In this document: piece by piece, positions 1 to 64,000 of the stretch
Position numbering within the stretch: the stretch's first letter is position 1
Layout: every line of letters begins with the position of its first letter
From: Xanthobacteraceae bacterium
GTDB lineage: Bacteria; Pseudomonadota; Alphaproteobacteria; Rhizobiales; Xanthobacteraceae
Assembly: GCA_031291475.1 (NCBI GenBank)
Contig: JARLIY010000096.1
Span: 26,653-90,652, forward strand
Direction of reading: 5' to 3'
Length of the DNA stretch: 64,000 nt
Made by a program: the position numbers and the translations under genes
Notes under the pieces: generated by a model
Seen by the model: only the letters and a program-made list of their open reading frames with translations
Database searches by the model: none
Told to the model about the DNA's origin: nothing

Positions 1-2
1 AG

Positions 3-662
3 CAAGTCGCCGGCCCGATCGCCGGCGAGATCCATCACGTGCTCACCACGACGCGCGGCGGCGTGCTCACCTTGGGCGCCGTGTTCGCCGTCTATTTCGC
101 CTCCAGCGGCGTGGAAAGCCTGCGCATCGGGCTCAACCGCGCCTATGGACTCACCGAGCAGCGGGGCTGGTGGCTGCTGCGGCTCGAATCGATCGGCTAT
201 GTGCTGGTCAGCGCGCTGGCGCTTTTGGTGCTGGCCTTCCTGGTCGTGCTCGGGCCGCTGATCTTCAAGGCCGCGGCGAATTTCGCACCCTGGATCGAGC
301 CGCTCGAAACCCATTACGATTTCGCGCGCTTCGGCATCGGCGGCGGCGTGCTCGCGGTTGCGTTGTTCATTCTGCATATGTGGCTGCCGGCTGGGCGGCG
401 CGGTTTGAGCAAGGTGTGGCCCGGGATCGCGGCGACGCTGGCGCTGTGGCTCGCCTGCGGCTTCGCCTTCGGCCATTACCTCGCCGACTTCGCCTACACC
501 TACGTCACCTATTATGCGGGGTTGGCGTCGGCAATGATCGCGCTGGTGTTTCTCTATTACAGCGCCTGGATTTTCGTCTATGGCGGCGAGCTAAACGCGG
601 CGATCGCGCGGGTGCGCGAGGGCAAAAATAATGAGTTCAGCCCCGGCCGGACTGCCGAGTGA
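3..662 (+). CDS. YihY/BrkB family inner-membrane protein (5' truncated by window edge)
   Basis: Frame is open to the window edge (QVAGPIAGEIHHVLTTTRGG...); multi-TM protein with YihY-like FASSGVESLRIGLNRAYG and YYSAWIFVYGGELNAA motifs. Confidence 0.8.
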   Translation, partial: QVAGPIAGEIHHVLTTTRGGVLTLGAVFAVYFASSGVESLRIGLNRAYGLTEQRGWWLLRLESIGYVLVSALALLVLAFLVVLGPLIFKAAANFAPWIEPLETHYDFARFGIGGGVLAVALFILHMWLPAGRRGLSKVWPGIAATLALWLACGFAFGHYLADFAYTYVTYYAGLASAMIALVFLYYSAWIFVYGGELNAAIARVREGKNNEFSPGRTAE

Positions 663-1944
663 GCTCCGGCATTGATGCCGCTTCCAGCACGTCGTCGAAA
701 TTTCGCAAGCCCGGGCGCGGCGCATTGACCAGCACCGCCATGTTGCCGGGCTTGTGCCGGTTGGTGCGCATCAATTCGTGCGCGTGCGGGATTTTCTCCC
801 AGGGAAAAACGTCGCTCATGCACGGATCGATGCGGCGATCGATGACGAAGCGGTTGGCGGCGCTCGCCTGCTTGAGATGCGCGAAGTGCGAGCCCTGCAC
901 GCGTTTCTGCCGCATCCACACATAACGCGCGTCGAAAGTGATGTTGAAGCCCGACGTGCCGGCGCAGAACACCACCATGCCGCCGCGCTTGACCACCAGG
1001 CAGGAGACCGGAAAGGTCGCCTCGCCGGGATGCTCGAACACGATGTCGACGTCGCGCTTGCCGGTGATGTCCCAGATCGCCTTGCCGAAGCGGCGCGCCT
1101 CTTTCACCCACAAATCGTATTCGGGCGTGCCGACCTTGGGCATGGCGCCCCAGCACTTGAATTCCTTGCGGTTGATGACGCCCTTGGCGCCGAGATTGAA
1201 CACGTATTCCAGCTTCGATTCGTCGGAGACGATGCCGATGGCGTTGGCGCCCGAGGCGGCGACGAGCTGCACGCCGAACACGCCGAGCCCGCCCGAGGCG
1301 CCCCACACCAGCACGTTGTCGCCGGGCTTGAGGATGTGCGGCGGATGGCCGAACAGCATGCGATAGGCGGTGGCGAGCGTGAGCGTGTAGCAGGCCGCCT
1401 CTTCCCAGGTCAGGTGCGCGGGCTTGACCATGAGCTGGCGCGACTGCACGCGGCAGAATTGCGCGAACGAGCCGTCCGGCGTCTCGTAACCCCAGATGCG
1501 CTGCGACGGCGAAAGCAGCGGGTCGCCGCCGTTGCAATCCTCGTCGTCGCCGTCGTCTTGATTGCAGTGAACGATCACTTCGTCGCCGACCTTCCAGCGC
1601 TTGACCTTTGAGCCGACCGCCCAGACCACGCCGGAGGCATCGGAGCCGGCCACGTGGAACGGGTTTTTGTGCACGTCGAGCGGCGAGATCGGCTGGCCGA
1701 GTCCGGCCCAGACGCCATTGTAATTGACGCCGCCGGCCATGACGTAGATCAGCGCCTCGTCGTCGCCGATCGGCCAAGTCGGCAGCACCTCGTGCTGCAT
1801 CGCCTTCTCCGGCGGGCCGTGACGTTCCTTGCGGATCGCCCACGCATGCATGGTCGCCGGCACGTGACCGAGCGGCGGTATTTCGCCGATGTCGTACAGG
1901 TCCTTGAGCGGCGTCGCCGACGGCTTCTTCTGCGCGACAGCCAT
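637..1944 (-). CDS. ccrA: Crotonyl-CoA carboxylase/reductase
   Basis: MDR-family protein with Ccr-type sequence (VMAGGVNYNGVWAGLGQPIS, VHCNQDDGDDEDCNGGDPLLSPSQRIWGYETPDGSFAQF, WGASGGLGVFGVQL); start chosen at MAVAQKKPSATPL rather than the longer ORF. Confidence 0.92.
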   Translation of the reverse strand: MAVAQKKPSATPLKDLYDIGEIPPLGHVPATMHAWAIRKERHGPPEKAMQHEVLPTWPIGDDEALIYVMAGGVNYNGVWAGLGQPISPLDVHKNPFHVAGSDASGVVWAVGSKVKRWKVGDEVIVHCNQDDGDDEDCNGGDPLLSPSQRIWGYETPDGSFAQFCRVQSRQLMVKPAHLTWEEAACYTLTLATAYRMLFGHPPHILKPGDNVLVWGASGGLGVFGVQLVAASGANAIGIVSDESKLEYVFNLGAKGVINRKEFKCWGAMPKVGTPEYDLWVKEARRFGKAIWDITGKRDVDIVFEHPGEATFPVSCLVVKRGGMVVFCAGTSGFNITFDARYVWMRQKRVQGSHFAHLKQASAANRFVIDRRIDPCMSDVFPWEKIPHAHELMRTNRHKPGNMAVLVNAPRPGLRNFDDVLEAASMPELTRQSGRG

Positions 1945-2152
1945 GAGGGGCTCCGGTTGGTGCGCAAATCTTGCGTGGGCCGGCAGTGTGCCGCACTTGA
2001 TGTTGCAGCGCAATAAGTACTTCAGGCCGCAAGGGCTTGGGCGCGGCTCCGCTACTGACACGCTTGCCGGGACGCCATAAGGTGGCTTCGCGCATCGCCG
2101 GGTGAAGGCGGTGACGCCGCCCCCGAAGGGCGGCGAAATCAGGGGGGAATGC

Positions 2153-2407
2153 ATGGGCTTGGAAAGCATCATTGTATGGCTGATCGTCGGCGCGATCGCC
2201 GGCTGGCTTGCCGGCATGGTCGTCAAGGGTGGCGGCTTCGGCCTGATCGGCGACATTATTGTCGGCATCATCGGAGCGGTCATCGCCGGTTGGTTGCTGC
2301 CGCGGCTCGGGATCTTCATCGGCGGCGGTATTGTTGCCGCGATCATCGACGCTTTCATCGGCGCCGTGATCCTCCTGATCATCTTGCGGCTGATCAAACG
2401 CGCTTAA
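2153..2407 (+). CDS. GlsB/YeaQ/YmgE family stress-response membrane protein (transglycosylase-associated type)
   Basis: 84 aa Gly/Ile-rich TM protein MGLESIIVWLIVGAIAGWLAGMVVKGGGFGLIGDIIVGIIGAVIAGWLLP. Confidence 0.85.
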   Translation: MGLESIIVWLIVGAIAGWLAGMVVKGGGFGLIGDIIVGIIGAVIAGWLLPRLGIFIGGGIVAAIIDAFIGAVILLIILRLIKRA

Positions 2408-2469
2408 GGGTTCCTCAAGGCAGCCCGGCCTAGCTTCGCGATCTTAAAGTCAAGCGAGGTGGGCTGCCG

Positions 2470-3660
2470 ATGGCCCTTTATGCGATGTCTGCCGCGCACG
2501 GCGCCGGCGCCAGGCTGGCCCGGCCGGTGGAACTCATCTGCTTTGCGCTGGTGGTGGCGCAGGCCGTCTATCTTGCCACCTCTTTCCTGCAAGGCTTCTG
2601 GATCGTGGGCCCCGGCGGCGGCGTGCCCTCGGACTTCGTCAACGTCTGGGCCGCCGGCCGCCTCGTGCTCGAAGGCCACCCGGCCGCGGTCTATGACTGG
2701 CCGGCGCACAAGCTCGTCGAAGAAGCCGCGGTCGGCCATCCCTTCGACGGCTATTTCGGCTGGCATTATCCGCCGACATTCCTGTTCGTCGCCGCCCTTT
2801 TGTCGCTCCTGACCTACGCCACGGCTTACGCGCTCTGGGTGTTCGGCACCTTTCCGGCCTATCTCGTCGCCATCCGCGCCATTATCGGCGAGCGCAACGG
2901 CTATCTGCTCGCCGCGGCGTTTCCCGCTTTGCTGGGGAATTTCATCGTCGGCCAGAACGGATTCCTCACCGCCGGCCTCGCCGGCGGCGCGCTTTTTCTT
3001 TTGCCGCGGCGGCCAATCGTCGCCGGACTGTTGATCGGTCTCCTCACCTACAAGCCGCATCTCGGTGTGTTGTTTCCGATCGCACTGGTGGCCGGCGGCT
3101 ATTGGCGGACATTTTTCACCGCCGTGATCGTTGCGGCGCTGATGGGTCTGGCGGCATGGTTGGCCTTCGGCAGCGACACCTGGCAGGCTTTCTTCGCCAA
3201 TATCGGCCACACGTCGACGGCCTTCCTGTCCGATGGCTGGGCGGACTTCGGCAAGCTGCAAACCGCGTTCGGACTGACGCGCACGCTTGGCGGCAGCGAG
3301 ACTTTGGCCTGGGCCGTGCAGGCCGCATTCGCGCTTGTGGCCGCAATCGCGATCGCGCTCCTGTGGCGGAGCCAAGCGCCTCACGAGATCAAAGCCGCGG
3401 CGCTCGGCGCCGGCGCCATGCTGGCGACGCCCTATCTCTACACCTACGACCTGGTCGTGCTGGCGGTGCCGCTCGCCTTTCTGTTCCGGCTCGGCCGCGC
3501 GCGCGGATTCCTGCCGCAGGAGACGGCCGGCATCTGCGTCGCCTGCCTGCTGATCCTGATCTTTCCCTTCGTCAAAGCGCCGGTCGGCTTCGCCGCCGTG
3601 CTGATCGTGGCGGCGCTGATCGCGCGCCGCGCGCTCGCTCCGCAGAGCACCGCCATATGA
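2470..3660 (+). CDS. Glycosyltransferase family 87 / DUF2029 membrane protein (copy 1)
   Basis: Multi-TM protein with DFVNVWAAGRL...YDWPAHK...GWHYPPTFLF and LLTYKPHLGVLFP motifs typical of GT87. Confidence 0.75.
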   Translation: MALYAMSAAHGAGARLARPVELICFALVVAQAVYLATSFLQGFWIVGPGGGVPSDFVNVWAAGRLVLEGHPAAVYDWPAHKLVEEAAVGHPFDGYFGWHYPPTFLFVAALLSLLTYATAYALWVFGTFPAYLVAIRAIIGERNGYLLAAAFPALLGNFIVGQNGFLTAGLAGGALFLLPRRPIVAGLLIGLLTYKPHLGVLFPIALVAGGYWRTFFTAVIVAALMGLAAWLAFGSDTWQAFFANIGHTSTAFLSDGWADFGKLQTAFGLTRTLGGSETLAWAVQAAFALVAAIAIALLWRSQAPHEIKAAALGAGAMLATPYLYTYDLVVLAVPLAFLFRLGRARGFLPQETAGICVACLLILIFPFVKAPVGFAAVLIVAALIARRALAPQSTAI

Positions 3661-4973
3661 CGTTTCGTCATTGCGAGGAGCCAACGGGCTTGGCCCGAAG
3701 TGGCCGGCCCGATGACAAGCTCCGCAACGAAGCAATCCAGAATCCGCGGCGGCAGACTGGATTGCTTCGCTTCGCTCGGAATGACGATAGTGCGTCCCCG
3801 CCGGCAACGCGCCTCCTCGCGCTGATCGGACTGATCCTGGCGCTCGGTTATCTGGTGGTGCTCGGCGGCGCCTATCGCGACGGATATTTTTTGACCGACG
3901 CCCGGAGACAGCCGATCGCCAACGACTTCGTCAACGTTTTCGCCGCCGGACGGCTCGCGCTCGATGGCCACGCGGCCGCTGCCTATGACTGGCCGCAGCA
4001 CAAGGCCGCCGAAATCCGCGCCGTCGGCCACGACTTCCCCAATTACTACGGCTGGCACTATCCGCCGCCATTCTTGTTCGTTGCCGCGGCGCTGGCGGCC
4101 TTGCCCTATCTCGCCGCCGCGACCATCTGGCTTCTCGCCACGGTCGCCGCCTATGCGGCGACTTTGCGCAGTATTCTCGGCGGACGCGCGGGAGTTTTCC
4201 TCGCGCTCGGTTTTCCCGCGGCATTGTGGAACGCGACCGCCGGGCAAAACGGCTTCCTCACCGCGGCGCTCATCGGCGGCACGCTCGCTTTGCTGGAGCG
4301 GCGTCCGCTCCTTGCCGGTATTTGCCTCGGCCTCCTCACCTACAAGCCGCAATTTGGATTACTGTTTCCCATTGTGCTGATCGCCGACCGGCGCTGGGCG
4401 ATGCTCGCCGCCGCCGCCATCGTCGCCGTCGCGCTCGCCGCATTGTCGTGGCTCGCCTTCGGCAGTGCCGCCTGGGAAGGCTTTATCCATTCGACGCCGC
4501 TAACCAGCCGTGTCGTGCTCGGCGAAGGCGGCGCCGACTGGGAGCGGCTGCAAAGCCTATTCGGGTTGGTGCGCGCGCATGGCGGCGGGGAAACGCTGGC
4601 TTGGACCGTACAGGCCATCGCCATGCTCGCGCTCACCGTCGGACTCGTTTGGCTGTGGCGAAGCCGAGCGGCCTACGACCTCAAAGCCGCCGCGCTTGCC
4701 GCCGGTGCGCTCCTCGCCACGCCCTACCTCTATATCTACGATATCGTCGTGCTGGCGGTCGCGGTCGCCTTCCTACTCCGCTATGCGCTTGCACGCGGAT
4801 TCACCGCCGCCGAAATCCTCGGCCTGCCGGTCGCCGGCGCGCTTCTGCTCGCTTACCCCTACGCGAAAACCCAGGTCGGTTTGGCGGCGGCTACGATCGT
4901 CTTGGCGCTGGTGGCGCACCGCGCTTTTGCCGAACTTCGTCCGCTCGTCCCCGCGGAAGCGGGGACCCAGTAA
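3657..4973 (+). CDS. Glycosyltransferase family 87 / DUF2029 membrane protein (copy 2, tandem paralog)
   Basis: Same motifs as the preceding ORF (DFVNVFAAGRLALDGH, YYGWHYPPPFLFV, LLTYKPQFGLLFP); ATGA overlap with copy 1; N- and C-termini lie in dispersed repeats. Confidence 0.75.
   Translation: MTFRHCEEPTGLARSGRPDDKLRNEAIQNPRRQTGLLRFARNDDSASPPATRLLALIGLILALGYLVVLGGAYRDGYFLTDARRQPIANDFVNVFAAGRLALDGHAAAAYDWPQHKAAEIRAVGHDFPNYYGWHYPPPFLFVAAALAALPYLAAATIWLLATVAAYAATLRSILGGRAGVFLALGFPAALWNATAGQNGFLTAALIGGTLALLERRPLLAGICLGLLTYKPQFGLLFPIVLIADRRWAMLAAAAIVAVALAALSWLAFGSAAWEGFIHSTPLTSRVVLGEGGADWERLQSLFGLVRAHGGGETLAWTVQAIAMLALTVGLVWLWRSRAAYDLKAAALAAGALLATPYLYIYDIVVLAVAVAFLLRYALARGFTAAEILGLPVAGALLLAYPYAKTQVGLAAATIVLALVAHRAFAELRPLVPAEAGTQ
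3666..3786. repeat. Dispersed palindromic repeat (CGTCATTGCGAGGAG...GAAGCAATCCAG...CTGGATTGCTTCG...GGAATGACG)
   Basis: Inverted arms GAAGCAATCCAG / CTGGATTGCTTC and CGTCATTGCGAG / CGGAATGACG; minus-strand reading gives the familiar HSERSEAIQ artefact peptide. Confidence 0.85.
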
Positions 4974-5024
4974 AAAGCGCGACCGGTACCAGTCGTGTGG
5001 ATTCCCGCTTGCGCGGGAATGAGC
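4946..5024. repeat. Dispersed palindromic repeat pair (GTCCCCGCGGAAGCGGGGAC ... GGATTCCCGCTTGCGCGGGAATGAGC)
   Basis: Two back-to-back GC-rich hairpins; overlaps the 3' end of the second GT87 gene. Confidence 0.8.
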
Positions 5025-5073
5025 GGATGTGCTCGGAGAAGGGCAACAATCTGCAAGGCTACGGAGAGGCAAA

Positions 5074-6339
5074 ATGTCTGCAACATCGCGACGGCACGGC
5101 TTGGCGGCCCTGATGCGCGCCGCCGCATTGCTGACGGTCCTGGCCGCGGTTCCGGCCCAAGCCGCCGATCCGATCAAAATCGGGCTGGGCATGTCGCTCA
5201 CCGGCAAGCTCGCCAACAACGGCAAGATGTCGCTCGTGGCGATGCAGATCTGGGAAGACGACATCAATGCCAAGGGCGGCCTGCTCGGCCGGCCGGTCAA
5301 GCTCGTCTACTACGACGATCAGAGCGAGCCGGGACAGATTCCCGGCATCTATTCGAAGCTCCTCGATATCGACAAGGTCGATCTGATCGTGAGCGGCTAT
5401 GCCTCCACCCAGATCGCCGCGGCCATGCCGCTGGCAATGGAGCGGAAGAAATTGTTCATCGGTCTCGCCGGGACCGCCATCAACGACGAATTCCACTATC
5501 CGATGTATTTCGCCATGGTGCCGAACGGCCCGACGCCGAAGCCGGCCTTTACCCATGGCTTCTTCAAGGTGGCCGAGGCGCAGACTCCGAAGCCCGAAAC
5601 CATCGCGTTGGCCTATGCGGATGCCGAGTTCGGCCAGAATGTCTGCCAGGGAGCGCGCGAGAACGCCAAGGCGTCCGGCTTCAAGATCATCTACGACAAG
5701 AACTATCCGCCATCGACGGTCGATTTCACGCCGGTGGTGCGCGCGATCGCGGCGCGCGATCCGGACCTGCTGGTCGTGTGTTCCTATCCGCTCGACACCG
5801 TCGGTATCGTCAAGGCGATGCACGAGGTCGGCTTCAAGCCGAAAATGTGGGGCGGAGCGATGGTCGGCCTGCAATCCACCGCGCTCAAGGCGCAACTCGG
5901 GCCGCTGCTCAACGGCATCGTCAATTTCGAGACCTGGATGCCGGTCAAGGCCCGGGAGACTGCGGACTCCGTCGATTTCCTCAACAAATACAAAGCGCGC
6001 GCCAAAACTGCCGGCACGGATGCACTCGCTTACTTTCCGGTGATGGCCTATGCCGATCTGCAAGTGCTCGGCGAGGCCGTCGCTGCCACCAAGAGTCTCA
6101 AGGACGACGTGCTCGCTGCCTATATGCACCGGGCCACGTTCAAGACCGTGGTCGGCGACATCACATTCGGCGAGAACGGCGAGTGGACGGAGGACCACAT
6201 GCTGTCGGCGCAGTTCCAGAACATCACGAGCAACAGCGTCGAGGAATTCCGCGACCTGACGACCGAAGTGGTGGTCTATCCGCCGCAGCTGAAAAGCGGC
6301 GCGCTCATCTATCCGTATGCGAATGCGGTGGGGAATTGA
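5074..6339 (+). CDS. ABC transporter substrate-binding protein, branched-chain amino-acid (Leu/Ile/Val-binding) type
   Basis: Signal peptide LLTVLAAVPAQA then ADPIKIGLGMSLTGKLANNGKMSLVAMQIWEDDINAKGGLLGRPVKLVYYDDQSEP. Confidence 0.88.
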   Translation: MSATSRRHGLAALMRAAALLTVLAAVPAQAADPIKIGLGMSLTGKLANNGKMSLVAMQIWEDDINAKGGLLGRPVKLVYYDDQSEPGQIPGIYSKLLDIDKVDLIVSGYASTQIAAAMPLAMERKKLFIGLAGTAINDEFHYPMYFAMVPNGPTPKPAFTHGFFKVAEAQTPKPETIALAYADAEFGQNVCQGARENAKASGFKIIYDKNYPPSTVDFTPVVRAIAARDPDLLVVCSYPLDTVGIVKAMHEVGFKPKMWGGAMVGLQSTALKAQLGPLLNGIVNFETWMPVKARETADSVDFLNKYKARAKTAGTDALAYFPVMAYADLQVLGEAVAATKSLKDDVLAAYMHRATFKTVVGDITFGENGEWTEDHMLSAQFQNITSNSVEEFRDLTTEVVVYPPQLKSGALIYPYANAVGN

Positions 6340-6372
6340 CGCTGCCTACACCGATCACGCCGCGCCTGCCGT

Positions 6373-6561
6373 CTCACCTCTCCCCGTGGGGGAGAGGTCG
6401 CGAGCGGAGCGAGCGGGTGAGGGTGCAGATTTGCGAGGTCGGTCCCCCTCACCCGCCTCGCTCACTTCGTTCGCTATAACCGATGCTCCGCATCGGCGTT
6501 GTTGTTGCCAAGAACGGCGTCCGCAGGACGCCTATGTCCCTCTCCCCACCGGGGAGAGGGG
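6373..6561. repeat. Dispersed CTCACCTCTCCCC...GGGGAGAGGT type repeat
   Basis: CCTCTCCCCGTGGGGGAGAGG hairpin, GCGAGCGGAGCGAGCGGGTGAGGGT, and terminal CCCTCTCCCCACCGGGGAGAGGG. Confidence 0.75.
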
Positions 6562-6580
6562 AAATGAAACGGACGCGTGA

Positions 6581-7123
6581 ATGCCCGAACCGATGATCCG
6601 GCCGTCTGCCGCACTCTTGTTCTTTAATGGCCTCACGTGCGTTGCGGCGCTCGCCGGCTGCGCGGACAGCACCGCGCCAACCGGCCAGCCGAGCTTCTAT
6701 CAGGACCTCGCTCACTCGGACACCGCGCTCGATGCCACCGCCGCGGCATCGATGATTTCCGGCTATCGCGGCAACAACGGCCTGCCGCCGGTCACCGTCG
6801 ACCCCGAGCTGATGCGAATGGCGAGCGAGCAGGCGCGCGCCATGGCGGCGCATGACAAGATGGATCACGATATCGGCCGCCCGTTCCACGATCGCATCCG
6901 CAATTCGCCGTTCCGCGGCAGCGTCGCGGTGGAAAATATTTCCGCGGGCTATCACACGCTTGCCGAGGCATTTTCCGGCTGGCGCGATTCACCGCCGCAT
7001 CGCGCCAACATGCTTAATGCCGGCGTCACCCGCATGGGGATCGCGGCGGTCTATGCGCCGGGCTCGAAATACAAGGTGTTCTGGGCGCTGATCCTCGCCG
7101 GGCCGGATGGGCGAAAGGGGTGA
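6581..7123 (+). CDS. CAP (SCP/PR-1-like) domain secreted lipoprotein
   Basis: Lipobox-like LAGCADS; SEQARAMAAHDKMDHDIG, VAVENISAGYHTLAEAFSGWRDSPPHRANMLNAGVTRMGIA motifs. Confidence 0.85.
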   Translation: MPEPMIRPSAALLFFNGLTCVAALAGCADSTAPTGQPSFYQDLAHSDTALDATAAASMISGYRGNNGLPPVTVDPELMRMASEQARAMAAHDKMDHDIGRPFHDRIRNSPFRGSVAVENISAGYHTLAEAFSGWRDSPPHRANMLNAGVTRMGIAAVYAPGSKYKVFWALILAGPDGRKG

Positions 7124-7128
7124 TCTTC

Positions 7129-7152
7129 TTTCCCCCGCAACGCGGGGGAGGG
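7129..7152. terminator. GC hairpin after the CAP gene, terminator-like or short repeat
   Basis: CCCCCGCAACGCGGGGG stem-loop directly downstream of the stop codon. Confidence 0.35.
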
Positions 7153-7225
7153 AGCATTATTGCGTCGCAGCAAAATTAGCGTCACATTAGCCGCGCCGGA
7201 ATGCGGGCAAGACGTGTGAAAGACC

Positions 7226-9313
7226 ATGGATGACCAGCCGCGCCGCGATCAGCCATTAAGCGGCAAGAAAGAGCCGCCGCGCGACCGGCCGCGACGCGAG
7301 ACGGCATCAGACGACAAGCCATCACCCAACAAGCCATCACGCGATAAGGCATTGCGCGACAAGCCTTGGATCTTCCGCACCTATGCGGGCCATTCGGATG
7401 CGAAGGCCTCGAACGCGCTTTACCGTAAGAATCTGAGCAAGGGGCAGACCGGCCTCTCCGTCGCCTTCGATCTACCGACCCAGACCGGGTACGACTGCGA
7501 TCATCCGCTCGCCAAGGGCGAAGTCGGCAAGGTCGGCGTACCGATCTCGCACCTCGGCGACATGCGCGTCTTGTTTGACGGCATCCCGCTCGGCGAGATG
7601 AACACGTCGATGACCATCAACGCCACCGCCGCCTGGCTGCTCGCGCTCTATGTGGCGCTCGCCGACGAGCAAGGCGTCGCGCGTAAAAAGCTCACCGGCA
7701 CGACGCAGAACGACATCATCAAGGAATACCTTTCACGCGGTACCTACGTATTTCCCCCGGCGCCGTCGATGCGGCTGACCAAGGACGTGATCCTGTTCAC
7801 GACCAAGGAAATGCCGAAATGGAATCCGATGAATGTCTGCTCCTATCACCTGCAGGAGGCCGGCGCGACGCCGGTGCAGGAGCTCGCTTTCGCGCTCGCC
7901 ACCGCCATCGGCGTGCTCGATGCGGTGAAGGCGTCGGGCCAATGCGCCGAGGAAGAATTCGGCGAGGTGGTCGGGCGCATCTCGTTCTTCGTCAACGCCG
8001 GGCTGCGCTTCGTCACCGAAGTCTGCAAGCTGCGCGCCTTCACCGAATTGTGGAACGAGATCACCCGCGAGCGCTACGGCGTGACCGACCCGAAGCACCG
8101 GCTGTTCCGCTACGGCGTGCAGGTCAATTCGCTGGGGCTCACCGAGCAGCAGCCGGAGAACAACGTCGCCCGCATCCTGATCGAGATGCTCGCGGTCACC
8201 TTGTCGAAAAACGCCCGCGCGCGGGCGGTGCAGCTGCCGGCCTGGAACGAGGCGCTCGGCCTGCCGCGGCCCTGGGACCAGCAATGGTCGCTGCGCATGC
8301 AGCAAATCCTCGCTTACGAGACCGACCTCCTGGAATACGGCGACATTTTCGAGGGCTCCCCGGCCATCGCCGCCAAGGTCGGCGAGCTCAAGGCCGCGGC
8401 GAAGGAGGAGCTGAAACACATCGAAGCGATGGGCGGCACCGTCGCCGCGGTCGAGTCGGGCTATCTCAAGCAGCAGCTCGTCGAATCGAATTCGCGCCGG
8501 GTCGAGGCGATCGAGCGCGGCGAGCAGACCGTGGTCGGCGTCAACCGCTTCGTCGAGACCGAGCCTTCTCCTTTGGCGGACGCCGCCGACGCGATCCTCA
8601 CCGTGGCCGACGAAGCCGAGACGCGGCAGATCGAGCGGCTCAAAGCCTGGCGCGCTGCGCGCGACAACGCCGCCGTCGCCGCCGCGCTCGCGGCCTTGCG
8701 CAAGGCGGCGAAAAGCGGCGCCAACATCATGCCGGCCTCGATCGACTGCGCCAAAGCCGGCGTCACCACCGGCGAATGGGGCTTTGCCTTGCGCTCGGCT
8801 TTCGGCGAATACCGCGCGCCGACCGGCGTCGGCACCGCCATGCGCAACGACGCCGAAGGGCTCGACGACATCCGCGCCGAGGTCGACCGCGTATCGAAGA
8901 AGCTCGGCCGCCGGCTGAAAGTGCTGGTCGGCAAGCCCGGCCTCGACGGCCACTCCAACGGCGCCGAGCAGATCGCCGCCCGCGCCCGCGATGCCGGCAT
9001 GGAGGTGGTCTATGACGGCATCCGCCTCACCGCGGAGGCGATCGCCGCCGCGGCGGCGGAGAAAAACGTGCACGTCGTCGGCCTGTCGATCCTCTCCGGC
9101 TCGCATCTGCCGCTGGTGGCCGACGTGATCGCGCGCATGAAGGAGGCCGGGCTGAAGGACGTGCCGATCGTCGTCGGCGGCATCATCCCGCCGCAGGACG
9201 CCAGCGCCTTGAAAAGCGCCGGCGTGGCGCAAGTCTACACGCCGAAGGATTTCGAATTAAACCGCATCATGGCCGATCTGGTGCGGATCGTGGAGGGCTC
9301 GGCGCCGCGATAG
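7226..9313 (+). CDS. ecm: Ethylmalonyl-CoA mutase (MeaA-type B12-dependent acyl-CoA mutase)
   Basis: IFRTYAGHSDAKASNALYRKNLSKGQTGLSVAFDLPTQTGYD, NTSMTINATAAWLLALY, C-terminal B12 domain KPGLDGHSNGAEQIAARARDAGMEVVYDGIRLT. Confidence 0.9.
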   Translation: MDDQPRRDQPLSGKKEPPRDRPRRETASDDKPSPNKPSRDKALRDKPWIFRTYAGHSDAKASNALYRKNLSKGQTGLSVAFDLPTQTGYDCDHPLAKGEVGKVGVPISHLGDMRVLFDGIPLGEMNTSMTINATAAWLLALYVALADEQGVARKKLTGTTQNDIIKEYLSRGTYVFPPAPSMRLTKDVILFTTKEMPKWNPMNVCSYHLQEAGATPVQELAFALATAIGVLDAVKASGQCAEEEFGEVVGRISFFVNAGLRFVTEVCKLRAFTELWNEITRERYGVTDPKHRLFRYGVQVNSLGLTEQQPENNVARILIEMLAVTLSKNARARAVQLPAWNEALGLPRPWDQQWSLRMQQILAYETDLLEYGDIFEGSPAIAAKVGELKAAAKEELKHIEAMGGTVAAVESGYLKQQLVESNSRRVEAIERGEQTVVGVNRFVETEPSPLADAADAILTVADEAETRQIERLKAWRAARDNAAVAAALAALRKAAKSGANIMPASIDCAKAGVTTGEWGFALRSAFGEYRAPTGVGTAMRNDAEGLDDIRAEVDRVSKKLGRRLKVLVGKPGLDGHSNGAEQIAARARDAGMEVVYDGIRLTAEAIAAAAAEKNVHVVGLSILSGSHLPLVADVIARMKEAGLKDVPIVVGGIIPPQDASALKSAGVAQVYTPKDFELNRIMADLVRIVEGSAPR

Positions 9314-9358
9314 CGCAGCGTCATTCCGGATCACTCCACCTCAGGATGACGGGTGAAG

Positions 9359-9490
9359 TTGCGGCACCGATTGATTCGCCGCATTTGCCGTTTCTTCGTT
9401 GAGCTCGGCGGCGATGTCACGGTTCATCGTCGCCTCGACGTCGCGAATGAGCCGATAGACCTCGACCCCGTCCATGACGCGATGATCGAA
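9359..9490 (-). pseudogene. C-terminal remnant of a 2-oxoacid dehydrogenase E2/CoA-dependent acyltransferase-like protein
   Basis: Reverse strand reads ...SFFDHRVMDGVEVYRLIRDVEATMNRDIAAELNEETANAANQSVPQLHPSS*; HRVxDG is the E2 acyltransferase active-site motif; no upstream gene body. Confidence 0.55.
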
Positions 9491-9868
9491 GAAGCTACCG
9501 ACCGGTTCGGCGACAACGGCATCATCGGCGTCGTGGCGGTGGCGCGCGATTCGGACGCCGACGCACGGATAGATCTATGGCTGATGTCCTGCCGCGTGCT
9601 CGGCCGCAAGGTGGAGGAGGCGATCCTCGCCGACGTTGTGGCGCGCGCGCGTGCGTTCGGCGCGCGCCGGCTGATCGGCGAATACAATCCGACGGCGAAG
9701 AACGCGCTGGTGCGCGAGCTTTACCCGCACCTCGGTTTCAAGGAGCTAAGCCGCAGCGGCGCGAGCGTGTTCTACGCACTGCCGCTTGACGACATGCGCG
9801 CGGGTGCAAGCGTTGAGTTCATCGCCATGGCGGAACGCGGCGCGCCGGCCGTGGCGACGGCGGGCTAG
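9490..9868 (+). pseudogene. C-terminal (GNAT-like) fragment of an FkbH-type HAD protein
   Basis: ATDRFGDNGIIGVVAVARDSDADARIDLWLMSCRVLGRKVEEAILADVVARARAFGARRLIGEYNPTAKNALVRELYPHLGF resembles the FkbH C-terminus; N-terminal HAD domain absent. Confidence 0.6.
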
Positions 9869-11062
9869 CTAGCGGATCACCGCCGTGATCGCTTCGCTGA
9901 GCGCACTCGGACTGACTGGCTTGCGCAGATAGAAGTCCATGCCGGCCGCGCGCGCCGCATCTTCGTCGCCCGGCTCGGTGCGGCCGGATATGCCGATGAT
10001 CGGCGTGCGGCCGGCGGCGCCGGCGAGCGCGCGGATGCGGCGCGCCGCTTCGAGGCCGTCGATGCCGGGCAAAGTCGCATCCATCAGCACCACGTCATAG
10101 CCTCGCGCCGCCGCCGCGACCGCTTCCTCGCCCGAGGCGGCGAAGTCGGCGCGGTGACCGAGTTCGCGGAGAATGGTGTTGAGAATGACCCGTCCGTAGG
10201 GATTGTCCTCGGCATAGAGGATCGCGAGTTGCCGCGCCGGGCGCAACGGCTGCGGCGCCGGCGCCTGTTCGGCCGCTTCACCGCGCGCGATCCCGAACAC
10301 TGCCGAGAGACGGAAACGCGAGCCGCGGCCGAACACGCTGGAAACGGTCAGATCGCCGCCCATCAGCTTCGCCAGCGCCTTGACGGCGGCAAGCCCCAAC
10401 CCGGCGCCGCCATAGCGCCGCGCAATATCGGCGTTGGCCTGGGCGAACGGACGGAACAGGCGTTTGATCTCGGCGGGCTTGAGCCCGATGCCGCTGTCGG
10501 TGACGGTGAAATCAAGCCGCACCTTGCCGCGCGCGGCGCGCGGCGCGCGCACGTCGAGCTGCACCGTGCCGCGTTCGGTGAATTTCACCGCATTGTCGAT
10601 CAGATTTTCCAGCGCGGCGCGAAGCCGCACGGCGTCGCCCACGAGCATTTCCGGCACATCGTCGGCGACCTTGAGCGCGCCGGCGAGGCCCTTGGTTTCG
10701 GCGCGGGCGAGAAGCGAATCTGCCAGCGCCCCGATGAGACGGCGCGGCCGGAAAGCTTCCTCTTGGAGCGTCAGCGCGCCGGCATCGGCCTTGGCGGCGT
10801 CGATCATCAAGGTGGTCAGCGAAGCAAGATGCTCGGCGCCGTCCTTGACGCCCGACGCCCAGCGCCGCTCGTGCTCGCCGAGACCGGAGCTCGCCAGCAA
10901 CTCGCCGAGCGCCAGGATACCGGTGAGCGCCGTGCGGATATCGTGCGCATACGCCACTAGCGAAGCTTCGGTTACGCGCGGGTGCGGCGCCGCCGGCGCG
11001 CGCCGCCTGGTCCGACGCCGCGCCGGCTTCGCCGAAGTCTTTTTCGACCTCAAACGCGCCAT
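9869..11062 (-). CDS. Hybrid sensor histidine kinase/response regulator (HisKA-HATPase-REC), apparently soluble
   Basis: H-box VAYAHDIRTALTGI, N-box LENLIDNAVKF, G-box DSGIGL...GGAGLGLA, REC domain DVVLMDATLPGIDGLEAARRI. Confidence 0.88.
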   Translation of the reverse strand: MARLRSKKTSAKPARRRTRRRAPAAPHPRVTEASLVAYAHDIRTALTGILALGELLASSGLGEHERRWASGVKDGAEHLASLTTLMIDAAKADAGALTLQEEAFRPRRLIGALADSLLARAETKGLAGALKVADDVPEMLVGDAVRLRAALENLIDNAVKFTERGTVQLDVRAPRAARGKVRLDFTVTDSGIGLKPAEIKRLFRPFAQANADIARRYGGAGLGLAAVKALAKLMGGDLTVSSVFGRGSRFRLSAVFGIARGEAAEQAPAPQPLRPARQLAILYAEDNPYGRVILNTILRELGHRADFAASGEEAVAAAARGYDVVLMDATLPGIDGLEAARRIRALAGAAGRTPIIGISGRTEPGDEDAARAAGMDFYLRKPVSPSALSEAITAVIR

Positions 11063-11136
11063 CTCGGTCCCCCGGGCGTCGAGTGTTCATTTGTAGAGCA
11101 TGGGCGGATCAAACAAAACAAGCGAAACTGAAATGT

Positions 11137-12012
11137 TCAGCGTCCGAGCCCCACCATGCGGCGGATATCCCCCGGCGTGGCGCCGCCGGCGCGCAGCTCG
11201 CGCAAACTTGTCGCCGAAGTGGCTTTCGACAGCTTGCGGCCGGCGGCATCGAGAATGAGCCTGTGGTGATGGTAGGCCGGCTCCGGCAGGCCGAGCAGCG
11301 TCTGCAGCAGCCGGTGAATTGCGGTCGCCCAAAACAGGTCCTGCCCGCGCACCACGTCGGTCACGCCCTGCAAGGCATCGTCGACCACGACCGCGAGGTG
11401 ATAGCTCGCCGGCGCGTCCTTGCGTCCGAGCACGACGTCGCCCCACATCTGCGGAGCCGCGGTGACGACCCCGGTCTGGCCCTGCGGACCCGCGCCGGTT
11501 TCGGTCCAGGTAAGCACGCCGGCGCGGGCCAGGGCCGCATCCATGGCGAGCCGCAGCGCGAACGAATCGCCGGCACGACGCCGCCGCTCGCGTTCGAAGG
11601 ACGAGAGTTTGCGCGCGCGGCCGGGATAAAGCGGTACCCCGTCGGGATCGCGCGGCCAGCCGCCCTGCCGGTCGCGCTCGGCTACCAGCGCGCTGATCTC
11701 GCTGCGGCTCTCAAAGGCGGGATAGATGAGACCTTCGGCTTCGAGCCGATCGAGCGCCGCCTGGTAATCGTCGAAGTGCTCGCTTTGCCGCCGCACGTCC
11801 GGTTCCCAGGCGATGCCGAGCCAGGCGAGTTCCTCGTAGATCGCCGCCTCGTATTCCGGCCGGCAGCGCGTGGCGTCGATATCCTCGATGCGCAACAGGA
11901 GCCGTCCGCCCGCCGCGCGCGCCATATCCTGGTTGAGCAGCGCCGAAAAAGCGTGGCCGAGATGCAGGTAACCGTTCGGGCTCGGCGCGAAGCGAAAGAT
12001 CCGGGTGTACAT
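11137..12012 (-). CDS. gluQ: Glutamyl-Q tRNA(Asp) synthetase
   Basis: FRFAPSPNGYLHLGHAFSALLN class I signature, RIEDIDATRCRPEYEAAIYEELAWLGI, KLSKATSATSLRELRAGG; short, lacks anticodon-binding domain. Confidence 0.9.
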   Translation of the reverse strand: MYTRIFRFAPSPNGYLHLGHAFSALLNQDMARAAGGRLLLRIEDIDATRCRPEYEAAIYEELAWLGIAWEPDVRRQSEHFDDYQAALDRLEAEGLIYPAFESRSEISALVAERDRQGGWPRDPDGVPLYPGRARKLSSFERERRRRAGDSFALRLAMDAALARAGVLTWTETGAGPQGQTGVVTAAPQMWGDVVLGRKDAPASYHLAVVVDDALQGVTDVVRGQDLFWATAIHRLLQTLLGLPEPAYHHHRLILDAAGRKLSKATSATSLRELRAGGATPGDIRRMVGLGR

Positions 12013-12101
12013 CAGCGTCCGCGTTGGTCAGTGTGGTTAAACGATCAAATAGTCCCGCTCGCCGACGGTTCGAAGCTCAATCTCGATAACAGCCGATCAC
12101 G

Positions 12102-12851
12102 ATGACACAATCGCACATTCACACCGAGGCCGACCTCGAGGCCGCACTGAGCGCGCTCGGCAAGGCCGACCCGCGCTTTGTCGCTCTTGTGGCCAAGGCC
12201 GGACGGCCGCCGCTGCGGCGGCGGTCCGACGGATTCGGCGGACTTGCCGCCATTATTGTGGCGCAGCAGCTTTCCACCGCTAGCGCCGGCGCCATCTGGG
12301 CGCGGCTGGCGGCGGTTTTCGATCCGTTCGAGCCGGCGGCCATCCTGCGCGCACGCCCGGCCAAGCTGGCGCGGCTTGGCTTGTCGGCTCCGAAAATCCG
12401 CGCGCTCAAAGCCATCGCCCGCGCCGTCGCGCGCGGTGAGCTGGCGCTCGCCGTGCTGGGCGAGCTTGCCGCCGAGGAGGCGCATGCGGCGCTCACCGCC
12501 GTGCACGGCATCGGTCCATGGACGGCCGACATTTATCTGTTGTCCTGCCTCGGTCATGCCGATGCATGGCCGGCGGGCGACCTCGCTTTGCAGGAAGCCG
12601 CGCGCGTCGCCTTCGCGTTGCCGGCGCGGCCGACCGCGAAGGAGATGCAAGCTATCGCCGAAAGCTGGCGGCCGTGGCGGGCGGTCGCCGCCCGCATTTT
12701 GTGGACGTATTACCGAACGGCGGCTGCCACGGCCAAGGGATCCGCCAAGTCGTCCGCTAAGTTGTCCGCTAAGTCGTCCGCTAAGTCGTCTACCAAGTCG
12801 TTCGCCAAGAAACCGCGCGCCGCGCGATCGAGACGACCTTCGTCGCCCTGA
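12102..12851 (+). CDS. DNA-3-methyladenine glycosylase II (AlkA-like, HhH-GPD) with Lys/Ser/Ala repeat tail
   Basis: FGGLAAIIVAQQLSTASAGAIWARL, HGIGPWTADIYLLSCLGHADAWPAGDLALQEAAR HhH-GPD motif. Confidence 0.85.
   Translation: MTQSHIHTEADLEAALSALGKADPRFVALVAKAGRPPLRRRSDGFGGLAAIIVAQQLSTASAGAIWARLAAVFDPFEPAAILRARPAKLARLGLSAPKIRALKAIARAVARGELALAVLGELAAEEAHAALTAVHGIGPWTADIYLLSCLGHADAWPAGDLALQEAARVAFALPARPTAKEMQAIAESWRPWRAVAARILWTYYRTAAATAKGSAKSSAKLSAKSSAKSSTKSFAKKPRAARSRRPSSP
12731..12808 (+). repeat. Degenerate 12-bp coding tandem repeat (AAGTCGTCCGCT) in the alkA-like tail
   Basis: Five to six consecutive AAGT(C/T)GTCCGCTAAG units encoding AKSSAKLSAKSSAKSSTKS. Confidence 0.85.
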
Positions 12852-12872
12852 GGCGTCCTGAAGATCGCGGAA

Positions 12873-13889
12873 TCACCGATGCTGCACTTGGACCGTTACG
12901 TGGGACAACGAGCGAAATCGGTGGAGCAGCGATTGATAATATTCCGGTCCGCGCTGCCGCTCCGTCGCGACCGACAGGATCGCCCCCAAGTGACCGGGAC
13001 CCAGCCGCCACAAATGCAGGTCGGTCAATCGATCGCCGTCGCTCTCGATCATCGCGCGCATGCGCTCCGCCATGCTCCGATCGGGGTTCATATCGAGCAA
13101 GATGGCGCCGGTATCTCGGATGAGTCCGTACGACCAGCTCGCAATGACGGCCGCGCCGATGATGCCGGCGAGCGGGTCCATCCAGAGCCAGCCAAAGGCG
13201 CGGGCGAGCACCAGCCCCGTGATTACCAGCACCGACACCGCGGCATCGGCCATGACGTGGACGACCGCAGCGCGCATGTTGTTGTCGCGGGCCGCCGATC
13301 CGTGCGCATGCTCGTGCTCTTCGAAAACGACCGGATAATCTTGCTGACCGCTACCGGCGTCCGGTGAAATGCCGTACGCCTTGTCATGGTGGTGGTCGTG
13401 ACCTGCATGCGCGTGACCGTGACTGTGGCCGTGATGGCCGCCACTGCTCAGGAGCCAGGCACTTGCGATGTTCACAGCAAGGCCGAGACAGGCAATCGGG
13501 ATTGCCTCGGCAAAATGGATCGCGACAGGCGCAAACAGGCGGCTGACCGACTCGTATGCGATGAGCAATGCAATCATTGCGAGGACAATGGCGCTGGTGA
13601 AGCCGGCGAGATCGCCGAATTTGCCGGTGCCAAAGGTGAAGTTCGGATCGCCGGCGCGCTTGCGGGCATAGGTGTAGGCAAGCGCCGCGAGCAACAGCGC
13701 GCCGGCATGCGTACTCATATGCAAACCGTCGGCAACCAGCGCGATTGAACCGAACAGCAGACCACCAACGATCTCGGCGACCATCATGGCCCCGCAGAGC
13801 CAGATGACCAGCCAGGTGCGCCGTTCACTCTGCTCGTGACCCTCGCCGAGAAAAATGTGACTGTGGCCGCCCGGAAAGCTGTCCGCCAT
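12873..13889 (-). CDS. dmeF: Cation diffusion facilitator (DmeF-like Co/Ni efflux transporter)
   Basis: CDF TM pattern with ADGLHMSTHAGAL and His-rich loop GGHHGHSHGHAHAGHDHHHDKAYG; adjacent to RcnR/CsoR-family regulator. Confidence 0.82.
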   Translation of the reverse strand: MADSFPGGHSHIFLGEGHEQSERRTWLVIWLCGAMMVAEIVGGLLFGSIALVADGLHMSTHAGALLLAALAYTYARKRAGDPNFTFGTGKFGDLAGFTSAIVLAMIALLIAYESVSRLFAPVAIHFAEAIPIACLGLAVNIASAWLLSSGGHHGHSHGHAHAGHDHHHDKAYGISPDAGSGQQDYPVVFEEHEHAHGSAARDNNMRAAVVHVMADAAVSVLVITGLVLARAFGWLWMDPLAGIIGAAVIASWSYGLIRDTGAILLDMNPDRSMAERMRAMIESDGDRLTDLHLWRLGPGHLGAILSVATERQRGPEYYQSLLHRFRSLSHVTVQVQHR

Positions 13890-13919
13890 GATCGGTCCCT
13901 CGCTTCGGTTTCGATAGGC

Positions 13920-14195
13920 TCACTTGAGATAGGTGCGCACGATCTCCATCAGATCGTCCGCACCTTCGGCGCGTTCGTTGGCGGCAAGCGCCGGGGCAAA
14001 AACGTGATTGCGGACGTGGTCCTCGAACACTTCGGCCATCAGTCCGTTGACGGCACCACGGACCGAGGCGATCACTTGCAGAACGTCGGCGCAGCCGACC
14101 TCCGCCTCAAGGGCGCGCTCGACGGCTTCGACTTGCCCGCGGATACGCCGCACGCGCGCCAAGAGCTTGGTTTTCTCGCGGATGGTATGCGTCAT
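13920..14195 (-). CDS. dmeR: Metal-sensing transcriptional regulator, CsoR/RcnR family (DmeR-like)
   Basis: MTHTIREKTKLLARVRRIRGQVEAVERALEAEVGCADVLQVIASVRGAVNGLMAEVFEDHVRNHV; conserved H...C...H layout. Confidence 0.85.
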   Translation of the reverse strand: MTHTIREKTKLLARVRRIRGQVEAVERALEAEVGCADVLQVIASVRGAVNGLMAEVFEDHVRNHVFAPALAANERAEGADDLMEIVRTYLK

Positions 14196-14231
14196 TCTGT
14201 TTTTCCTCGTCGTGTTTTTCCTCGTCGCCTT

Positions 14232-14254
14232 TAGTATAGGGGGGTATGGTATAC
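14232..14254. promoter_or_regulatory. Predicted DmeR/RcnR-type operator TAGTATAGGGGGGTATGGTATAC
   Basis: AT-rich inverted repeat around a G6 tract, matching the DmeR-type site described in rhizobia (GTATACCCCCCTATAGTATA-like); between dmeR and the divergent OMP gene. Confidence 0.7.
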
Positions 14255-14270
14255 GTGTCGACGGGGCCTA

Positions 14271-14774
14271 ATGATCAATCGCGGGGCGATAGTGCTGGCC
14301 TCGATGCTCATGTTCGCAGGAACGGCACAGAGCGAAGACAAGGAGCCCTCCGCGGTCGTCGCTATCGGGGCTGCAGGCGAATGGGCTCTGCAAGGGGGCG
14401 GCTCCAGCTTCGGACCCGCCGCATCCGTGGAAGTCTCCGCCGTGAAGGAGTGGCTGGAAATTGAAGCCGGCGTCAGCCCTCTACTCGGCGGCGGTCCCAC
14501 GCAGTGGGGCACCGATCTCCTCTTCAAAAAGCCCTTTGCGCTTTCTGATTCAGTGGAGCTCGAATTCGGTGTCGGGCCGGAATGGATACACACATCCGAT
14601 GGCGGGCAACCCATCGACTCGATCGCCGGGGAGGTTGTGATCGAGTTGATGCTCTGGCCATGGCCAGAACGAAAGTTCGGGTGGTATTTGGAGCCGAGCT
14701 ACGGATACAATTTTGGCAGGGGACACGAACAATCGCTCGGGGTGCGCGCGGGCTTGTTGATCGCCATTCGCTAA
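14271..14774 (+). CDS. Hypothetical secreted/outer-membrane beta-barrel-like protein
   Basis: N-terminal signal peptide, alternating hydrophobic/aromatic beta pattern; divergent from dmeR behind the predicted operator. Confidence 0.6.
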   Translation: MINRGAIVLASMLMFAGTAQSEDKEPSAVVAIGAAGEWALQGGGSSFGPAASVEVSAVKEWLEIEAGVSPLLGGGPTQWGTDLLFKKPFALSDSVELEFGVGPEWIHTSDGGQPIDSIAGEVVIELMLWPWPERKFGWYLEPSYGYNFGRGHEQSLGVRAGLLIAIR

Positions 14775-14979
14775 GGGCCGCGCATCATCAGCCCGCCGCC
14801 CCGCCTTGGCGACAATGTGAGGAAGCCATGGCGGCGGCGATGTAAGAAATGTGACGATCGATCTTTGCAACCAACGCTTCCATTACTTTCGATCTACATT
14901 AATTCTAAAACATAGAAGTTGACGCTGCAGTCACTCCGTTGTTTTTGGCTTCACACGATTGCACGGGGCGCGCCGGCGG

Positions 14980-17106
14980 ATGTCACGGATTTTTTTCCAC
15001 CTCTTCGCGCGATCCGTGTTCTGTCGCCGCGCTCGCTTACTTGTCGGCGCGAGCGCGGCAATCGTCAGTGCTTCCGTCGGCGGCGCCGCGGCCGATGGTA
15101 TTCTCGCATTCAAAGCTCCGACGTGGAACGGTCCCGCCTACGACTTGAGCGGATTTTATGCAGGCGGCCATTTCGGCGTCGCCTGGGGAAGCTCAAATTG
15201 GACAGCGGCGCCCGGCGTCAGCGGTCCCACCGACCTGTTTCAACCGATCGATTCCTTCAACGAGGCGGGAAGCTTCTTCGCCGGACTTCAGGCCGGCTAC
15301 AATTACATGCTGCCCAACCGCTTCCTGATCGGCGCCGAGATCGATGCGTCATTCCCCGCCTTCCTGAGCCTTGCCGGAATCTCCATTGGCGGCATCTCCA
15401 ACTTTACCTCGCCGGCGCTCGGCCCGGTGAGCTATAGCGAGACGGTGCTTGCTTCCGGTACGGCGCGCGCCCGCATCGGTTATGCTCCCGGTAGCTGGCT
15501 GTTCTACGCGACCGGCGGATTCGCCTGGACCTATAATCAACAATCGCTGACGCAGTTGGCCACCGGCGCGACCGAAGCGCCGTTTCTTTGGCGCCTGGGC
15601 TGGGCCGCAGGCGCCGGCGTTGAGACCCCGATCGCGCCGCACTGGACGGCGCGGCTCGAATACCTGTTCACGGATTATGCCGACCACAGCTATTCGTTCT
15701 TCGGCAGAACGCAGCCGATCAGTTCCAACTTCCAGGTGCAGGAGCTGCGCGCCGGCCTGAACTATCAATTCGGTAACGGCGCGATACCGGCGATCGCACC
15801 GATGGTGACCAAGGCACCGGTTGCGCCCGATCCGGACAATTTGAGCTTTCACGGCCAAACCACGTTCGTCGAACAAGGCTATCCCGCGTTCCGCTCACCT
15901 TATGTGGGCACCAACAGTTTGCCGGGCGCCAGCAATGGCCGCGAGACGGTGGATGCGACGCTCTTTGCCGGCGTGCGGCTGTGGCAGGGAGCCGAGGCGT
16001 GGGCCAATCCGGAGATCGATCAGGGTCACGGTCTCGCAGATACGCACGGCGTGGCCGGATCTCCCAGCGCCGAATCGTACAAGCAAGGCGCCGATTATCC
16101 CTATGCGCGCGTGCAGCGCTATTTCGTCCGGCAGACCATCGACCTCGGCGGCGAAACCCAGAAGGTGGACGCTGACGTCAATCAGTTCGCCGGGACGCAG
16201 ACCACCAACCGCCTGGTGCTGACGGTCGGCAAGTTCGCCGTCGTGGACATCTTCGACACCAACAAATACGCCAACAATCCGAAAAACGACTTTTTGAATT
16301 GGTCGGTCGTCAATGCCGGCACGTTCGACTATGCCGGCGACGCCTGGGGCTACACTTACGGCGCGGCCGCCGAATGGTACCAGGGCATCTTCACGCTGCG
16401 CGGCGGCGTGTTCGACATGTCGGCAACGCCCGCCGAGGCGGCTAACAGCGCCGCTGCCTACGGTCTCGATCCGGCGTTCAGCCAACAGCAATTTGTCGGC
16501 GAAATCGAGGAACGGCACGAACTGTGGGGACAGCCTGGCAAGATCAAAATCACCGGCTTTGTCACCCATGGGCGGATGGGAGACTTCCAGGATGCGGTCG
16601 CGCTCTCGGAGCCGGGCCAGCCGTTTACCGGCAATACAAGCGCCGCCATCGCGTCGCTGCGCACTTACAGATACAAGCCGGGCGTAAGCCTCAACCTTGA
16701 GCAACAAATCACCGAGACCGTTGGCCTGTTCGCGCGGGCCGGTTGGGCGAGCGGCACCGTCGAGCCGTGGGATTTCACCGATATCGATCGCACCCTCCAG
16801 GCCGGCGTCTCGATCGCCGGTAAGCAATGGGGCCGGCCGGACGATACCATCGGCATCGCCGGCGTGATCAACGGCCTGGATCCCGTTCACGCGGCCTATT
16901 TCGCTGCCGGCGGCATGGGGATTCTCATCGGCGACGGGCAACTACCGAGTTACGGCCTCGAGCAAATCATCGAGACCTATTACAGCTATGCGATTTCCGC
17001 GTCGACGAAGGTCAGCTTCGACTATCAGTTCATCGCCAATCCCGGCTACAACACCCAACGCGGTCCGGTGAACGTTTTCGCCGGCCGTTTCCACGCTGCA
17101 TTCTGA
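14980..17106 (+). CDS. Outer-membrane fusion: N-terminal small OMP beta-barrel domain + C-terminal OprB-type carbohydrate porin
   Basis: N-term YDLSGFYAGGHFGVAWGSSNW...FFAGLQAGYNYMLPNRFLIGAEID (Omp25/OmpA-like), then OprB-like DIFDTNKYANNPKNDFLNWSVVNAGTFDYAGDAWGYTYGAAAEWYQGIFTLRGGVFD. Confidence 0.75.
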   Translation: MSRIFFHLFARSVFCRRARLLVGASAAIVSASVGGAAADGILAFKAPTWNGPAYDLSGFYAGGHFGVAWGSSNWTAAPGVSGPTDLFQPIDSFNEAGSFFAGLQAGYNYMLPNRFLIGAEIDASFPAFLSLAGISIGGISNFTSPALGPVSYSETVLASGTARARIGYAPGSWLFYATGGFAWTYNQQSLTQLATGATEAPFLWRLGWAAGAGVETPIAPHWTARLEYLFTDYADHSYSFFGRTQPISSNFQVQELRAGLNYQFGNGAIPAIAPMVTKAPVAPDPDNLSFHGQTTFVEQGYPAFRSPYVGTNSLPGASNGRETVDATLFAGVRLWQGAEAWANPEIDQGHGLADTHGVAGSPSAESYKQGADYPYARVQRYFVRQTIDLGGETQKVDADVNQFAGTQTTNRLVLTVGKFAVVDIFDTNKYANNPKNDFLNWSVVNAGTFDYAGDAWGYTYGAAAEWYQGIFTLRGGVFDMSATPAEAANSAAAYGLDPAFSQQQFVGEIEERHELWGQPGKIKITGFVTHGRMGDFQDAVALSEPGQPFTGNTSAAIASLRTYRYKPGVSLNLEQQITETVGLFARAGWASGTVEPWDFTDIDRTLQAGVSIAGKQWGRPDDTIGIAGVINGLDPVHAAYFAAGGMGILIGDGQLPSYGLEQIIETYYSYAISASTKVSFDYQFIANPGYNTQRGPVNVFAGRFHAAF

Positions 17107-17194
17107 CATAGACACGCAATAGTGCCCTTGGCTAAAGCATGAAAGCTCGAGCCGCAGGCGTTTGCGCGGCGGCGGCACGCGTTGCGAGGCGGCG

Positions 17195-17869
17195 ATGGCG
17201 GCTGAGCTTGATGGTCCAGGACTTGCTCCGCGCTCCGGCAGCGCGCGCCAGCTTGTCGTGTTCCTCCACGGCTACGGCGCCGACGGCAACGATCTGATCG
17301 AGCTCGGGCGCGTCTGGCAGCAAATGCTGCCGCAGGCAGCCTTCGTTTCGCCGCACGCGCCCGAGCCCTGCTCGCAGGCGCCGGTGGGCCGGCAGTGGTT
17401 CGCGCTCACCTTCCGCGATCCCAATGAGCGCTGGGTCGGCGTCAACAAGGCGGCGCCGGTGCTGGAGCGCTTCATCGACGCCGAACTCGCCCGCCACAAC
17501 TTGCCGGCCACGGCGCTCGCGCTGGTCGGCTTCAGCCAGGGCACAATGATGGCGCTGCATGTCGGCCTGCGACGATCCGCGCCGCCGGCGGGCATCGTCG
17601 GCTATTCCGGCCTGCTGGTGCTGCCGCCCGACGGCAACATCGAAAAAGTGGCAGCCGCGATCAAATCGCGTCCGCCCGTCCTGCTGGTGCATGGCGACCA
17701 GGACGAACTTATTCCGCCGCAAGCGCTGTTTCAGTCGGCGCAGGGCTTGGCGGCGCTCGGCGTGTCGGCCGAGTGGCATTTATCCGCCGGCATCGGCCAC
17801 GGAATCGATCCCGAGGGGCTGCGCCACGGCGGCGAATTCCTCGCCCGATGCTTTATGACCAAACGCTGA
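17195..17869 (+). CDS. Alpha/beta hydrolase, phospholipase/carboxylesterase family
   Basis: VVFLHGYGADGNDLIELG, GFSQGTMMALH nucleophile elbow, VHGDQDELIP and GHGID catalytic motifs. Confidence 0.85.
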   Translation: MAAELDGPGLAPRSGSARQLVVFLHGYGADGNDLIELGRVWQQMLPQAAFVSPHAPEPCSQAPVGRQWFALTFRDPNERWVGVNKAAPVLERFIDAELARHNLPATALALVGFSQGTMMALHVGLRRSAPPAGIVGYSGLLVLPPDGNIEKVAAAIKSRPPVLLVHGDQDELIPPQALFQSAQGLAALGVSAEWHLSAGIGHGIDPEGLRHGGEFLARCFMTKR

Positions 17870-17954
17870 TCGGCCTCGCCCCGATTGCCATAAGCCCCGG
17901 CACGGGCTTCACAATCCTGTCACGCCCGCCTATAAACTAGCCTCCTACGCCGCA

Positions 17955-18545
17955 GTGCGGCAGGCGAGTCGCGGTAGGAATGTTGTCTTGAACGCTCACG
18001 CATCGCCCTCTGGTTTTCCGGCGCTTGTCCTCAACGCGGATTTTCGTCCGCTGAGCTACTACCCGCTGTCGCTGTGGTCGTGGCAGGACGCCATCAAGGC
18101 GGTGTTTCTCGAGCGGGTGAACATCGTCGCCAATTACGACCGCGCCGTTCATAGCCCCAGCCTGGAAATGAAGCTGCCGAGCGTGGTCTCGCTCAAGACC
18201 TTCGTGAAGCCTTCGACCCATCCGGCCTTCACGCGGTTCAATGTGTTCCTGCGCGACCGCTTCTGCTGCCAATATTGCGGCGCACGCGACGACCTGACAT
18301 TCGATCATTTGCTGCCGCGTTCGCGCGGTGGGCATACGACCTGGAGCAACGTCGTCGCCGCCTGCTCGCCTTGCAATCTGCGCAAGGGCAATCTGACGCC
18401 GGGCGAGTCGAAGATGTGGCCGTCGCAGCGGCCCTTCCAGCCGACGGTGCAGCACTTGCACCGCAACGGCCGGCTGTTCCCGCCCAACTACCTGCACGAC
18501 AGCTGGCTCGATTATCTCTACTGGGACACCGAGCTCGATCCGTAA
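17955..18545 (+). CDS. HNH endonuclease (stand-alone)
   Basis: RFCCQYCGARDDLTFDHLLPRSRGGHTTWSNVVAACSPCNLRKGN HNH/CxxC motifs. Confidence 0.85.
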   Translation: MRQASRGRNVVLNAHASPSGFPALVLNADFRPLSYYPLSLWSWQDAIKAVFLERVNIVANYDRAVHSPSLEMKLPSVVSLKTFVKPSTHPAFTRFNVFLRDRFCCQYCGARDDLTFDHLLPRSRGGHTTWSNVVAACSPCNLRKGNLTPGESKMWPSQRPFQPTVQHLHRNGRLFPPNYLHDSWLDYLYWDTELDP

Positions 18546-18716
18546 TGATCGGAACGCGCGCTTGGCTTGGCGCGCCCGCGACGCGCTAACGCCGGCGCGC
18601 CATGAAGCGCGACGAAGCTTGTGCCGCGCCCTGATTCAGATCAAGCTTACGTGGAGCGCCCCGCCAGCGGCGCTCCAATTCATAGTGCACGATGTGCCAG
18701 CCAAGGGGAGTGCGAG

Positions 18717-19937
18717 ATGGGTAACAAGCTTCGGCGAACGACCGGCAGGGGTTGGGTCGCGATCGGCACGGCGCTTGCGGCGTTGTGGGCTGCGCAAGCA
18801 CGCGCCGACGACGCCCAGATCAAGATCGCCCTGATCGCCGACAAGACCGGGCCGCTGGAAGCCTACGCTAAGCAGACCTCGGCCGGCTTCGCCATGGGAC
18901 TGAGCTATGCGACCGACGGCACGATGATGGTCGCCGGTCGCAAGCTCATCGTGATCGAGAAGGACAGTCAATTTCGGCCCGATGTCGGTCACACTCTGTT
19001 AAACGAGGCCTATAACGACGACGGCGCCGATATCGCGGTGGGCGGCACCAGCTCGGCGGTGGCGCTGGCGATGCTGCCGGTCGCGCAGGACAACAAAAAG
19101 ATCTTCATCGTCGAGCCCGCGGTCGCCGACTCGATCACCGGCGACAAATGGAACCGCTACATCTTCCGCACCGGCCGCAACTCGTCTCAGGACGCGGTCT
19201 CCAACGCGATCGCCATCGGCAAACCGGGCACGGTGGTGGCGACCTTGGCGCAGGATTACGCTTTCGGCCGCGACTTCGTCGCCGCCTTCAAGACTGCGCT
19301 CGCGCCCACCGGCGCCAAGCTCGTGTCGGAGGAATATGCGCCGCCGCAAACGACCGACTTCACGGCGCCGTACCAACGCATTTTCGACGCGTTGGCCAAG
19401 GTGCAGGGTCGCAAAATCATCTTCCTGAACTGGGCCGGCGGCAACCCGATGGGCGCGCTCAAGGCCATGGCGCCCGAGCGGCTCGGCATCGAACTTGCCA
19501 CCGGCGGCAACATCCTGCCGGCTTTGGCCGCTTACAAGGATTTCCCCGGCACGGAAGGAGCGGCGTATTACTATTATGAAATTCCCAAGAACCCGGTGAA
19601 CGACTGGCTCATCGCCGAGAACAAGAAGCGGTTCAGCGGCGCGCCGCCGGATTTCTTCACCTGCGGCGGCTTCATCGCCGCGCAAGCCGTGGTCGAGGCG
19701 TTGAAGAAAACCGGCGGCTCGACCGATGCGGAAAAGCTGATCCCGGTGATGGAAGGCATGTCCTTTGAATCGCCCAAGGGAAACGTGATGTTCCGCAACG
19801 AAGACCACCAGCTCCTGCAGCCGATGTATGCCTTCAAGATCAAGGTCGATCCGAATGTGCCTTGGGCCATCCCGGAGCTCATCCGGGTCATCTCCATCGA
19901 CGAGATGAAGATTCCGATCGCCAATCATCGGCAGTAG
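18717..19937 (+). CDS. ABC transporter substrate-binding protein (branched-chain amino-acid type)
   Basis: Signal peptide ALWAAQARA, DDAQIKIALIADKTGPLEAYAKQTSAGFAMGLSYATDG; first gene of a complete liv-like cluster. Confidence 0.87.
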   Translation: MGNKLRRTTGRGWVAIGTALAALWAAQARADDAQIKIALIADKTGPLEAYAKQTSAGFAMGLSYATDGTMMVAGRKLIVIEKDSQFRPDVGHTLLNEAYNDDGADIAVGGTSSAVALAMLPVAQDNKKIFIVEPAVADSITGDKWNRYIFRTGRNSSQDAVSNAIAIGKPGTVVATLAQDYAFGRDFVAAFKTALAPTGAKLVSEEYAPPQTTDFTAPYQRIFDALAKVQGRKIIFLNWAGGNPMGALKAMAPERLGIELATGGNILPALAAYKDFPGTEGAAYYYYEIPKNPVNDWLIAENKKRFSGAPPDFFTCGGFIAAQAVVEALKKTGGSTDAEKLIPVMEGMSFESPKGNVMFRNEDHQLLQPMYAFKIKVDPNVPWAIPELIRVISIDEMKIPIANHRQ

Positions 19938-19960
19938 AGCCAGGGGTAAGGGGGCGCGGA

Positions 19961-20752
19961 ATGGCGGAGGACGTCCCTGCCCTGTCGACCCGCGACCTGA
20001 CCATTCGCTTCGGCGGCCAGGTCGCGGTCAACGCCGTGAGCTGTGCTTTTCATCGCGGCACCTTGACCGCGATCGTCGGCCCTAACGGCGCCGGCAAGAC
20101 GACCTATTTCAATCTGATCTCGGGGCAATTGCGGCCCACCCACGGCAGCGTCAGCCTGTTCGGCCGCGATATCACCCGGCTCGGCGCGCCCCATCGCACC
20201 CGGCTCGGACTGGGACGCGCCTTCCAGCTGATCAATCTGTATCCCAGCCTCACCGTCTTCGAGAATGTGCGGCTTGCCGTGCAATCCGTCGCGCAAATCC
20301 GCTTTGATTTCCTCAGCATCGCCGCGCGCAACGTCGCGGTGGCCGAGCAGGCGCGCCACTGGCTCCATCGGGTGAAGCTTGCGCCGCGCGCGGGCTTGCC
20401 GGCGGCGGCGTTGTCGCACGGCGACCAGCGCAAGCTCGAAGTGGCGATCCTGCTGGCGCTGGCGCCGCAGGTGCTGATGTTCGACGAACCGACCGCCGGG
20501 ATGAGCCTCGACGAGATCCCGACCATTCTCGACCTCATCGAAGAGATAAAGGCCGAGACGCATAAGACCGTGCTCTTGGTCGAGCACCGCATGGACGTGG
20601 TGACGCGGCTTGCCGATCGTATCGTCGTGTTGCAGGACGGCGCGATCATCGCCGACGGCGCGCCGGCGGAAGTCGTGGCCCTACCGGCGGTGCAGCAGGC
20701 CTATCTCGGCCTGCAGCGGGGCGCCGACACGCGGCGCCAAGTATCGCCATGA
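19961..20752 (+). CDS. ABC transporter ATP-binding protein (LivG-like)
   Basis: Walker A GPNGAGKTTYFNLISG, Walker B VLMFDEPTAGMS. Confidence 0.9.
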   Translation: MAEDVPALSTRDLTIRFGGQVAVNAVSCAFHRGTLTAIVGPNGAGKTTYFNLISGQLRPTHGSVSLFGRDITRLGAPHRTRLGLGRAFQLINLYPSLTVFENVRLAVQSVAQIRFDFLSIAARNVAVAEQARHWLHRVKLAPRAGLPAAALSHGDQRKLEVAILLALAPQVLMFDEPTAGMSLDEIPTILDLIEEIKAETHKTVLLVEHRMDVVTRLADRIVVLQDGAIIADGAPAEVVALPAVQQAYLGLQRGADTRRQVSP

Positions 20753-21486
20753 GCGTCGCCGGCGACAAAGCATTGTTGCTGCTTGACGGCGTGCACACCG
20801 ATATCGGCCGCTATCGAATCCTGCACGGCGTCAATCTCACGGCACGGCGCGGACGCGTGACCGCGTTGCTCGGGCGCAACGGCGCCGGCAAGACGACGAC
20901 CTTGCGCACCATCATGGGCTTGTGGAAGGCGCGCGCGGGCCGAATAATCTTCGACGGACAATCGATCGCGGCGATGGACACGCCGCAAATCGCCCGATTG
21001 GGCATCGCCTACGTGCCGGAGAATATGGGCATTTTCGGCAAATTGACGGTGCGGGAGAACATGCTGCTTGCCACCGCGCCTGACGGCTTCGCCGAGCCCT
21101 ATCTCGACCGCGTCCTGCAAAGTTTTCCGGCGCTGAAAATGAAATGGGACTCGGCGGCGGGCTCGCTGTCCGGCGGACAGAAGCAGATGCTGGCCATCGG
21201 ACGCGCCATTATCGAGCCACGCCGCCTCTTGCTGGTGGACGAACCGACCAAGGGCTTGTCGCCGGCGATGGTCGACCAACTCGTCGAAGCGCTGGCGCGG
21301 CTCAAGAGCGAGCAAGCCACTATTCTCCTGGTCGAGCAGAATTTTCGCGTGGCGGAAGCCATTGGCGACGATGTCGCGGTAATGGACGAGGGACGCGTCA
21401 TCCACACCGGCGACATGGCCACGCTTGCCGCGGACGAGGCGCTCCAGCATCGGCTGCTCGGGCTGCGCATGGCGGATGGCCTATGA
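20749..21486 (+). CDS. ABC transporter ATP-binding protein (LivF-like)
   Basis: GRNGAGKTTTLRTIMGLW, LSGGQKQMLAIGRAI, LLLVDEPTKGLSP. Confidence 0.9.
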   Translation: MSVAGDKALLLLDGVHTDIGRYRILHGVNLTARRGRVTALLGRNGAGKTTTLRTIMGLWKARAGRIIFDGQSIAAMDTPQIARLGIAYVPENMGIFGKLTVRENMLLATAPDGFAEPYLDRVLQSFPALKMKWDSAAGSLSGGQKQMLAIGRAIIEPRRLLLVDEPTKGLSPAMVDQLVEALARLKSEQATILLVEQNFRVAEAIGDDVAVMDEGRVIHTGDMATLAADEALQHRLLGLRMADGL

Positions 21487-22475
21487 GCGAGGATGGGCTC
21501 GATCAATTGCGGCGTTGGGCGCCCTACGCGCTGACGCCGCTCATCGTGCTGGCGGCCTTGCCGGCGATGGGCGTCGGACCCTGGGTGACGCTGACCGTCG
21601 CCGGTCTGACCATGGGCATCATGCTCTTCCTGGTCGCGTCCGGGCTGACGCTGATCTTTGGCCTGATGGACGTGCTCAACTTCGCACATGCGGCCTTTGT
21701 CACGGTCGGCGCTTACGTCACGGTCTCGGTGCTGCGGCCGCTTGCCGGCTGGACCACCGAATTCTCGCTGACGCTCAATCTCCTCGCGCTGTTCGTGGCG
21801 CTGGTGTCGGCCGCCGCCGCGAGCGGCGCGCTTGGTTTTGTTTTCGAACGCGTCATCATTCGTCAGGTCTATGGCGCGCCGCTCCGCCAGATCCTGATCA
21901 CCATCGGCGCGCTCACCGTCATCGAACAGCTGGTGATCGTGCTGTGGGGGCCGCAGGCGCTGGTGCTGCCCAAACCCGCCAGTTTGCGCGGCAGCGTGTT
22001 TCTCGGCTCTTCATCGATCGAAACCTACCGCCTGGTCGCGCTCGCGGTCGGACTTGCCGTCGCCGTCGCCATGCATTTCTTCCTGACGCGCACCCGGCTC
22101 GGTCTCGTGGTTCGCGCCGGCGTCGAGGATCGCGAAATGGTGCAGGCGCTCGGTTACCGCATCCGCCGGGTGTTCGTCGGCGTGTTCATGGCGGGCACGG
22201 CGCTCGCCGGGATGGGCGGAATGATGTGGGGACAATACCAGGAGCTGGTCACCAGCCAGATCGGCGACAGCATGACCATCCTCGTTTTTATTATCCTCAT
22301 CATCGGCGGGCTCGGTTCGGTGGGCGGCTGCTTCATCGGCGCCATCCTCGTCGGACTGACGAGCAATTATGTCGGCTTCCTCGCGCCCAAGCTGGCGCTG
22401 GGATCGAACATTCTGCTCATGGCGCTGATCCTGCTGTGGCAGCCGCGCGGATTGTTTCCGATAGCCGAGCACTGA
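21483..22475 (+). CDS. ABC transporter permease (LivH-like)
   Basis: LTLIFGLMDVLNFAHAAFVTVGAYV, MVQALGYRIRRVFVGVF; ATGA overlap with the previous gene. Confidence 0.9.
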   Translation: MSEDGLDQLRRWAPYALTPLIVLAALPAMGVGPWVTLTVAGLTMGIMLFLVASGLTLIFGLMDVLNFAHAAFVTVGAYVTVSVLRPLAGWTTEFSLTLNLLALFVALVSAAAASGALGFVFERVIIRQVYGAPLRQILITIGALTVIEQLVIVLWGPQALVLPKPASLRGSVFLGSSSIETYRLVALAVGLAVAVAMHFFLTRTRLGLVVRAGVEDREMVQALGYRIRRVFVGVFMAGTALAGMGGMMWGQYQELVTSQIGDSMTILVFIILIIGGLGSVGGCFIGAILVGLTSNYVGFLAPKLALGSNILLMALILLWQPRGLFPIAEH

Positions 22476-22479
22476 AGCG

Positions 22480-23580
22480 ATGAAGCAGGACAGCAACCGA
22501 GCGCATGGATCGGCCGGATCGTGGCTGAGCTGGCTCGTTTCCGACGATCCACCGGGCCGATTCCTGTTGAACGCGATCATGCTGGCGATCCTGCTCGCGC
22601 TGGTATTCGCTCCGTTCCTGTTTCCCGGCACCAAGGCTTTGGGCGTCACCTCACGCATCTGCATTTTCGTGATCCTGGTTGCGAGCTACGACCTGATGCT
22701 CGGCTACACCGGCATCGTCTCCTTCGCGCATACGATGTTTTTCGGCATCGGCGCCTATGCCGTGGCGATCATGCTCGCCAAAGGCTGGGTGGGCTGGGGC
22801 GCGGTGATCCTCGGTGCTGCGGCCGGTGCCGCGGTCTCGCTGGTCGTGGCGACGGTGATCGGACTGCTGAGCTTGCGCTTGCGCGCGATTTTCTTCTCGA
22901 TGATCACGCTCGCCATCGCGAGTTTTTCGCAGATCGTCGCCGAGCAGTGGCGCGACCTCACCGGCGGCGAGGACGGGCTGACCTTTTCGGTTCCCGCCAT
23001 CCTCAAGCCGAGCTTCCGGCTGTTCGCCCATCCGGTGCTCGGGGTGACCATCAACGGCCCGGTCATTACCTATTACATCACGCTTGCCGTGGCGCTCGTG
23101 CTGTTCCTCATCATGCTGCGGATCGTCAACTCGCCGCTCGGCAAGGTGCTTCAGGCCATCCGCGACAACGAGTTCCGCGTCGAGGCGATGGGCTATCAGG
23201 TGGTGGCCTACCGCACGCTGGTTTGCGTGCTGTCCGCGATCATGGCGTCGCTCGCCGGCGTGCTGATGGCGCTGGTGCTCGGCTATAACGGTCCCGATGC
23301 GACCCTGTCGTTCTCGCTGATGATCGACATCCTACTGATGGTCGTGATCGGCGGCATGGGTTCGCTCTACGGCGCGGTCGTCGGCTCGATCGTGGTTGTC
23401 GTCGCCCAGTACTATCTGCAAAACCTGCTCGGCATGATCTCCGGCGCGTTCATCGGAATGCCGTTCCTCGCGGCGCTGTTTCACCCGGACCGCTGGCTGT
23501 TGTGGCTCGGCATTCTGTTCGTGCTGATCGTGACGTTTCTTCCCCAGGGGATCGTCGGGCGGCTGCGGCAACGCCGCTAG
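22480..23580 (+). CDS. ABC transporter permease (LivM-like)
   Basis: YDLMLGYTGIVSFAHTMFFGIGAYAVAI, GKVLQAIRDNEFRVEAMGYQV. Confidence 0.9.
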   Translation: MKQDSNRAHGSAGSWLSWLVSDDPPGRFLLNAIMLAILLALVFAPFLFPGTKALGVTSRICIFVILVASYDLMLGYTGIVSFAHTMFFGIGAYAVAIMLAKGWVGWGAVILGAAAGAAVSLVVATVIGLLSLRLRAIFFSMITLAIASFSQIVAEQWRDLTGGEDGLTFSVPAILKPSFRLFAHPVLGVTINGPVITYYITLAVALVLFLIMLRIVNSPLGKVLQAIRDNEFRVEAMGYQVVAYRTLVCVLSAIMASLAGVLMALVLGYNGPDATLSFSLMIDILLMVVIGGMGSLYGAVVGSIVVVVAQYYLQNLLGMISGAFIGMPFLAALFHPDRWLLWLGILFVLIVTFLPQGIVGRLRQRR

Positions 23581-23708
23581 CGCGTGCGGACGGGCAGCCC
23601 GCGCGCAAAATCCCGGTCCTGCAAACAGTTTTCAGCTTTGACCTGGATCAAGGGCCCGGGACCGAATGAGGCGTTTGTTCTGTTTTATCAGCCGGAGGAT
23701 CGCGTGGC

Positions 23709-24515
23709 GTGAAAGTCGAGGACTTCATCGTTTCCAAACGCCCCCGTCTTAGCGCGATAACCAAGCATCGAACGGTCGAATTCGCCGACTATGAGCGGCA
23801 GCTTGCGGCGATGCAGTCGACCGTTCAAGCGATCCAGCAGGCCTATCTGGGCACGCGCGAGCGCGCCATTCTGGTGCTCGAAGGATGGGATACAGCCGGC
23901 AAAGGCGGCGTCGTGCGTCGCCTAGGATGGGCTTTAGACCCTCGCAGCTTCAAGGTTCATCCTATTTCCGCGCCGGCGTCGCACGAGCGCGGCAAGCACT
24001 ATCTTCAACGGTTTTGGGAGAAGCTTCCGGAGCACGGTCAGATCGTGGTTTTCGACCGTTCCTGGTACGGACGGGTTCTGGTCGAGCGGGTCGAAGGCAT
24101 CGCCACGACGCGCGAATGGCGGCGGGGTTACGAAGAGATCAACCGATTTGAACGTTTGCTGATCGATGACGGCATCCGAATAGTGAAGATTTTCCTGCAC
24201 ATTTCGGCCGCCGAGCAAATTCGCCGCTTCAAAGACCGCGTGACCAATCCGCTCAAGCGGTGGAAGCTTTCCTACGAGGATTTCCGCAATCGCCAGCGTT
24301 GGGCGGAGTACGAAGTCGCCATCGAAGATATGATGGAAGAGACGTCGACCAAACAGGCACCGTGGTATCTTGTGCCGGCGAACGACAAGCCGTTCGGACG
24401 GCTGGCCGCATTCAAGATCCTCATTGCCCGCTTGGGTGACGGAATAAGCCTGGAGCCGCGGCCGCTCGATCCGAAAATCGCTCACCTGGCGGCGCAGCTT
24501 TTCGACCGGCCGTGA
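23709..24515 (+). CDS. Polyphosphate kinase 2 family protein
   Basis: VLEGWDTAGKGGVVRRLGWALDPRSFKVHPISAP, VVFDRSWYGRVLVERVEG PPK2 motifs; GTG start. Confidence 0.88.
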   Translation: MKVEDFIVSKRPRLSAITKHRTVEFADYERQLAAMQSTVQAIQQAYLGTRERAILVLEGWDTAGKGGVVRRLGWALDPRSFKVHPISAPASHERGKHYLQRFWEKLPEHGQIVVFDRSWYGRVLVERVEGIATTREWRRGYEEINRFERLLIDDGIRIVKIFLHISAAEQIRRFKDRVTNPLKRWKLSYEDFRNRQRWAEYEVAIEDMMEETSTKQAPWYLVPANDKPFGRLAAFKILIARLGDGISLEPRPLDPKIAHLAAQLFDRP

Positions 24516-24710
24516 TTGCGTAGGGGCGACCGAGCAGCGCGCCGCGATTTTGCATGCCGCGGCGGCTAGTTCCTTTGGTCCGCGGCGCGCCGGCTAATTT
24601 TCCTATGGCCTTTATAATTTATGATTTCCGCCCGGATTCCGCATCGAATCTATATGCGCAAATGCGCATGATCCGACACCCATCGCGAAGGCTTCAAGGG
24701 CGCAGCTGAA

Positions 24711-25031
24711 TTGCGCGACATAAAGTTCTGTCGAGCCTTAGCCAGCCGACTTATTGGAGGGGCCGTGCGCAATCGAGCAACCGAATTTATCGATCGCTGG
24801 GAAATTGAGCACGTAACGACTGTGGCCACTCCCAACCGGGCGGCAGCGGCCCAGAAACTGGCCTCACAATGTAGACAAGACGCGGCGAGGGCCGGCATCA
24901 GCGAGCAGGAGCTGGAAGACGCGGTGGGCGGCGATTTGCTCGGCAATATGGTACAGGCACTGGATGCTGCAGTTTTCCGGCAATTGGCGCGAGATCAGTG
25001 GGCCGACGAAGAAAAGGACACCGGACTCTGA
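24711..25031 (+). CDS. DUF768-like small hypothetical protein
   Basis: RATEFIDRWEIEHV...AAQKLASQCRQDAARAGISEQELEDAVGGDLLGNMVQALDAA; start possibly GTG 24765. Confidence 0.5.
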   Translation: MRDIKFCRALASRLIGGAVRNRATEFIDRWEIEHVTTVATPNRAAAAQKLASQCRQDAARAGISEQELEDAVGGDLLGNMVQALDAAVFRQLARDQWADEEKDTGL

Positions 25032-25082
25032 GTCCCGGCTAGTGCCCAACTCCACCAAGCAGCACGAAATCGGTCGGCCAAA

Positions 25083-26411
25083 ATGAGCACGGTGTATGAC
25101 CTGGGCATGGCATCGCTGCTCGGGCTTGGCACGACGTCATCGTCGCTGGTCGGCGCGACCGTCGGTCTATACGTCCGGTTCTCGAGGCGGGTGCTTGCCT
25201 GCGTCCTCGCCTTTGCGGCCGGGGCGTTGATCTCGGCCCTCGCGATCGAGTTGGGATATGAGGGCGCGCAAGCGTTGCTGCATCGAGGCTTTACGTCGTC
25301 GGCGGCCTGGCTGTTTATCAGCAGCGGTTTCGCGGTCGGGTCCGTCATCTATTATTGGGCTTCACTTTTCCTGGAAGGCAAAGGCGCGGCCGTTCGTTAC
25401 GCCACGCAATTCCGGGAATTCGCGCTGGCGCGCAAGCAACATGCCGCGAAAGCGCGGATCGAGCTCCTGGCGAAATCCGATCTTTTGCGGCACCTGCCTC
25501 CGGAAGAAATCGAAAAACTCCTGCCGTGCATCCATGCCCGCCATCTCCAGGCCGGCGAAATTCTGTTTCGCGCCGGCGATCCGGGAGACGCGCTCTATAT
25601 CATCGAGGCTGGAACAGTGGAGGTCCTGGGAGCCTCCCCCGAAATCGGCACGACCGACAGGCCCATTGCACAACTCGGCGAAGGCCGCGCATTCGGTGAA
25701 ATGGCGTTGCTTGGCGGAGGCGCACGCACGGCAACGATCCGCGCGATCGTGGAAACGGATTTGCTGAAAATCGGCAAAACCGATTTTCAGCGACTCATCG
25801 CGTCGGATCGTCAACTGGCGGCGACCGTCCAGCGCATCAGCCATGAGCGAGCGATCAGCAATCTCAGCACCGGCGGAGTCAATCCTGAAATCTGGGCCAA
25901 GGTGGCGAGCCAAAGCCTCGATCACATCAGCCGGAACGAAACAAACAAGATGCTGAGGGAAGCCGGCAAAGGCGCCGGCCTGGCGATCGTCCTGGGAAAT
26001 ATCCTCGACACCATTCCGGGCTGCATGGTGATCGGAGCCAAATTCAGCGGCTTCGAAACACTGTCGGTCACGCTCATGCTGGGAATGTTCCTCGGCGGCA
26101 TCCCCGAGGCGGCGACAAGCGCCGCCATGCTGACCAAGGCCGGCTACCGCGCGCGCGCGATTTTTAGCCTGTGGTCGGCCGTAGTGCTGGCCGGCGTCGT
26201 CGCCGCTGCGGCCGGCAAGGCGTTCATCGGCAGCAGCGATGCCCTGACGGCAATTTTTTTCCAGGCATTGGCGGGCGGCGCGGTGCTGGCCCTGATTGCC
26301 CATGCCATGATTCCGGAAGCGATCCACGAGGGCGGCTCGCTGGTGGTGCTTCCGACGGTGGCCGGTTTTCTGTTCGCCCTCTATTTGGCGCTCGCGGCGT
26401 CTTTTGTTTGA
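25083..26411 (+). CDS. ZIP-like membrane transporter with an internal cyclic-nucleotide-binding domain
   Basis: N-term TM block GTTSSSLVGATVGLYVRFSRRVLACVLAFAAGALISALAIEL, central cNMP domain CIHARHLQAGEILFRAGDPGDALYIIEAGTVEV...GEGRAFGEMALLGGGARTATIRA, C-term TM block ending AHAMIPEAIHEGGSLVVLPTVAGFLFALYL. Confidence 0.7.
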   Translation: MSTVYDLGMASLLGLGTTSSSLVGATVGLYVRFSRRVLACVLAFAAGALISALAIELGYEGAQALLHRGFTSSAAWLFISSGFAVGSVIYYWASLFLEGKGAAVRYATQFREFALARKQHAAKARIELLAKSDLLRHLPPEEIEKLLPCIHARHLQAGEILFRAGDPGDALYIIEAGTVEVLGASPEIGTTDRPIAQLGEGRAFGEMALLGGGARTATIRAIVETDLLKIGKTDFQRLIASDRQLAATVQRISHERAISNLSTGGVNPEIWAKVASQSLDHISRNETNKMLREAGKGAGLAIVLGNILDTIPGCMVIGAKFSGFETLSVTLMLGMFLGGIPEAATSAAMLTKAGYRARAIFSLWSAVVLAGVVAAAAGKAFIGSSDALTAIFFQALAGGAVLALIAHAMIPEAIHEGGSLVVLPTVAGFLFALYLALAASFV

Positions 26412-26427
26412 ATGCAGGCGCCGACCG

Positions 26428-27501
26428 TCAGGCCGCATGTTCCTTGCGCTTGCCGGCGAAGGCAGGCGCCACCTCGGCCATGAAGCGCGCCATCTCCTCC
26501 TTGACCTGCTGGTGCGGTTTCAGGCCGACGTTGAAATAGAGGATCACCTCGGCGAAGCCGGCGGCCTCGACCTTCTTCAACGTGTCGATGATGCGCGCTG
26601 GCGAGCCGATCAGCACTGAGTTTTCCGTCAAATCCTCAGGCTTGACCTTCGCCAGCCGCTCGACCATGTCGATGAAATAGCGATAGCTCGGCGGCGCGGT
26701 CTTGGGATCGCCCGGGAAAGCCGGAATCACGCATTCCTTGTAGTAGCGGATCTGCCGGGCGCGTTGGGCGTCTTCCTGCGCTTTGTTGTCGGCAAAATGC
26801 GTGAAGTAGCTGCACATCAGCCGGCCCGGCTTGTTGCCGTAACGCGCACAGCTCTCGTGATAGAGATCGGCGACTTGCTTGAGCCCGCCATAGCTGATGG
26901 CGGCGGCAAACGGCGCCACGATCAACCCGCAGCCCAGCCGTGCGGCAAGCTCGATCGACGGTTTTGAAAACGAACCGACATAGGTCGGGATCGGCCGCTG
27001 CACCGGCTTGGGCGTGATGCGCACGTCTTCGAACGAATAGTGCTTGCCGCGATGGGAGATGCGGCCTTCCGCCTGCCAAAGCCGGCGCACCAGCTCGAGC
27101 CCCTCCTCGAAGATTCCCTGGTTGTCGGCGAACGACACGTGGAACGGCAGATATTCGCGCTGGTCGTAGCCGCGCCCGGCGGCGAAATCGACCCGGCCGT
27201 TAGAGAGAAGATCGAGCGTCGCCCACTGCTCGGCGACGCGAATGGGGTGATGCAGCGGCAGCACGGTCACGGCCGGCGCCAGCCGGATGCGCGTCGTGTT
27301 GGCGGCGACATAGCCGAGCACGATGTCCGGGCAGGACAAGACGCCGAGCGAGTTGAAATGATGCTCGCCGATCCAGGCCGAGTGCATGCCGAGCTTGTCG
27401 GCGAGCAGCGCCTCGGCGGTGATGTCGGCGACGAACTGGTTCGAAGAGCGCGTATTGTTCTCGTAGTGATTATCGCTCAACGTGAAATAGCCAAACTCCA
27501 T
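26428..27501 (-). CDS. LLM class flavin-dependent oxidoreductase
   Basis: Luciferase-like: AWIGEHHFNSLGVLSCPDIVLGYVAANTTRIRLAPAVTVLPLHHPIRVAEQWATLDLLSNGRVDFAAGRGYD. Confidence 0.88.
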   Translation of the reverse strand: MEFGYFTLSDNHYENNTRSSNQFVADITAEALLADKLGMHSAWIGEHHFNSLGVLSCPDIVLGYVAANTTRIRLAPAVTVLPLHHPIRVAEQWATLDLLSNGRVDFAAGRGYDQREYLPFHVSFADNQGIFEEGLELVRRLWQAEGRISHRGKHYSFEDVRITPKPVQRPIPTYVGSFSKPSIELAARLGCGLIVAPFAAAISYGGLKQVADLYHESCARYGNKPGRLMCSYFTHFADNKAQEDAQRARQIRYYKECVIPAFPGDPKTAPPSYRYFIDMVERLAKVKPEDLTENSVLIGSPARIIDTLKKVEAAGFAEVILYFNVGLKPHQQVKEEMARFMAEVAPAFAGKRKEHAA

Positions 27502-27684
27502 GCCTTCCTCCCCGGCGCGACTCGCTTGAGCAGATCACGTCCCGGAACCCCGATCAAACCCGCTCGCCGAAAAACATCGCGCGTCTGCGCCCGAATGTCA
27601 CTTCTCTTGACGCGGCGGCTCGCCTACCCTTTCCCGGCCAAGGCACGGCGTGCACACCGCAATGAGGGTTTCCCGGGGGGAAAG

Positions 27685-29034
27685 ATGGCCGGCGAAGTCA
27701 TTCAGGTTTCGCGTTTGTTGGACGAACGCGGGCTGAGCTCGTTTCAGATCAAGGTGCTGATATGGTCGGTGCTGATCGCGTTGATCGACGGTTATGACAT
27801 CGGCGCTATCGCCTTTGCCGCCCCGCATCTGGTCGCCGACTGGCATGTACCGCCGGGCGACCTCAAATGGGTGCTCACGGCGAGCAACATCGGTGTCTTG
27901 TTCGGCTCGCAGATTTTTGGCTGGATCGGCGACTGCTACGGCCGCAAGACGGCGCTGATCGCCGCCAACCTGTTTTTCGGCGTTTTCACCTTCGCCGCCG
28001 CCTATTCCACCAATCTCGGCGAATTGTTCTGGCTGCGAACGATCGCCGGACTGGGCATCGGCGGGGTCATCCCCAATGTGGTGGCCATCAACGCCGAGTC
28101 GGCGCCGCGAAACCTGCGCGCCACGTTGGCCATCATCGCCGCCGGTTGCGTGCCGCTCGGCGGCGCGTTTGCCGGTTTTGTCAGTGCGGCGTTGATTCCG
28201 CATTACGGCTGGCCGATCCTTTTCTATGTCGGCGGCGTCGTTCCCATCGTCATCGCGCTTGCCGCCATCTTCGGACTCCCCGAATCGATCAAATACATGG
28301 CGCTGCATGAAGGTCACCGGCACCGGATGGAGCAGCTGATCGCCGTCATCCGTCCCGGCTACAAAGTGCCGGCAAACGCGCGCTTCGTCATCGAAGACGA
28401 GCAGCAATCTCCGTCGTCCAATCCCATTTATCTGTTCCGCAACGGACTCTGGCTGATCACGCCGCTGGCGTGGCTTCTCTTCGCGCTCAATCTGATGGGC
28501 TATTTCTTCCTCATCAGCTGGACGCCGACGCTGATGGCGGCGGCGAAAGTGCCGCAAGCGACCGCGGCGCTCGCCGGAGCGCTGTTGCAGGTCGGCGGCA
28601 CGGTCGGCTCGCTGTTGCTCTGCTGGTGGCTGCAGCGCCATCGCTTCCTCGCCATTGCGATCATGTTCGTCGTGGCGGTGCCGGTGGTCGGCTCGATCGG
28701 GTTTTGGGGAACGGGCTCGGCGGCGGCCTTGCTGACTTCGACATTCTGCGCCGGCTTCCTCGTGCTCGGCATCCAGACCGGCATCAACGTGGTCGGCGCC
28801 ATGATCTACCCGACGTCGTTGCGCGCCAACGGTTCCGGCTGGGAGCTGGGCATCGGCCGGCTCGGCTCGATCGCCGGGCCGCTGGTGGGCGGGTTCCTTG
28901 TCGGGCTTCCCCTGGCGACGCTCTACATGTGGTCGGCGCTGCCCTTCGCCGCGGGCGCGGTCGTCTGCTTCGCCATCTATGTGCTGAACAAAGCCCGCCT
29001 CAAGGCGCATCCGGAATTGGCGCAGGGGCAATAG
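27685..29034 (+). CDS. MFS transporter (aromatic acid:H+ symporter-like)
   Basis: ALIDGYDIGAIAFAAPHLV, GWIGDCYGRKTALI, LRTIAGLGIGGVIPN. Confidence 0.87.
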   Translation: MAGEVIQVSRLLDERGLSSFQIKVLIWSVLIALIDGYDIGAIAFAAPHLVADWHVPPGDLKWVLTASNIGVLFGSQIFGWIGDCYGRKTALIAANLFFGVFTFAAAYSTNLGELFWLRTIAGLGIGGVIPNVVAINAESAPRNLRATLAIIAAGCVPLGGAFAGFVSAALIPHYGWPILFYVGGVVPIVIALAAIFGLPESIKYMALHEGHRHRMEQLIAVIRPGYKVPANARFVIEDEQQSPSSNPIYLFRNGLWLITPLAWLLFALNLMGYFFLISWTPTLMAAAKVPQATAALAGALLQVGGTVGSLLLCWWLQRHRFLAIAIMFVVAVPVVGSIGFWGTGSAAALLTSTFCAGFLVLGIQTGINVVGAMIYPTSLRANGSGWELGIGRLGSIAGPLVGGFLVGLPLATLYMWSALPFAAGAVVCFAIYVLNKARLKAHPELAQGQ

Positions 29035-29046
29035 CGTCCGCCACGG

Positions 29047-30134
29047 TCAAAACGGCTCGTAGCCGCGCAGCCCCGGAATTACCTGCTCGCCGAACAGGCG
29101 GATCGAACGCATCAGCTCGGGCTCCGGCAAATCGGCGAAATTGAACTCCCCCATGATCGTGTTGAACAAGCCCGCTTCCGCGGCGGCGCGGATTTTTGCG
29201 GCAACCGTCGCCGGCGAACCGATGAAGACGAGATCGTGCTTGAACAGGTAATCCGGGTTGAAGACGTTGGCCATGATTTCCGCTGCGCCGGGCTCGCCGC
29301 GGCCGACAAACATCTTGGCGAAGTTGGCGACGCGCTCTTCGAAGCTCTCGCCGGATTTCGGCGGCGCCAGGAATCCCTCATAGGCGCGGCTCGCGCGAAA
29401 CAGCGCGGTCTCGACGGCTTTCTCGTCGGTCTCGTCGACGTAAATCACCGTGCTGTAGGCGATGTTCGGTTTTTTCGGCCAGCCGGCGCGCTTCCAGTTT
29501 TCGAGGAACGTGCGGTAGCGCGGCGCGGCGTCGGCGCGCGGATAAACCAGAAAGTAGCCGGGATTGATGCCGTTCGCCGCGCAGAATTCGAGCGTCTGCG
29601 GATCGCGGCTCATCATCCAGAGCGGCGGATGCGGGCGCTGCGCCGGCTGCACCGAAATCTCCGTCCGATCGGTGTGAAATTCCTGTCCGTGGAACGAGAA
29701 GGGCTGCGTCCCGCCGAACGCCGCGCGCAGGTAATCGACGAACTCCAGCGTCGGCGATTTGCGCGCCCCGTAATCGAGGCCGAACGGACGGAAATAATCG
29801 GCATTGATGCCGGGAACGAGTCCAAGCTCCATGCGGCCGCCGAGCATCTGGTCGACGATGGCGATCTCCTCGGCAAGCCGCAGCGGATGATAGAGCGGCA
29901 CGATGTAACCCATGGGCCCGACGCGCAGCCGCCGCGTGCGCGCCCCGGCGGCAACGGTATAGAGGCTTGGCGATGACATCCAGCTCTCGTCGGGACGAAA
30001 ATGATGCTCGACGCAGAAAGCGTGATCGAAACCGACCTGGTCGCACAGTTTCAGCTCGCGCCAGACTGCTCGTAGCGCTGGTGCGGCGTCATGCCGGGCT
30101 TGGCCCAGATGTGCGAGAAATGCGAAAATTTCAT
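29047..30134 (-). pseudogene. LLM class flavin-dependent oxidoreductase, frameshifted near the N-terminus
   Basis: Start ATG at 30134 gives MKFSHFSHIWAKPGMTPHQRYEQ then a -1 nt shift near 30064-30069; the other frame continues WRELKLCDQVGFDHAFCVEHHFRPDESWMSSPSLYTVAAGART... Confidence 0.75.
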
Positions 30135-30225
30135 TGGCTCAGGCTGGCGTTCGTTCTGCGGACATTAAATACTGACGGTGCCGGACATTACGTGGTCCCC
30201 TCAAGCGCGGGAACGATCCACCCCC

Positions 30226-31419
30226 TCAAACCGGCACCGAAGTAGCGTCATAGTTGAACAGCCAATCGTAGCGCTCGCGAATACGATCCGCCTCAAATTC
30301 GCGCGCAACATGGGCTTGCGCCGCGGCGGCGTCAGCCATCGCGGGATTGTGGAAGCGCCCAATCATCCCATACGAAGCGGCCACTACTTTATTGGCGCGC
30401 TCGCGGCGCGCCGCCTCGTAATGCGCGAACGCCGTCTGGTGATCGTGCGGATATTTTTCGACGGCGCGCGCCAGCACAAAGCCGTCCTCAAGCGCCATGG
30501 TCGCGCCTTGCGCCAGAAACGGCACCATCGGATGACAGGCGTCGCCGAGCAGCGTGCATCGCCCCTTGCTCCACGCCGCCATGACCGGACGCAGCGCCAG
30601 CGCCCATTTGTACGGCACGTCGATACTGCGAAACAGCGCAAGCAGATCGGCGTGCCAGCCGCGAAAGTCGTTCAGCATCTCCTCGGTCGTGCCGCGCACG
30701 TTCCAGCCTTCGACGGCCCAGTCGGTTCGCTCGCGCAAGGCGACCACGTTGAGCAACGCGCCGGCGCGCAGCGGATAATGCACCGAATGTCCGCCGGGAC
30801 CGATCCAATTGGTGCCGATATTTCGGGCGATCCCCGGCGGCACGCATTCGATCGGCACCACGCCGCGCCAGGCGATGATGCCGCAGAATTGCGGCTTGGC
30901 GGCGCCGAACAAGGTGTCACGCACCATCGAGTGGAGGCCGTCGGCGCCGACTACGAGTTTTGCGGTCGTCTGTTCGCCGTTTTCGAACCGCAACGCGACC
31001 GCGTCAGGCGTCTGCGCAAGGCCGACGCACTTGCAGTTCAAACGAATGGCGTCGGGTTTTGCTTCCAGGAGCGCCCGCGCCAGCAGGTCGTGCAGATCGC
31101 CGCGATGGATGGTGATGTAAGGCGAGCCGTAGCGTTCTATGGATTCCATGCCGAGCTCGAATACGTTCCAGCTCTGCCCGGTATTCCACATCCGGATCGC
31201 CTTGCCGGCGGGCGACACCTGCACCTTTTCCAGCGCCTCCTTCAGTCCGAGCGCGTGGAGAATCCGGGTGCCGTTGGCGCTGATTTGCACGCCGGCGCCG
31301 AGCTCGCGCAGTTCATGCGCCTGCTCGTAGACCTCGACGTCGATGCCGCGCCGCACGAACGCCAGCGCCGCGGCCAGCCCGCCGATCCCGCCACCGACAA
31401 TGACGACTTTGTCCACCAT
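30226..31419 (-). CDS. FAD-dependent monooxygenase (salicylate / 3-hydroxybenzoate hydroxylase family)
   Basis: [71 protein letters not shown]. Confidence 0.88.
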
Positions 31420-31506
31420 GACGGCTGCCAGCTTACCGGCTCATTCCGGATCGCCCACCTGGTCCCGCGTTCGCATCGGCTCGCAAACGCGATGACGCGC
31501 CTTGGG

Positions 31507-31591
31507 TGGTGCCCGTGGAGGGAATCGAACCCCCACTCCTTGCGGAACACGATTTTGAGTCGTGCGCGTCTACCAGTTCCGCCACACGGGC
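31507..31591 (-). tRNA. tRNA-Leu (CAA)
   Basis: Reverse complement GCCCGTGTGGCGGAACTGGTAGACGCGCACGACTCAAAATCGTG...GTTCGATTCCCTCCACGGGCACCA; paired acceptor stem, CCA encoded, loop CTCAAAA. Confidence 0.93.
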
Positions 31592-31704
31592 TAGGCCGTC
31601 ATCTATATCTTCGACCCAGGCTGTCGGCAAACGCGCCGACGGCCTTGCTTCCGCCTTGCGGATCGGCAAATTGGCGCGGCGCCGGCGTTCGGCCTGTGGA
31701 TACC

Positions 31705-32232
31705 ATGAAGCAGAATTGGACCGACCGCATTCGCACCGACCCGGCCGCCGCCGCCGCGCTGGCAATTTTCGCGCTCAGCGCCGCGACCTTGCTCGGCGCC
31801 TGGTATTTCGAATACGTGGTGAAGCTGCCGCCCTGCCCGCTCTGCCTCGAAGAGCGCCTGCCCTATCACATCGTCATCCCGCTTTCGCTGCTGCTGGCGA
31901 TTGCCGCGCTGGCCCGCGCGCCGCGCGCGCTGATCACCGTGGGCTTCCTCGCGATCCCGATCGTCATGCTGTGCGCCGCCGCGCTCGGCGCCTATCACGC
32001 CGGCGTCGAATGGCACTGGTGGCCGGGCCCGACCGATTGCTCGGGTCCGGTGACCGATTTCACCGCGAAAGGGCCGCTGCTCAATCAGTTGCAGTCGATC
32101 CGCGTGGTGCGCTGCGACGAGGCGGCGTGGCGTTTTCTCGGCCTCTCGCTCGCCGGCTACAATGTCCTAGTCTCGCTGCTGCTGGCGGCGGTCGCGGCGG
32201 CCGGTTTGCTGGCGCGCAGACAGAGCGCCTAA
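31705..32232 (+). CDS. dsbB: Disulfide bond formation protein B (DsbB family)
   Basis: GAWYFEYVVKLPPCPLCLEERLPYH CxxC motif, 4-TM profile. Confidence 0.85.
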   Translation: MKQNWTDRIRTDPAAAAALAIFALSAATLLGAWYFEYVVKLPPCPLCLEERLPYHIVIPLSLLLAIAALARAPRALITVGFLAIPIVMLCAAALGAYHAGVEWHWWPGPTDCSGPVTDFTAKGPLLNQLQSIRVVRCDEAAWRFLGLSLAGYNVLVSLLLAAVAAAGLLARRQSA

Positions 32233-32386
32233 AATCATCCCCCACGATCGTCTTTGCCATTCCTCACGGCCGTTGGCGCAGGTACCCGCGGGCCTCTGGT
32301 GCGGACAGTCATGTTCGCGTAGGCTTCGGTCGCGGATTTGACATGCTTCCACATAGCGTGTCGCATCCCGTGCATGGAGGACAGTC

Positions 32387-32755
32387 ATGGGTTTGTTGGA
32401 CGGTCTGGGCCTCGGCGACGCGCTCAAGGGCGCGCTCGGCCAGGTCGAAGCTGCGGCATTGCCGGCGCTGATCAACGGCGTGCTGGCGCAAACGCAATAC
32501 CACGATCTCAATGGGCTCGTTGCGGCGCTGCAAAAGGGCGGCCTGAATACTCAGGTCCAGTCGTGGCTCGGCCCCGGCGACAATCTGCCGATCACCGAAG
32601 ATCAGTTGAAGGCGGTTCTCGGCAACGCCCAGGTGCAAGAATTCGCCCGCCATCTCGGATTGCCGGTCGACCAGACGCTGAAGCTGATGGCGCAATATCT
32701 GCCGGACATCGTCGATAAGGCTTCACCCAACGGAACGCTCAAGCCAGCGGCGTGA
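32387..32755 (+). CDS. YidB family (DUF937) protein
   Basis: MGLLDGLGLGDALKGALGQVEAAALPALINGVLAQ...GLNTQVQSWLGPGDNLPITEDQLKAVLG. Confidence 0.8.
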   Translation: MGLLDGLGLGDALKGALGQVEAAALPALINGVLAQTQYHDLNGLVAALQKGGLNTQVQSWLGPGDNLPITEDQLKAVLGNAQVQEFARHLGLPVDQTLKLMAQYLPDIVDKASPNGTLKPAA

Positions 32756-32817
32756 GCTCACGTCGGTAGCCGCCAGCTGATCTGCCGATTATCAATCACC
32801 CGGACAGGGAGGACACT

Positions 32818-33057
32818 ATGAAGACGGTTGCAATCATTCTTGCCTCGTTTTGCCTCACGACCGCGGCCTTGGCGGATTCTTGTGCCGACCAATCGGCGGC
32901 AAAGAAACTCGCCGGTGCGGCGAAGACAAGCTTCATGACCAAATGCACCAAGGACGCGCAGGCGAGCTGCGACTCGCAAGCCGCCGAGAAGAAGCTCGCC
33001 GGCGCGGCGAAGACAAGTTTCACCAAGAAGTGCGTTTCCGACGCCACCGGCATGTGA
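32818..33057 (+). CDS. Small secreted PsiF-repeat-like protein
   Basis: Signal peptide plus two near-identical units CADQSAAKKLAGAAKTSFMTKC / CDSQAAEKKLAGAAKTSFTKKC. Confidence 0.75.
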   Translation: MKTVAIILASFCLTTAALADSCADQSAAKKLAGAAKTSFMTKCTKDAQASCDSQAAEKKLAGAAKTSFTKKCVSDATGM

Positions 33058-33127
33058 ACGCGCTCCATCGAGGCGCCGCCACGCAAGCGCCTGCCCTTGA
33101 AAGCTCTCGGCACAGGAGAATGACGCC

Positions 33128-33580
33128 ATGAAATCCGTTTTATTGGTCGCATCGGGAATGTTCGTCGCGGCTCTAGCTTCCGCATCGCTGCCAGTCCCGG
33201 CGCACGCTCTCACGTCGAAAGAGTGCAGCGCCAAATACCAGGCGGCGAAAGCTGCCGGTACGCTCAACGGCATGAAATGGAACGACTTCCGCAAGGCGCA
33301 ATGCGGCGCTGACGCGGCGCCACCGCCGGCGGCAGCTGAGAAACCCGCCCCGACGCCGCCGCCGGCTGCTGAGAAACCGGCGCCTAAGCCCGCGCCCACG
33401 ACCGCCGCAGAGCCTGGCGCGAAGCCGGTTTCGGCAGGACGGGCGGCTATGATCGCGCGCGAGCGCGCCTGCGGCGCCGACTGGAAGGCCGATAAGGCCG
33501 CCGGAAAGATCCCGGTGGGAATGAAATGGCCGCAATACTGGAGCGAGTGCGACAAGCGCAAGAAAGCGGCAGGTATGTGA
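33128..33580 (+). CDS. Secreted hypothetical protein with two Cys/Trp repeat units separated by a Pro/Ala linker
   Basis: Units ECSAKYQAAKAAGTLNGMKWNDFRKAQC and ACGADWKADKAAGKIPVGMKWPQYWSEC joined by PPPAAAEKPAPTPPPAAEKPAPKPAPT. Confidence 0.65.
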   Translation: MKSVLLVASGMFVAALASASLPVPAHALTSKECSAKYQAAKAAGTLNGMKWNDFRKAQCGADAAPPPAAAEKPAPTPPPAAEKPAPKPAPTTAAEPGAKPVSAGRAAMIARERACGADWKADKAAGKIPVGMKWPQYWSECDKRKKAAGM

Positions 33581-33637
33581 GTCCGCGGCCCGCGGGCTTG
33601 ACCCTGCCGGCGGTGCGACGCTACATCGGCCTTTCAA

Positions 33638-33683
33638 AGCATGATCCGGAAAGTGGGCACCGGTTTTCCGAAAAGATCATGCT
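33638..33683. repeat. Dispersed palindrome AGCATGATCCGGAAAGTGGGCACCGGTTTTCCGAAAAGATCATGCT
   Basis: Perfect terminal inverted arms AGCATGATC/GATCATGCT; immediately upstream of tRNA-Val. Confidence 0.85.
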
Positions 33684-33694
33684 CCGCGTAAATC

Positions 33695-33769
33695 GGGCGG
33701 TTAGCTCAGCGGGAGAGCACATCCTTGACATGGATGGGGTCGCAGGTTCGATCCCTGCACCGCCCACCA
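33695..33769 (+). tRNA. tRNA-Val (GAC)
   Basis: GGGCGGTTAGCTCAGCGGGAGAGCACATCCTTGACATGGATGGGGTCGCAGGTTCGATCCCTGCACCGCCCACCA. Confidence 0.95.
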
Positions 33770-33919
33770 GTCTTCGCTCGCGCAAGGGAGCGAGAACTGT
33801 CCGCCGTAGCTTCAGCGAAGGCGGACTAAACAGACACCGCGAAACGGCGAGACAGCGAAGACTGCCGCGTCATAGCCCGTCGGGCAAAGGCGGGCTTTCT
33901 TGTAGATCAGGCTTGTAGC

Positions 33920-34849
33920 TCAGAATTTTACGCGATCGGCGCCCTTGAGGCCGAGCAGCGCGCGCGCCTCGACGGGCGTCGCGATTTCGAAGCCGAGATC
34001 CTCGACGATACGGCGGATTTTCGCCACCTGCTCGGCGTTGCTTTTGGCGAGCTTGCCCGGGCCGATATAGAGCGAGTCCTCGAGCCCCACACGGACATTG
34101 CCGCCCATCATTGCGGCGTTGGTGGCGAAATTCATCTGATGGCGGCCACCGGCGAGCACCGACCAGTAATACTGATCGCCGAACAGCCGGTCGGCGGTGC
34201 GCTTCATAAACAACAGATTGTCGAGATCGGGGCCGATGCCGCCGAGGATACCGAAGATGAGCTGCACGAAAACCGGCGGCTTGAACATACCGCGATCGAT
34301 GCAATGGGCGAGATTGTACAGATGGCCGGTGTCGTAGCACTCGTGCTCGAATTTGATGCCGTGGCTTTCGCCGAGAAGCCCGGAAATCTTTTCGATATCG
34401 CGGAACGTGTTGGGGAAGATGTAGCCGTCCGAGTTGGTCAGATAAGCTTCTTCCCAATCGTATTTCCAGGTCTTGTAGCGGCGCGCCATCGGATAGAGCG
34501 CGAAATTCATCGAACCCATGTTGAGCGAGCACATTTCCGGCGACAACGTCTGCGCCGCCGCGATGCGCTGCTCGACCGTCATGGTCACGGCGCCGCCGGT
34601 GGTGATGTTGACCACCGCATCGGTGGCTTGCTTGATGCGCGGCAGGAACTGCATGAACACGTTGGGGTCCGGCGACGGCCGCCCATCCTTCGGATCGCGC
34701 GCGTGCAGGTGCAGGATTGCGGCGCCGGCCTTGGCCGCATCGATCGCTTGCGTGGCGATCTGATCGGGCGTGATCGGCAGCGCGTCCGACATCGTCGGGG
34801 TATGGATCGAGCCGGTGATCGCGCAGCTGATGATGATCTTGTTCGCCAT
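33920..34849 (-). CDS. 3-keto-5-aminohexanoate cleavage enzyme family (BKACE) protein
   Basis: KIIISCAITGSIHTPTMSDALPITPDQIATQAIDAAKAGAAILHLHARDPKDGRPSPD, VGLEDSLYIGPGKLAKSNAEQV. Confidence 0.88.
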   Translation of the reverse strand: MANKIIISCAITGSIHTPTMSDALPITPDQIATQAIDAAKAGAAILHLHARDPKDGRPSPDPNVFMQFLPRIKQATDAVVNITTGGAVTMTVEQRIAAAQTLSPEMCSLNMGSMNFALYPMARRYKTWKYDWEEAYLTNSDGYIFPNTFRDIEKISGLLGESHGIKFEHECYDTGHLYNLAHCIDRGMFKPPVFVQLIFGILGGIGPDLDNLLFMKRTADRLFGDQYYWSVLAGGRHQMNFATNAAMMGGNVRVGLEDSLYIGPGKLAKSNAEQVAKIRRIVEDLGFEIATPVEARALLGLKGADRVKF

Positions 34850-35132
34850 GGGTCGCTTCTCCCTTTTCCCCGATTATCGACTTTCGGTTGCAGTCCGCCG
34901 TCGGCGGATCACGAGCGAGTCCGCACGAGTAGGAAACGCGCCGTCAAGCTTCCGCCGGCGCAACGACATACTTAGATCATGCTTTTAGGCTGTCGAATTG
35001 ACCTTCGTCCACTTTGCCAGCATGGTCCGCCGGTGGATGCCTTTGGTGCCGGATTTTCGCAAGGCGGCGGAGCCCGGAAAGCCCAGCGCCGATGACCGCG
35101 AATTGGGACGACCGGCGGCGGAGAAGCACACG

Positions 35133-35687
35133 ATGCGCGCAAGCCCATTCACGATCCTGGCAGCTCTGAGCCTTTCGCTCCTCGCCCCTGGTTACGCCGC
35201 GGCCGCGGAGCCTACGGCGGCCGGGCTTTGGCAAGCGGTCGATAGAGACACCGGGCAGCCCACCGGCTGGTTTCTCATCCGCGACCATGACGGCATCTAC
35301 GAGGGCATGATCGTGCGGATGTACATGAAACCGGGTGAGAACCCGGAGATCGTGTGCGAAAAATGCGCTGACGATCGCCACGACAAGCCGTGGCTTGGGC
35401 TCGACATCATCCGCGGCATGAAGCGCGCGGGGTTGAGCTACACAGACGGGACTATTCTCGATCCGCGCTACGGACACATCTACAACGCCATCATGACGCT
35501 GGCGCCCGACGGTCAAACGCTCGTCGTGCGCGGTTACCTCGGCTTTTCACTGCTTGGGCAAAATCAATATTGGACGCGTTTGCCGGACTCGGCCTACAGC
35601 GAGATCGATCCGCGCTTTAATCCCAATCCGGCAACCGCGCATAAATCCAAGGGCGCGCAGAAGCCGGAGAACTCGGCGCGGCGCTGA
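35133..35687 (+). CDS. DUF2147 domain secreted protein
   Basis: Signal peptide; GLWQAVDRDTGQPTGWFLIRDHDGIYEGMIVRMY...WLGLDIIRGMKRAGLSYTDGTILDPRYGHIYNA. Confidence 0.8.
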   Translation: MRASPFTILAALSLSLLAPGYAAAAEPTAAGLWQAVDRDTGQPTGWFLIRDHDGIYEGMIVRMYMKPGENPEIVCEKCADDRHDKPWLGLDIIRGMKRAGLSYTDGTILDPRYGHIYNAIMTLAPDGQTLVVRGYLGFSLLGQNQYWTRLPDSAYSEIDPRFNPNPATAHKSKGAQKPENSARR

Positions 35688-35691
35688 CGCA

Positions 35692-38325
35692 TCAATTTGC
35701 GGCACCCGCATGCTTGCGGCGTGCGTGTTTCTGCACATCTTCCTCGCGCGGCTTGCCCATCAGCACCGGCTGAAACAGCGCTGCGGCCGTCATCGTCGTC
35801 AGGAGCGAGATAGCCAGTAGCTTGCCCATGCTCGATGTTCCCGGATCGCTCGAGAAATACAGGCTGCCGAACGCGGTCGCCGTGGTGCAGGCGCTGAACG
35901 TCACCGCCCGCGTCAGTACCGACTGCAACAGCTTAGTCTGGCCCTCGCGCCACGCCATGATGTAATAGATCTTGAATGCCACGCCGACGCCAAGCAGCAG
36001 CGGCAGCGCGATAATGTTGGCGAAATTCAGCGGCAGATCGATTGCCACGCATATTTCCAGCGTGACGACACCGGCGACCAAGAGCGGAATCAGCGTCAGC
36101 AGCACATCGCCCAGCCGCCGCAACGTGATCCACAATAGCACCGCGATCGACAACAGCGCCCAGGCGGCGGCCTGCAGGAAAGCGGTGATGATCGTGCGGC
36201 GCGCTTCGAGAATCGAAATCGGGCCCTCAGTGGCGTTGGGCTCGACCTGCTGGACGTCATGGGCGAAGGTTCGCAACGTCGCGTTGTCGTTCGCATTGCC
36301 GCTCGGCGCGATCTGCAAGCGCGCCTTCCCGTCCGGCGCAATCCATTGCTCCACGAGATTCTGCGCCAGGTTTTCGCGGGTGATTTCCTTGGCCTTGAAG
36401 AGGCTGCGCAAATCGTCGAGCGCCGTTTTCAACGGCTGGACGAACGCCACGTCGGCCCTTTGGCGCGCCGCCTGATCTCCCTTGGCAAGTGCGGTGAGCG
36501 CAGCGGCAAGGCGCTGGGCCGCATCGGCGCCGCGGCCGGGAGCGGCGTCGGCAAGTTTATTGAGCGCATCGACGGTGGAATTGATGATGGCGACGTTCTC
36601 CGCATCCGTCGGCGGCGCGCTGACCGTGGGCGGGGACAGCGCCGGACCGAGTTTCGTCGCCGCCTCCTCGATCAGCGCCAGCTTTTGCGGCTGCTGGTCG
36701 GGGATGAAGGTTGAAAGCGTCACGGCACGCGCCACCTGCGGGAGGGCGCGGACCTTCGCCGCAGCCTGGTCGGCGGCGGCAAGCGTTGGCTCCAGGACCT
36801 CGATATCGTTGGCGCCGCCTAAGCCGTCTTTTTCGAGCTGAAGGTAGGTGGCAACGGATTCGACATTGCGATTGCGCAAGTTCATCGGATTGAAATCGAA
36901 CCGCAGCCAGTACAATAGCGGCGACGCTCCGAGAATCACGATCGCCGTCACAACCAGGATCGGCACCCGGTTGCGCTCGAGAAAATCGTCGACCGGCGCG
37001 AGGAATGCGTAGCCGAGCGGATGCGGCTCGCTGCGCGGCTTAAGTCGGCTCAGCATCGCCGGCAACAGCGTAATGCTGGTGGCGAAAGCGATCAGCATGC
37101 CGACACCGGCGACTAGGCCGAGCTCGGACAACCCCTTGTACGCCGTCGGCAGGAACGACAGAAAGCCCGCGGCGGTGGCGAGCGCGGCGAGCGTCAACGG
37201 CGCGCCCGCGCGCCGGCCGGCGTGTAACAGAGCTTCGTACAGACCATCGACTTCGTGTCGCTCGGCGCGATAGCGGACGCTGAACTGGATTCCGAAGTCG
37301 ACTCCGAGGCCGACGAACAGCACGGCGAAATAAACGGAGATCAGATTGAGCGAGCCGACCATCAGCAGGCCCAGTGCCGCGGTGATGGATAGTCCGACCG
37401 CAAGACTGACGAACACGGCGAAAATGATCCGCCACCAGCGCAACGCCAGCCATAGGATGAAGAGCACGACGGCGATGGTGAGCACGGCATTGAGCGCCGC
37501 GTTCTCCTTGATGGTCGCGAATTCGTCGTCGTTCATCGGCACCGGTCCGGTCAGGCGCACATGCGCCTGATAAGCGGAACCGAGCTTGAGGTCGGCAGCG
37601 GCCTGGCGGATGGCGTCGCTCGCCTTCAGCCCCGGCTCGAGCTCCGAGTAATCCAGCACGGCCTGGATGCGCAGGAATCGCAGCAGGTCGTTCGGCTTCG
37701 GCTCCTGGCCTCGGACCAGCACGTGCCAGGAAAAGCTCCCCGGCTTGTCGCCGTTGACCTGGTCCAGCGTGTTGGCCCCGAGCGTCAGCGGCCAAACCAT
37801 GTCGTCGAGCTTGAGCCTGCCCGACTGCACGCCAAGGAGCCCGAATTGCAGGGCGCGCAGCACGCCGCGCAGGCTTGGATCGCCCGCCAAGACCTGGATG
37901 AGGCGCTGCGCCTGCGTCAGCATGGTCACCTGCGGGCCGAGCTGTTCGAGGGGCGCGAATAAAAGACCGTTCTGCGCAAAGAACGAACCGCCCTGCGGCT
38001 CGTCGATGGAACGGAAGAAGTTCTTCTGCGGCGACACCTTCCCCACCAAAGCGGCGGTCGCTTCCGCGACCAGCTCCGGCGTCGGCGCATCGATGACCGC
38101 GACGATCATATCGAATTGCGGGAAAGCCTTTTCGAATGCCAGCTCCCGCTGCCGCCCCGGGCTGTTGCTGGAAATAAGCTGGTTGATGTCGGTGGTCATG
38201 GAAAAATGCGTGGCCGCGTACCAGGTCGACACAATCGCAATGACGACCGCCGCGGCGATGACCCACCGCGGGTAATGGATGCAAATGCCGATTGCGCGAA
38301 CGACGAAAGCAGTGATCGTTTTCAT
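35692..38325 (-). CDS. hpnN: Hopanoid biosynthesis-associated RND transporter
   Basis: RND/MMPL-like protein starting MKTITAFVVRAIGICIHYPRWVIAAAVVIAIVSTWYAATHFSMTTDINQLISS; linked to hopanoid genes. Confidence 0.88.
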   Translation of the reverse strand: MKTITAFVVRAIGICIHYPRWVIAAAVVIAIVSTWYAATHFSMTTDINQLISSNSPGRQRELAFEKAFPQFDMIVAVIDAPTPELVAEATAALVGKVSPQKNFFRSIDEPQGGSFFAQNGLLFAPLEQLGPQVTMLTQAQRLIQVLAGDPSLRGVLRALQFGLLGVQSGRLKLDDMVWPLTLGANTLDQVNGDKPGSFSWHVLVRGQEPKPNDLLRFLRIQAVLDYSELEPGLKASDAIRQAAADLKLGSAYQAHVRLTGPVPMNDDEFATIKENAALNAVLTIAVVLFILWLALRWWRIIFAVFVSLAVGLSITAALGLLMVGSLNLISVYFAVLFVGLGVDFGIQFSVRYRAERHEVDGLYEALLHAGRRAGAPLTLAALATAAGFLSFLPTAYKGLSELGLVAGVGMLIAFATSITLLPAMLSRLKPRSEPHPLGYAFLAPVDDFLERNRVPILVVTAIVILGASPLLYWLRFDFNPMNLRNRNVESVATYLQLEKDGLGGANDIEVLEPTLAAADQAAAKVRALPQVARAVTLSTFIPDQQPQKLALIEEAATKLGPALSPPTVSAPPTDAENVAIINSTVDALNKLADAAPGRGADAAQRLAAALTALAKGDQAARQRADVAFVQPLKTALDDLRSLFKAKEITRENLAQNLVEQWIAPDGKARLQIAPSGNANDNATLRTFAHDVQQVEPNATEGPISILEARRTIITAFLQAAAWALLSIAVLLWITLRRLGDVLLTLIPLLVAGVVTLEICVAIDLPLNFANIIALPLLLGVGVAFKIYYIMAWREGQTKLLQSVLTRAVTFSACTTATAFGSLYFSSDPGTSSMGKLLAISLLTTMTAAALFQPVLMGKPREEDVQKHARRKHAGAAN

Positions 38326-38682
38326 GGGATGTAAAGCTACAGACCGGCGTTTGAGGCGTTAAGACAAGGGTAAATTGGAGGCACGCGCCCGTTTCCAGCA
38401 GGTGCCGACGTGCAATCGGGGGGGCACCGACGCGGCAGAAGGCGCTTTAGAATGCAGGTCGTCCATGGATTCTCCAGCCACCGGCGGGGGCCTTGATGCC
38501 CTGAAACGCCGGAAAAGTGAAATCGTGGATATTTTCCTATTATATAGCACGAAAGACGCTACCGAGCGGCATCCGGCGCCTGGACGCGAGGGGGCCTGGA
38601 TGCTGGACAACGAGCCCGTTTCCGCTCAAAAGTTCCCTGCCGCCGGTCACGATTCCTCGATACCGTCGAGGACCGGGCGGGG

Positions 38683-38734
38683 TTGATTGTCACGGCATCG
38701 TGGCCAACTTGATTGTTACGGCGTTGTGGCCAAA
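38683..38734 (+). repeat. Two tandem 26-bp units upstream of ispH
   Basis: TTGATTGTCACGGCATCGTGGCCAAC / TTGATTGTTACGGCGTTGTGGCCAAA (22/26 identical). Confidence 0.8.
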
Positions 38735-38816
38735 GTACCGCAATGGAACGCGGCGGGGGCGGCCCCTTTACGATTGCGGCCCAACGCCGCAGTCCGGCAC
38801 CCAGCCGGGAGGTTAA

Positions 38817-39797
38817 TTGATGAAGGTTATTCTTGCTCAGCCTCGCGGATTTTGTGCCGGCGTGGTGCGCGCTATCGAGATCGTGGAGCGGGCCCTGCAA
38901 AAATACGGCCCTCCCGTCTATGTGCGCCACGAGATCGTGCACAACAAGCACGTGGTCGAGAGTTTGAAGGCAAAGGGCGCGCACTTCGTCGAGGATTTGT
39001 CCGAGGTGCCGCCGCACGCAGTGACCATCTTCAGCGCCCACGGCGTAGCCAAGAGCGTCGAAGAAGAGGCGGCATCACGCGAGCTGCCGGTGCTCAATGC
39101 CACCTGTCCGCTGGTCACCAAAGTGCACAATCAGGGCAAGCGCTACGTGGCGCAGGGACGCCGTCTCATCCTTATCGGCCATGCCGGACATCCGGAGGTC
39201 GAGGGCACGATGGGCCAGATATCCGAGCCGGTCACTCTGGTGCAAACCGAGAACGACGTCGACTCGCTCGACATTCCGTCCGACACGCCCGTCGCCTATG
39301 TCACGCAAACCACCTTGAGCGTCGACGACACGCGGGGAATCATCGCCGCGCTGCATCGCCGGTTTACCGACATCGTCGGGCCGGAGACGCGCGATATCTG
39401 CTACGCCACACAAAACCGGCAGACGGCGGTTCGCGAACTCTCGACGCTGGTGGACGTTATCCTCGTGGTTGGCGCCAAGAACAGTTCCAATTCCAACCGG
39501 CTGCGCGAGATCGGTAACGAGGCGGGCACGCCGTGCTATCTCATCGCCGACGGCAGCGAGTTGCAACCACAATGGTTCAACGGCGCGCAGACGGTCGGCA
39601 TCACCGCCGGCGCTTCGGCGCCGGAGGTGTTGGTGGAGGACGTGATCGACGGGCTGCGCCGGCTCGGTCCCGTGGAGGTGTCGGAGTTGACCGGCCGGCA
39701 GGAAACCATCGAGTTCCGCTTGCCGCCCGAACTAACGGACGGCAGGACGGCGACGCGGGCGGCGGCAACGGCCAAGGTCGCGGCGGCGAAGGTGTAA
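38817..39797 (+). CDS. ispH: 4-hydroxy-3-methylbut-2-enyl diphosphate reductase
   Basis: [54 protein letters not shown]. Confidence 0.93.
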
Positions 39798-39850
39798 ATT
39801 TTCGCCGGCCGGCGACGACCGCTGACGGCAAAACGAAGAAGGAAGCGATT

Positions 39851-41026
39851 GTGACTGTATCACTGCGACAGAAGGCAGCCGTCGGCGCCTATGTGCTGAA
39901 ACAGCGGCTTGCCGGACGCAAGCGTTACCCGCTGGTGCTGATGCTGGAGCCGCTGTTCCGATGCAATCTCGCCTGCGTCGGTTGCGGCAAGATCGATTAT
40001 CCCGACGCCATCCTCAACAAGCGCCTGTCGGTGCAGGAGTGCCTGGACGCGGTCGATGAATGCGGCGCGCCGATGGTGGCCATTCCCGGCGGCGAGCCGC
40101 TGATCCACAAGGAGATCGGCGAAATCGTCAAGGGCATCGTCGCGCGCAAGAAGTTCGTGTCATTGTGCACCAATGCGCTGCTGCTGGAAAAGAAGCTGCA
40201 TGTGTTCGAGCCGTCGCCGTATCTGTTCTTCTCCGTGCATCTCGACGGGTTGAAAGAGCATCACGACAAATCGGTATGCATGGCTGGCGGCTACGAAAAG
40301 GCCGTGTCCGCGATTAAGGCCGCGCAGGCCAAGGGTTTCGCCGTCAACGTTAACTGCACGATCTTCGACGGCCATCCGGCCGAGGACATCGCGGCGTTCC
40401 TCGATCTCACCGCGGAACTGGGCGTCGGCGTCTCGATCTCGCCCGGCTACGCCTATGAGCGGGCGCCCGATCAGGAGCACTTCCTTGGCCGCCGCAAGAC
40501 CAAGGAACTGTTCCGCAACGTCTTTGCGCTCGGCAAGGGAAAGAACTGGAATCTTACGCATTCCAGCATGTTCCTCGATTTCCTCGCCGGCAACCAGGAA
40601 TTCCATTGCACGCCGTGGGGCATGCCGACGCGCAATATCTTCGGCTGGCAGAAGCCCTGCTATCTGCTCGGCGAGGGCTACGCCAAGACATTCGCGGAAT
40701 TGATGGAGACCACCGATTGGGACTCCTACGGCACCGGCCGCTATGAGAAGTGCGCGAACTGCATGGCGCATTGCGGCTACGAGCCGACCGCGACGGAAGC
40801 GATCATGCAGCACCCGCTGCAGGCGGCCATGATCGCCTGGCGAGGCGTGAAAACCGAAGGGCCGATGGCGCCGGAAATCTCCCTGAAAGACCAGCGCCCG
40901 GCGAAATACGTGTTCGACGGTCAGGTGCAGCTCTCGCTGACCGAGATGCGCGCCAACGAGGCGCGCGAGAAAGCCGCAAAAGAAGCTGCCAAGGAAACCG
41001 CCAAGACGTCGGCCAGCGCGGCGTAA
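39851..41026 (+). CDS. hpnH: Adenosyl-hopene transferase (radical SAM)
   Basis: LMLEPLFRCNLACVGCGKIDYPDAILNKRLSVQECLDAVDECGAPMVAIPGGEPLIHKEI; CxxxCxxC-type radical SAM motif; GTG start. Confidence 0.92.
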   Translation: MTVSLRQKAAVGAYVLKQRLAGRKRYPLVLMLEPLFRCNLACVGCGKIDYPDAILNKRLSVQECLDAVDECGAPMVAIPGGEPLIHKEIGEIVKGIVARKKFVSLCTNALLLEKKLHVFEPSPYLFFSVHLDGLKEHHDKSVCMAGGYEKAVSAIKAAQAKGFAVNVNCTIFDGHPAEDIAAFLDLTAELGVGVSISPGYAYERAPDQEHFLGRRKTKELFRNVFALGKGKNWNLTHSSMFLDFLAGNQEFHCTPWGMPTRNIFGWQKPCYLLGEGYAKTFAELMETTDWDSYGTGRYEKCANCMAHCGYEPTATEAIMQHPLQAAMIAWRGVKTEGPMAPEISLKDQRPAKYVFDGQVQLSLTEMRANEAREKAAKEAAKETAKTSASAA

Positions 41027-41036
41027 TTCTTCGCCA

Positions 41037-41059
41037 CCTCTCCCCGCAACCCGGAGAGG
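41037..41059. terminator. Hairpin between convergent hpnH and shc, possible bidirectional terminator
   Basis: CCTCTCCCCGCAACCCGGAGAGG inverted arms in the convergent gap. Confidence 0.4.
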
Positions 41060-41062
41060 CAG

Positions 41063-43054
41063 TTAGATCCCCCACGCCACCGCGCGCGTATTGCCGCTTC
41101 TGAGATTGCGGTAGCGCGCCAGCGCCCAGAGCGGAAAGAATTTCGCGTAGCCGTGGTAGCGCAGATAGAACACGCGCGGAAACCCGGTTGCGGTGTAGCG
41201 CGGTTCGTTCCAGAAGCCGTCGGCGCCTTGCGTCCGGCTAAGATATTCGATGCCGCGCGTGACCGCCGGATGATCGACCTCGCCCGCCGCCATCAAGCCA
41301 AGCAGCGCCCACGCCGTTTGTGACGCCGTCGAGGGCGCGCTTTCGTAGCCGTGGTACTCGAGCTTGTAGCTTGAGCCGTCCTCGCCCCAACCGCCATCCT
41401 TGTTCTGAATGGCGACGAGCCAGTCTACCGCCTTGCGCATCTCCGGCGCGCCATGATCGACGCCGACCGCGTTGAGCGCGCAGAGCACCGACCAGGTGCC
41501 GTAGATGTAGTTCATGCCCCAGCGGCCGAACCAGCTTCCTTCGGCGAGCTGCGTGCGCCGCAGATAGTCGACGCCACTGGCCACCGCCGCGCTGGTCGCG
41601 GCCGTTTCGCCGAATTGGGCGAGCATCGACAGGCAACGCGCGGTGACGTCTTCGGTCGGCGGATCGAGCAGCGCGCCGTGATCGGCGAAAGGAATGTTGT
41701 TGAGGTAATAATATTCGTTGTCGGCGTCGAACGCGCCCCAGGCGCCGTTCTCGCTTTGCATTCCCATGATCCACTCGCGCGCGCGTGAGAGACTGGCCTG
41801 ATAGTTCCGATGACCGGACAGATTTTGCACGCGATCCATCGCCATGGCGACGACGGCGGTGTCGTCGACGTCGGGATAATGCGGGTTGGCATATTGGAAG
41901 GCCCAGCCGCCAGGGCGGATGTCGCCGCGCCGCGCGATCCAGTCGCCGCGGATGTCGAGCACTTGCTTGGGGAGGAGCCAATCGAGACCGCGTTTGACCT
42001 CGCCGACCGCGCGCTCGCCGCCGACTTCCAGCAGCGCGTGGCAGGTGAGCCCGGTGTCCCAAATCGGCGAGACGCAGGGCTGGCAATAAGCCTCGTTGTC
42101 GTGCACGGCGAGCAGCTTCTCGACCGACTTGCGGGCGATGGCGCGGTGCGGGTGATTTTCCGCATAGCCGAGCACGTCGAACATCATCACGCTATTGGCC
42201 ATGGCAGGGAAAATCGCGCCCAGCCCATCCTCGCCGTTCAATCGTTCGACCACCCAGGCAACGGCGCGGTCGATAGCGCGCTGCCGCGTGGGCTTGGGAA
42301 AATATGGCTCGCTCGCTCGTAAAACGTTGTCGACCCCGCGGAAGAACCAGAACCACGACGCCTTCTGCTGCGGCGCCTTCGGCGTCGGCCCGATGCTGTC
42401 TGGGGGCTCGAGGAAAAGCTCGTCGATGCGAACGCCCTTGGCGTTGCGCGCCTGCGGCCTCTTCGCCATCAGCACCAGCAACGGCACGATGACGGTGCGG
42501 CTCCAGTAGGAAATTTTGTCGAGATGGAAGGGAAACCATGTCGGTAGCAGCATGATTTCGACCGGCAGCACCGGGACTGCCGGCCACGGAATGAAGCCGA
42601 ACAACGCCAGCATGATCCGCGTGAACACGTTGGCGCGCTCGGCGCCGCCTCGCGCGCGCACCGCCTCGCGCGCGCGCCGCATATGATCGGCATCGACGGA
42701 ATCGCCGATCATCTTCAGCGCGAAGTAGGCCTTCACCGTCGCGCTGACGTCGAGATCGCCGTCGCGGAACAACGGCCAACCGCCGTGCTCGCCCTGGATG
42801 CCGCGCAGATAGACCGCAATCTTGGCTTCGAGCGCGGCATCGACCGGTTCGCCGAGATAGTGCCGCAGCAGCACATACTCGGCGGGAATGGTGGCGTCGG
42901 CCTCGAGCTCGAATACCCAGTGACCGTCGGGGCGCTGCTCGTCCAACAGCGCCTGCGTAGCCTTCTGGATGCGCGCTTCGAGCGCCTCACCAAGCGGACG
43001 GGCGGACGGCGCTTGCCTGGCAGTGCGGCTCGCTTCGAGCGTGTCTTCGATCAT
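41063..43054 (-). CDS. shc: Squalene-hopene cyclase
   Basis: QW-repeat protein: WGAFDADNEYYYLNNIPFADHGALLDPPTEDVTARCLSML, DGSWFGRWGMNYIYGTWSVL, DVDDTAVV. Confidence 0.95.
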   Translation of the reverse strand: MIEDTLEASRTARQAPSARPLGEALEARIQKATQALLDEQRPDGHWVFELEADATIPAEYVLLRHYLGEPVDAALEAKIAVYLRGIQGEHGGWPLFRDGDLDVSATVKAYFALKMIGDSVDADHMRRAREAVRARGGAERANVFTRIMLALFGFIPWPAVPVLPVEIMLLPTWFPFHLDKISYWSRTVIVPLLVLMAKRPQARNAKGVRIDELFLEPPDSIGPTPKAPQQKASWFWFFRGVDNVLRASEPYFPKPTRQRAIDRAVAWVVERLNGEDGLGAIFPAMANSVMMFDVLGYAENHPHRAIARKSVEKLLAVHDNEAYCQPCVSPIWDTGLTCHALLEVGGERAVGEVKRGLDWLLPKQVLDIRGDWIARRGDIRPGGWAFQYANPHYPDVDDTAVVAMAMDRVQNLSGHRNYQASLSRAREWIMGMQSENGAWGAFDADNEYYYLNNIPFADHGALLDPPTEDVTARCLSMLAQFGETAATSAAVASGVDYLRRTQLAEGSWFGRWGMNYIYGTWSVLCALNAVGVDHGAPEMRKAVDWLVAIQNKDGGWGEDGSSYKLEYHGYESAPSTASQTAWALLGLMAAGEVDHPAVTRGIEYLSRTQGADGFWNEPRYTATGFPRVFYLRYHGYAKFFPLWALARYRNLRSGNTRAVAWGI

Positions 43055-44298
43055 GGGAGCTTCGCGATAATTTCAGCGGCGCGGTTGCCGGATCGGATCG
43101 CACCTTCAATGGTAGCTGGCAGGCCGGTATCTGTCCAATCGCCGGCGAGAACGAGATTGCGCCAATTGGTTGCCGGGCCCGGACGCTTTGCGTCCTGCGC
43201 GGGCGTGGCGGCAAACGTCGCGCGCCGCTCGCGCACGATCTGCCACGGGGGCAGCGTCGCCGGCAGGCCGGTGACGCGCGCGACTTCGTCCCAGATCGTT
43301 CTGGCGAGCTCCTCGCGCGGCGTGTCGATCAGCCGATCGCCGGCGCTGATCGTGACCGAAACCCGGCCGGGAAAGGAGAAGATCCATTGCACGGTGGCAT
43401 TGAGCACGCCGAGGATCGCCGGCGCATCCGCCGGCAGCTCGCTGCGGAAATGCGCGTTGACGATGGCGCGGAACTCGGTCGGCGTCTCGAGGCCGGGAAG
43501 GAGCGATGCTGCGATGTAGGGCGGCACCGCGAGAATGATCGCGTCGTCCGGATCAAGCGCAATGGTCTCGCCGGCGAAGTCGAGCGCCTCGACGTGATCG
43601 GCGGCAAAGCGCACGGTGCGCAGCTGATGTTCCATATGCACCGTGGCGCCGAGCTCCTGCAGGCGGACCAACGCGGGCTCGATCAGCGTCGCGCCCAGAC
43701 CCTCACGCGCAATCAAGGGCCGACAGGCGCTACCGCCGACGGCAAGGGTCTCGCGGACGATTGCCGCGGCGAGCCGCGCCGATCCTTGCGGCGGATCGAT
43801 GTTCAACGCGCCGACGAGCAGCGGCTCGACCAGCCGCCGATAGAGGACGCCCTCGCAGGAAATCACCTCACCGACCGTCTTGCCCGCGGGCGCCCAAAGG
43901 AGCCACGCAAGGGGCAGATAATCGAGCGGGCGCGTTCCCGGCACGCGCCGGCCGGGATCGAAGATCCAGAACGGCAGCGGGCCGTCGTTGAAGCGCAACG
44001 TCCAGCGTTCGCCGCTGGCAAGATCGACGAAGGAGAATTCCGCCCCGGGCGGACCGACCAGCCAATGCTCGGCGCCGATGCGGCGCAGAAAGTCGAGGGC
44101 CGCACGATTGCCGGAGAGGAGTAGGTGATTGCCGTTGTCGATCGTCATGCCGACCGACGCGTCGTGATAGGAGCGGCAGCGGCCGCCGGCGAATGCCGTG
44201 GCCTCGTGCACGACGACAGCCTTGCCGCGCTCGGAAAGCGTCAGCGCGGCTGACAATCCCGCGAGGCCGGCGCCGATGACGTGAACCGTTTCGCTCAT
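43051..44298 (-). CDS. hpnE: Hydroxysqualene dehydroxylase
   Basis: FAD amine-oxidase-like MSETVHVIGAGLAGLSAALTLSERGKAVVVHEATAFAGGRCRSYHD; start chosen inside the longer ORF. Confidence 0.92.
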   Translation of the reverse strand: MSETVHVIGAGLAGLSAALTLSERGKAVVVHEATAFAGGRCRSYHDASVGMTIDNGNHLLLSGNRAALDFLRRIGAEHWLVGPPGAEFSFVDLASGERWTLRFNDGPLPFWIFDPGRRVPGTRPLDYLPLAWLLWAPAGKTVGEVISCEGVLYRRLVEPLLVGALNIDPPQGSARLAAAIVRETLAVGGSACRPLIAREGLGATLIEPALVRLQELGATVHMEHQLRTVRFAADHVEALDFAGETIALDPDDAIILAVPPYIAASLLPGLETPTEFRAIVNAHFRSELPADAPAILGVLNATVQWIFSFPGRVSVTISAGDRLIDTPREELARTIWDEVARVTGLPATLPPWQIVRERRATFAATPAQDAKRPGPATNWRNLVLAGDWTDTGLPATIEGAIRSGNRAAEIIAKLP

Positions 44299-44302
44299 CG
44301 GG

Positions 44303-45124
44303 TCACACCAGATTCCGCAGCACGATGAAAAGGAGTTTTGCCCGCGGCAGCCGGATACGCGCCCGCGGCGGCGCGAAGCCGCGCGCGACCAGCGCCTCGA
44401 GAATGACGTGGTAGGCTTCGCCCATGATCCGCGGGGCGCGCACCACCCGGCGCGGATTCTGCGCCATGATCTTTCGCGCTTGGGAAAAGTGCTCCTCGGC
44501 ACGTTCGACCATGAAGGCGCAAACCTTGCCGAACGCCGGGTGCGCCAGAACCTCCCTTGGATCGGTCGCGACGATGCCGTTGGCTTGCAGGGCTTCACGC
44601 GGCAAATAAAGTCGGCCAAGCGAAGCATCCTCGTCGAGGTCGCGCAAAATGTTGGTGAGCTGGAGCGCCAAGCCCAAATGGTGGGCGAGCGAGAGCCCCG
44701 CTTCGCGCTGCATGCCGAACACGCGCACCGAGAGACGGCCGACCGCGCAGGCCACGCGGTCGCAATAAAGGTCGAGCGTGGCGGGGTCGGGGGCACGGAT
44801 GTCGGCGATCACGTCCATCTCCATGCCGTCGATTATGGCGAGGAAATCATCGCGTTGCAGATCGAATGCACGCACGGCGGACGCCAGGCCGGCGAGAACC
44901 GGCGGCGGCGCGCCGCGGTAGACCGCGTCGACGTCGGAACGCCAGCGCGCCAATTGTTCGCGTCGTCCCGCACGCGGTCCCGGATCGTCGGCGATGTCGT
45001 CGACGGCGCGGCAGAACGCATAGATTTCGAACATCGCCTCGCGCTGCGCACGCGGCAGAATGCGCATGCCAGTATAGAACGAGCTGCGGGAGGCGCGCTC
45101 GGCCGCCGGAGTGGGCTTCGTCAC
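44303..45124 (-). CDS. hpnD: Presqualene diphosphate synthase
   Basis: RSSFYTGMRILPRAQREAMFEIYAFCRAVDDIADDPG, LGLALQLTNILRDLDEDASLGRLYLP. Confidence 0.92.
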   Translation of the reverse strand: MTKPTPAAERASRSSFYTGMRILPRAQREAMFEIYAFCRAVDDIADDPGPRAGRREQLARWRSDVDAVYRGAPPPVLAGLASAVRAFDLQRDDFLAIIDGMEMDVIADIRAPDPATLDLYCDRVACAVGRLSVRVFGMQREAGLSLAHHLGLALQLTNILRDLDEDASLGRLYLPREALQANGIVATDPREVLAHPAFGKVCAFMVERAEEHFSQARKIMAQNPRRVVRAPRIMGEAYHVILEALVARGFAPPRARIRLPRAKLLFIVLRNLV

Positions 45125-46018
45125 TCAGGCACCCCGCGGCTTCTGCGTCGTGGCGGCGGAGCGCCGGCCCACGCGCCGATAGGTTCCGCTCAAAATTCCG
45201 ATCATGGTGCGGCCGAGGACGGCGAGTACGGACAGATGCACGCGATCACTCAACGGATCGCGGACCTTAAGCAGGCGCGTGAGCCGATGTGCCAACGTAT
45301 TGATAACCGAGACTTCCAGAGACAGGCGCCGGTCGTTGATCAGGAGCGCAAACCCATCGCTCTCGCACAACAGCCGCTCGGTGCGTTCCGCCAGGCCGTG
45401 GAGCGCGTCGAGCAGCGCCGGCGAGGCCCGCGGCTCGCCCAACGCTTCCACGCCGGCCCCGCTCGCGGCAAGCGTGTCGAGCGGAATATAGACGCGATCG
45501 AGATTGCGATAATCGTCCTTGCAGTCCTGCAGATGATTAATGATCTGCAAGGCCGCGCATAGCGCGTCGTTGGCCGGCCAGATGCTGCGGCTTTCACCGT
45601 GCACGTCGAGCACAAAGCGGCCGACCGGCATCGCCGAATAGCTGCAATAGTGCAAAAGATCGTCCCAGTCGCGGTAGCGGAGCTTGGTCACGTCGAGCTT
45701 GAACGCGGCAAGGAGATCCTGCGCGTGGCGCGGCGACAGCGACCGTTCGGCCAGCGCCTGGCGCAAGTGGACGGCGACCGCGTCGGCGTCGCTTTTGCCG
45801 GCCAGGCCCGCCTCGAGGCGGTCGAGCAATGAAAGCTTCTCGTCCGGCGCCATTCCGGCGTGATCGGCGATGTCGTCGGCGGTGCGTACGAAATTATAGA
45901 ACGCCAGGATCACGCCGCGGTGTCGCGAATGAATCAGAAAGGAAGCGACCGGGAAATTCTCATCCCGGTGTCCCTTTCCCGACCGCCAGTTCCCGGCGTC
46001 CGTGGCCGCATCGTTCAT
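45125..46018 (-). CDS. hpnC: Hydroxysqualene synthase
   Basis: NFPVASFLIHSRHRGVILAFYNFVRTADDIADHAGM, LQIINHLQDCKDDYRNLDRVYIP. Confidence 0.92.
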   Translation of the reverse strand: MNDAATDAGNWRSGKGHRDENFPVASFLIHSRHRGVILAFYNFVRTADDIADHAGMAPDEKLSLLDRLEAGLAGKSDADAVAVHLRQALAERSLSPRHAQDLLAAFKLDVTKLRYRDWDDLLHYCSYSAMPVGRFVLDVHGESRSIWPANDALCAALQIINHLQDCKDDYRNLDRVYIPLDTLAASGAGVEALGEPRASPALLDALHGLAERTERLLCESDGFALLINDRRLSLEVSVINTLAHRLTRLLKVRDPLSDRVHLSVLAVLGRTMIGILSGTYRRVGRRSAATTQKPRGA

Positions 46019-47235
46019 CGCAGTTCCGAAATGTTGCCTTGGATATTGTCTTGAATATTGCCTTGGGCGCGGCCTTTCCACATGCCGCCGCGCCCGCGGG
46101 CATGCTGATAAGCGGAATCAAGCGTGAAGGCCAGATAGACTGCGGCAATCGCCGGCAATGCCGGCCCCCACAGCATCGATAGGCGATAAAAGCGCAACGT
46201 CGGCTGGAAAGCCAACGCCATGGCGAGCCAGGCGACAACGCCGAGAAGCCGCGCCGTCCCGCCGGCAAACGCGGTGAGCCACACCGGGGCTAGATAGGTG
46301 ATCGCTAGACCCAGTACCGTTCCCGCGAGCAGGAGCGGCGAATAATTGAGTTGCGCATAAGCGGTACGCGAGACCATGCGGCGGATGTCTTCCAGCGCCG
46401 GATAGGCACGGATGCTGGATACGCGCTCCGTCAAGCCGATCCAGATCGGGCCGCTTGCTTTAAGCTTCTTTGCCAGCGCGCAATCGTCGATCAGGGCGCT
46501 ACGGATCGCGGCCATGCCGCCGGCCTCGCGCAACGCGTCGCGGCGCACCAACATGCAGCCACCCGCCGCCGCGGCGGTGGCCCGGCGCGAATCGTTCGCC
46601 CACGCGAACGGATAAAGCATCTGAAAAAAGAAGACGAAGGCCGGGATGAACATGCGCTCGGCGAGCGTGACGCAGCGGAGCTTCACCATCAGCGAGGTGA
46701 GCACATGGCCGCCCATCTGCGCCCGCGCGACCAGTCCCTTGAGAGCGTCCGGCCGATAGACGATATCGGCGTCGGTGAACAGCAGATAGACCGGCGGCGG
46801 CGACATGGCCTCGGCAGCTTCGACGCCCTGATGCTGCGCCCACAACTTTCCCGTCCAGCCCGCCGGCAATGCCCGCCCCGCCAACACGCTCAGGCGCATT
46901 CCCGCGCCCAGCGCCGCCGCGGCATCGCGCGCGACTTGCGCAGTGGCGTCGCGGCTCTGGTCGTCGACCAGGATCACGGTGAATTCGCCGGGGTAATCCT
47001 GCCGCAGCAGCGATGCCACGGTCTCGCCGACGCATTCGGCCTCATCGCGCGCCGGGATGATGGCGGTGATGCGGGGCCAGGGCCCCTGCCCCGGCGAGAT
47101 CGCCTCATCGCGTTCCCGCGCCAACCAGAACGCCCCTCGCCCGCTCAGGAGATAGAGCCAGATCGCAAGCACCATTGACGCTATAAGCTCGTTGGTCACA
47201 GATAGTCCCTTGGCGGCTGGATTGGGGCCTGCCAT
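46015..47235 (-). CDS. hpnB: Hopanoid-cluster glycosyltransferase (start possibly 47199 or 47175)
   Basis: GT2 ITAIIPARDEAECVGETVASLLRQDYPGEFTVILVDDQSRDAT, FTDADIVYRP; ATGA overlap with hpnC. Confidence 0.87.
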   Translation of the reverse strand: MAGPNPAAKGLSVTNELIASMVLAIWLYLLSGRGAFWLARERDEAISPGQGPWPRITAIIPARDEAECVGETVASLLRQDYPGEFTVILVDDQSRDATAQVARDAAAALGAGMRLSVLAGRALPAGWTGKLWAQHQGVEAAEAMSPPPVYLLFTDADIVYRPDALKGLVARAQMGGHVLTSLMVKLRCVTLAERMFIPAFVFFFQMLYPFAWANDSRRATAAAAGGCMLVRRDALREAGGMAAIRSALIDDCALAKKLKASGPIWIGLTERVSSIRAYPALEDIRRMVSRTAYAQLNYSPLLLAGTVLGLAITYLAPVWLTAFAGGTARLLGVVAWLAMALAFQPTLRFYRLSMLWGPALPAIAAVYLAFTLDSAYQHARGRGGMWKGRAQGNIQDNIQGNISELR

Positions 47236-47342
47236 TCACCGATGCCGAAATGGAAACGCCTTACAAGTGGGCGGATCCATTTGGCGATTATAGGACGAGA
47301 TAGGACCTGTTGGGGACGCCGGAAGGCCGGGGCACCAAGCGA

Positions 47343-48278
47343 ATGAACGGCAAAAACAGCCCTTTTCTCTCGCACCTCGATGCGACGGCCAAGGATGTCG
47401 ACGAGTTGCTCGACCGGCTGCTGTCGCCGACGGCGGCAAGCGGCGAATTGAGCCGGCCCGCGCGACTCATCGAGGCCATGCGCTATTCGAGCCTGGGCGG
47501 CGGGAAGAGGTTCCGTCCCTTCCTGATCGTCGAAAGCGCGGCTTTGTTCCAGGTGCCGCGGCTGCACGGATTACTGGCGGGCGCGGCGCTTGAATGCGTC
47601 CATTGCTACTCGCTGGTGCATGACGACCTTCCAGCCATGGACAACGACGAGCTTCGACGCGGGCAACCCACGGCGCACCGGAAATTCGACGAAGCGACCG
47701 CCATCCTCGCCGGCGATGGGCTCCTGACTTTCGCCTTCGACATCCTGTCGCGGCGCGAGACCCATCCCGATCCGGCGATCCGCATCGAGCTCGTCGGCGC
47801 GCTGGCCCGCGCGGCCGGCCTCGGCGGCATGGTCGGCGGCCAGATGCTCGATCTCGCCGCCGAGGGCCGGTTTTCCGGAAACGGGCCGCAGCGGCTTGGC
47901 GAGAAGGAAGTGCGCATGTTGCAGGCGATGAAGACCGGCGCGCTGTTGCGCTTTGCCTGCGAAGCCGGCGGCATGCTCGGCGCAGCGACGCCGCAGCAGC
48001 GAAAAGCGCTCGAGCGCTACGGATCGGCCGTCGGGCAGGCGTTCCAGATCGCCGACGATCTTCTCGATCTCGAGGGCGATCCGGCGCTGGTCGGCAAATC
48101 GACCGGCAAGGATGCGGTGGCGGGCAAGGCGACAATGGTCGGCGTGCTTGGCGGCGCGGGCGCAAAAGCGCGTCTGAAAGAACTGGTTTCCGAAGCCGAA
48201 CAGGCGCTGGCGCCGTTCGGCTCGGGCGCCGCCATCCTCATCGAGGGCGCACACTTCGTTGCCGACCGACATATGTAG
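47343..48278 (+). CDS. ispA: Polyprenyl (farnesyl-type) diphosphate synthase
   Basis: GGGKRFRPFLIVES, LVHDDLPAMDNDELRRGQPTAHRKF, FQIADDLLDLEGD DDxxD motifs. Confidence 0.9.
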   Translation: MNGKNSPFLSHLDATAKDVDELLDRLLSPTAASGELSRPARLIEAMRYSSLGGGKRFRPFLIVESAALFQVPRLHGLLAGAALECVHCYSLVHDDLPAMDNDELRRGQPTAHRKFDEATAILAGDGLLTFAFDILSRRETHPDPAIRIELVGALARAAGLGGMVGGQMLDLAAEGRFSGNGPQRLGEKEVRMLQAMKTGALLRFACEAGGMLGAATPQQRKALERYGSAVGQAFQIADDLLDLEGDPALVGKSTGKDAVAGKATMVGVLGGAGAKARLKELVSEAEQALAPFGSGAAILIEGAHFVADRHM

Positions 48279-48307
48279 GTGATCCACTGCTGTAGGTGAT
48301 CCACTGC
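48274..48307 (+). repeat. Two tandem 17-bp units TGTAGGTGATCCACTGC
   Basis: Perfect duplication; the first copy contains the ispA TAG stop. Confidence 0.9.
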
Positions 48308-48485
48308 AGACGAATCTACGTAGAATTAACAGGGTCGCTGCGGGTGTCTGTTTAACCCCAATCGCAAGCGTGATTGAAGTTCTTCCCGGGCGACCCCATT
48401 TGTCCGCGGTATTGCAGTTCTGCGCGTCACCGGCCGGCGAACAAGCAAGGCCCTGGAATCCGGTTCAATTGGAACCCCGAATCCC

Positions 48486-49790
48486 ATGATGAAACATACG
48501 GCACGGACACTCTGCGCGACTGCAACCCTGCTTTGGGCATTACTTATACCGGCCACAGCCCCGTTCCAGGCGGCACTGGCGCAAGGGCTCGGTAAGCCGA
48601 CAGTAACCCTCGCCCGTCCTAAGTTGGTCACCCAAGCGCGCGCTAAGCAGCAACCGAGCACTTCCCCACCCCCGGTTGCATCGAAACAGAAAGAATTGCC
48701 GCCGCGCACGCCCTTCACGGCCGCGGAAGATGCGGCCTCGACCATTGCCGGCATTCCGGAGGCGCGTTTCTGGGCCGACTCCGAGAGCGACTTCCAGCGG
48801 GCATTGCCGGCACCTGGCCCGTGGCTCGTTCTCTCCAGCGGTGGAGAGGACGGCGCCTTCGGCGCCGGATTGCTCGCCGGTTTGACCGCGGCCGGGAATC
48901 GTCCCGATTACGCGGTGGTCACCGGCGTGAGCACCGGCGCGCTCATGGCGCCGTTTGCCTTTGCCGGACCGCGCTACGACGACGCGCTGCGCAAGGCCTA
49001 TACCGAAGTCTCCGCCGCGGACATTTTCGAAGCTGGCAGCTCAACCGGCGAAAGCTTCGTCAATTCGTGGCCGCTCAAGGAGCTGATAGCCAAACAGATC
49101 ACGCCGGAGCTGATGGCGGATATCGCCGCCGCGCACCGCAGCGGCCGGCGGCTGTTTGTGGTCACCACCAACCTTGATGCCGAACGCTCGGTCGTCTGGA
49201 ACATGGGCGCGATTGCCGCGCATGGCGGCGAGGACGCGATCAAGCTGTTCCGGGACGTGCTGCTCGCCTCAGCCGCGGTTCCCGGCGCGTTCCCACCGGT
49301 GCTGATCGATGTCGAGGCCAACGGCAAGCGTTTCCAGGAGATGCACGCGGACGGCGGGATCGGCGGACAGTTCTTCGTGGCTCCGGCGGCGTTGATGGCG
49401 ACCACCAGCGACTATCGGCTACCGGCGACGCAACTCTACATCGTGGTGAACACCGGCCTCGAACGGGACTTCAAGGTGGTCGATCGCTTCGCGCCGTCAA
49501 TTCTCACCCAGGCGGTCGGCGCCGCGGTGAAGGTCGACACCCGCATGATGCTGTCTCTAAGCTACGCCGTGGCGAAACGCAGCGGCGTTGGATTCAATGC
49601 CGCCACCATCCCCGCAAGTTTCAATGCCCCGAGCCAGGGCGCTTTCGATCCCAAATACATGGGGCTGCTGTTTAGAACCGGCTACGAACAAGGCCGCGGC
49701 GCAACACCTTTCAGCGCCGAGCCACCGCCCTATCCGAGCGGGCCCTCCCGGCAGCCGAGTCACATTGAGAAAACCGGAGCGAACCAATGA
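48486..49790 (+). CDS. Patatin-like phospholipase family protein, secreted
   Basis: SSGGEDGAFGAGLLAGLTAAG, GVSTGAL (GxSxG), ADGGIGGQF (DGG); signal peptide. Confidence 0.87.
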   Translation: MMKHTARTLCATATLLWALLIPATAPFQAALAQGLGKPTVTLARPKLVTQARAKQQPSTSPPPVASKQKELPPRTPFTAAEDAASTIAGIPEARFWADSESDFQRALPAPGPWLVLSSGGEDGAFGAGLLAGLTAAGNRPDYAVVTGVSTGALMAPFAFAGPRYDDALRKAYTEVSAADIFEAGSSTGESFVNSWPLKELIAKQITPELMADIAAAHRSGRRLFVVTTNLDAERSVVWNMGAIAAHGGEDAIKLFRDVLLASAAVPGAFPPVLIDVEANGKRFQEMHADGGIGGQFFVAPAALMATTSDYRLPATQLYIVVNTGLERDFKVVDRFAPSILTQAVGAAVKVDTRMMLSLSYAVAKRSGVGFNAATIPASFNAPSQGAFDPKYMGLLFRTGYEQGRGATPFSAEPPPYPSGPSRQPSHIEKTGANQ

Positions 49791-50182
49791 GAAATTTGCT
49801 GCGCCCGATCTTTGCCGCGGCCGTCACCGCTTTGCTGCTGATGAGCGCCAACGTTTCCTCCGACGCGGTGGCTGCGGCGCGCCCCAGCGCCTTTGACGGG
49901 AAGTGGAGCGTGGTGATCTATACCCTGCAAGGCGACTGCGACCGCTCGTTGCGCTATTCCGTGCGCATTATCGATGGGCGCGTGCAAGCGGAAGATCAAA
50001 GCTACCAAGCCGCCGGGCTGGTGGCTTCCAATGGCGCGATCCGCGTGGTGGTCGCCGAAGGCGGCCGCATGGCAAGCGGTAGCGGCCGGCTGATCGGCAA
50101 TAATGGCCGCGGAGAGTGGCGCACCTCGACCGGCGAGTGCGCCGGCCAATGGACAGCGGTGCGCCGCGCGGCCGACTACTGA
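49787..50182 (+). CDS. Hypothetical secreted protein
   Basis: Signal peptide; FDGKWSVVIYTLQGDCDRSLRYSVRIIDGRV; ATGA overlap with the patatin gene. Confidence 0.65.
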   Translation: MRNLLRPIFAAAVTALLLMSANVSSDAVAAARPSAFDGKWSVVIYTLQGDCDRSLRYSVRIIDGRVQAEDQSYQAAGLVASNGAIRVVVAEGGRMASGSGRLIGNNGRGEWRTSTGECAGQWTAVRRAADY

Positions 50183-50197
50183 TCGGAGAGAGCCGGG

Positions 50198-51048
50198 TTA
50201 TCCGGTCTTGCGCGCAGGGACGTTGGCGTTCCACCACGGGCAGACATCGCGGGCGCGCAAGTAATTGCCGTCCATGACGTTGAGCGGGACGCGGCCACCG
50301 GCCTCTGCCACGCTGATGCGCAGATCGCGCGCCTCTTCGCGTTTGTCCGGTGGCAGCCACAAGCGGTCGTGACCCCACAGGCTTGGCCCGTCGGCGCGCT
50401 CTTGCGGCGTCCAGGTCGCCGGATCGATGGAGCGGCCGCCCCAGCCATACTCGACCAAAAACTTCGACGGCGACCACGAATAGAACGAGGTCACCTCATC
50501 GTTAGTATGCCGGCCGAGCGTGGTGCCGATCGTCTCCGGCTTGCGCAGCGCCAAGTCGTAGCCTTGCCCGACATCGTCGAGAAAACAGAGCTCGACCATC
50601 AGGTGATGGATGCCGTTCTTGCCGCCAGCGGGCCGGTGCGGAAGCCGGAGATCGAACGTCCGGGCTTGAACGGCTCCGCAGCGGTCTCGGCGCCGTGGAA
50701 GGCTTCCAGCCGGTTGCCGATCGGATCGGAAAACACGATCAGGTCCCTGACGCGACGCTCGTCGGCCAGCGCGCGGGTGCCGCGGGCAACTTTCACACCG
50801 GATTTTTCCAGATGCGCCGCCAGCGCGTCGAGCGCGGCGGCATCGGTCACTTCCCAGCCGTAGAAGGAAGGCCCCTCGCCTTCGTCGGCCTGGACGATGA
50901 CGCGCTGTTTGCGATCGTCCATGCGTAGCGCGAGTGTGCCCCGGCTTTTGTCGACGAGCTGCATGCCGAGGAAGCGCGTGCCGTAAGTCGCCCATTCCTC
51001 GAGGTCTCTGCTGCGGACGCCGAAATATCCGAGCGCTTGCAGTTGCAT
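50198..51048 (-). pseudogene. Extradiol (type I, VOC) ring-cleavage dioxygenase with internal deletion and frameshift
   Basis: N-part MQLQALGYFGVRSRDLEEWATYGTRFLGMQL...EPFKPGRSISGFRTGPLA and C-part GKNGIHHLMVELCFLDDVGQGYDLAL...SKFLVEYGWGGRSIDP lie in different frames with the intervening segment missing. Confidence 0.8.
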
Positions 51049-51142
51049 CGCCAACTCCGAAACGAAAATTGCTTTTATCACACTATAAGGCGACACGTCA
51101 GGCCTCCGATACGCGGCCTTACATGCTGCCGCCCGGCCCATA

Positions 51143-52051
51143 TCAGGCGTGCAGTGACCGCGTCGTGTCGTCGAACAGTTCCTCGACCGTATAGCGCCGC
51201 GGAATAATCTTCATCTCCAGGGCATAGCTGCTCATGAGATCGAGCGCGGGTTTGACCGCGTCGAAGCCGAACGGAACCATGTCGATGGCACCGGCTTTGG
51301 GCAAGCCGGCTGCTTTCTTGCTTTCGAGCAGCAGGCGGAAAACCTCGCGCACAGCCCCGGGATCGGACTTCGCCAGGCTCTCCTTGACGACGACCATGTG
51401 GTTGACCGGCACGACGCCGTGCTTTTTGTACCAGTCCTTTCCCGCCGTTTCGGGATCGAGGATGACGCTTTGTAGTCGCGGATCGGACGGCATAGCGCCG
51501 CCGAAAATGGCGGCATCGAGTTCGCCGTCGATCAGCATCTTGGTGATGTCCTTGCCGGCGGCGGCGCGCTCGACGCCCGGCGGATCGCGGTACTCGGCGA
51601 CGTGGGCGTCTTCGAAAGTGACCCATTTCACTTTGCCGAGATCGAGGCCGTAATCCTTCCAGAGAATGCCACGGATCCAGACGCCGGTGGTCTGCGAGAA
51701 CGCACGCACGCCGACGCGGCGGCCGACTAAATCTTGCGGGCGCACCGTCCCGCGCTCGGAATTGTAGAGCAGCGCGCCGTGCTGGAACCGCCCCAGCATC
51801 GTCGCCGGCATAAGCATCAGCGGCTTGCCGTAGGCCTTGGCCTGCAAATAGGTAACGATCGCAATTTCGCACACGTCGAACTTTTGCTCGCGCGCCATCA
51901 ACAGGAAAGCGCGGTTGACCGGATTGATTTCGGTGAAGTTGAGCGCCAGCCGGTCGAATTTGATGTCGCCATTTTTCAACGCCTTGGTGTGCGGATAGGT
52001 GCCTAGGCAGGCGCTCAAGGTCTCGATTTTCTCGGCAGCGATGGCGTTCAT
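51143..52051 (-). CDS. 4,5-dihydroxyphthalate decarboxylase-like / periplasmic-binding-fold protein
   Basis: MNAIAAEKIETLSACLGTYPHTKALKNGDIKFDRLALNFTEINPVNRAFLLMAREQKFDVCEIAIVTYLQAK...NHMVVVKESL. Confidence 0.7.
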   Translation of the reverse strand: MNAIAAEKIETLSACLGTYPHTKALKNGDIKFDRLALNFTEINPVNRAFLLMAREQKFDVCEIAIVTYLQAKAYGKPLMLMPATMLGRFQHGALLYNSERGTVRPQDLVGRRVGVRAFSQTTGVWIRGILWKDYGLDLGKVKWVTFEDAHVAEYRDPPGVERAAAGKDITKMLIDGELDAAIFGGAMPSDPRLQSVILDPETAGKDWYKKHGVVPVNHMVVVKESLAKSDPGAVREVFRLLLESKKAAGLPKAGAIDMVPFGFDAVKPALDLMSSYALEMKIIPRRYTVEELFDDTTRSLHA

Positions 52052-52152
52052 CCCGGTTCACCTCCAATAGTGCGCTTGATTTTATGACCTGGCGGCGTGC
52101 TAAGCCAGTGCAACGCGAATATCCGGCTGCGCGACGGCCCGGGGGAAAAGCA

Positions 52153-53479
52153 ATGGCCGCCGTCATCAATGTAAACGATACTATCGACTGTCACCCGATC
52201 ACCGCTTATCAGATCGGCGTTCTCGTATTGTGCATGGTTGCGGCGGCGATCGACGGCTACGACACGCAGGCGATCGGCTACACTGCGCCGGCGATTGGGC
52301 AAGCGTTCAATCTGCCGCGGGAAGTGTTCGGCCCGGTATTCTCGGCCGGGCTGGTCGGGGCCGCGCTCGGAGCGTTGAGCTTCGGGCCGTTGGCCGATCG
52401 ATTCGGCCGCAAGCGCTTCATGGTCGCGGCGGTCGTCATATTCGGCATCTTCAGCCTGCTGACCGCTACGGCGACCACGCTGCCCGAATTTCTGGCGTTT
52501 CGTTTTTGCGCCGGCCTCGGGCTCGGCGGTGCGGTGCCAAGCTTTCTCGCTCTCGGCGGCGAATTCGCCCCCGCGAGCAAGCGCGGCGTGTTTGTCGCCA
52601 TCGCCTTTGCGGCGTTTCCATTCGGCGGCCTGATCGGCGCGCTGACTTCTTCCTATGTCATTCCGCATTTCGGCTGGCAGTCCGTTTTCTATATCGGCGG
52701 CAGCGCACCGCTCCTCTTCGCGATCATCCTCATTGTCTGGCTGCCGGAAATCGCTGCGCTTCCTGATCGCACGCAACATTCGCCTCGACGAAGTGCGCAG
52801 CACGCTGACGCGTATCGCGCCGGGCGAAATTCCGCCCGACGCCGAACTCGTCGCCGCGCCTGAGCCCGAGCGCGAAGGTCTGCCGGTCAAACACCTGTTC
52901 ACCGAAGGACGCGCGACGAAAACCATCCTTGTCTGGGTGGCGTTCTTTACCTGCTTCATGGTGCTAGTGACGGTGACCGCGTGGACGCCTACCGTGCTGC
53001 GCTCCGTCGGTTTTTCGATTTCCGCCGGCGCACTCATCATCGGCCTCAATAACGCCGGCAGCGTCTGCGCGAGCGCGATATCCGGCTTTCTTGTCGAGCG
53101 CTTCGGACCCTACAAGACGCTGGTGCCGGGTTTCCTCCTGGGTGGCATCTGCCTCGCCGCATTCGGGCAAGCCACTTCATCGGTGGCCATGCTGGCGGTG
53201 GCCTCGACCCTTGCCGGCTTTTTCGTCGGCGGCACCGGCACGGGCCTCATCGCGCTAACCGCCGGCCTTTATCCGACGACGGTGCGCTCCACCGGAATCG
53301 GCTGGGGCATGGGCATGGGGCGAATCGGTCAGGTCTTCGGCCCGCTCGGCGCCGGCTTGCTCGTGGGCTGGGGCGCCGGCCCGGGGGGCGTTTTTTACGC
53401 CGCCGCGATCCCCTGCTTCATCGGCGCGCTGTTTGTCGCGCTCCTGAAGTTCGCGCCCGGCGCGGTGAAACCCGCTTAG
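52153..53479 (+). pseudogene. MFS transporter with a +1 frameshift
   Basis: N-half GVLVLCMVAAAIDGYDTQAIGYTAPAIGQ...IILIVWLPE and C-half SLRFLIARNIRLDEVR...WTPTVLRSVGFS in two frames; CCGGAAATCGCTGCG at 52748-52750 has one A too many for LPESLRF. Confidence 0.82.
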
Positions 53480-53501
53480 CTGCGAGCCCGCGCCTTCGCC
53501 A

Positions 53502-54395
53502 TCACAACGTCGGTTCCGGCTGGCCGCGACGACGGCAAGCGGCGATGAGCGTGTTGCGAAGCAGGCACGCGATGGTCATCGGGCCGACCCCACCGGGAAC
53601 CGGAGTGATCGCAGCGGCAACACCCTGTGCCCCGGCAAAAGCCACGTCGCCAACAAGCTTCGATTTGCCGTCCGCAGCCGCCACTCTGTTGATGCCGACA
53701 TCGATGACGACGGCGCCGGGTTTGATCCAATCTCCCCGGACGAATTCGGGCCGCCCTACCGCTGCCACTAGAATATCCGCGCGGCGCAGAATCGCCGGAA
53801 TGTCGCGGCTCTTCGAATGCGCCAAAGTGACCGTACAATTTTCGGCCAACAGCAGAGCCGCCATGGGCTTGCCGACGATGTTGGAGCGCCCGAGCACAAC
53901 CGCTTCGGCGCCGGTCAGATCGGGCAGCACGTCGCGCAGCAGCAGCAAGCAGCCGTAAGGCGTGCAGGGTACCAATACCCGGCTCAGACCCCCGCTCCAC
54001 AAATGTCCGACATTGTGCGCATGGAAGCCGTCAACATCCTTGCGCGGATCGATCGCGTCGATCACGCGTTGCGGATCGATATGCTTGGGCAGGGGCAGCT
54101 GCACCAGAATGCCGTCGACCCTGTCATCGGCATTGAGCTTGGCGATCAGCGCCAGAAGCTCGGCCTCGCCGATGCTCGCCGGCAAGCTCTCTTGAAAGCT
54201 CTGGATGCCGGCGGCGGTCGCGGCCTTGCCCTTGTTACGGACGTAAACCTGGCTTGCCGGATCGTCGCCGACAAGGACGGCGCAGAGTCCGGCCGCGATA
54301 CCGGAGGCGGCCTTGAGTTTCGCCGCCGCCGCCGCGACATCGGCAACGAGGCGATCCGCGCGCGCCTTGCCGTCAATCCGTTTGGTAGCCAGCAT
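53502..54395 (-). CDS. folD: Bifunctional methylenetetrahydrofolate dehydrogenase/cyclohydrolase
   Basis: [72 protein letters not shown]. Confidence 0.94.
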
Positions 54396-54559
54396 GTGTC
54401 AGGGCCGAAGCGATTATGCCGCTGCGGAATTGACGTGCGAACATGGAGAAAATCAAGAGCAAAAGATTCTGAGTGGGACGCAATCCCGTCGGAGACGTTT
54501 GGCCCACGATTTTCCGTCGGCTTAAGGTTGGCGCCGGAGCCGGCGGCGCGGTCACCGGA

Positions 54560-54754
54560 TTATTTCGCCCGCCTCACGTCGCCCTTCTTTACGCCGGCTT
54601 CCGGGAATACCCACATCGCCGCAATCATCAAGACCGCAACCACCATGACGAAGACCGAAAAATCGTGGCGGATGGGCGATCCGCTCCAGAAGGCGAGCAC
54701 CGCCGCGACGATCAGTACGACGGCCGAAAGGATGCCTTTGACGTCGTGCGGCAT
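54560..54754 (-). CDS. Small two-TM hypothetical protein
   Basis: MPHDVKGILSAVVLIVAAVLAFWSGSPIRHDFSVFVMVVAVLMIAAMWVFPEAGVKKGDVRRAK. Confidence 0.55.
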   Translation of the reverse strand: MPHDVKGILSAVVLIVAAVLAFWSGSPIRHDFSVFVMVVAVLMIAAMWVFPEAGVKKGDVRRAK

Positions 54755-54774
54755 GGAACGCCCCGAACGTGTCG

Positions 54775-55629
54775 CTAGTTGGCGCCGACCGGCTCCGTCG
54801 CCGCTTCATCGGGAAGCCGCGGCTTGCCGCGCAGATTTTTCTTCACGAAGCGCGTGTCGTAGCCGTTGAGCAGCGTACCGAGGAGCCCGCGATCGAGGTC
54901 GGACGTCCCGAACAGCCAGTCGGCGATCGGGAAGGTCAGGTTCATATTGACCTCCATCATCAGCCGCGCGTTGTGATGCGCGCTGTGATGCCGGCGCAGC
55001 GAATTGACGAACGGGCAATGGCGCACGAAGGCGTTCTCGTCGACATGGCAGCAAAAGTGCATGAACTCGTAGATCAGATACATGCCGGTCGTGGTCGACA
55101 TGAACAACCAGCCCACATTCGCCGTGAATATTGTGCCGAGAATGGCAGCGGCCGGTATCGACATCAGGATGAAGACCACCAGCGCGTAGGGCGGGAACAA
55201 AGTGACGCGCCAATCCTTGTGATCGCGGAAGCGCATCTCCTCATCGCTGAAGAACTGATGATGATTGAGCGTGTGCCGCTCGTAGATCGCGCGCAGGCCT
55301 TTGATGTTGACCGGCCGATGCATGATAAATTTATGCACCGCCCACTCGAACAGATTGGTGAACAGGAACGTCAGCGGCACCGTCAGCCATTCGAGCGCGG
55401 TGATGGCGTGCATATGCTCGATGTAGATGTAGAATGCCGCCGCTCCCATCGCGTAGATGATGACGAGGTGAATATAGCCGTCATACCAGCCGAGGATGCG
55501 CGAGCGGTATTCCCGGCGAAACTCGATTTGGCGCTGGCTGATCACTGTCCCTCTCCCGATGGGGGCGGCCGCTTCTTCTGTCGTCGCGCGGTCCAATAAA
55601 ACTGTACCACATATCGGTCGCAAGATCAC
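54775..55629 (-). CDS. Fatty-acid hydroxylase/sterol desaturase superfamily membrane protein
   Basis: His boxes HKFIMHR, ERHTLNHHQFF, HHSAHHN with TM helices. Confidence 0.78.
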   Translation of the reverse strand: MILRPICGTVLLDRATTEEAAAPIGRGTVISQRQIEFRREYRSRILGWYDGYIHLVIIYAMGAAAFYIYIEHMHAITALEWLTVPLTFLFTNLFEWAVHKFIMHRPVNIKGLRAIYERHTLNHHQFFSDEEMRFRDHKDWRVTLFPPYALVVFILMSIPAAAILGTIFTANVGWLFMSTTTGMYLIYEFMHFCCHVDENAFVRHCPFVNSLRRHHSAHHNARLMMEVNMNLTFPIADWLFGTSDLDRGLLGTLLNGYDTRFVKKNLRGKPRLPDEAATEPVGAN

Positions 55630-55916
55630 CGGCGGCGCAGATAGGCCTCGATGTCGTCGCCGGTAAGCCGCCAGTCGTTATCGAGATTGGCGATCACGTC
55701 TTGCATGAATGGTTCCGACAGGGCGATGGCGCGCTCCTTGTCGCCGAGATGGTCGAACAGGATCGCCAGCGCCAGCTGTCGCGGGCTTGTGCCCTCGTAG
55801 GTCCACTCGAAGCCGCGCTTGGTGAATTGCCTGACTTGATAATGCTCCGGCAGCGGTTTGCCGTCGACCGTGACAACGAGGCCGTCCATGGTTCGCCTGC
55901 CTTCGTAGGTCTTCAT
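55626..55916 (-). CDS. Small DUF6166-like hypothetical protein
   Basis: MKTYEGRRTMDGLVVTVDGKPLPEHYQVRQFTKRGFEWTYEGTSPRQLALAILFDHLGD; ATGA overlap with the neighbouring gene. Confidence 0.55.
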   Translation of the reverse strand: MKTYEGRRTMDGLVVTVDGKPLPEHYQVRQFTKRGFEWTYEGTSPRQLALAILFDHLGDKERAIALSEPFMQDVIANLDNDWRLTGDDIEAYLRRR

Positions 55917-55931
55917 GGCCGAGCCTGTGAA

Positions 55932-57590
55932 TTACGGCACGCTGCTTGAAGCGGCGCGCCCGGCCGCGCGGCCCGAGAAAATGCAGCCGCCGAGGAACGT
56001 CCCCTCGAGCGCACCATAGCCGTGCACGCCGCCGCCGCCGAAGCCCGCCACTTCGCCGGCCGCATAGAGTCCTGGCACCGGCCGTCCGTCGGCGCCGATG
56101 ACGCGACTGTCGAGATCGGTTTGCAGGCCGCCCAGGGTCTTGCGCGTCAGAATATTCAGGCGGACCGCGATCAGCGGGCCGGCTTCGGGATCGAGGAGCT
56201 TGTGCAAGCGAGCCGTACGAATGAGCCTGTCGCCGAGATAGCGGCGGGCCGCGCGAATGGCCATGATCTGCGCGTCCTTGCCGAAAGGATTGTCGAGCTC
56301 CCGATCGCGGGCGACAATTTCGCGCTCGACGGTTTCGAGCTTGAGCAGCGGCTCACCGCCGGCGAGCGCGTTCATGCGCGCAACCAGCGTCGCCAGATCG
56401 CGCTCGACGATAAAGTCCTCGCCCTTGTCCATGAACGCCTTCACCGGCTCGGGAATGCCCTTGGTGGCGCGGCCGAGAATTTGCCGCCAGCTTTTGCCGG
56501 TGAGATCGGGATTCTGCTCCGAGCCGGACAGCGCGAATTCCTTTTCGATGATTTTTCGCGTCAGGATGAACCAGGAATAATCGTAGCCGGTCTGCATGAT
56601 GTATTTGAGCGTGGCGAGCGTATCGAAGCCGGGATAAAGCGGGGTCGGCAGCCTTTTTCCGAGCGCATCGAGCCAGAGCGGCGACGGTCCCGGCAGGATA
56701 CGGATGGCGTGATCGGTCCAGATCGGCGCAAAATTCTTGATGCCCTCGACGTAATGCCACATGCGGTCGCGATTGATGACCGTGCCCCCGGCGGTTTCGG
56801 TAATCGCCAGCATGCGGCCGTCGACGTGATCGGGCACGCCGGTGATCATGCGCCGCGGCGCCGGGCCCACACGTTGCGGCCAGTTCTTGCGCACCAGATC
56901 ATGATTGCCGCCGATGCCGCCCGAGGTGACGACGACAACCTGCGCTTTCAGCGCGAAGCCGCCGACAACCTCGCGCGAGCTTTTTTGCCCGCGCCCGATA
57001 TTGCTCGGCGCCAGGATGTCGCCGCTAACCCCGTCGACCGCCGCGCCCGACTTGGTCAGTGCTTTGACGCGATGGCGGAACTTGAAAGTGACCAGACCTT
57101 GCCGCTCGCCCTCGCGCACGCGCGCAACGAACGGCGCTATGATCCCGGGTCCGGTTCCCCAAGTGATATGAAAGCGCGGCACCGAATTCCCGTGGCCGGT
57201 CGCGTTGCCGCCGCCGCGCTCGGCCCAGCCGACCACCGGAAAGAAGCGGATGCCCCGCTCCCGCAGCCACGCGCGTTTCTCGCCGGCGGCGAAGGCGACA
57301 TACGCGTCGGCCCATTGGCGCGGCCAGAAATCCTCGTCGCGATCGAAGGCGGCTGTTCCCAGCCAATCCTGCAACGCCAGCGCATGGGAATCGCGGATGC
57401 CGAGGCGCCGCTGCTCGGGCGAATCGACGAGAAAGATTCCGCCCAGCGACCAGAACGCCTGGCCGCCGAGGGATTGCTCCGGCTCCTGGTCGAGGACAAT
57501 GATCTTTTTGCCGGCGTCGATGAGCTCCGCTGCGGCGACGAGACCGGCAAGTCCGGCTCCCACGATGATCGCGTCGGCGTCGTCAGCCAT
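55932..57590 (-). CDS. FAD-binding dehydrogenase (fumarate reductase/succinate dehydrogenase flavoprotein-like)
   Basis: DAIIVGAGLAGLVAAAELIDAGKKIIVLDQEPEQSLGGQAFWSLGG, VVVVTSGGIGGNHDLV, PVPGLYAAGEVAGFGGGGVHGYGALEGTFLGGCIFSGR. Confidence 0.87.
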   Translation of the reverse strand: MADDADAIIVGAGLAGLVAAAELIDAGKKIIVLDQEPEQSLGGQAFWSLGGIFLVDSPEQRRLGIRDSHALALQDWLGTAAFDRDEDFWPRQWADAYVAFAAGEKRAWLRERGIRFFPVVGWAERGGGNATGHGNSVPRFHITWGTGPGIIAPFVARVREGERQGLVTFKFRHRVKALTKSGAAVDGVSGDILAPSNIGRGQKSSREVVGGFALKAQVVVVTSGGIGGNHDLVRKNWPQRVGPAPRRMITGVPDHVDGRMLAITETAGGTVINRDRMWHYVEGIKNFAPIWTDHAIRILPGPSPLWLDALGKRLPTPLYPGFDTLATLKYIMQTGYDYSWFILTRKIIEKEFALSGSEQNPDLTGKSWRQILGRATKGIPEPVKAFMDKGEDFIVERDLATLVARMNALAGGEPLLKLETVEREIVARDRELDNPFGKDAQIMAIRAARRYLGDRLIRTARLHKLLDPEAGPLIAVRLNILTRKTLGGLQTDLDSRVIGADGRPVPGLYAAGEVAGFGGGGVHGYGALEGTFLGGCIFSGRAAGRAASSSVP

Positions 57591-57756
57591 GCCGCTAGTC
57601 CCCCCTTTGGGGGCATCAATACCGCGACATGCCACCTACTGATAGAGCCGCCGAGCGAAGCGCCTGGCGCAAATTTGAATTAAGGGAACGCACTTGCCGC
57701 AGGCAGATGGAGGCCCCGGCGAATGCGCGTCCGGGGCCGATCCGTTCTGCTGCAGT

Positions 57757-58109
57757 TTAGTGCCGGCCGGCAAAGCCAGATACGGTGCCGCCGGCGTAGC
57801 CGGAGGTCTGCACCTGCACGTAACCGTTGCCCGACGTGTTGCGCCGGCATACGAGCTGGTCGTGGCCGTCATACCCCCGCCGACGGAGAATCCCGTGCCC
57901 AAGGAACCCTGGCCGCCGCCAAGAGCCATCGAGCCCGACGAACTCGTTCCGAACCCGTTGGCGTTGCCATAGGAGTCGGACGACCCTTGGGCGCTGGACC
58001 AGATGTTGGTGGTGCCGCCGCCGTTGCCGGTGGTGTAAACCTGCTGCGCCATCGCAGGGATCGAGATCAGCAACCCTGCGACGGCGACGATGCAACAAAT
58101 CGCTTTCAT
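57757..58109 (-). pseudogene. Gly/Ser-rich secreted protein, probable frameshift
   Basis: MKAICCIVAVAGLLISIPAMAQQVYTTGNGGGTTNIW...GGGMTATTSSYAG then the adjacent frame continues the same composition NTSGNGYVQVQTSGYAGGTVSGFAGRH*. Confidence 0.55.
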
Positions 58110-58193
58110 ACTTGCGTTCCTTTGCTCGATCTGACGGATCTGAGTTGGCCCATCCCTAAGCCCGGATGGAATCCGCGCGGGCTTGGGACCGGA

Positions 58194-58865
58194 TCAGTCG
58201 ATCCCGTTTTCCCGCACCGGCCGCTCCGACATGGCGGAGACCGGACCGGGCTCCATGAATGCAGCGAAGAAAGAGCGCAGGCTGGGCTCATTGGCCGCGC
58301 CGCGCGGAATGGATCCGGTGATCTCGGCAGGCGGGCTTGGTTCGCCGACTGCCACGCGCGGGCTTGGCTCGGGCGGGCTCGGCTCAGTGGCCGCGGCAAA
58401 CGAAGAGCGCGGGCTGGGCTCGCTGCCAAGAGTGAAAAAGGAATGCGGGGCGGGATCCGCGGCCGTAACAGGGAGCACGCGCGGACACGGCGAGCCCGCC
58501 GCGTACATCGCGACGACAACGTGCTTGTCTTCGCACATCAGCGCCAGCGCCGCATGTTGAAAGCCAAAGGCATAAAGCTGCCGCGCGAGCAGACGGATGG
58601 TGCATCCTTCCTCGACCGTGGTGGTGCCGAAGGTGAAGCCGCCGCCCATCGCCGAAAATCCGCCCGAGGCAGAACCGAGACAAGTTTCCACTCCCGCCGC
58701 GGCGAGACCGGGAGCGACCACGGTCGGCGCCGAAATCACCCGACTCGTCGTACTTGCGGGATCGCTTGAGTTGATCATGGCCATCGAGCCGGATGTACTT
58801 CCCATAGTTTGCGCGCAAACCGGGGTAGCAATCAGCAGTAAAGCGAGGGCCATCCACAGACGCAT
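58194..58865 (-). CDS. Secreted hypothetical protein with Pro/Ser/Glu repeat C-terminus
   Basis: Signal peptide MRLWMALALLLIATPVCAQ; C-terminal EPSPRSSFAAATEPSPPEPSPRVAVGEPSPP repeats. Confidence 0.65.
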   Translation of the reverse strand: MRLWMALALLLIATPVCAQTMGSTSGSMAMINSSDPASTTSRVISAPTVVAPGLAAAGVETCLGSASGGFSAMGGGFTFGTTTVEEGCTIRLLARQLYAFGFQHAALALMCEDKHVVVAMYAAGSPCPRVLPVTAADPAPHSFFTLGSEPSPRSSFAAATEPSPPEPSPRVAVGEPSPPAEITGSIPRGAANEPSLRSFFAAFMEPGPVSAMSERPVRENGID

Positions 58866-58988
58866 GGCAGTTACTCCGGCATCGCGCTAAAGACGAATAC
58901 TTTCCGTTAGTTGCGTATTAACGTTTCATTAACATATCAAGATTTCGAAAATTGCCCATTCGTAGAGTTCCTTACGATTGTTCTGTTG

Positions 58989-58996
58989 GTTAATCC
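58989..58996 (+). repeat. Left 8-bp target-site duplication GTTAATCC
   Basis: Identical to 62029-62036; abuts the left IR. Confidence 0.9.
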
Positions 58997-59020
58997 GGCA
59001 ACTATGTACTTGACAACGGA
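58997..59020 (+). repeat. Left terminal inverted repeat
   Basis: GGCAACTATGTACTTGACAACGGA. Confidence 0.93.
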
Positions 59021-59074
59021 GCGGGCATGTCGCATCCCGAAAAACGACAGGCCGACGCTTGGGTTACGTCGAAA

Positions 59075-59653
59075 CTAAGCGCCCCCGATCCTCAACTTTG
59101 CCTCTCGACGTTTCTTTCGCGCCGCCTTGCTCTTATGACCGCGAAAACGGTCCGAAGGCGGGAGCTTCTGGCTAAATCCACACTTCATCAGGAACGCCAT
59201 CAGCGACATGCCCGCTTGGTAGACGAAGAGGGCTTCGCGTTTGACCTGATCGACCGTCATTGGAATTAGTGAAGTTTCGACGCGCGTTCGCGCCGTGTCT
59301 TTCACCGTAAAAATCTGGCCGGTATCGGGATCGCGGCACCAACTATAGTGCACGACTCCATTTCTCTTTTTGAAAGCCTCTTCAATTGTATCGATGATGT
59401 TGTCCAGCTCATCTAAAGTGTCCAAATCGTCAATTCGGATTTCTGCGGAAGCGAGAAGGACGCTGAAGCGGAGCGGCATTGCCATGTGCGTGGTGACCGC
59501 TTGGCCGTATTCGACATCAATATCGAGAAAGCAAGCTATCGCCATTTCCACAACGTTTTCTGTCTGAGCCGCACACGTGGTCATGAGACCAATGGCTTCG
59601 AGCATGTCTTGTGGTAGGTTGCGCGGATCGAAATCATATTCCTTAAACGCCAT
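59075..59653 (-). CDS. IS passenger hypothetical protein
   Basis: MAFKEYDFDPRNLPQDMLEAIGLMTTCAAQTENVVEMAIACFLDIDVEYGQAVTTHM...; start chosen at MAFKEY; lies between the IRs. Confidence 0.65.
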   Translation of the reverse strand: MAFKEYDFDPRNLPQDMLEAIGLMTTCAAQTENVVEMAIACFLDIDVEYGQAVTTHMAMPLRFSVLLASAEIRIDDLDTLDELDNIIDTIEEAFKKRNGVVHYSWCRDPDTGQIFTVKDTARTRVETSLIPMTVDQVKREALFVYQAGMSLMAFLMKCGFSQKLPPSDRFRGHKSKAARKKRREAKLRIGGA

Positions 59654-59816
59654 GGCAAAAGCCTCTAAGCTCGGTCTTGACGAAGCGACGCTGCGTATCG
59701 CGCGGCGAATGTTAAGCTCGCCGCCCAAGCCGCATGAGGAAATGAAGCTGGGCAAGCCTAGAGCGAAATCGAAAAAGAATCCCGCACAGAAGACAACGAA
59801 AAAGCCAAGCAGGTAG
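59652..59816 (+). CDS. Small basic conserved hypothetical protein (IS passenger)
   Basis: MAKASKLGLDEATLRIARRMLSSPPKPHEEMKLGKPRAKSKKNPAQKTTKKPSR; resembles short proteins with a PPKPHxxMK motif. Confidence 0.5.
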   Translation: MAKASKLGLDEATLRIARRMLSSPPKPHEEMKLGKPRAKSKKNPAQKTTKKPSR

Positions 59817-59821
59817 CCTAA

Positions 59822-60154
59822 TCATTCGACCTTGACGTGGGCTGCAAATGTCCACAGGCAATCGTATACGCCGCGCGGTCGAATGCAGACATGACTGTAA
59901 TCTCTCTGGACCGATCCTTTGTCTATTTTGACGAATGTCTTTGGGGCCAGCGTGACGCAATTGTGGTCATTCTTGAATGCGATAGCGGCGCTGACATCAT
60001 CGGACAATAAGGTCGCATATTGCACGAAATCGTCCTCTTTCGGACAGGCGATTGTAATATCTACCGTCATGGCTGGCTGGGCGCGTGCTGCCCTGTGAGA
60101 GAGGCAGAAAATCGCCGCCCCCAATAAGGTGAGGACTAAGAAATGCCTGACCAT
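59822..60154 (-). CDS. Secreted hypothetical protein (IS passenger)
   Basis: MVRHFLVLTLLGAAIFCLSHRAARAQPAMTVDITIACPKEDDFVQYATLL...; signal peptide, Cys-containing. Confidence 0.6.
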   Translation of the reverse strand: MVRHFLVLTLLGAAIFCLSHRAARAQPAMTVDITIACPKEDDFVQYATLLSDDVSAAIAFKNDHNCVTLAPKTFVKIDKGSVQRDYSHVCIRPRGVYDCLWTFAAHVKVE

Positions 60155-60188
60155 GCGAGCGGTATTCTTAGATTTGAGAAGGACGGGT

Positions 60189-60467
60189 CTACCTCTGGGC
60201 ATCTTTACCTGGACCTAAGAGAGTCTGTGCGACGTTCAGAAAAGCGTCAGCGGCGAGCTTTAATTGTCGCGCGGCTTGCTCGATTGCTTCGTGTTCGTCT
60301 TTCGCGTTATCAAATGGAAACTCCAATTTTGCCCCCGGTACCACCCGCTCTGGTTTCAGTTCAAAAATTACTGTCCCGCTTACGGTCCACGTTCCGTCTG
60401 TGATAGTGGTTTGCTTTATGTCGATTCTTGGTTGACCGCTTATAAGAGAAGAAAAAATAGTAGGCAT
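60189..60467 (-). CDS. Hypothetical protein (IS passenger)
   Basis: MPTIFSSLISGQPRIDIKQTTITDGTWTVSGTVIFELKPERVVPGAKLEFPFDNAKDEHEAIEQAARQLKLAADAFLNVAQTLLG. Confidence 0.55.
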   Translation of the reverse strand: MPTIFSSLISGQPRIDIKQTTITDGTWTVSGTVIFELKPERVVPGAKLEFPFDNAKDEHEAIEQAARQLKLAADAFLNVAQTLLGPGKDAQR

Positions 60468-60617
60468 CGTTATTTTCCTCTACGTTTGCGCCAACGCAGA
60501 AACGCCTTCGCTTTCTGCTTAATGGTGCCTCTCGTTAGTCGGCCGGCACGTAAGGCGTCTCCGCGCTAGTCGTCGAGTTCTGACGCGTAACTTCTCCAAT
60601 TAAACCGGAATTTTGGA

Positions 60618-60940
60618 CGATGCCCGGGCTTGGGGCCGGGCATCGCCATCTCACTACAAACATGGAGGGCAACTCTACTCTAGGCCGTCACTGGCCCATT
60701 GGGGATGCGATCCCCCAACGCTAGTAGAACAAGAAGGACAGTTGTCCCGGCCACCTTCGCCAGTGCTCACGCACATGCTCACGGCGGCCATGGCGTGTTC
60801 GCTCGTAAGAGCAAACATGCACTGCCTTCACTGACATGTTTGCCATGTCAGGGCTCCATGCTTGGGCGGGTTAAAGCCCACCGCTCCAAACCTGCTGCAT
60901 GCAGGTTGCGGGACGCGGGAGTCCGGCCTAATGGGCCGGG
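60618..60940 (+). ncRNA. Candidate structured non-coding RNA: array of at least seven hairpins, strand assumed
   Basis: Stems CGATGCCCGG/CCGGGCATCG, GGGGAT/ATCCCC, GCTC-GTAA-GAGC, CTGACATG/CATGTCAG, TGGGC/GCCCA, AACCTGC/GCAGGTT, CCGGCC/GGCCGG in order; no convincing ORF. Confidence 0.45.
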
Positions 60941-61051
60941 CGGCATGGAGGTGCCAGTGACGGCCTATTTCACCGTGAGTCGGGGTATCGACGCAATCGG
61001 CGCTTGCGCCATCTGTGGAAACGTTTGGCTTGTTGTTTCAGCAACTTAGGT

Positions 61052-61972
61052 TCAGTGAGTCGGCCGGTACGTGAGGCGCTTGCCGGTGATACCCTTGGCA
61101 ATGAGCGCCGCACGTTCCCCGTCATTGATCTTGCGGGTGTTCCACTTGAAATCCCATTCCGCAAGATAGCGCGGCAAATGGGCTTCGCTGATTGAATGAT
61201 GCGTGCCGAACACGGCGCGCTTCATAAGGCTAAAGCGGCTCTCCGCCGTATTGACGTGAGCGAAGCCGCCAAGGCGGACGTACTCGTTCGCTGAGTGATT
61301 GACGGTCGTATGACCGGCAAACTCCTTGCCGATTGAGCCGTAGGACAACAACTCGTCAGTCACCAAGTGCGACTTGCGGTCGGCGACCTTGACCATGGCC
61401 GCGCGTAGCGTCCGGGCCTTCACGTTGGCGACGTGAAACGAGTGGCTATCGCCGTCGCGATCAACCAAAGTCAGGACCGAATGTTTCTTAGGTGGCTTCT
61501 TCGCATAGGCGCGGTTCTTCGCCTTGCCGCCAATCACGGTTTCGTCGCTCTCGACCGTGCGACCTTGGCCGCCGATAGGGCCGCGCTTCGCGGGCGTCAT
61601 CGCTTCCCTAATGCGATGACAGAGGAACCACGCGGACTTGTAGGTGACACCAAGCATGCGCTGCAATTGAAGCGCGCTCACGCCTTTCTTTGAGGCACCC
61701 ATGAGGTGCATTGCTAGGAGCCACTTGGAGAGCGGAATCTTGCTGCGCTCCATGACCGTGCCGACCGTGACCGTGAATTGGCCGTTGCATTCGGCGCAAT
61801 AGTACAGGCCGGGACGATGGGCTTTGCCTTCGCCCTTGGCGATCTTCTCTTGATCGGAGTTGCCGCAATGCGGACAAAACGGACCATTGGGCCAGCGGAT
61901 CGCCTCAAGGGTTTCGCGGGCCTTATCGTCGTTGTGAAACGCGGGGTTTTGGAGATCGGCGCTCATGGGCAA
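61052..61972 (-). CDS. IS1595 family (ISXO2-like) transposase
   Basis: Zn-ribbon CPHCGNSDQEKIAK...YYCAECNGQFTVTVGTVMERSKIPLSKWLLAMHLM, DDE-like ESDETVIGGKAKNR...VTDELLSY...NTAESRFSLMKRAVFGTHHSISEAHLPRYLAEWDFKWNTR. Confidence 0.93.
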   Translation of the reverse strand: MPMSADLQNPAFHNDDKARETLEAIRWPNGPFCPHCGNSDQEKIAKGEGKAHRPGLYYCAECNGQFTVTVGTVMERSKIPLSKWLLAMHLMGASKKGVSALQLQRMLGVTYKSAWFLCHRIREAMTPAKRGPIGGQGRTVESDETVIGGKAKNRAYAKKPPKKHSVLTLVDRDGDSHSFHVANVKARTLRAAMVKVADRKSHLVTDELLSYGSIGKEFAGHTTVNHSANEYVRLGGFAHVNTAESRFSLMKRAVFGTHHSISEAHLPRYLAEWDFKWNTRKINDGERAALIAKGITGKRLTYRPTH

Positions 61973-62004
61973 CTCCCTATGACGCCAATCTATACCCCGG
62001 CGCT

Positions 62005-62028
62005 TCCGTTGTCAAGTATATAGTTGCC
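62005..62028 (-). repeat. Right terminal inverted repeat
   Basis: Reverse complement reads GGCAACTATATACTTGACAACGGA. Confidence 0.93.
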
Positions 62029-62036
62029 GTTAATCC
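62029..62036 (+). repeat. Right 8-bp target-site duplication GTTAATCC
   Basis: Identical to 58989-58996. Confidence 0.9.
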
Positions 62037-62132
62037 GTTGGCGCGCGCGGAGGCGACCGGCAAACTCGCCGCACGAAATTCCAGATGATCGCAACGATCG
62101 GTCGGCGCTGTCCGCGGCGCCGTTCGCGCGGC

Positions 62133-63260
62133 CTAGCGCAGCCCGGCCTGTTTGAGGAGCGGCATGGTGTCCTTCTGGAACGTCAGCACCCCCTCCTCAT
62201 AGAGCGGCCAGGACAACAACGCGCCGTCGATTCCGACCTTGGACAGATTGGCCAGTCCCTCGGCGACCTGCTCCTTGGTGCCGACCAGCGGGAAGGCGCC
62301 CCATCCGGCCATGAAATGCGCTTGCAGCTTTCTGAAATCCTCGACCGCAAGCGAGCCGATACCGAGGAGTCCCATCAGATTTTCCGCAGCCACCCAGTCG
62401 CCCTTTTCGTGCACGTAATAATGCAGAAAATCCTTGGCTTCCTTTTCGGTCTCGCGCTGTACGACGTAGCCGAAGCTCCAGATCTGAATGTCGCGGCCGT
62501 ATTCTTCGCGCGCCAGCCGCCGGTACTTCTCGACCTTCGAGCGGGCGAAATCGAGATCGTGCGTGTCGAACTGGATGAAGGCGATATCGGAATACTTGGC
62601 GGAAAAGTGCTGGCCCTGCTCCGAGCCGCCGGCATTCATGATTGCCGGGTAGGGCTGCTGGATCGGCTTCGGCGCCAGTGCGCCTTTCTTCACCTGGTAA
62701 TATTGTCCTTCGTAGGTGAATTCATTCTCGCACGTCCACAGCCCGATCATGATTTCGATCCATTCGGCTGCTCGGGCGTAGCGGTCTTTGTGATCCTGCA
62801 TGCGCGCGCCGAACATATCGAGCTCACCCTGATTCCATCCGCCGACGATGTTGATGGCGTGCCGGCCGTTGCTGATGTGATCGATGACGGTTGCCTGCTT
62901 GGCCGCCAAAGCCGGGTGGTACATCGGGACGTGCGAGGTCGCGAACACCGCCGGATATTTGGTCACGGCGCCGATGCCCGCCGCCCAGGAAAAGCATTCG
63001 AAACCGGCGCCGTTGAAATTGGTGACTCCGCCGAAGCCCTTCCAGCGCCCGACCGGCACGACCGCTTCGAACTCCATCGCGTCCGCGATCTGGGCGAGCC
63101 TGACCGTATTGGGCCAGGTGATCTCCAGCGTTCCGGGGATCGTGCTGATCGCGCATCCGCCGTTCAGATTGGTGCAGAACGTGCCGAGCTTGAGCTTGCG
63201 ATCGTTGAACAGCGGATTGGTGGCGCGGCGAAGTTCCTGGATTTTCGCGGTGGTATGCAT
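62133..63260 (-). CDS. LLM class flavin-dependent oxidoreductase (SsuD/DszA/RutA-like)
   Basis: KLKLGTFCTNLNGGCAISTIPGTLEITWPNTVRLAQIADAMEFEAVVPVGRWKGFGG...INIVGGWNQGELDMFG. Confidence 0.88.
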   Translation of the reverse strand: MHTTAKIQELRRATNPLFNDRKLKLGTFCTNLNGGCAISTIPGTLEITWPNTVRLAQIADAMEFEAVVPVGRWKGFGGVTNFNGAGFECFSWAAGIGAVTKYPAVFATSHVPMYHPALAAKQATVIDHISNGRHAINIVGGWNQGELDMFGARMQDHKDRYARAAEWIEIMIGLWTCENEFTYEGQYYQVKKGALAPKPIQQPYPAIMNAGGSEQGQHFSAKYSDIAFIQFDTHDLDFARSKVEKYRRLAREEYGRDIQIWSFGYVVQRETEKEAKDFLHYYVHEKGDWVAAENLMGLLGIGSLAVEDFRKLQAHFMAGWGAFPLVGTKEQVAEGLANLSKVGIDGALLSWPLYEEGVLTFQKDTMPLLKQAGLR

Positions 63261-63340
63261 TCCGTCCCCCAAAGACGCGCAAGGCGGGCTCTATGCGGCC
63301 CTGCTGAGTGCATCTTTGCAGAAAACCTCGGAGGGGTGAA

Positions 63341-63391
63341 TGGTGGGCGCACAAGGAGTCGAACCTTGGACCCGCTGATTAAGAGTCAGCT
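63341..63391 (-). pseudogene. 3'-half tRNA-Lys (CUU) fragment (probable attachment-site remnant)
   Basis: Reverse complement AGCTGACTCTTAATCAGCGGGTCCAAGGTTCGACTCCTTGTGCGCCCACCA: anticodon arm, T-arm, 3' acceptor, CCA; no matching D-arm or 5' acceptor strand upstream. Confidence 0.75.
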
Positions 63392-63495
63392 AATATCCAC
63401 ATGATTGCCGTGGCCATTCCGACAAACGCCTGTCCCAATGTGGGTTGATCCGCCTACGGAGTTTTCGGCTGTCGGAATGACAGAGCCCCCTTTGG

Positions 63496-63753
63496 TTGCC
63501 GGCGCAGACAACCAATATATTAAAAAGCGAAAAAGGCTCCGAAGTCACGATCACCCGGAAAAATCCGCAAAAATCTCCGTCAGCCGCGATGGCGCATTTG
63601 AATGACCTGCTTGACGAAGCGCTAACAGAAACGTTTCCGGCTAGCGATCCGATCGCCATCAATGTCGAGCTTGAATCACCCGGACACGGAATAGCCACAA
63701 CGCCCCGGGCTTCACACTCCGCTCAGAGGCACACTGCGCCGTGGACGCGGTAG
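63496..63753 (+). CDS. Small hypothetical protein
   Basis: NDLLDEALTETFPASDPIAINVE motif resembles short alphaproteobacterial proteins; TTG start uncertain. Confidence 0.4.
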   Translation: MPAQTTNILKSEKGSEVTITRKNPQKSPSAAMAHLNDLLDEALTETFPASDPIAINVELESPGHGIATTPRASHSAQRHTAPWTR

Positions 63754-64000
63754 CGGCGACGGGAGGCCATGGCGGGCCTGAACCTGGAGCCGACGCATGA
63801 GCAATCCACTCTCTCGCGTTGCGACGCGAGTCATCTATGGCGCCAGCCAGTTGCCGCGCATTGTCAATCGGCGTTGGATCGGGACCCCAGATCAGCATCC
63901 AAAAGGGACCCCCTCGTTTTGCGTTTCGAACGATTAGCGTTCGCCCCGTCGGAGCTGGTCGGGGTTGCGGAGACGGGGCGAGCGCGGGTTGTCGGTTGAT

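Follow-up and report, generated by a model that had tools for sequence, protein, structure and literature searches.

A small IS1595-family transposon in a Xanthobacteraceae bacterium carries an exchangeable effector beside a constant small protein

The window analysed here, a stretch of 64 kb of genomic DNA, contains an intact, cargo-carrying transposon of the IS1595 family, an element of soil-type Alphaproteobacteria. Comparison with its relatives shows that the effector is exchanged around two constant parts, the transposase and a small basic protein termed S. In our best reading, the window element (an IS1595 transposon with an exchangeable effector and a constant transposase and S) works as a mobile toxin or abortive-infection module, which we regard as reasonably likely in the absence of data on expression, toxicity or phage protection.

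The element is bounded by two terminal inverted repeats, the transposase-distal left one of 24 bp (58997..59020, + strand, GGCAACTATGTACTTGACAACGGA) and the transposase-proximal right one (62005..62028, − strand, GGCAACTATATACTTGACAACGGA), with an identity of 23/24. Identical copies of the 8-bp target site duplication (TSD) GTTAATCC, which has no strand, lie directly outside the left end (58989..58996, also refound by the end-finder) and the right end (62029..62036). When up to three mismatches were allowed, the two inverted repeats were the only matches in the 64-kb window, against a shuffling expectation of 0. The end-finder score adds the mismatches of the 22-bp ends to twice those of the TSD; it is 1 for this element and was never better than 8 for 20 shuffled loci. 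The initial annotation had proposed 24-bp ends with one difference, an 8-bp direct repeat outside them and a single transposase at 61052-61972; the ends are correct to the base, the repeat is present on both sides, and the transposase is intact and of the IS1595 family. The fairly recent insertion inferred there holds as “probably not ancient”, since the element is intact. The G+C content drops from ~0.65 outside on the left to ~0.52 in the cargo, and the genome has one copy of the element. In a search of 61 relatives for an empty site, the joined 300+300-bp flanks matched only in pieces, mostly coding. The site itself is intergenic and lies upstream of a small ORF of secreted type (58194-58865, − strand), at a distance of ~125 bp. 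On the other flank, the element lies beyond the 3′ end of an ORF of luciferase-like monooxygenase type (62133-63272, − strand), named from its sequence alone.

The transposase (61052..61972, − strand, with a likely ATG start at 61966) consists of a zinc ribbon and a DDE domain. It matches the Pfam models PF12762 (3e-28) and PF12760 (5e-12) and the NCBIfam model NF033547 (2e-50). Both PF12762 and NF033547 exceed the curated cut-off, as required for a DDE_Tnp_IS1595 domain, and PF12760 satisfies the criterion of an N-terminal zinc ribbon, which applies to all IS1595 groups but IS1016; the 8-bp TSD and the matching terminal inverted repeats meet the remaining family criterion. Domains, ends and TSD thus support the family assignment made at the outset, and the passenger genes proposed along with it are found in ~2 kb of cargo. 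Passenger genes in the IS1595 family were reportedly described by Siguier, Gagnevin and Chandler in 2009, a paper on the family that PMC12561309 and PMC8101967 cite. According to PMC8101967, family members have only one transposase gene, and their TSDs are usually 8 bp long. The present element shares the transposase domains, the 8-bp TSD and the terminal inverted repeats; however, where members usually have one transposase gene, here it is accompanied by a constant S, an effector and, in some elements, a structured RNA.

At the DNA level, the window element has matches in 37 of 298 genomes from the order and in 91 of 349 from the family, and almost every match falls within the transposase. 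By seeking 22-bp inverted ends and an 8-bp duplication around each transposase, we delimited 58 related elements of 1.83-7.1 kb, mostly in Hyphomicrobiales and nearly all with a perfect 8-bp TSD; shuffled loci never come close. Each of the 58 is at least about 1 kb longer than the transposase gene (~0.93 kb), and the group is apparently a large, undescribed class of cargo-carrying elements. Their cargo follows a rule. S is present in 44 elements and not detectable in the other 14; 26 of the 44 S-bearing elements have the start overlap within CATG, and 23 of the 26 partners bear a HEPN-like motif, under a loose motif rule. The cargo had been taken for unrelated DNA, which is not simply so, since the same architecture recurs in dozens of elements. 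Its size of about 2 kb was rightly estimated, but the “four uncharacterised ORFs” are a HEPN-like gene, S and ORFs of 110 and 92 aa, to which a structured RNA must be added.

In the window element, as in many relatives, the gene nearest to the transposase-distal end points toward it, and its product is a protein of 160-270 aa with an RNxxxH or similar Rx4-6H motif. The window protein (59075..59653, − strand; the mechanical ORF extends to 59755) has 192 aa and the motif RNGVVH. In an alignment of 14 members (A1), which are only 9-18% identical to the window protein, Arg97 and His102 are the only fully invariant residues; as the members were picked partly by motif, this invariance is not independent evidence. 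AlphaFold prediction from four sequences yielded an all-helical bundle (helices 15-43, 59-73, 77-101 and 134-157) with a pLDDT of 70 and a pTM of 0.64, compared to a pLDDT of 39.5 from the single sequence. RNGVVH closes the third predicted helix (residues 77-101), which meets the criterion of an Rx4-6H motif at a helix end. The other HEPN criterion, significant similarity in profile or fold to a known HEPN protein, is not fulfilled: the window protein has no match in Pfam, NCBIfam or PADLOC, and Foldseek against the PDB found nothing below E = 0.2, with no HEPN protein among the 50 matches listed. The best viral Foldseek match is an unnamed protein (E 1.5e-3). Two distant relatives were found in 298 genomes and none in viral contigs and plasmids. 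Relatives give weak matches to HEPN, AbiU2, DUF4145, MtlR and Csx1-type profiles, the MtlR match (L083) being just above the cut-off. Compared with the HEPN superfamily (PMC3710099), the window protein shares the Rx4-6H motif, the predicted helical fold and the setting in mobile elements and defence, whereas no named HEPN family matches it significantly. Altogether, motif and predicted helices fit a HEPN-like protein, which we infer probably cuts RNA; there are no RNase data.

S of the window (59652..59816, + strand; MAKASKLGLDEATLRIARRMLSSPPKPHEEMK..., containing ...LSSPPKPHEEMK...) is a basic protein of 54 aa, identified by alignment, HMM and genome search. Its family comprises basic proteins of 50-60 aa with the signature LxTPPKP (alignment A2, 17 members). 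The window sequence matches the S HMM with an E of about 1e-15, itself being part of the training set. S and the HEPN-like gene are adjacent and diverge head-to-head, both start codons lying within one CATG (59651..59654, HEPN-like gene on − and S on +, the feature itself unstranded). In a classical type II toxin-antitoxin pair the two genes form a co-directional operon, a criterion that this divergent pair does not meet. Searching 298 genomes with the S profile, without reference to transposases, gave 34 matches, of which all except about three lie near an IS1595 transposase. Since the profile derives from S proteins carried by elements, the sequences that went into it are bound to match; roughly half of the 34 are new finds. 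One viral-contig element of 5890 bp (L102) has two S/effector pairs, one of which shows the exact overlap.

The exchange is most evident in an element (L032) on plasmid pMspAR07d of Mesorhizobium sp. AR07 (3165-6980), which is flanked by a perfect TSD of its own, GAAAAATT. Its ends differ from those of the window element at one to two positions and its transposase is 82% identical, but the cargo is different: S is kept and the effector is swapped for the A and B genes of PD-Lambda-5 (PADLOC, 1e-124 and 1e-117), neither of which is in the window element. PD-Lambda-5 is an anti-phage system validated against many phages in Escherichia coli (PMC9519451). A further element (L101) pairs, by inspection, a PD-Lambda-5 A-like gene with S, and in another (L061) S is present with a + strand gene as cargo. 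As S accompanies PD-Lambda-5-type cargo without a HEPN-like gene in the first two, it is not simply a HEPN antitoxin. Other elements carry D12 and N6/N4 methyltransferases and Mrr-like, PIN, NYN, DUF3800 and Clp-like proteins, several of which are of kinds commonly met in defence or toxin systems. The initial annotation would have been refuted if no other copy were bounded by these repeats, which the near-identical ends of the Mesorhizobium element rule out. It also asked whether the passenger set travels with the ends; as a whole it does not, since only S is common to the two. A search for the ends in 84,980 species genomes found, besides the Mesorhizobium element, only a related element (L056) in a Hyphomicrobiales MAG from Antarctica, with a broken transposase frame and just one matching end, and a third element that is cut by a contig end (L057).

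The two remaining cargo ORFs encode 110 aa with a signal-peptide-like N-terminus of secreted type (59822..60154, − strand) and 92 aa (60189..60467, − strand); no relative of either was found in the plasmid collection. Beyond them lies a remnant resembling the transposase 3′ tail (60480..60557, − strand), of which about 75 nt resemble 60985-61078; it was found as direct repeat D1 (88% over 24 nt) and extended by inspection. The remnant suggests an earlier recombination that rearranged the block between cargo and transposase, and recombination of this block is a plausible route for cargo swapping.

Between the cargo and the transposase lies a structured RNA gene of ~290 nt (60681..60967, + strand), supported by fold, homologues and covariation, with the closing stem TAGGCCGTCACTGGC/GCCAGTGACGGCCTA and a conserved core at 60721-60835. 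The region 60600-60985 folds at -197 kcal/mol, with a z of -8.4 against shuffles. The Rfam 15 covariance models gave no match in this region at E up to 1, which makes the RNA a candidate new one; a sub-threshold P10 sRNA match in one homologous locus (L171) lies outside the RNA copy. The first homologues (L176, L171 and L172) emerged from weak DNA matches among the family genomes; one of them (L176) is a relic that retains the transposase 3′ end, a HEPN-like gene and S, and its RNA has the same location as in the window element. A covariance model of 115 nt then revealed strong independent copies in four loci (L215, L216, L217 and L219), and with a second model the RNA was found in 12 of 239 genomes from the order, including the genome of the window. 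The exact core pattern occurs in no viral contig and in 1 of 200 family genomes, for which reason a covariance model is needed; blastn of the structured region against phages and plasmids found nothing. Two further candidates, L173 and L174, were judged unrelated, as each match covers only a single GC-rich hairpin region.

The fold is conserved and meets the criterion of compensatory changes. Across eight full-length copies and four helices, two-sided changes occur in 13 of 24 pairs, and the helices collapse when slid. Paired cells make up 85%; shuffles reach 76.5%, and at most 56% remain after sliding. The covariation is 0.302 against 0.161 ± 0.023 in shuffles, with none of 500 shuffles as good. 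A further helix enclosing the last three hairpins pairs, by inspection, in all eight copies. The claim rests on this eight-sequence test, as four RNA sequences alone, tested for covariation in rigid columns, did no better than column shuffles. The RNA resides in delimited or relic IS1595 elements (the window, L148, L176, L217 and L218, and weakly L062 and L098), beside a second, distant IS1595 transposase group (L245, L246, L248 and L249), and in prophage-like regions assigned by eye from neighbouring ORFs (L171, L215, L216, L219 and L243), where several copies adjoin a CI-like repressor gene. The window, L148 and L062 have the same order: S, the RNA on the strand of S, and then the convergent transposase. 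We take the window + strand as the sense strand because the L171 copy is then followed by a hairpin and a T-run on that strand.

Our preferred reading of the window element as a mobile toxin or abortive-infection module follows from the effector, which is HEPN-like and probably RNA-cutting. The DDE transposase acts on the 24-bp ends and generates the 8-bp duplication, as the anatomy shows, with transposase and S as the constant parts and the effector beside the distal end as the exchangeable one. By inference, the HEPN-like protein would be restrained in healthy cells and act on RNA upon infection or loss of the element, and S, with its start codon overlapping that of the putative toxin, would be a regulator or inhibitor of the HEPN-like protein or a regulator of the whole element. 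Alternatively, S could be a transposition accessory or a transposase repressor rather than an antitoxin, and the effectors independent passengers beside it. We incline to doubt this, while taking it as a serious possibility: S does persist when the effector changes (L032, L101 and L061) and its matches almost always adjoin an IS1595 transposase, but the exact start overlap in 26 elements suggests linked expression, for which a pure transposition factor would have no need, and S is not detectable in 14 of 58 elements. It is very improbable, and already disfavoured, that the cargo is neutral host DNA caught by chance between two ends with coincidentally recurring motifs. The position, the orientation, the R/H residues and the S partner stay the same across dozens of elements from different genera, and the nearest relative carries a known defence system; both points speak against chance, although the strong divergence of the effectors and the two ORFs without relatives would be in keeping with it.

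On the preferred reading of a mobile toxin or abortive-infection module, the structured RNA on the strand of S, between S and the 3′ end of the transposase, would be a separate RNA gene common to IS1595 elements and prophage-like regions; our best guess is that it regulates the expression of the element or its cargo. That 60681-60967 acts as DNA instead, as a palindromic cluster or a binding site, seems unlikely. The inverted repeats in it give good folds on both strands (z = -8.4 and -7.8) and there are no transcript data, yet the single-strand core with fixed spacing and the loops are conserved, compensatory pairs extend over the ~290-nt closing stem, and a hairpin with a T-run follows the L171 copy on one strand. 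We propose only tentatively, at somewhat below even confidence, a twofold novelty: an unreported class of structured RNA, present in IS1595 elements of at least two subgroups and in Hyphomicrobiales prophage-like regions, often near a coiled-coil/winged-helix gene, that works with the transposon or defence cargo, together with S/effector pairs with overlapping starts as a novel, exchangeable kind of defence cassette mobilised by small transposons. No literature linking IS1595 with HEPN cargo or with RNA was found in open-access papers, the few containing both words being judged by title and abstract, which is weak evidence of novelty.

Among known systems, Tn3-family transposons carry toxin-antitoxin modules, with one HEPN/MNT case listed (PMC7157771). 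The likeness lies in interchangeable toxin-type modules at a fixed place in a transposon; compared to Tn3 (PMC7157771), however, the window element has a transposase of another family, S instead of MNT beside the HEPN-like gene, divergent genes with overlapping start codons, and no resolvase gene or res site that we could see. PD-Lambda-5 (PMC9519451) relates to the group as cargo of the Mesorhizobium element and through the A-like gene, and not to the window element itself. As in the present group, defence systems are frequent cargo of Tn7-like transposons (PMC8649781). The ends and TSDs described here are so clean that the cargo can be read mechanically. Tn7-like elements are much larger and targeted, whereas here single-transposase elements of 2-4 kb carry one system each.

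The constant S, whose start codon overlaps those of changing effectors, is an unusual and testable regulatory arrangement. The structured RNA would represent a new class of RNA with a clear tie to mobile elements. Looking inside IS1595 ends is a way to new defence genes. Overall, these findings suggest that, besides large islands and Tn7-like transposons, very small single-transposase elements move single anti-phage or toxin systems in Alphaproteobacteria.

The genome that carries the window also contains a second cargo element of the same IS1595 group, at locus L090 (G000:C142, 7321-10244), which is unlike that of the window. This element is flanked by the 8-bp target duplication AAACTTCT, and its cargo comprises a HEPN-like protein with the motif RDLIIH and a protein similar to S, the small basic protein of the window. 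Paired elements, arranged head to head, were observed at two other loci, L071 (7708-12500) and L187 (3607-8136). In each pair exactly one 8-bp target copy lies between the two elements (AAATAAAT in L071 and AAAAAAAT in L187), as if the later element had inserted into the target duplication of the first. Moreover, the viral contig L102 harbors a composite element of 5890 bp (4934-10823), which possesses two transposases and two S/HEPN-like pairs, and is bounded by perfect 22-bp ends with the target duplication GACTTTTA. In the window itself, a duplicated remnant of the transposase tail (60480-60557) contains the short basic reading frame RLTRGTIKQKAKAFLRWRKRRGK, which recurs, out of frame, downstream of the real transposase.

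Copies of the predicted structured RNA are also found in the prophage-like early regions of five loci (L215, L216, L219, L171 and L243), close to CI-like repressors. Downstream of the RNA, L215 and L219 carry genes that appear to be homologous to each other, and L243 (genome G130) has the RNA twice in tandem (5488-5599 and 5914-6031). At six further loci (L218, L220, L222, L245, L246 and L248), the RNA lies near a gene encoding a coiled coil and a winged helix, the latter HARE-like as judged by eye. The RNA and this coiled-coil/winged-helix product possibly constitute an RNA-protein pair.

Follow-up and report, generated by a model that had tools for sequence, protein, structure and literature searches.

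Known structured RNAs of phages and transposons

In the AbiF system, the gene of a HEPN-type toxin has as its neighbour a structured RNA that neutralises the toxin (PMC12373285). The abiF RNA motif (RF03085) resembles the RNA described here in being structured, in adjoining the gene of a HEPN-type RNase, which in our case is a predicted one, and in residing on mobile elements, a prophage among them (PMC12373285). However, abiF motifs are units of 36-37 nt, whereas the RNA studied here, antisense to the HEPN-like gene, forms a single closed structure of about 290 nt; the RNA gave no match to RF03085, nor did the cargo protein match Pfam Abi_2, the AbiD/F family. An RNA antitoxin is also the basis of Type III toxin-antitoxin systems, and phage TE carries an RNA mimic of it, pseudo-ToxI, as RNA alone (PMC3475682). 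ToxI is a short tandem repeat, differently from our candidate antitoxin, which is a single large fold. In phage HK022 the put RNA, a folded RNA of temperate-phage early transcripts, acts on the elongating polymerase and suppresses termination (PMC9378689). The family described below differs from put in its variable position within operons and in its presence also in transposons. Moreover, put is smaller and less branched.

GOLLD and ROOL RNAs are large and ornate and are linked with phages and mobile DNA; their structures have reportedly been published, and our RNA differs from them in being shorter and in having no Rfam match. HEARO RNA, the IscB-associated omegaRNA, is a structured RNA of about 300 nt located within a transposon, as is ours; the latter, however, has neither sequence or structure match to it nor an accompanying IscB or TnpB, belongs to another transposon family and is also found in prophages. 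Finally, IS1595 transposons with passenger genes have the same transposase, terminal inverted repeats (TIRs), 8-bp target-site duplication (TSD) and cargo placed after the transposase as the element analysed here, which differs in having a conserved RNA; no conserved RNA inside an IS1595 element was found in the literature searched.

The RNA was identified in a 64,000-nt stretch of DNA from a Xanthobacteraceae bacterium, hereafter the window. We consider it very probable that positions 60681-60967 of the + strand represent a member of an undescribed family of structured RNAs, about 265-310 nt long, which travels with IS1595 transposons and temperate phages of Hyphomicrobiales; the hosts are soil bacteria related to Bradyrhizobium.

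The IS1595 element of the window

The window contains an IS1595-family (ISXO2-like) transposon at 58997-62028, with the transposase on the - strand. It is delimited by a pair of 25-nt TIRs that are 96% complementary (58996-59020 and 62005-62029), and these are bordered by two copies of an 8-bp TSD, GTTAATCC, at 58989-58996 on the left and 62029-62036 on the right. The transposase (306 aa, 61052-61972, - strand) matches Pfam DDE_Tnp_IS1595 (E 3.2e-28) and Zn_ribbon_IS1595 and NCBIfam transpos_IS1595 (E 2.3e-50). The traits of IS1595 membership, a DDE transposase with a zinc ribbon, TIRs and an 8-bp TSD, are all present, and the sequence suggests an intact element.

On the transposase strand the transposase is followed by the fold and then by three cargo ORFs, 60467-60189, 60202-59822 and 59653-59075. 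The first two (60189-60467, 92 aa, and 59822-60202, 126 aa, both on the - strand) belong to no Pfam or NCBIfam family; the third (59075-59653, - strand) encodes a 192-aa protein with a HEPN-type RNxxxH motif. A small conserved basic ORF on the + strand (MAKASKLGLDEATLRIARRMLSSPPKPHEEMKLGKP...; ARRMLSSPPKPHEEMKLGKP), at 59652-59816, is divergent from the HEPN-like gene, and the start codons of the two overlap. Sequences similar to this small ORF were found in many IS1595 relatives.

Across the RNA from the transposase, at 60534-60557, a 24-nt direct repeat reproduces the 3' end of the transposase gene with 88% identity to 61055-61078, and in the relative L064 a block of this type is joined straight to the sequence beyond, the RNA segment being absent. 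This duplication, together with an element that has no fold, indicates that the window element is probably a chimera, arisen by recombination of RNA-bearing and RNA-less IS1595 elements. The RNA and the HEPN-like gene of the window may originate from two different elements.

A closed multibranched fold

The initial annotation had reported seven consecutive perfect stems within about 325 nt between cargo and transposase. This location is correct, and all seven stems are present with exactly complementary arms, the second one spanning 60701-60715. The region 60618-60942 contains five perfect hairpins with stems of 6 bp or more (loops of 3-9 nt), against a window mean of 1.02 per 325 nt, a density reached at 0.55% of window positions. 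The stems do not stand, however, as a row of separate hairpins: six of them are parts of one multibranched fold, shut by a perfect 15-bp stem that had been overlooked, and only the hairpin at 60618-60645 falls outside it. The shuffled-control folding that had been proposed gave a clear result, since the 381-nt segment 60600-60980 folds with z -9.0 on the + strand and -7.5 on the - strand, and none of 100 shuffles was as good.

The core of the structure, defined by folding, by comparison with nine relatives and by covariation, covers 287 nt (60681-60967, + strand). It is closed by stem S1, which is palindromic in the window and whose 5' arm, TAGGCCGTCACTGGC (60681-60695), pairs perfectly with the 3' arm, GCCAGTGACGGCCTA (60953-60967). 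Four branches follow on the + strand. Hairpin S5, TTGGGG/CCCCAA (60699-60718), is based on folding and member comparison; the branched arm S4 (60733-60828) consists of two hairpins on an outer stem GAAGG...CCTTC and contains the GCTC-GTAA-GAGC hairpin at 60801-60812; hairpin S3, CTGACATG/CATGTCAG (60831-60851), is helix 1 of the covariance models R1-R3 described below; and arm S2 (60854-60950), with the stem CTCCATGC/GCATGGAG, encloses hairpins at 60865-60882, 60884-60921 and 60923-60939, the arm as a whole providing helices 2-6 of the same models.

On the RNA strand, the separate hairpin at 60618-60645, of 10 bp by sequence check, stands immediately before the 5' end of the core, and a comparable hairpin occupies the same place in two relatives, L083 and L187. 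Near-identical copies of this CGATGCCCGG hairpin are present elsewhere, without the RNA, in two related genomes, G004 and G055 (loci L002 and L003), and it may be a common palindromic repeat. The adjoining string CGCCATCTCAC...GGAGGGCAAC (60643-60673, + strand) is common to the window and L083 only. It is nearly identical to the sequence that precedes a lysine-rich histone-H1-like gene as its leader and ribosome-binding site (GCCATCTCAC-N6-8-GGAGGGCAACATG), and that gene occurs once in each of 22 out of 200 related genomes (L149-L168 among the loci); the RNA and the leader string are found together only in the window and L083, and the string beside the RNA may be due either to chance or to a shared control element. 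A sigma-70 promoter scan around the RNA gave no match, such a scan being uninformative for this bacterial group.

No Rfam 15 family matches the fold region at gathering score, and relaxing the limit to E 10 adds only three sub-threshold matches, with neither HEARO (RF02033) nor any IS200/IS605/IS607-associated RNA among them; three relatives (L083, L170 and L171) have no match at E up to 1. The resemblance to HEARO/omegaRNA proposed at first is consequently abandoned, and a guide RNA of this type, left behind by its nuclease or served by one encoded at another site, appears extremely improbable: size and transposon setting are similar, but the window RNA has no match to HEARO or omegaRNA even at E 10, the element has no IscB or TnpB, and the relatives of the RNA lie in IS1595 elements and in phage early regions. 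Indeed, the absence of an IscB/TnpB-like nuclease, already noted in the initial annotation, agrees with the Pfam scan of the element ORFs, and none was seen among the ORFs beside the relatives, which were in part scanned with profiles. Elsewhere in the window, a weak tRNA match (30.5 bits against a threshold of 29) is located at 63344-63415 on the - strand.

Homologues in Hyphomicrobiales

Loci were collected by transposase similarity. Among them, L083 from Bradyrhizobium sp. URHD0069 gives a 436-nt alignment with the window on the downstream side of the transposase (62% identity, E 2.5e-21); its stems are the same but made of different bases, the closing stem being CCCAAGCTACCGTTAGC / GCTGACGGTAGCTTGGG. 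A covariance model of the S3-S2 domain, R1, was built from the window and L083, with loops hand-trimmed to equal length, and retrieved L170 and L171; R2, from four sequences, retrieved L185-L188, plus the genome of L083 again; R3, from eight sequences, retrieved L246 and L248, both in other families of the order. Each of the three Hyphomicrobiales searches had its own model; the genome sets overlapped and amounted to 776 genomes in total (G000-G775), and the filters applied lose weak matches. A search with R3 of 181 genomes, almost all of which belong to other orders of the class, found no further member.

The window and its nine relatives make ten members: in addition to the window, three are located beside IS1595 transposases, five in prophage early regions and one is isolated. 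All ten contain the closed core, 264-311 nt long, and in all of them the closing stem, which lies outside the models, is paired, each member having no more than two pairs other than standard or G-U ones. Compared two by two, the cores are 48-61% identical, apart from L185 and L187 (80%), and the relatives tested fold with z of about -5 to -11.

Pattern scans of viral contigs returned only chance matches and L181, an IMG/VR sequence that scores equal to L170 and represents either the prophage of L170 or a similar one; L254 did not match the model, and BLASTN against phages and plasmids yielded no real homologue. Six candidates (L172, L173, L174, L189, L247 and L249) were rejected as coding or chance from their fold and context. 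Matches to GTTGCCCTCC...GTGAGATGGC, at one place in each of 22 relatives, were likewise rejected as RNA homologues, the opposite strand being the leader and ribosome-binding site of the lysine-rich histone-like gene. Two further loci, L034 and L036, resemble the RNA by eye and are possible additional members; L034 scores 17.5 bits and L036 has no model match. Strongly folded gaps downstream of the transposase (z down to -8.4) were also observed in other IS1595 elements (L040, L065, L136, L031, L034 and L036), with a poor match to R3; these gaps may hold diverged or different RNAs.

Conservation of pairing

In the ten-sequence alignment 91.4% of cells are paired, and 27 of the 38 modelled pairs have changed on both sides; in hairpin S3 this is the case for five pairs out of eight. 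The covariation score is 0.607, compared with at most 0.106 when the partner is slid by 1-3 columns, and 500 shuffles all stay below the observed values. The alignment behind the pair counts was fitted to the structure and so favours pairing; L246 and L248, however, were aligned with a model built without them, the pair counts from four and from eight sequences agree with those from ten, and the slid controls retain relatedness, and for these reasons we regard the RNA-type structure as established. It is conserved through compensatory changes across homologues and is neither chance nor HEARO. Together with folding far below shuffles and the absence of an Rfam 15 family, these changes, which had been suggested as a check, bear out the view that the region is an undescribed structured RNA.

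They also bear on two other explanations. That the region encodes a protein is exceedingly unlikely: two open frames, of 73 and 116 aa, overlap it, and some relatives are also open there, but no significant family match was obtained, indels shift the frames between homologues, and the changes keep pairing and not frame, in keeping with the earlier remark that no convincing ORF covers the segment and with the lack of a conserved protein. The conserved feature could also be the DNA itself, for example a nested miniature element or palindromes that fold when the DNA is single-stranded in the course of transposition, as may be suggested by the almost equal folding of both strands, by closing arms resembling terminal inverted repeats and by the 24-nt direct repeat that flanks the segment. 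This seems improbable to us, since the fold ends (60681 and 60967) have no TSD, the genome has a single copy of the fold, the fold occurs in prophages that have no transposase, and a branched structure with many covarying internal stems exceeds the needs of a miniature element. The fold, conserved by compensatory changes, is present at ten loci in two kinds of context, and presumably works as a folded RNA.

Carriers and orientation

In the window, L083, L187 and L248 the RNA always lies between the IS1595 transposase and a cargo gene, on the opposite strand; in L083 and L187 only remnants of the transposase are left. L170, L171, L186, L188 and L246 are prophage-like regions with varying combinations of integrase, CI-like repressor, methyltransferase, ParB-like or HNH genes. 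L185, isolated, adjoins a defence-like gene and another gene that we take to be DUF2130-like, and given its 80% identity to L187 it may be an IS1595 relic.

In the five prophages the RNA is codirectional with the adjoining early genes, or points away from the CI-like repressor. This orientation relative to early genes and repressor places the RNA on the + strand of the window, from which we infer that it is transcribed antisense to the transposase. Folding energy showed no strand preference in the window and its relatives. The balance of G-U against A-C in stems, which seemed decisive in three stems, evened out with more stems and was dropped as a guide to the strand.

The phage setting could point to a cis-acting RNA of early operons that alters transcription, as put does, the segment having been acquired by transposons. 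Indeed, half of the members are in prophages, codirectional with early genes, the repressor is near the RNA in L170, L171 and L246, and put demonstrates that a folded RNA alone can suffice (PMC9378689). We judge this explanation rather unlikely: the operon position varies, with the RNA adjoining the repressor in L246 and following three genes in L186, and no repressor seen nearby in L188, and the IS1595 copies have no codirectional downstream gene, the RNA running head-on into the transposase end.

HEPN-like cargo proteins

The four IS1595 members all have a neighbouring cargo protein of about 190-290 aa with an RNxxxH motif: KKRNGVVH in the window, FRNRMAH in L083, RRNEIVH in L187 and KRNKLAH in L248. 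In an alignment of 11 cargo proteins, a set chosen by motif, R, N and H are the sole invariant residues, corresponding to R97, N98 and H102 of the window protein. HEPN RNases have this pattern as their active-site motif, Rx4-6H with a polar residue after R (PMC3710099). The cargo proteins show the same spacing and the polar residue, so that on the basis of the motif they are putative HEPN-type RNases. Searches of Pfam, NCBIfam, PADLOC and PDB with the cargo proteins gave no significant match: the window protein has no Pfam match, and the best one, HEPN_RiboL-PSP, is a weak match (E 0.05) of the L187 cargo only.

Cargo of 150-320 aa with an RN/RH/RDxxxH motif follows the transposase in 36 of 113 IS1595 loci, mostly without an RNA model match; the motif being so common, finding it in all four members has p 0.009, which rises to 0.05 when the comparison is limited to long-gap elements. 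These 36 proteins fall into many barely similar subfamilies (L028-L136; e.g. L030:278-910, L040:69-758, L065:5359-6003). Across IS1595 elements, HEPN-like cargo was not significantly associated with a structured gap (median z -3.3 versus -2.3, p 0.11).

By analogy with AbiF and phage TE, the IS1595 copies could be toxin and RNA antitoxin pairs and the prophage copies decoys. In the transposons, the RNA would bind and restrain the adjoining RNxxxH HEPN-type RNase; the copies of phage early operons, beside which the profile of cargo proteins recognised no HEPN-like gene, would disarm the RNase as decoys. We put this forward as a tentative proposal of fairly low probability. Against it count the closest HEPN-like relatives, L030 for the window cargo and L043 for the L187 cargo (46% in both cases), which have no RNA match, L043 having just 134 nt of space.

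At least as likely as the antitoxin mechanism is a trans-acting RNA of mobile elements with a partner other than HEPN-like proteins, such as an RNA chaperone, a host RNase, the polymerase or a defence protein. It is favoured by the presence of the same fold in two unrelated kinds of mobile element and by neighbouring genes that vary between copies; nothing positive, however, indicates a particular partner, and we regard it as a plausible possibility that falls short of even chances.

Meaning for mobile elements of Hyphomicrobiales

If the antitoxin proposal were correct, IS1595 transposons of Hyphomicrobiales would carry a new class of toxin-antitoxin systems, in which a large folded RNA restrains a HEPN RNase, and in temperate phages the RNA alone, expressed early, would serve as a decoy that disarms this RNase; at present we think this broader claim speculative and rather improbable. 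Large conserved RNA structures are uncommon in bacteria and usually signal a specific function, and one that occurs both in transposons and in the early regions of phages gives a clue that it may take part in conflicts of mobile elements with their hosts. Ten sequences and a pairing model make the RNA directly testable, with its HEPN-like neighbours as the first candidate partner.
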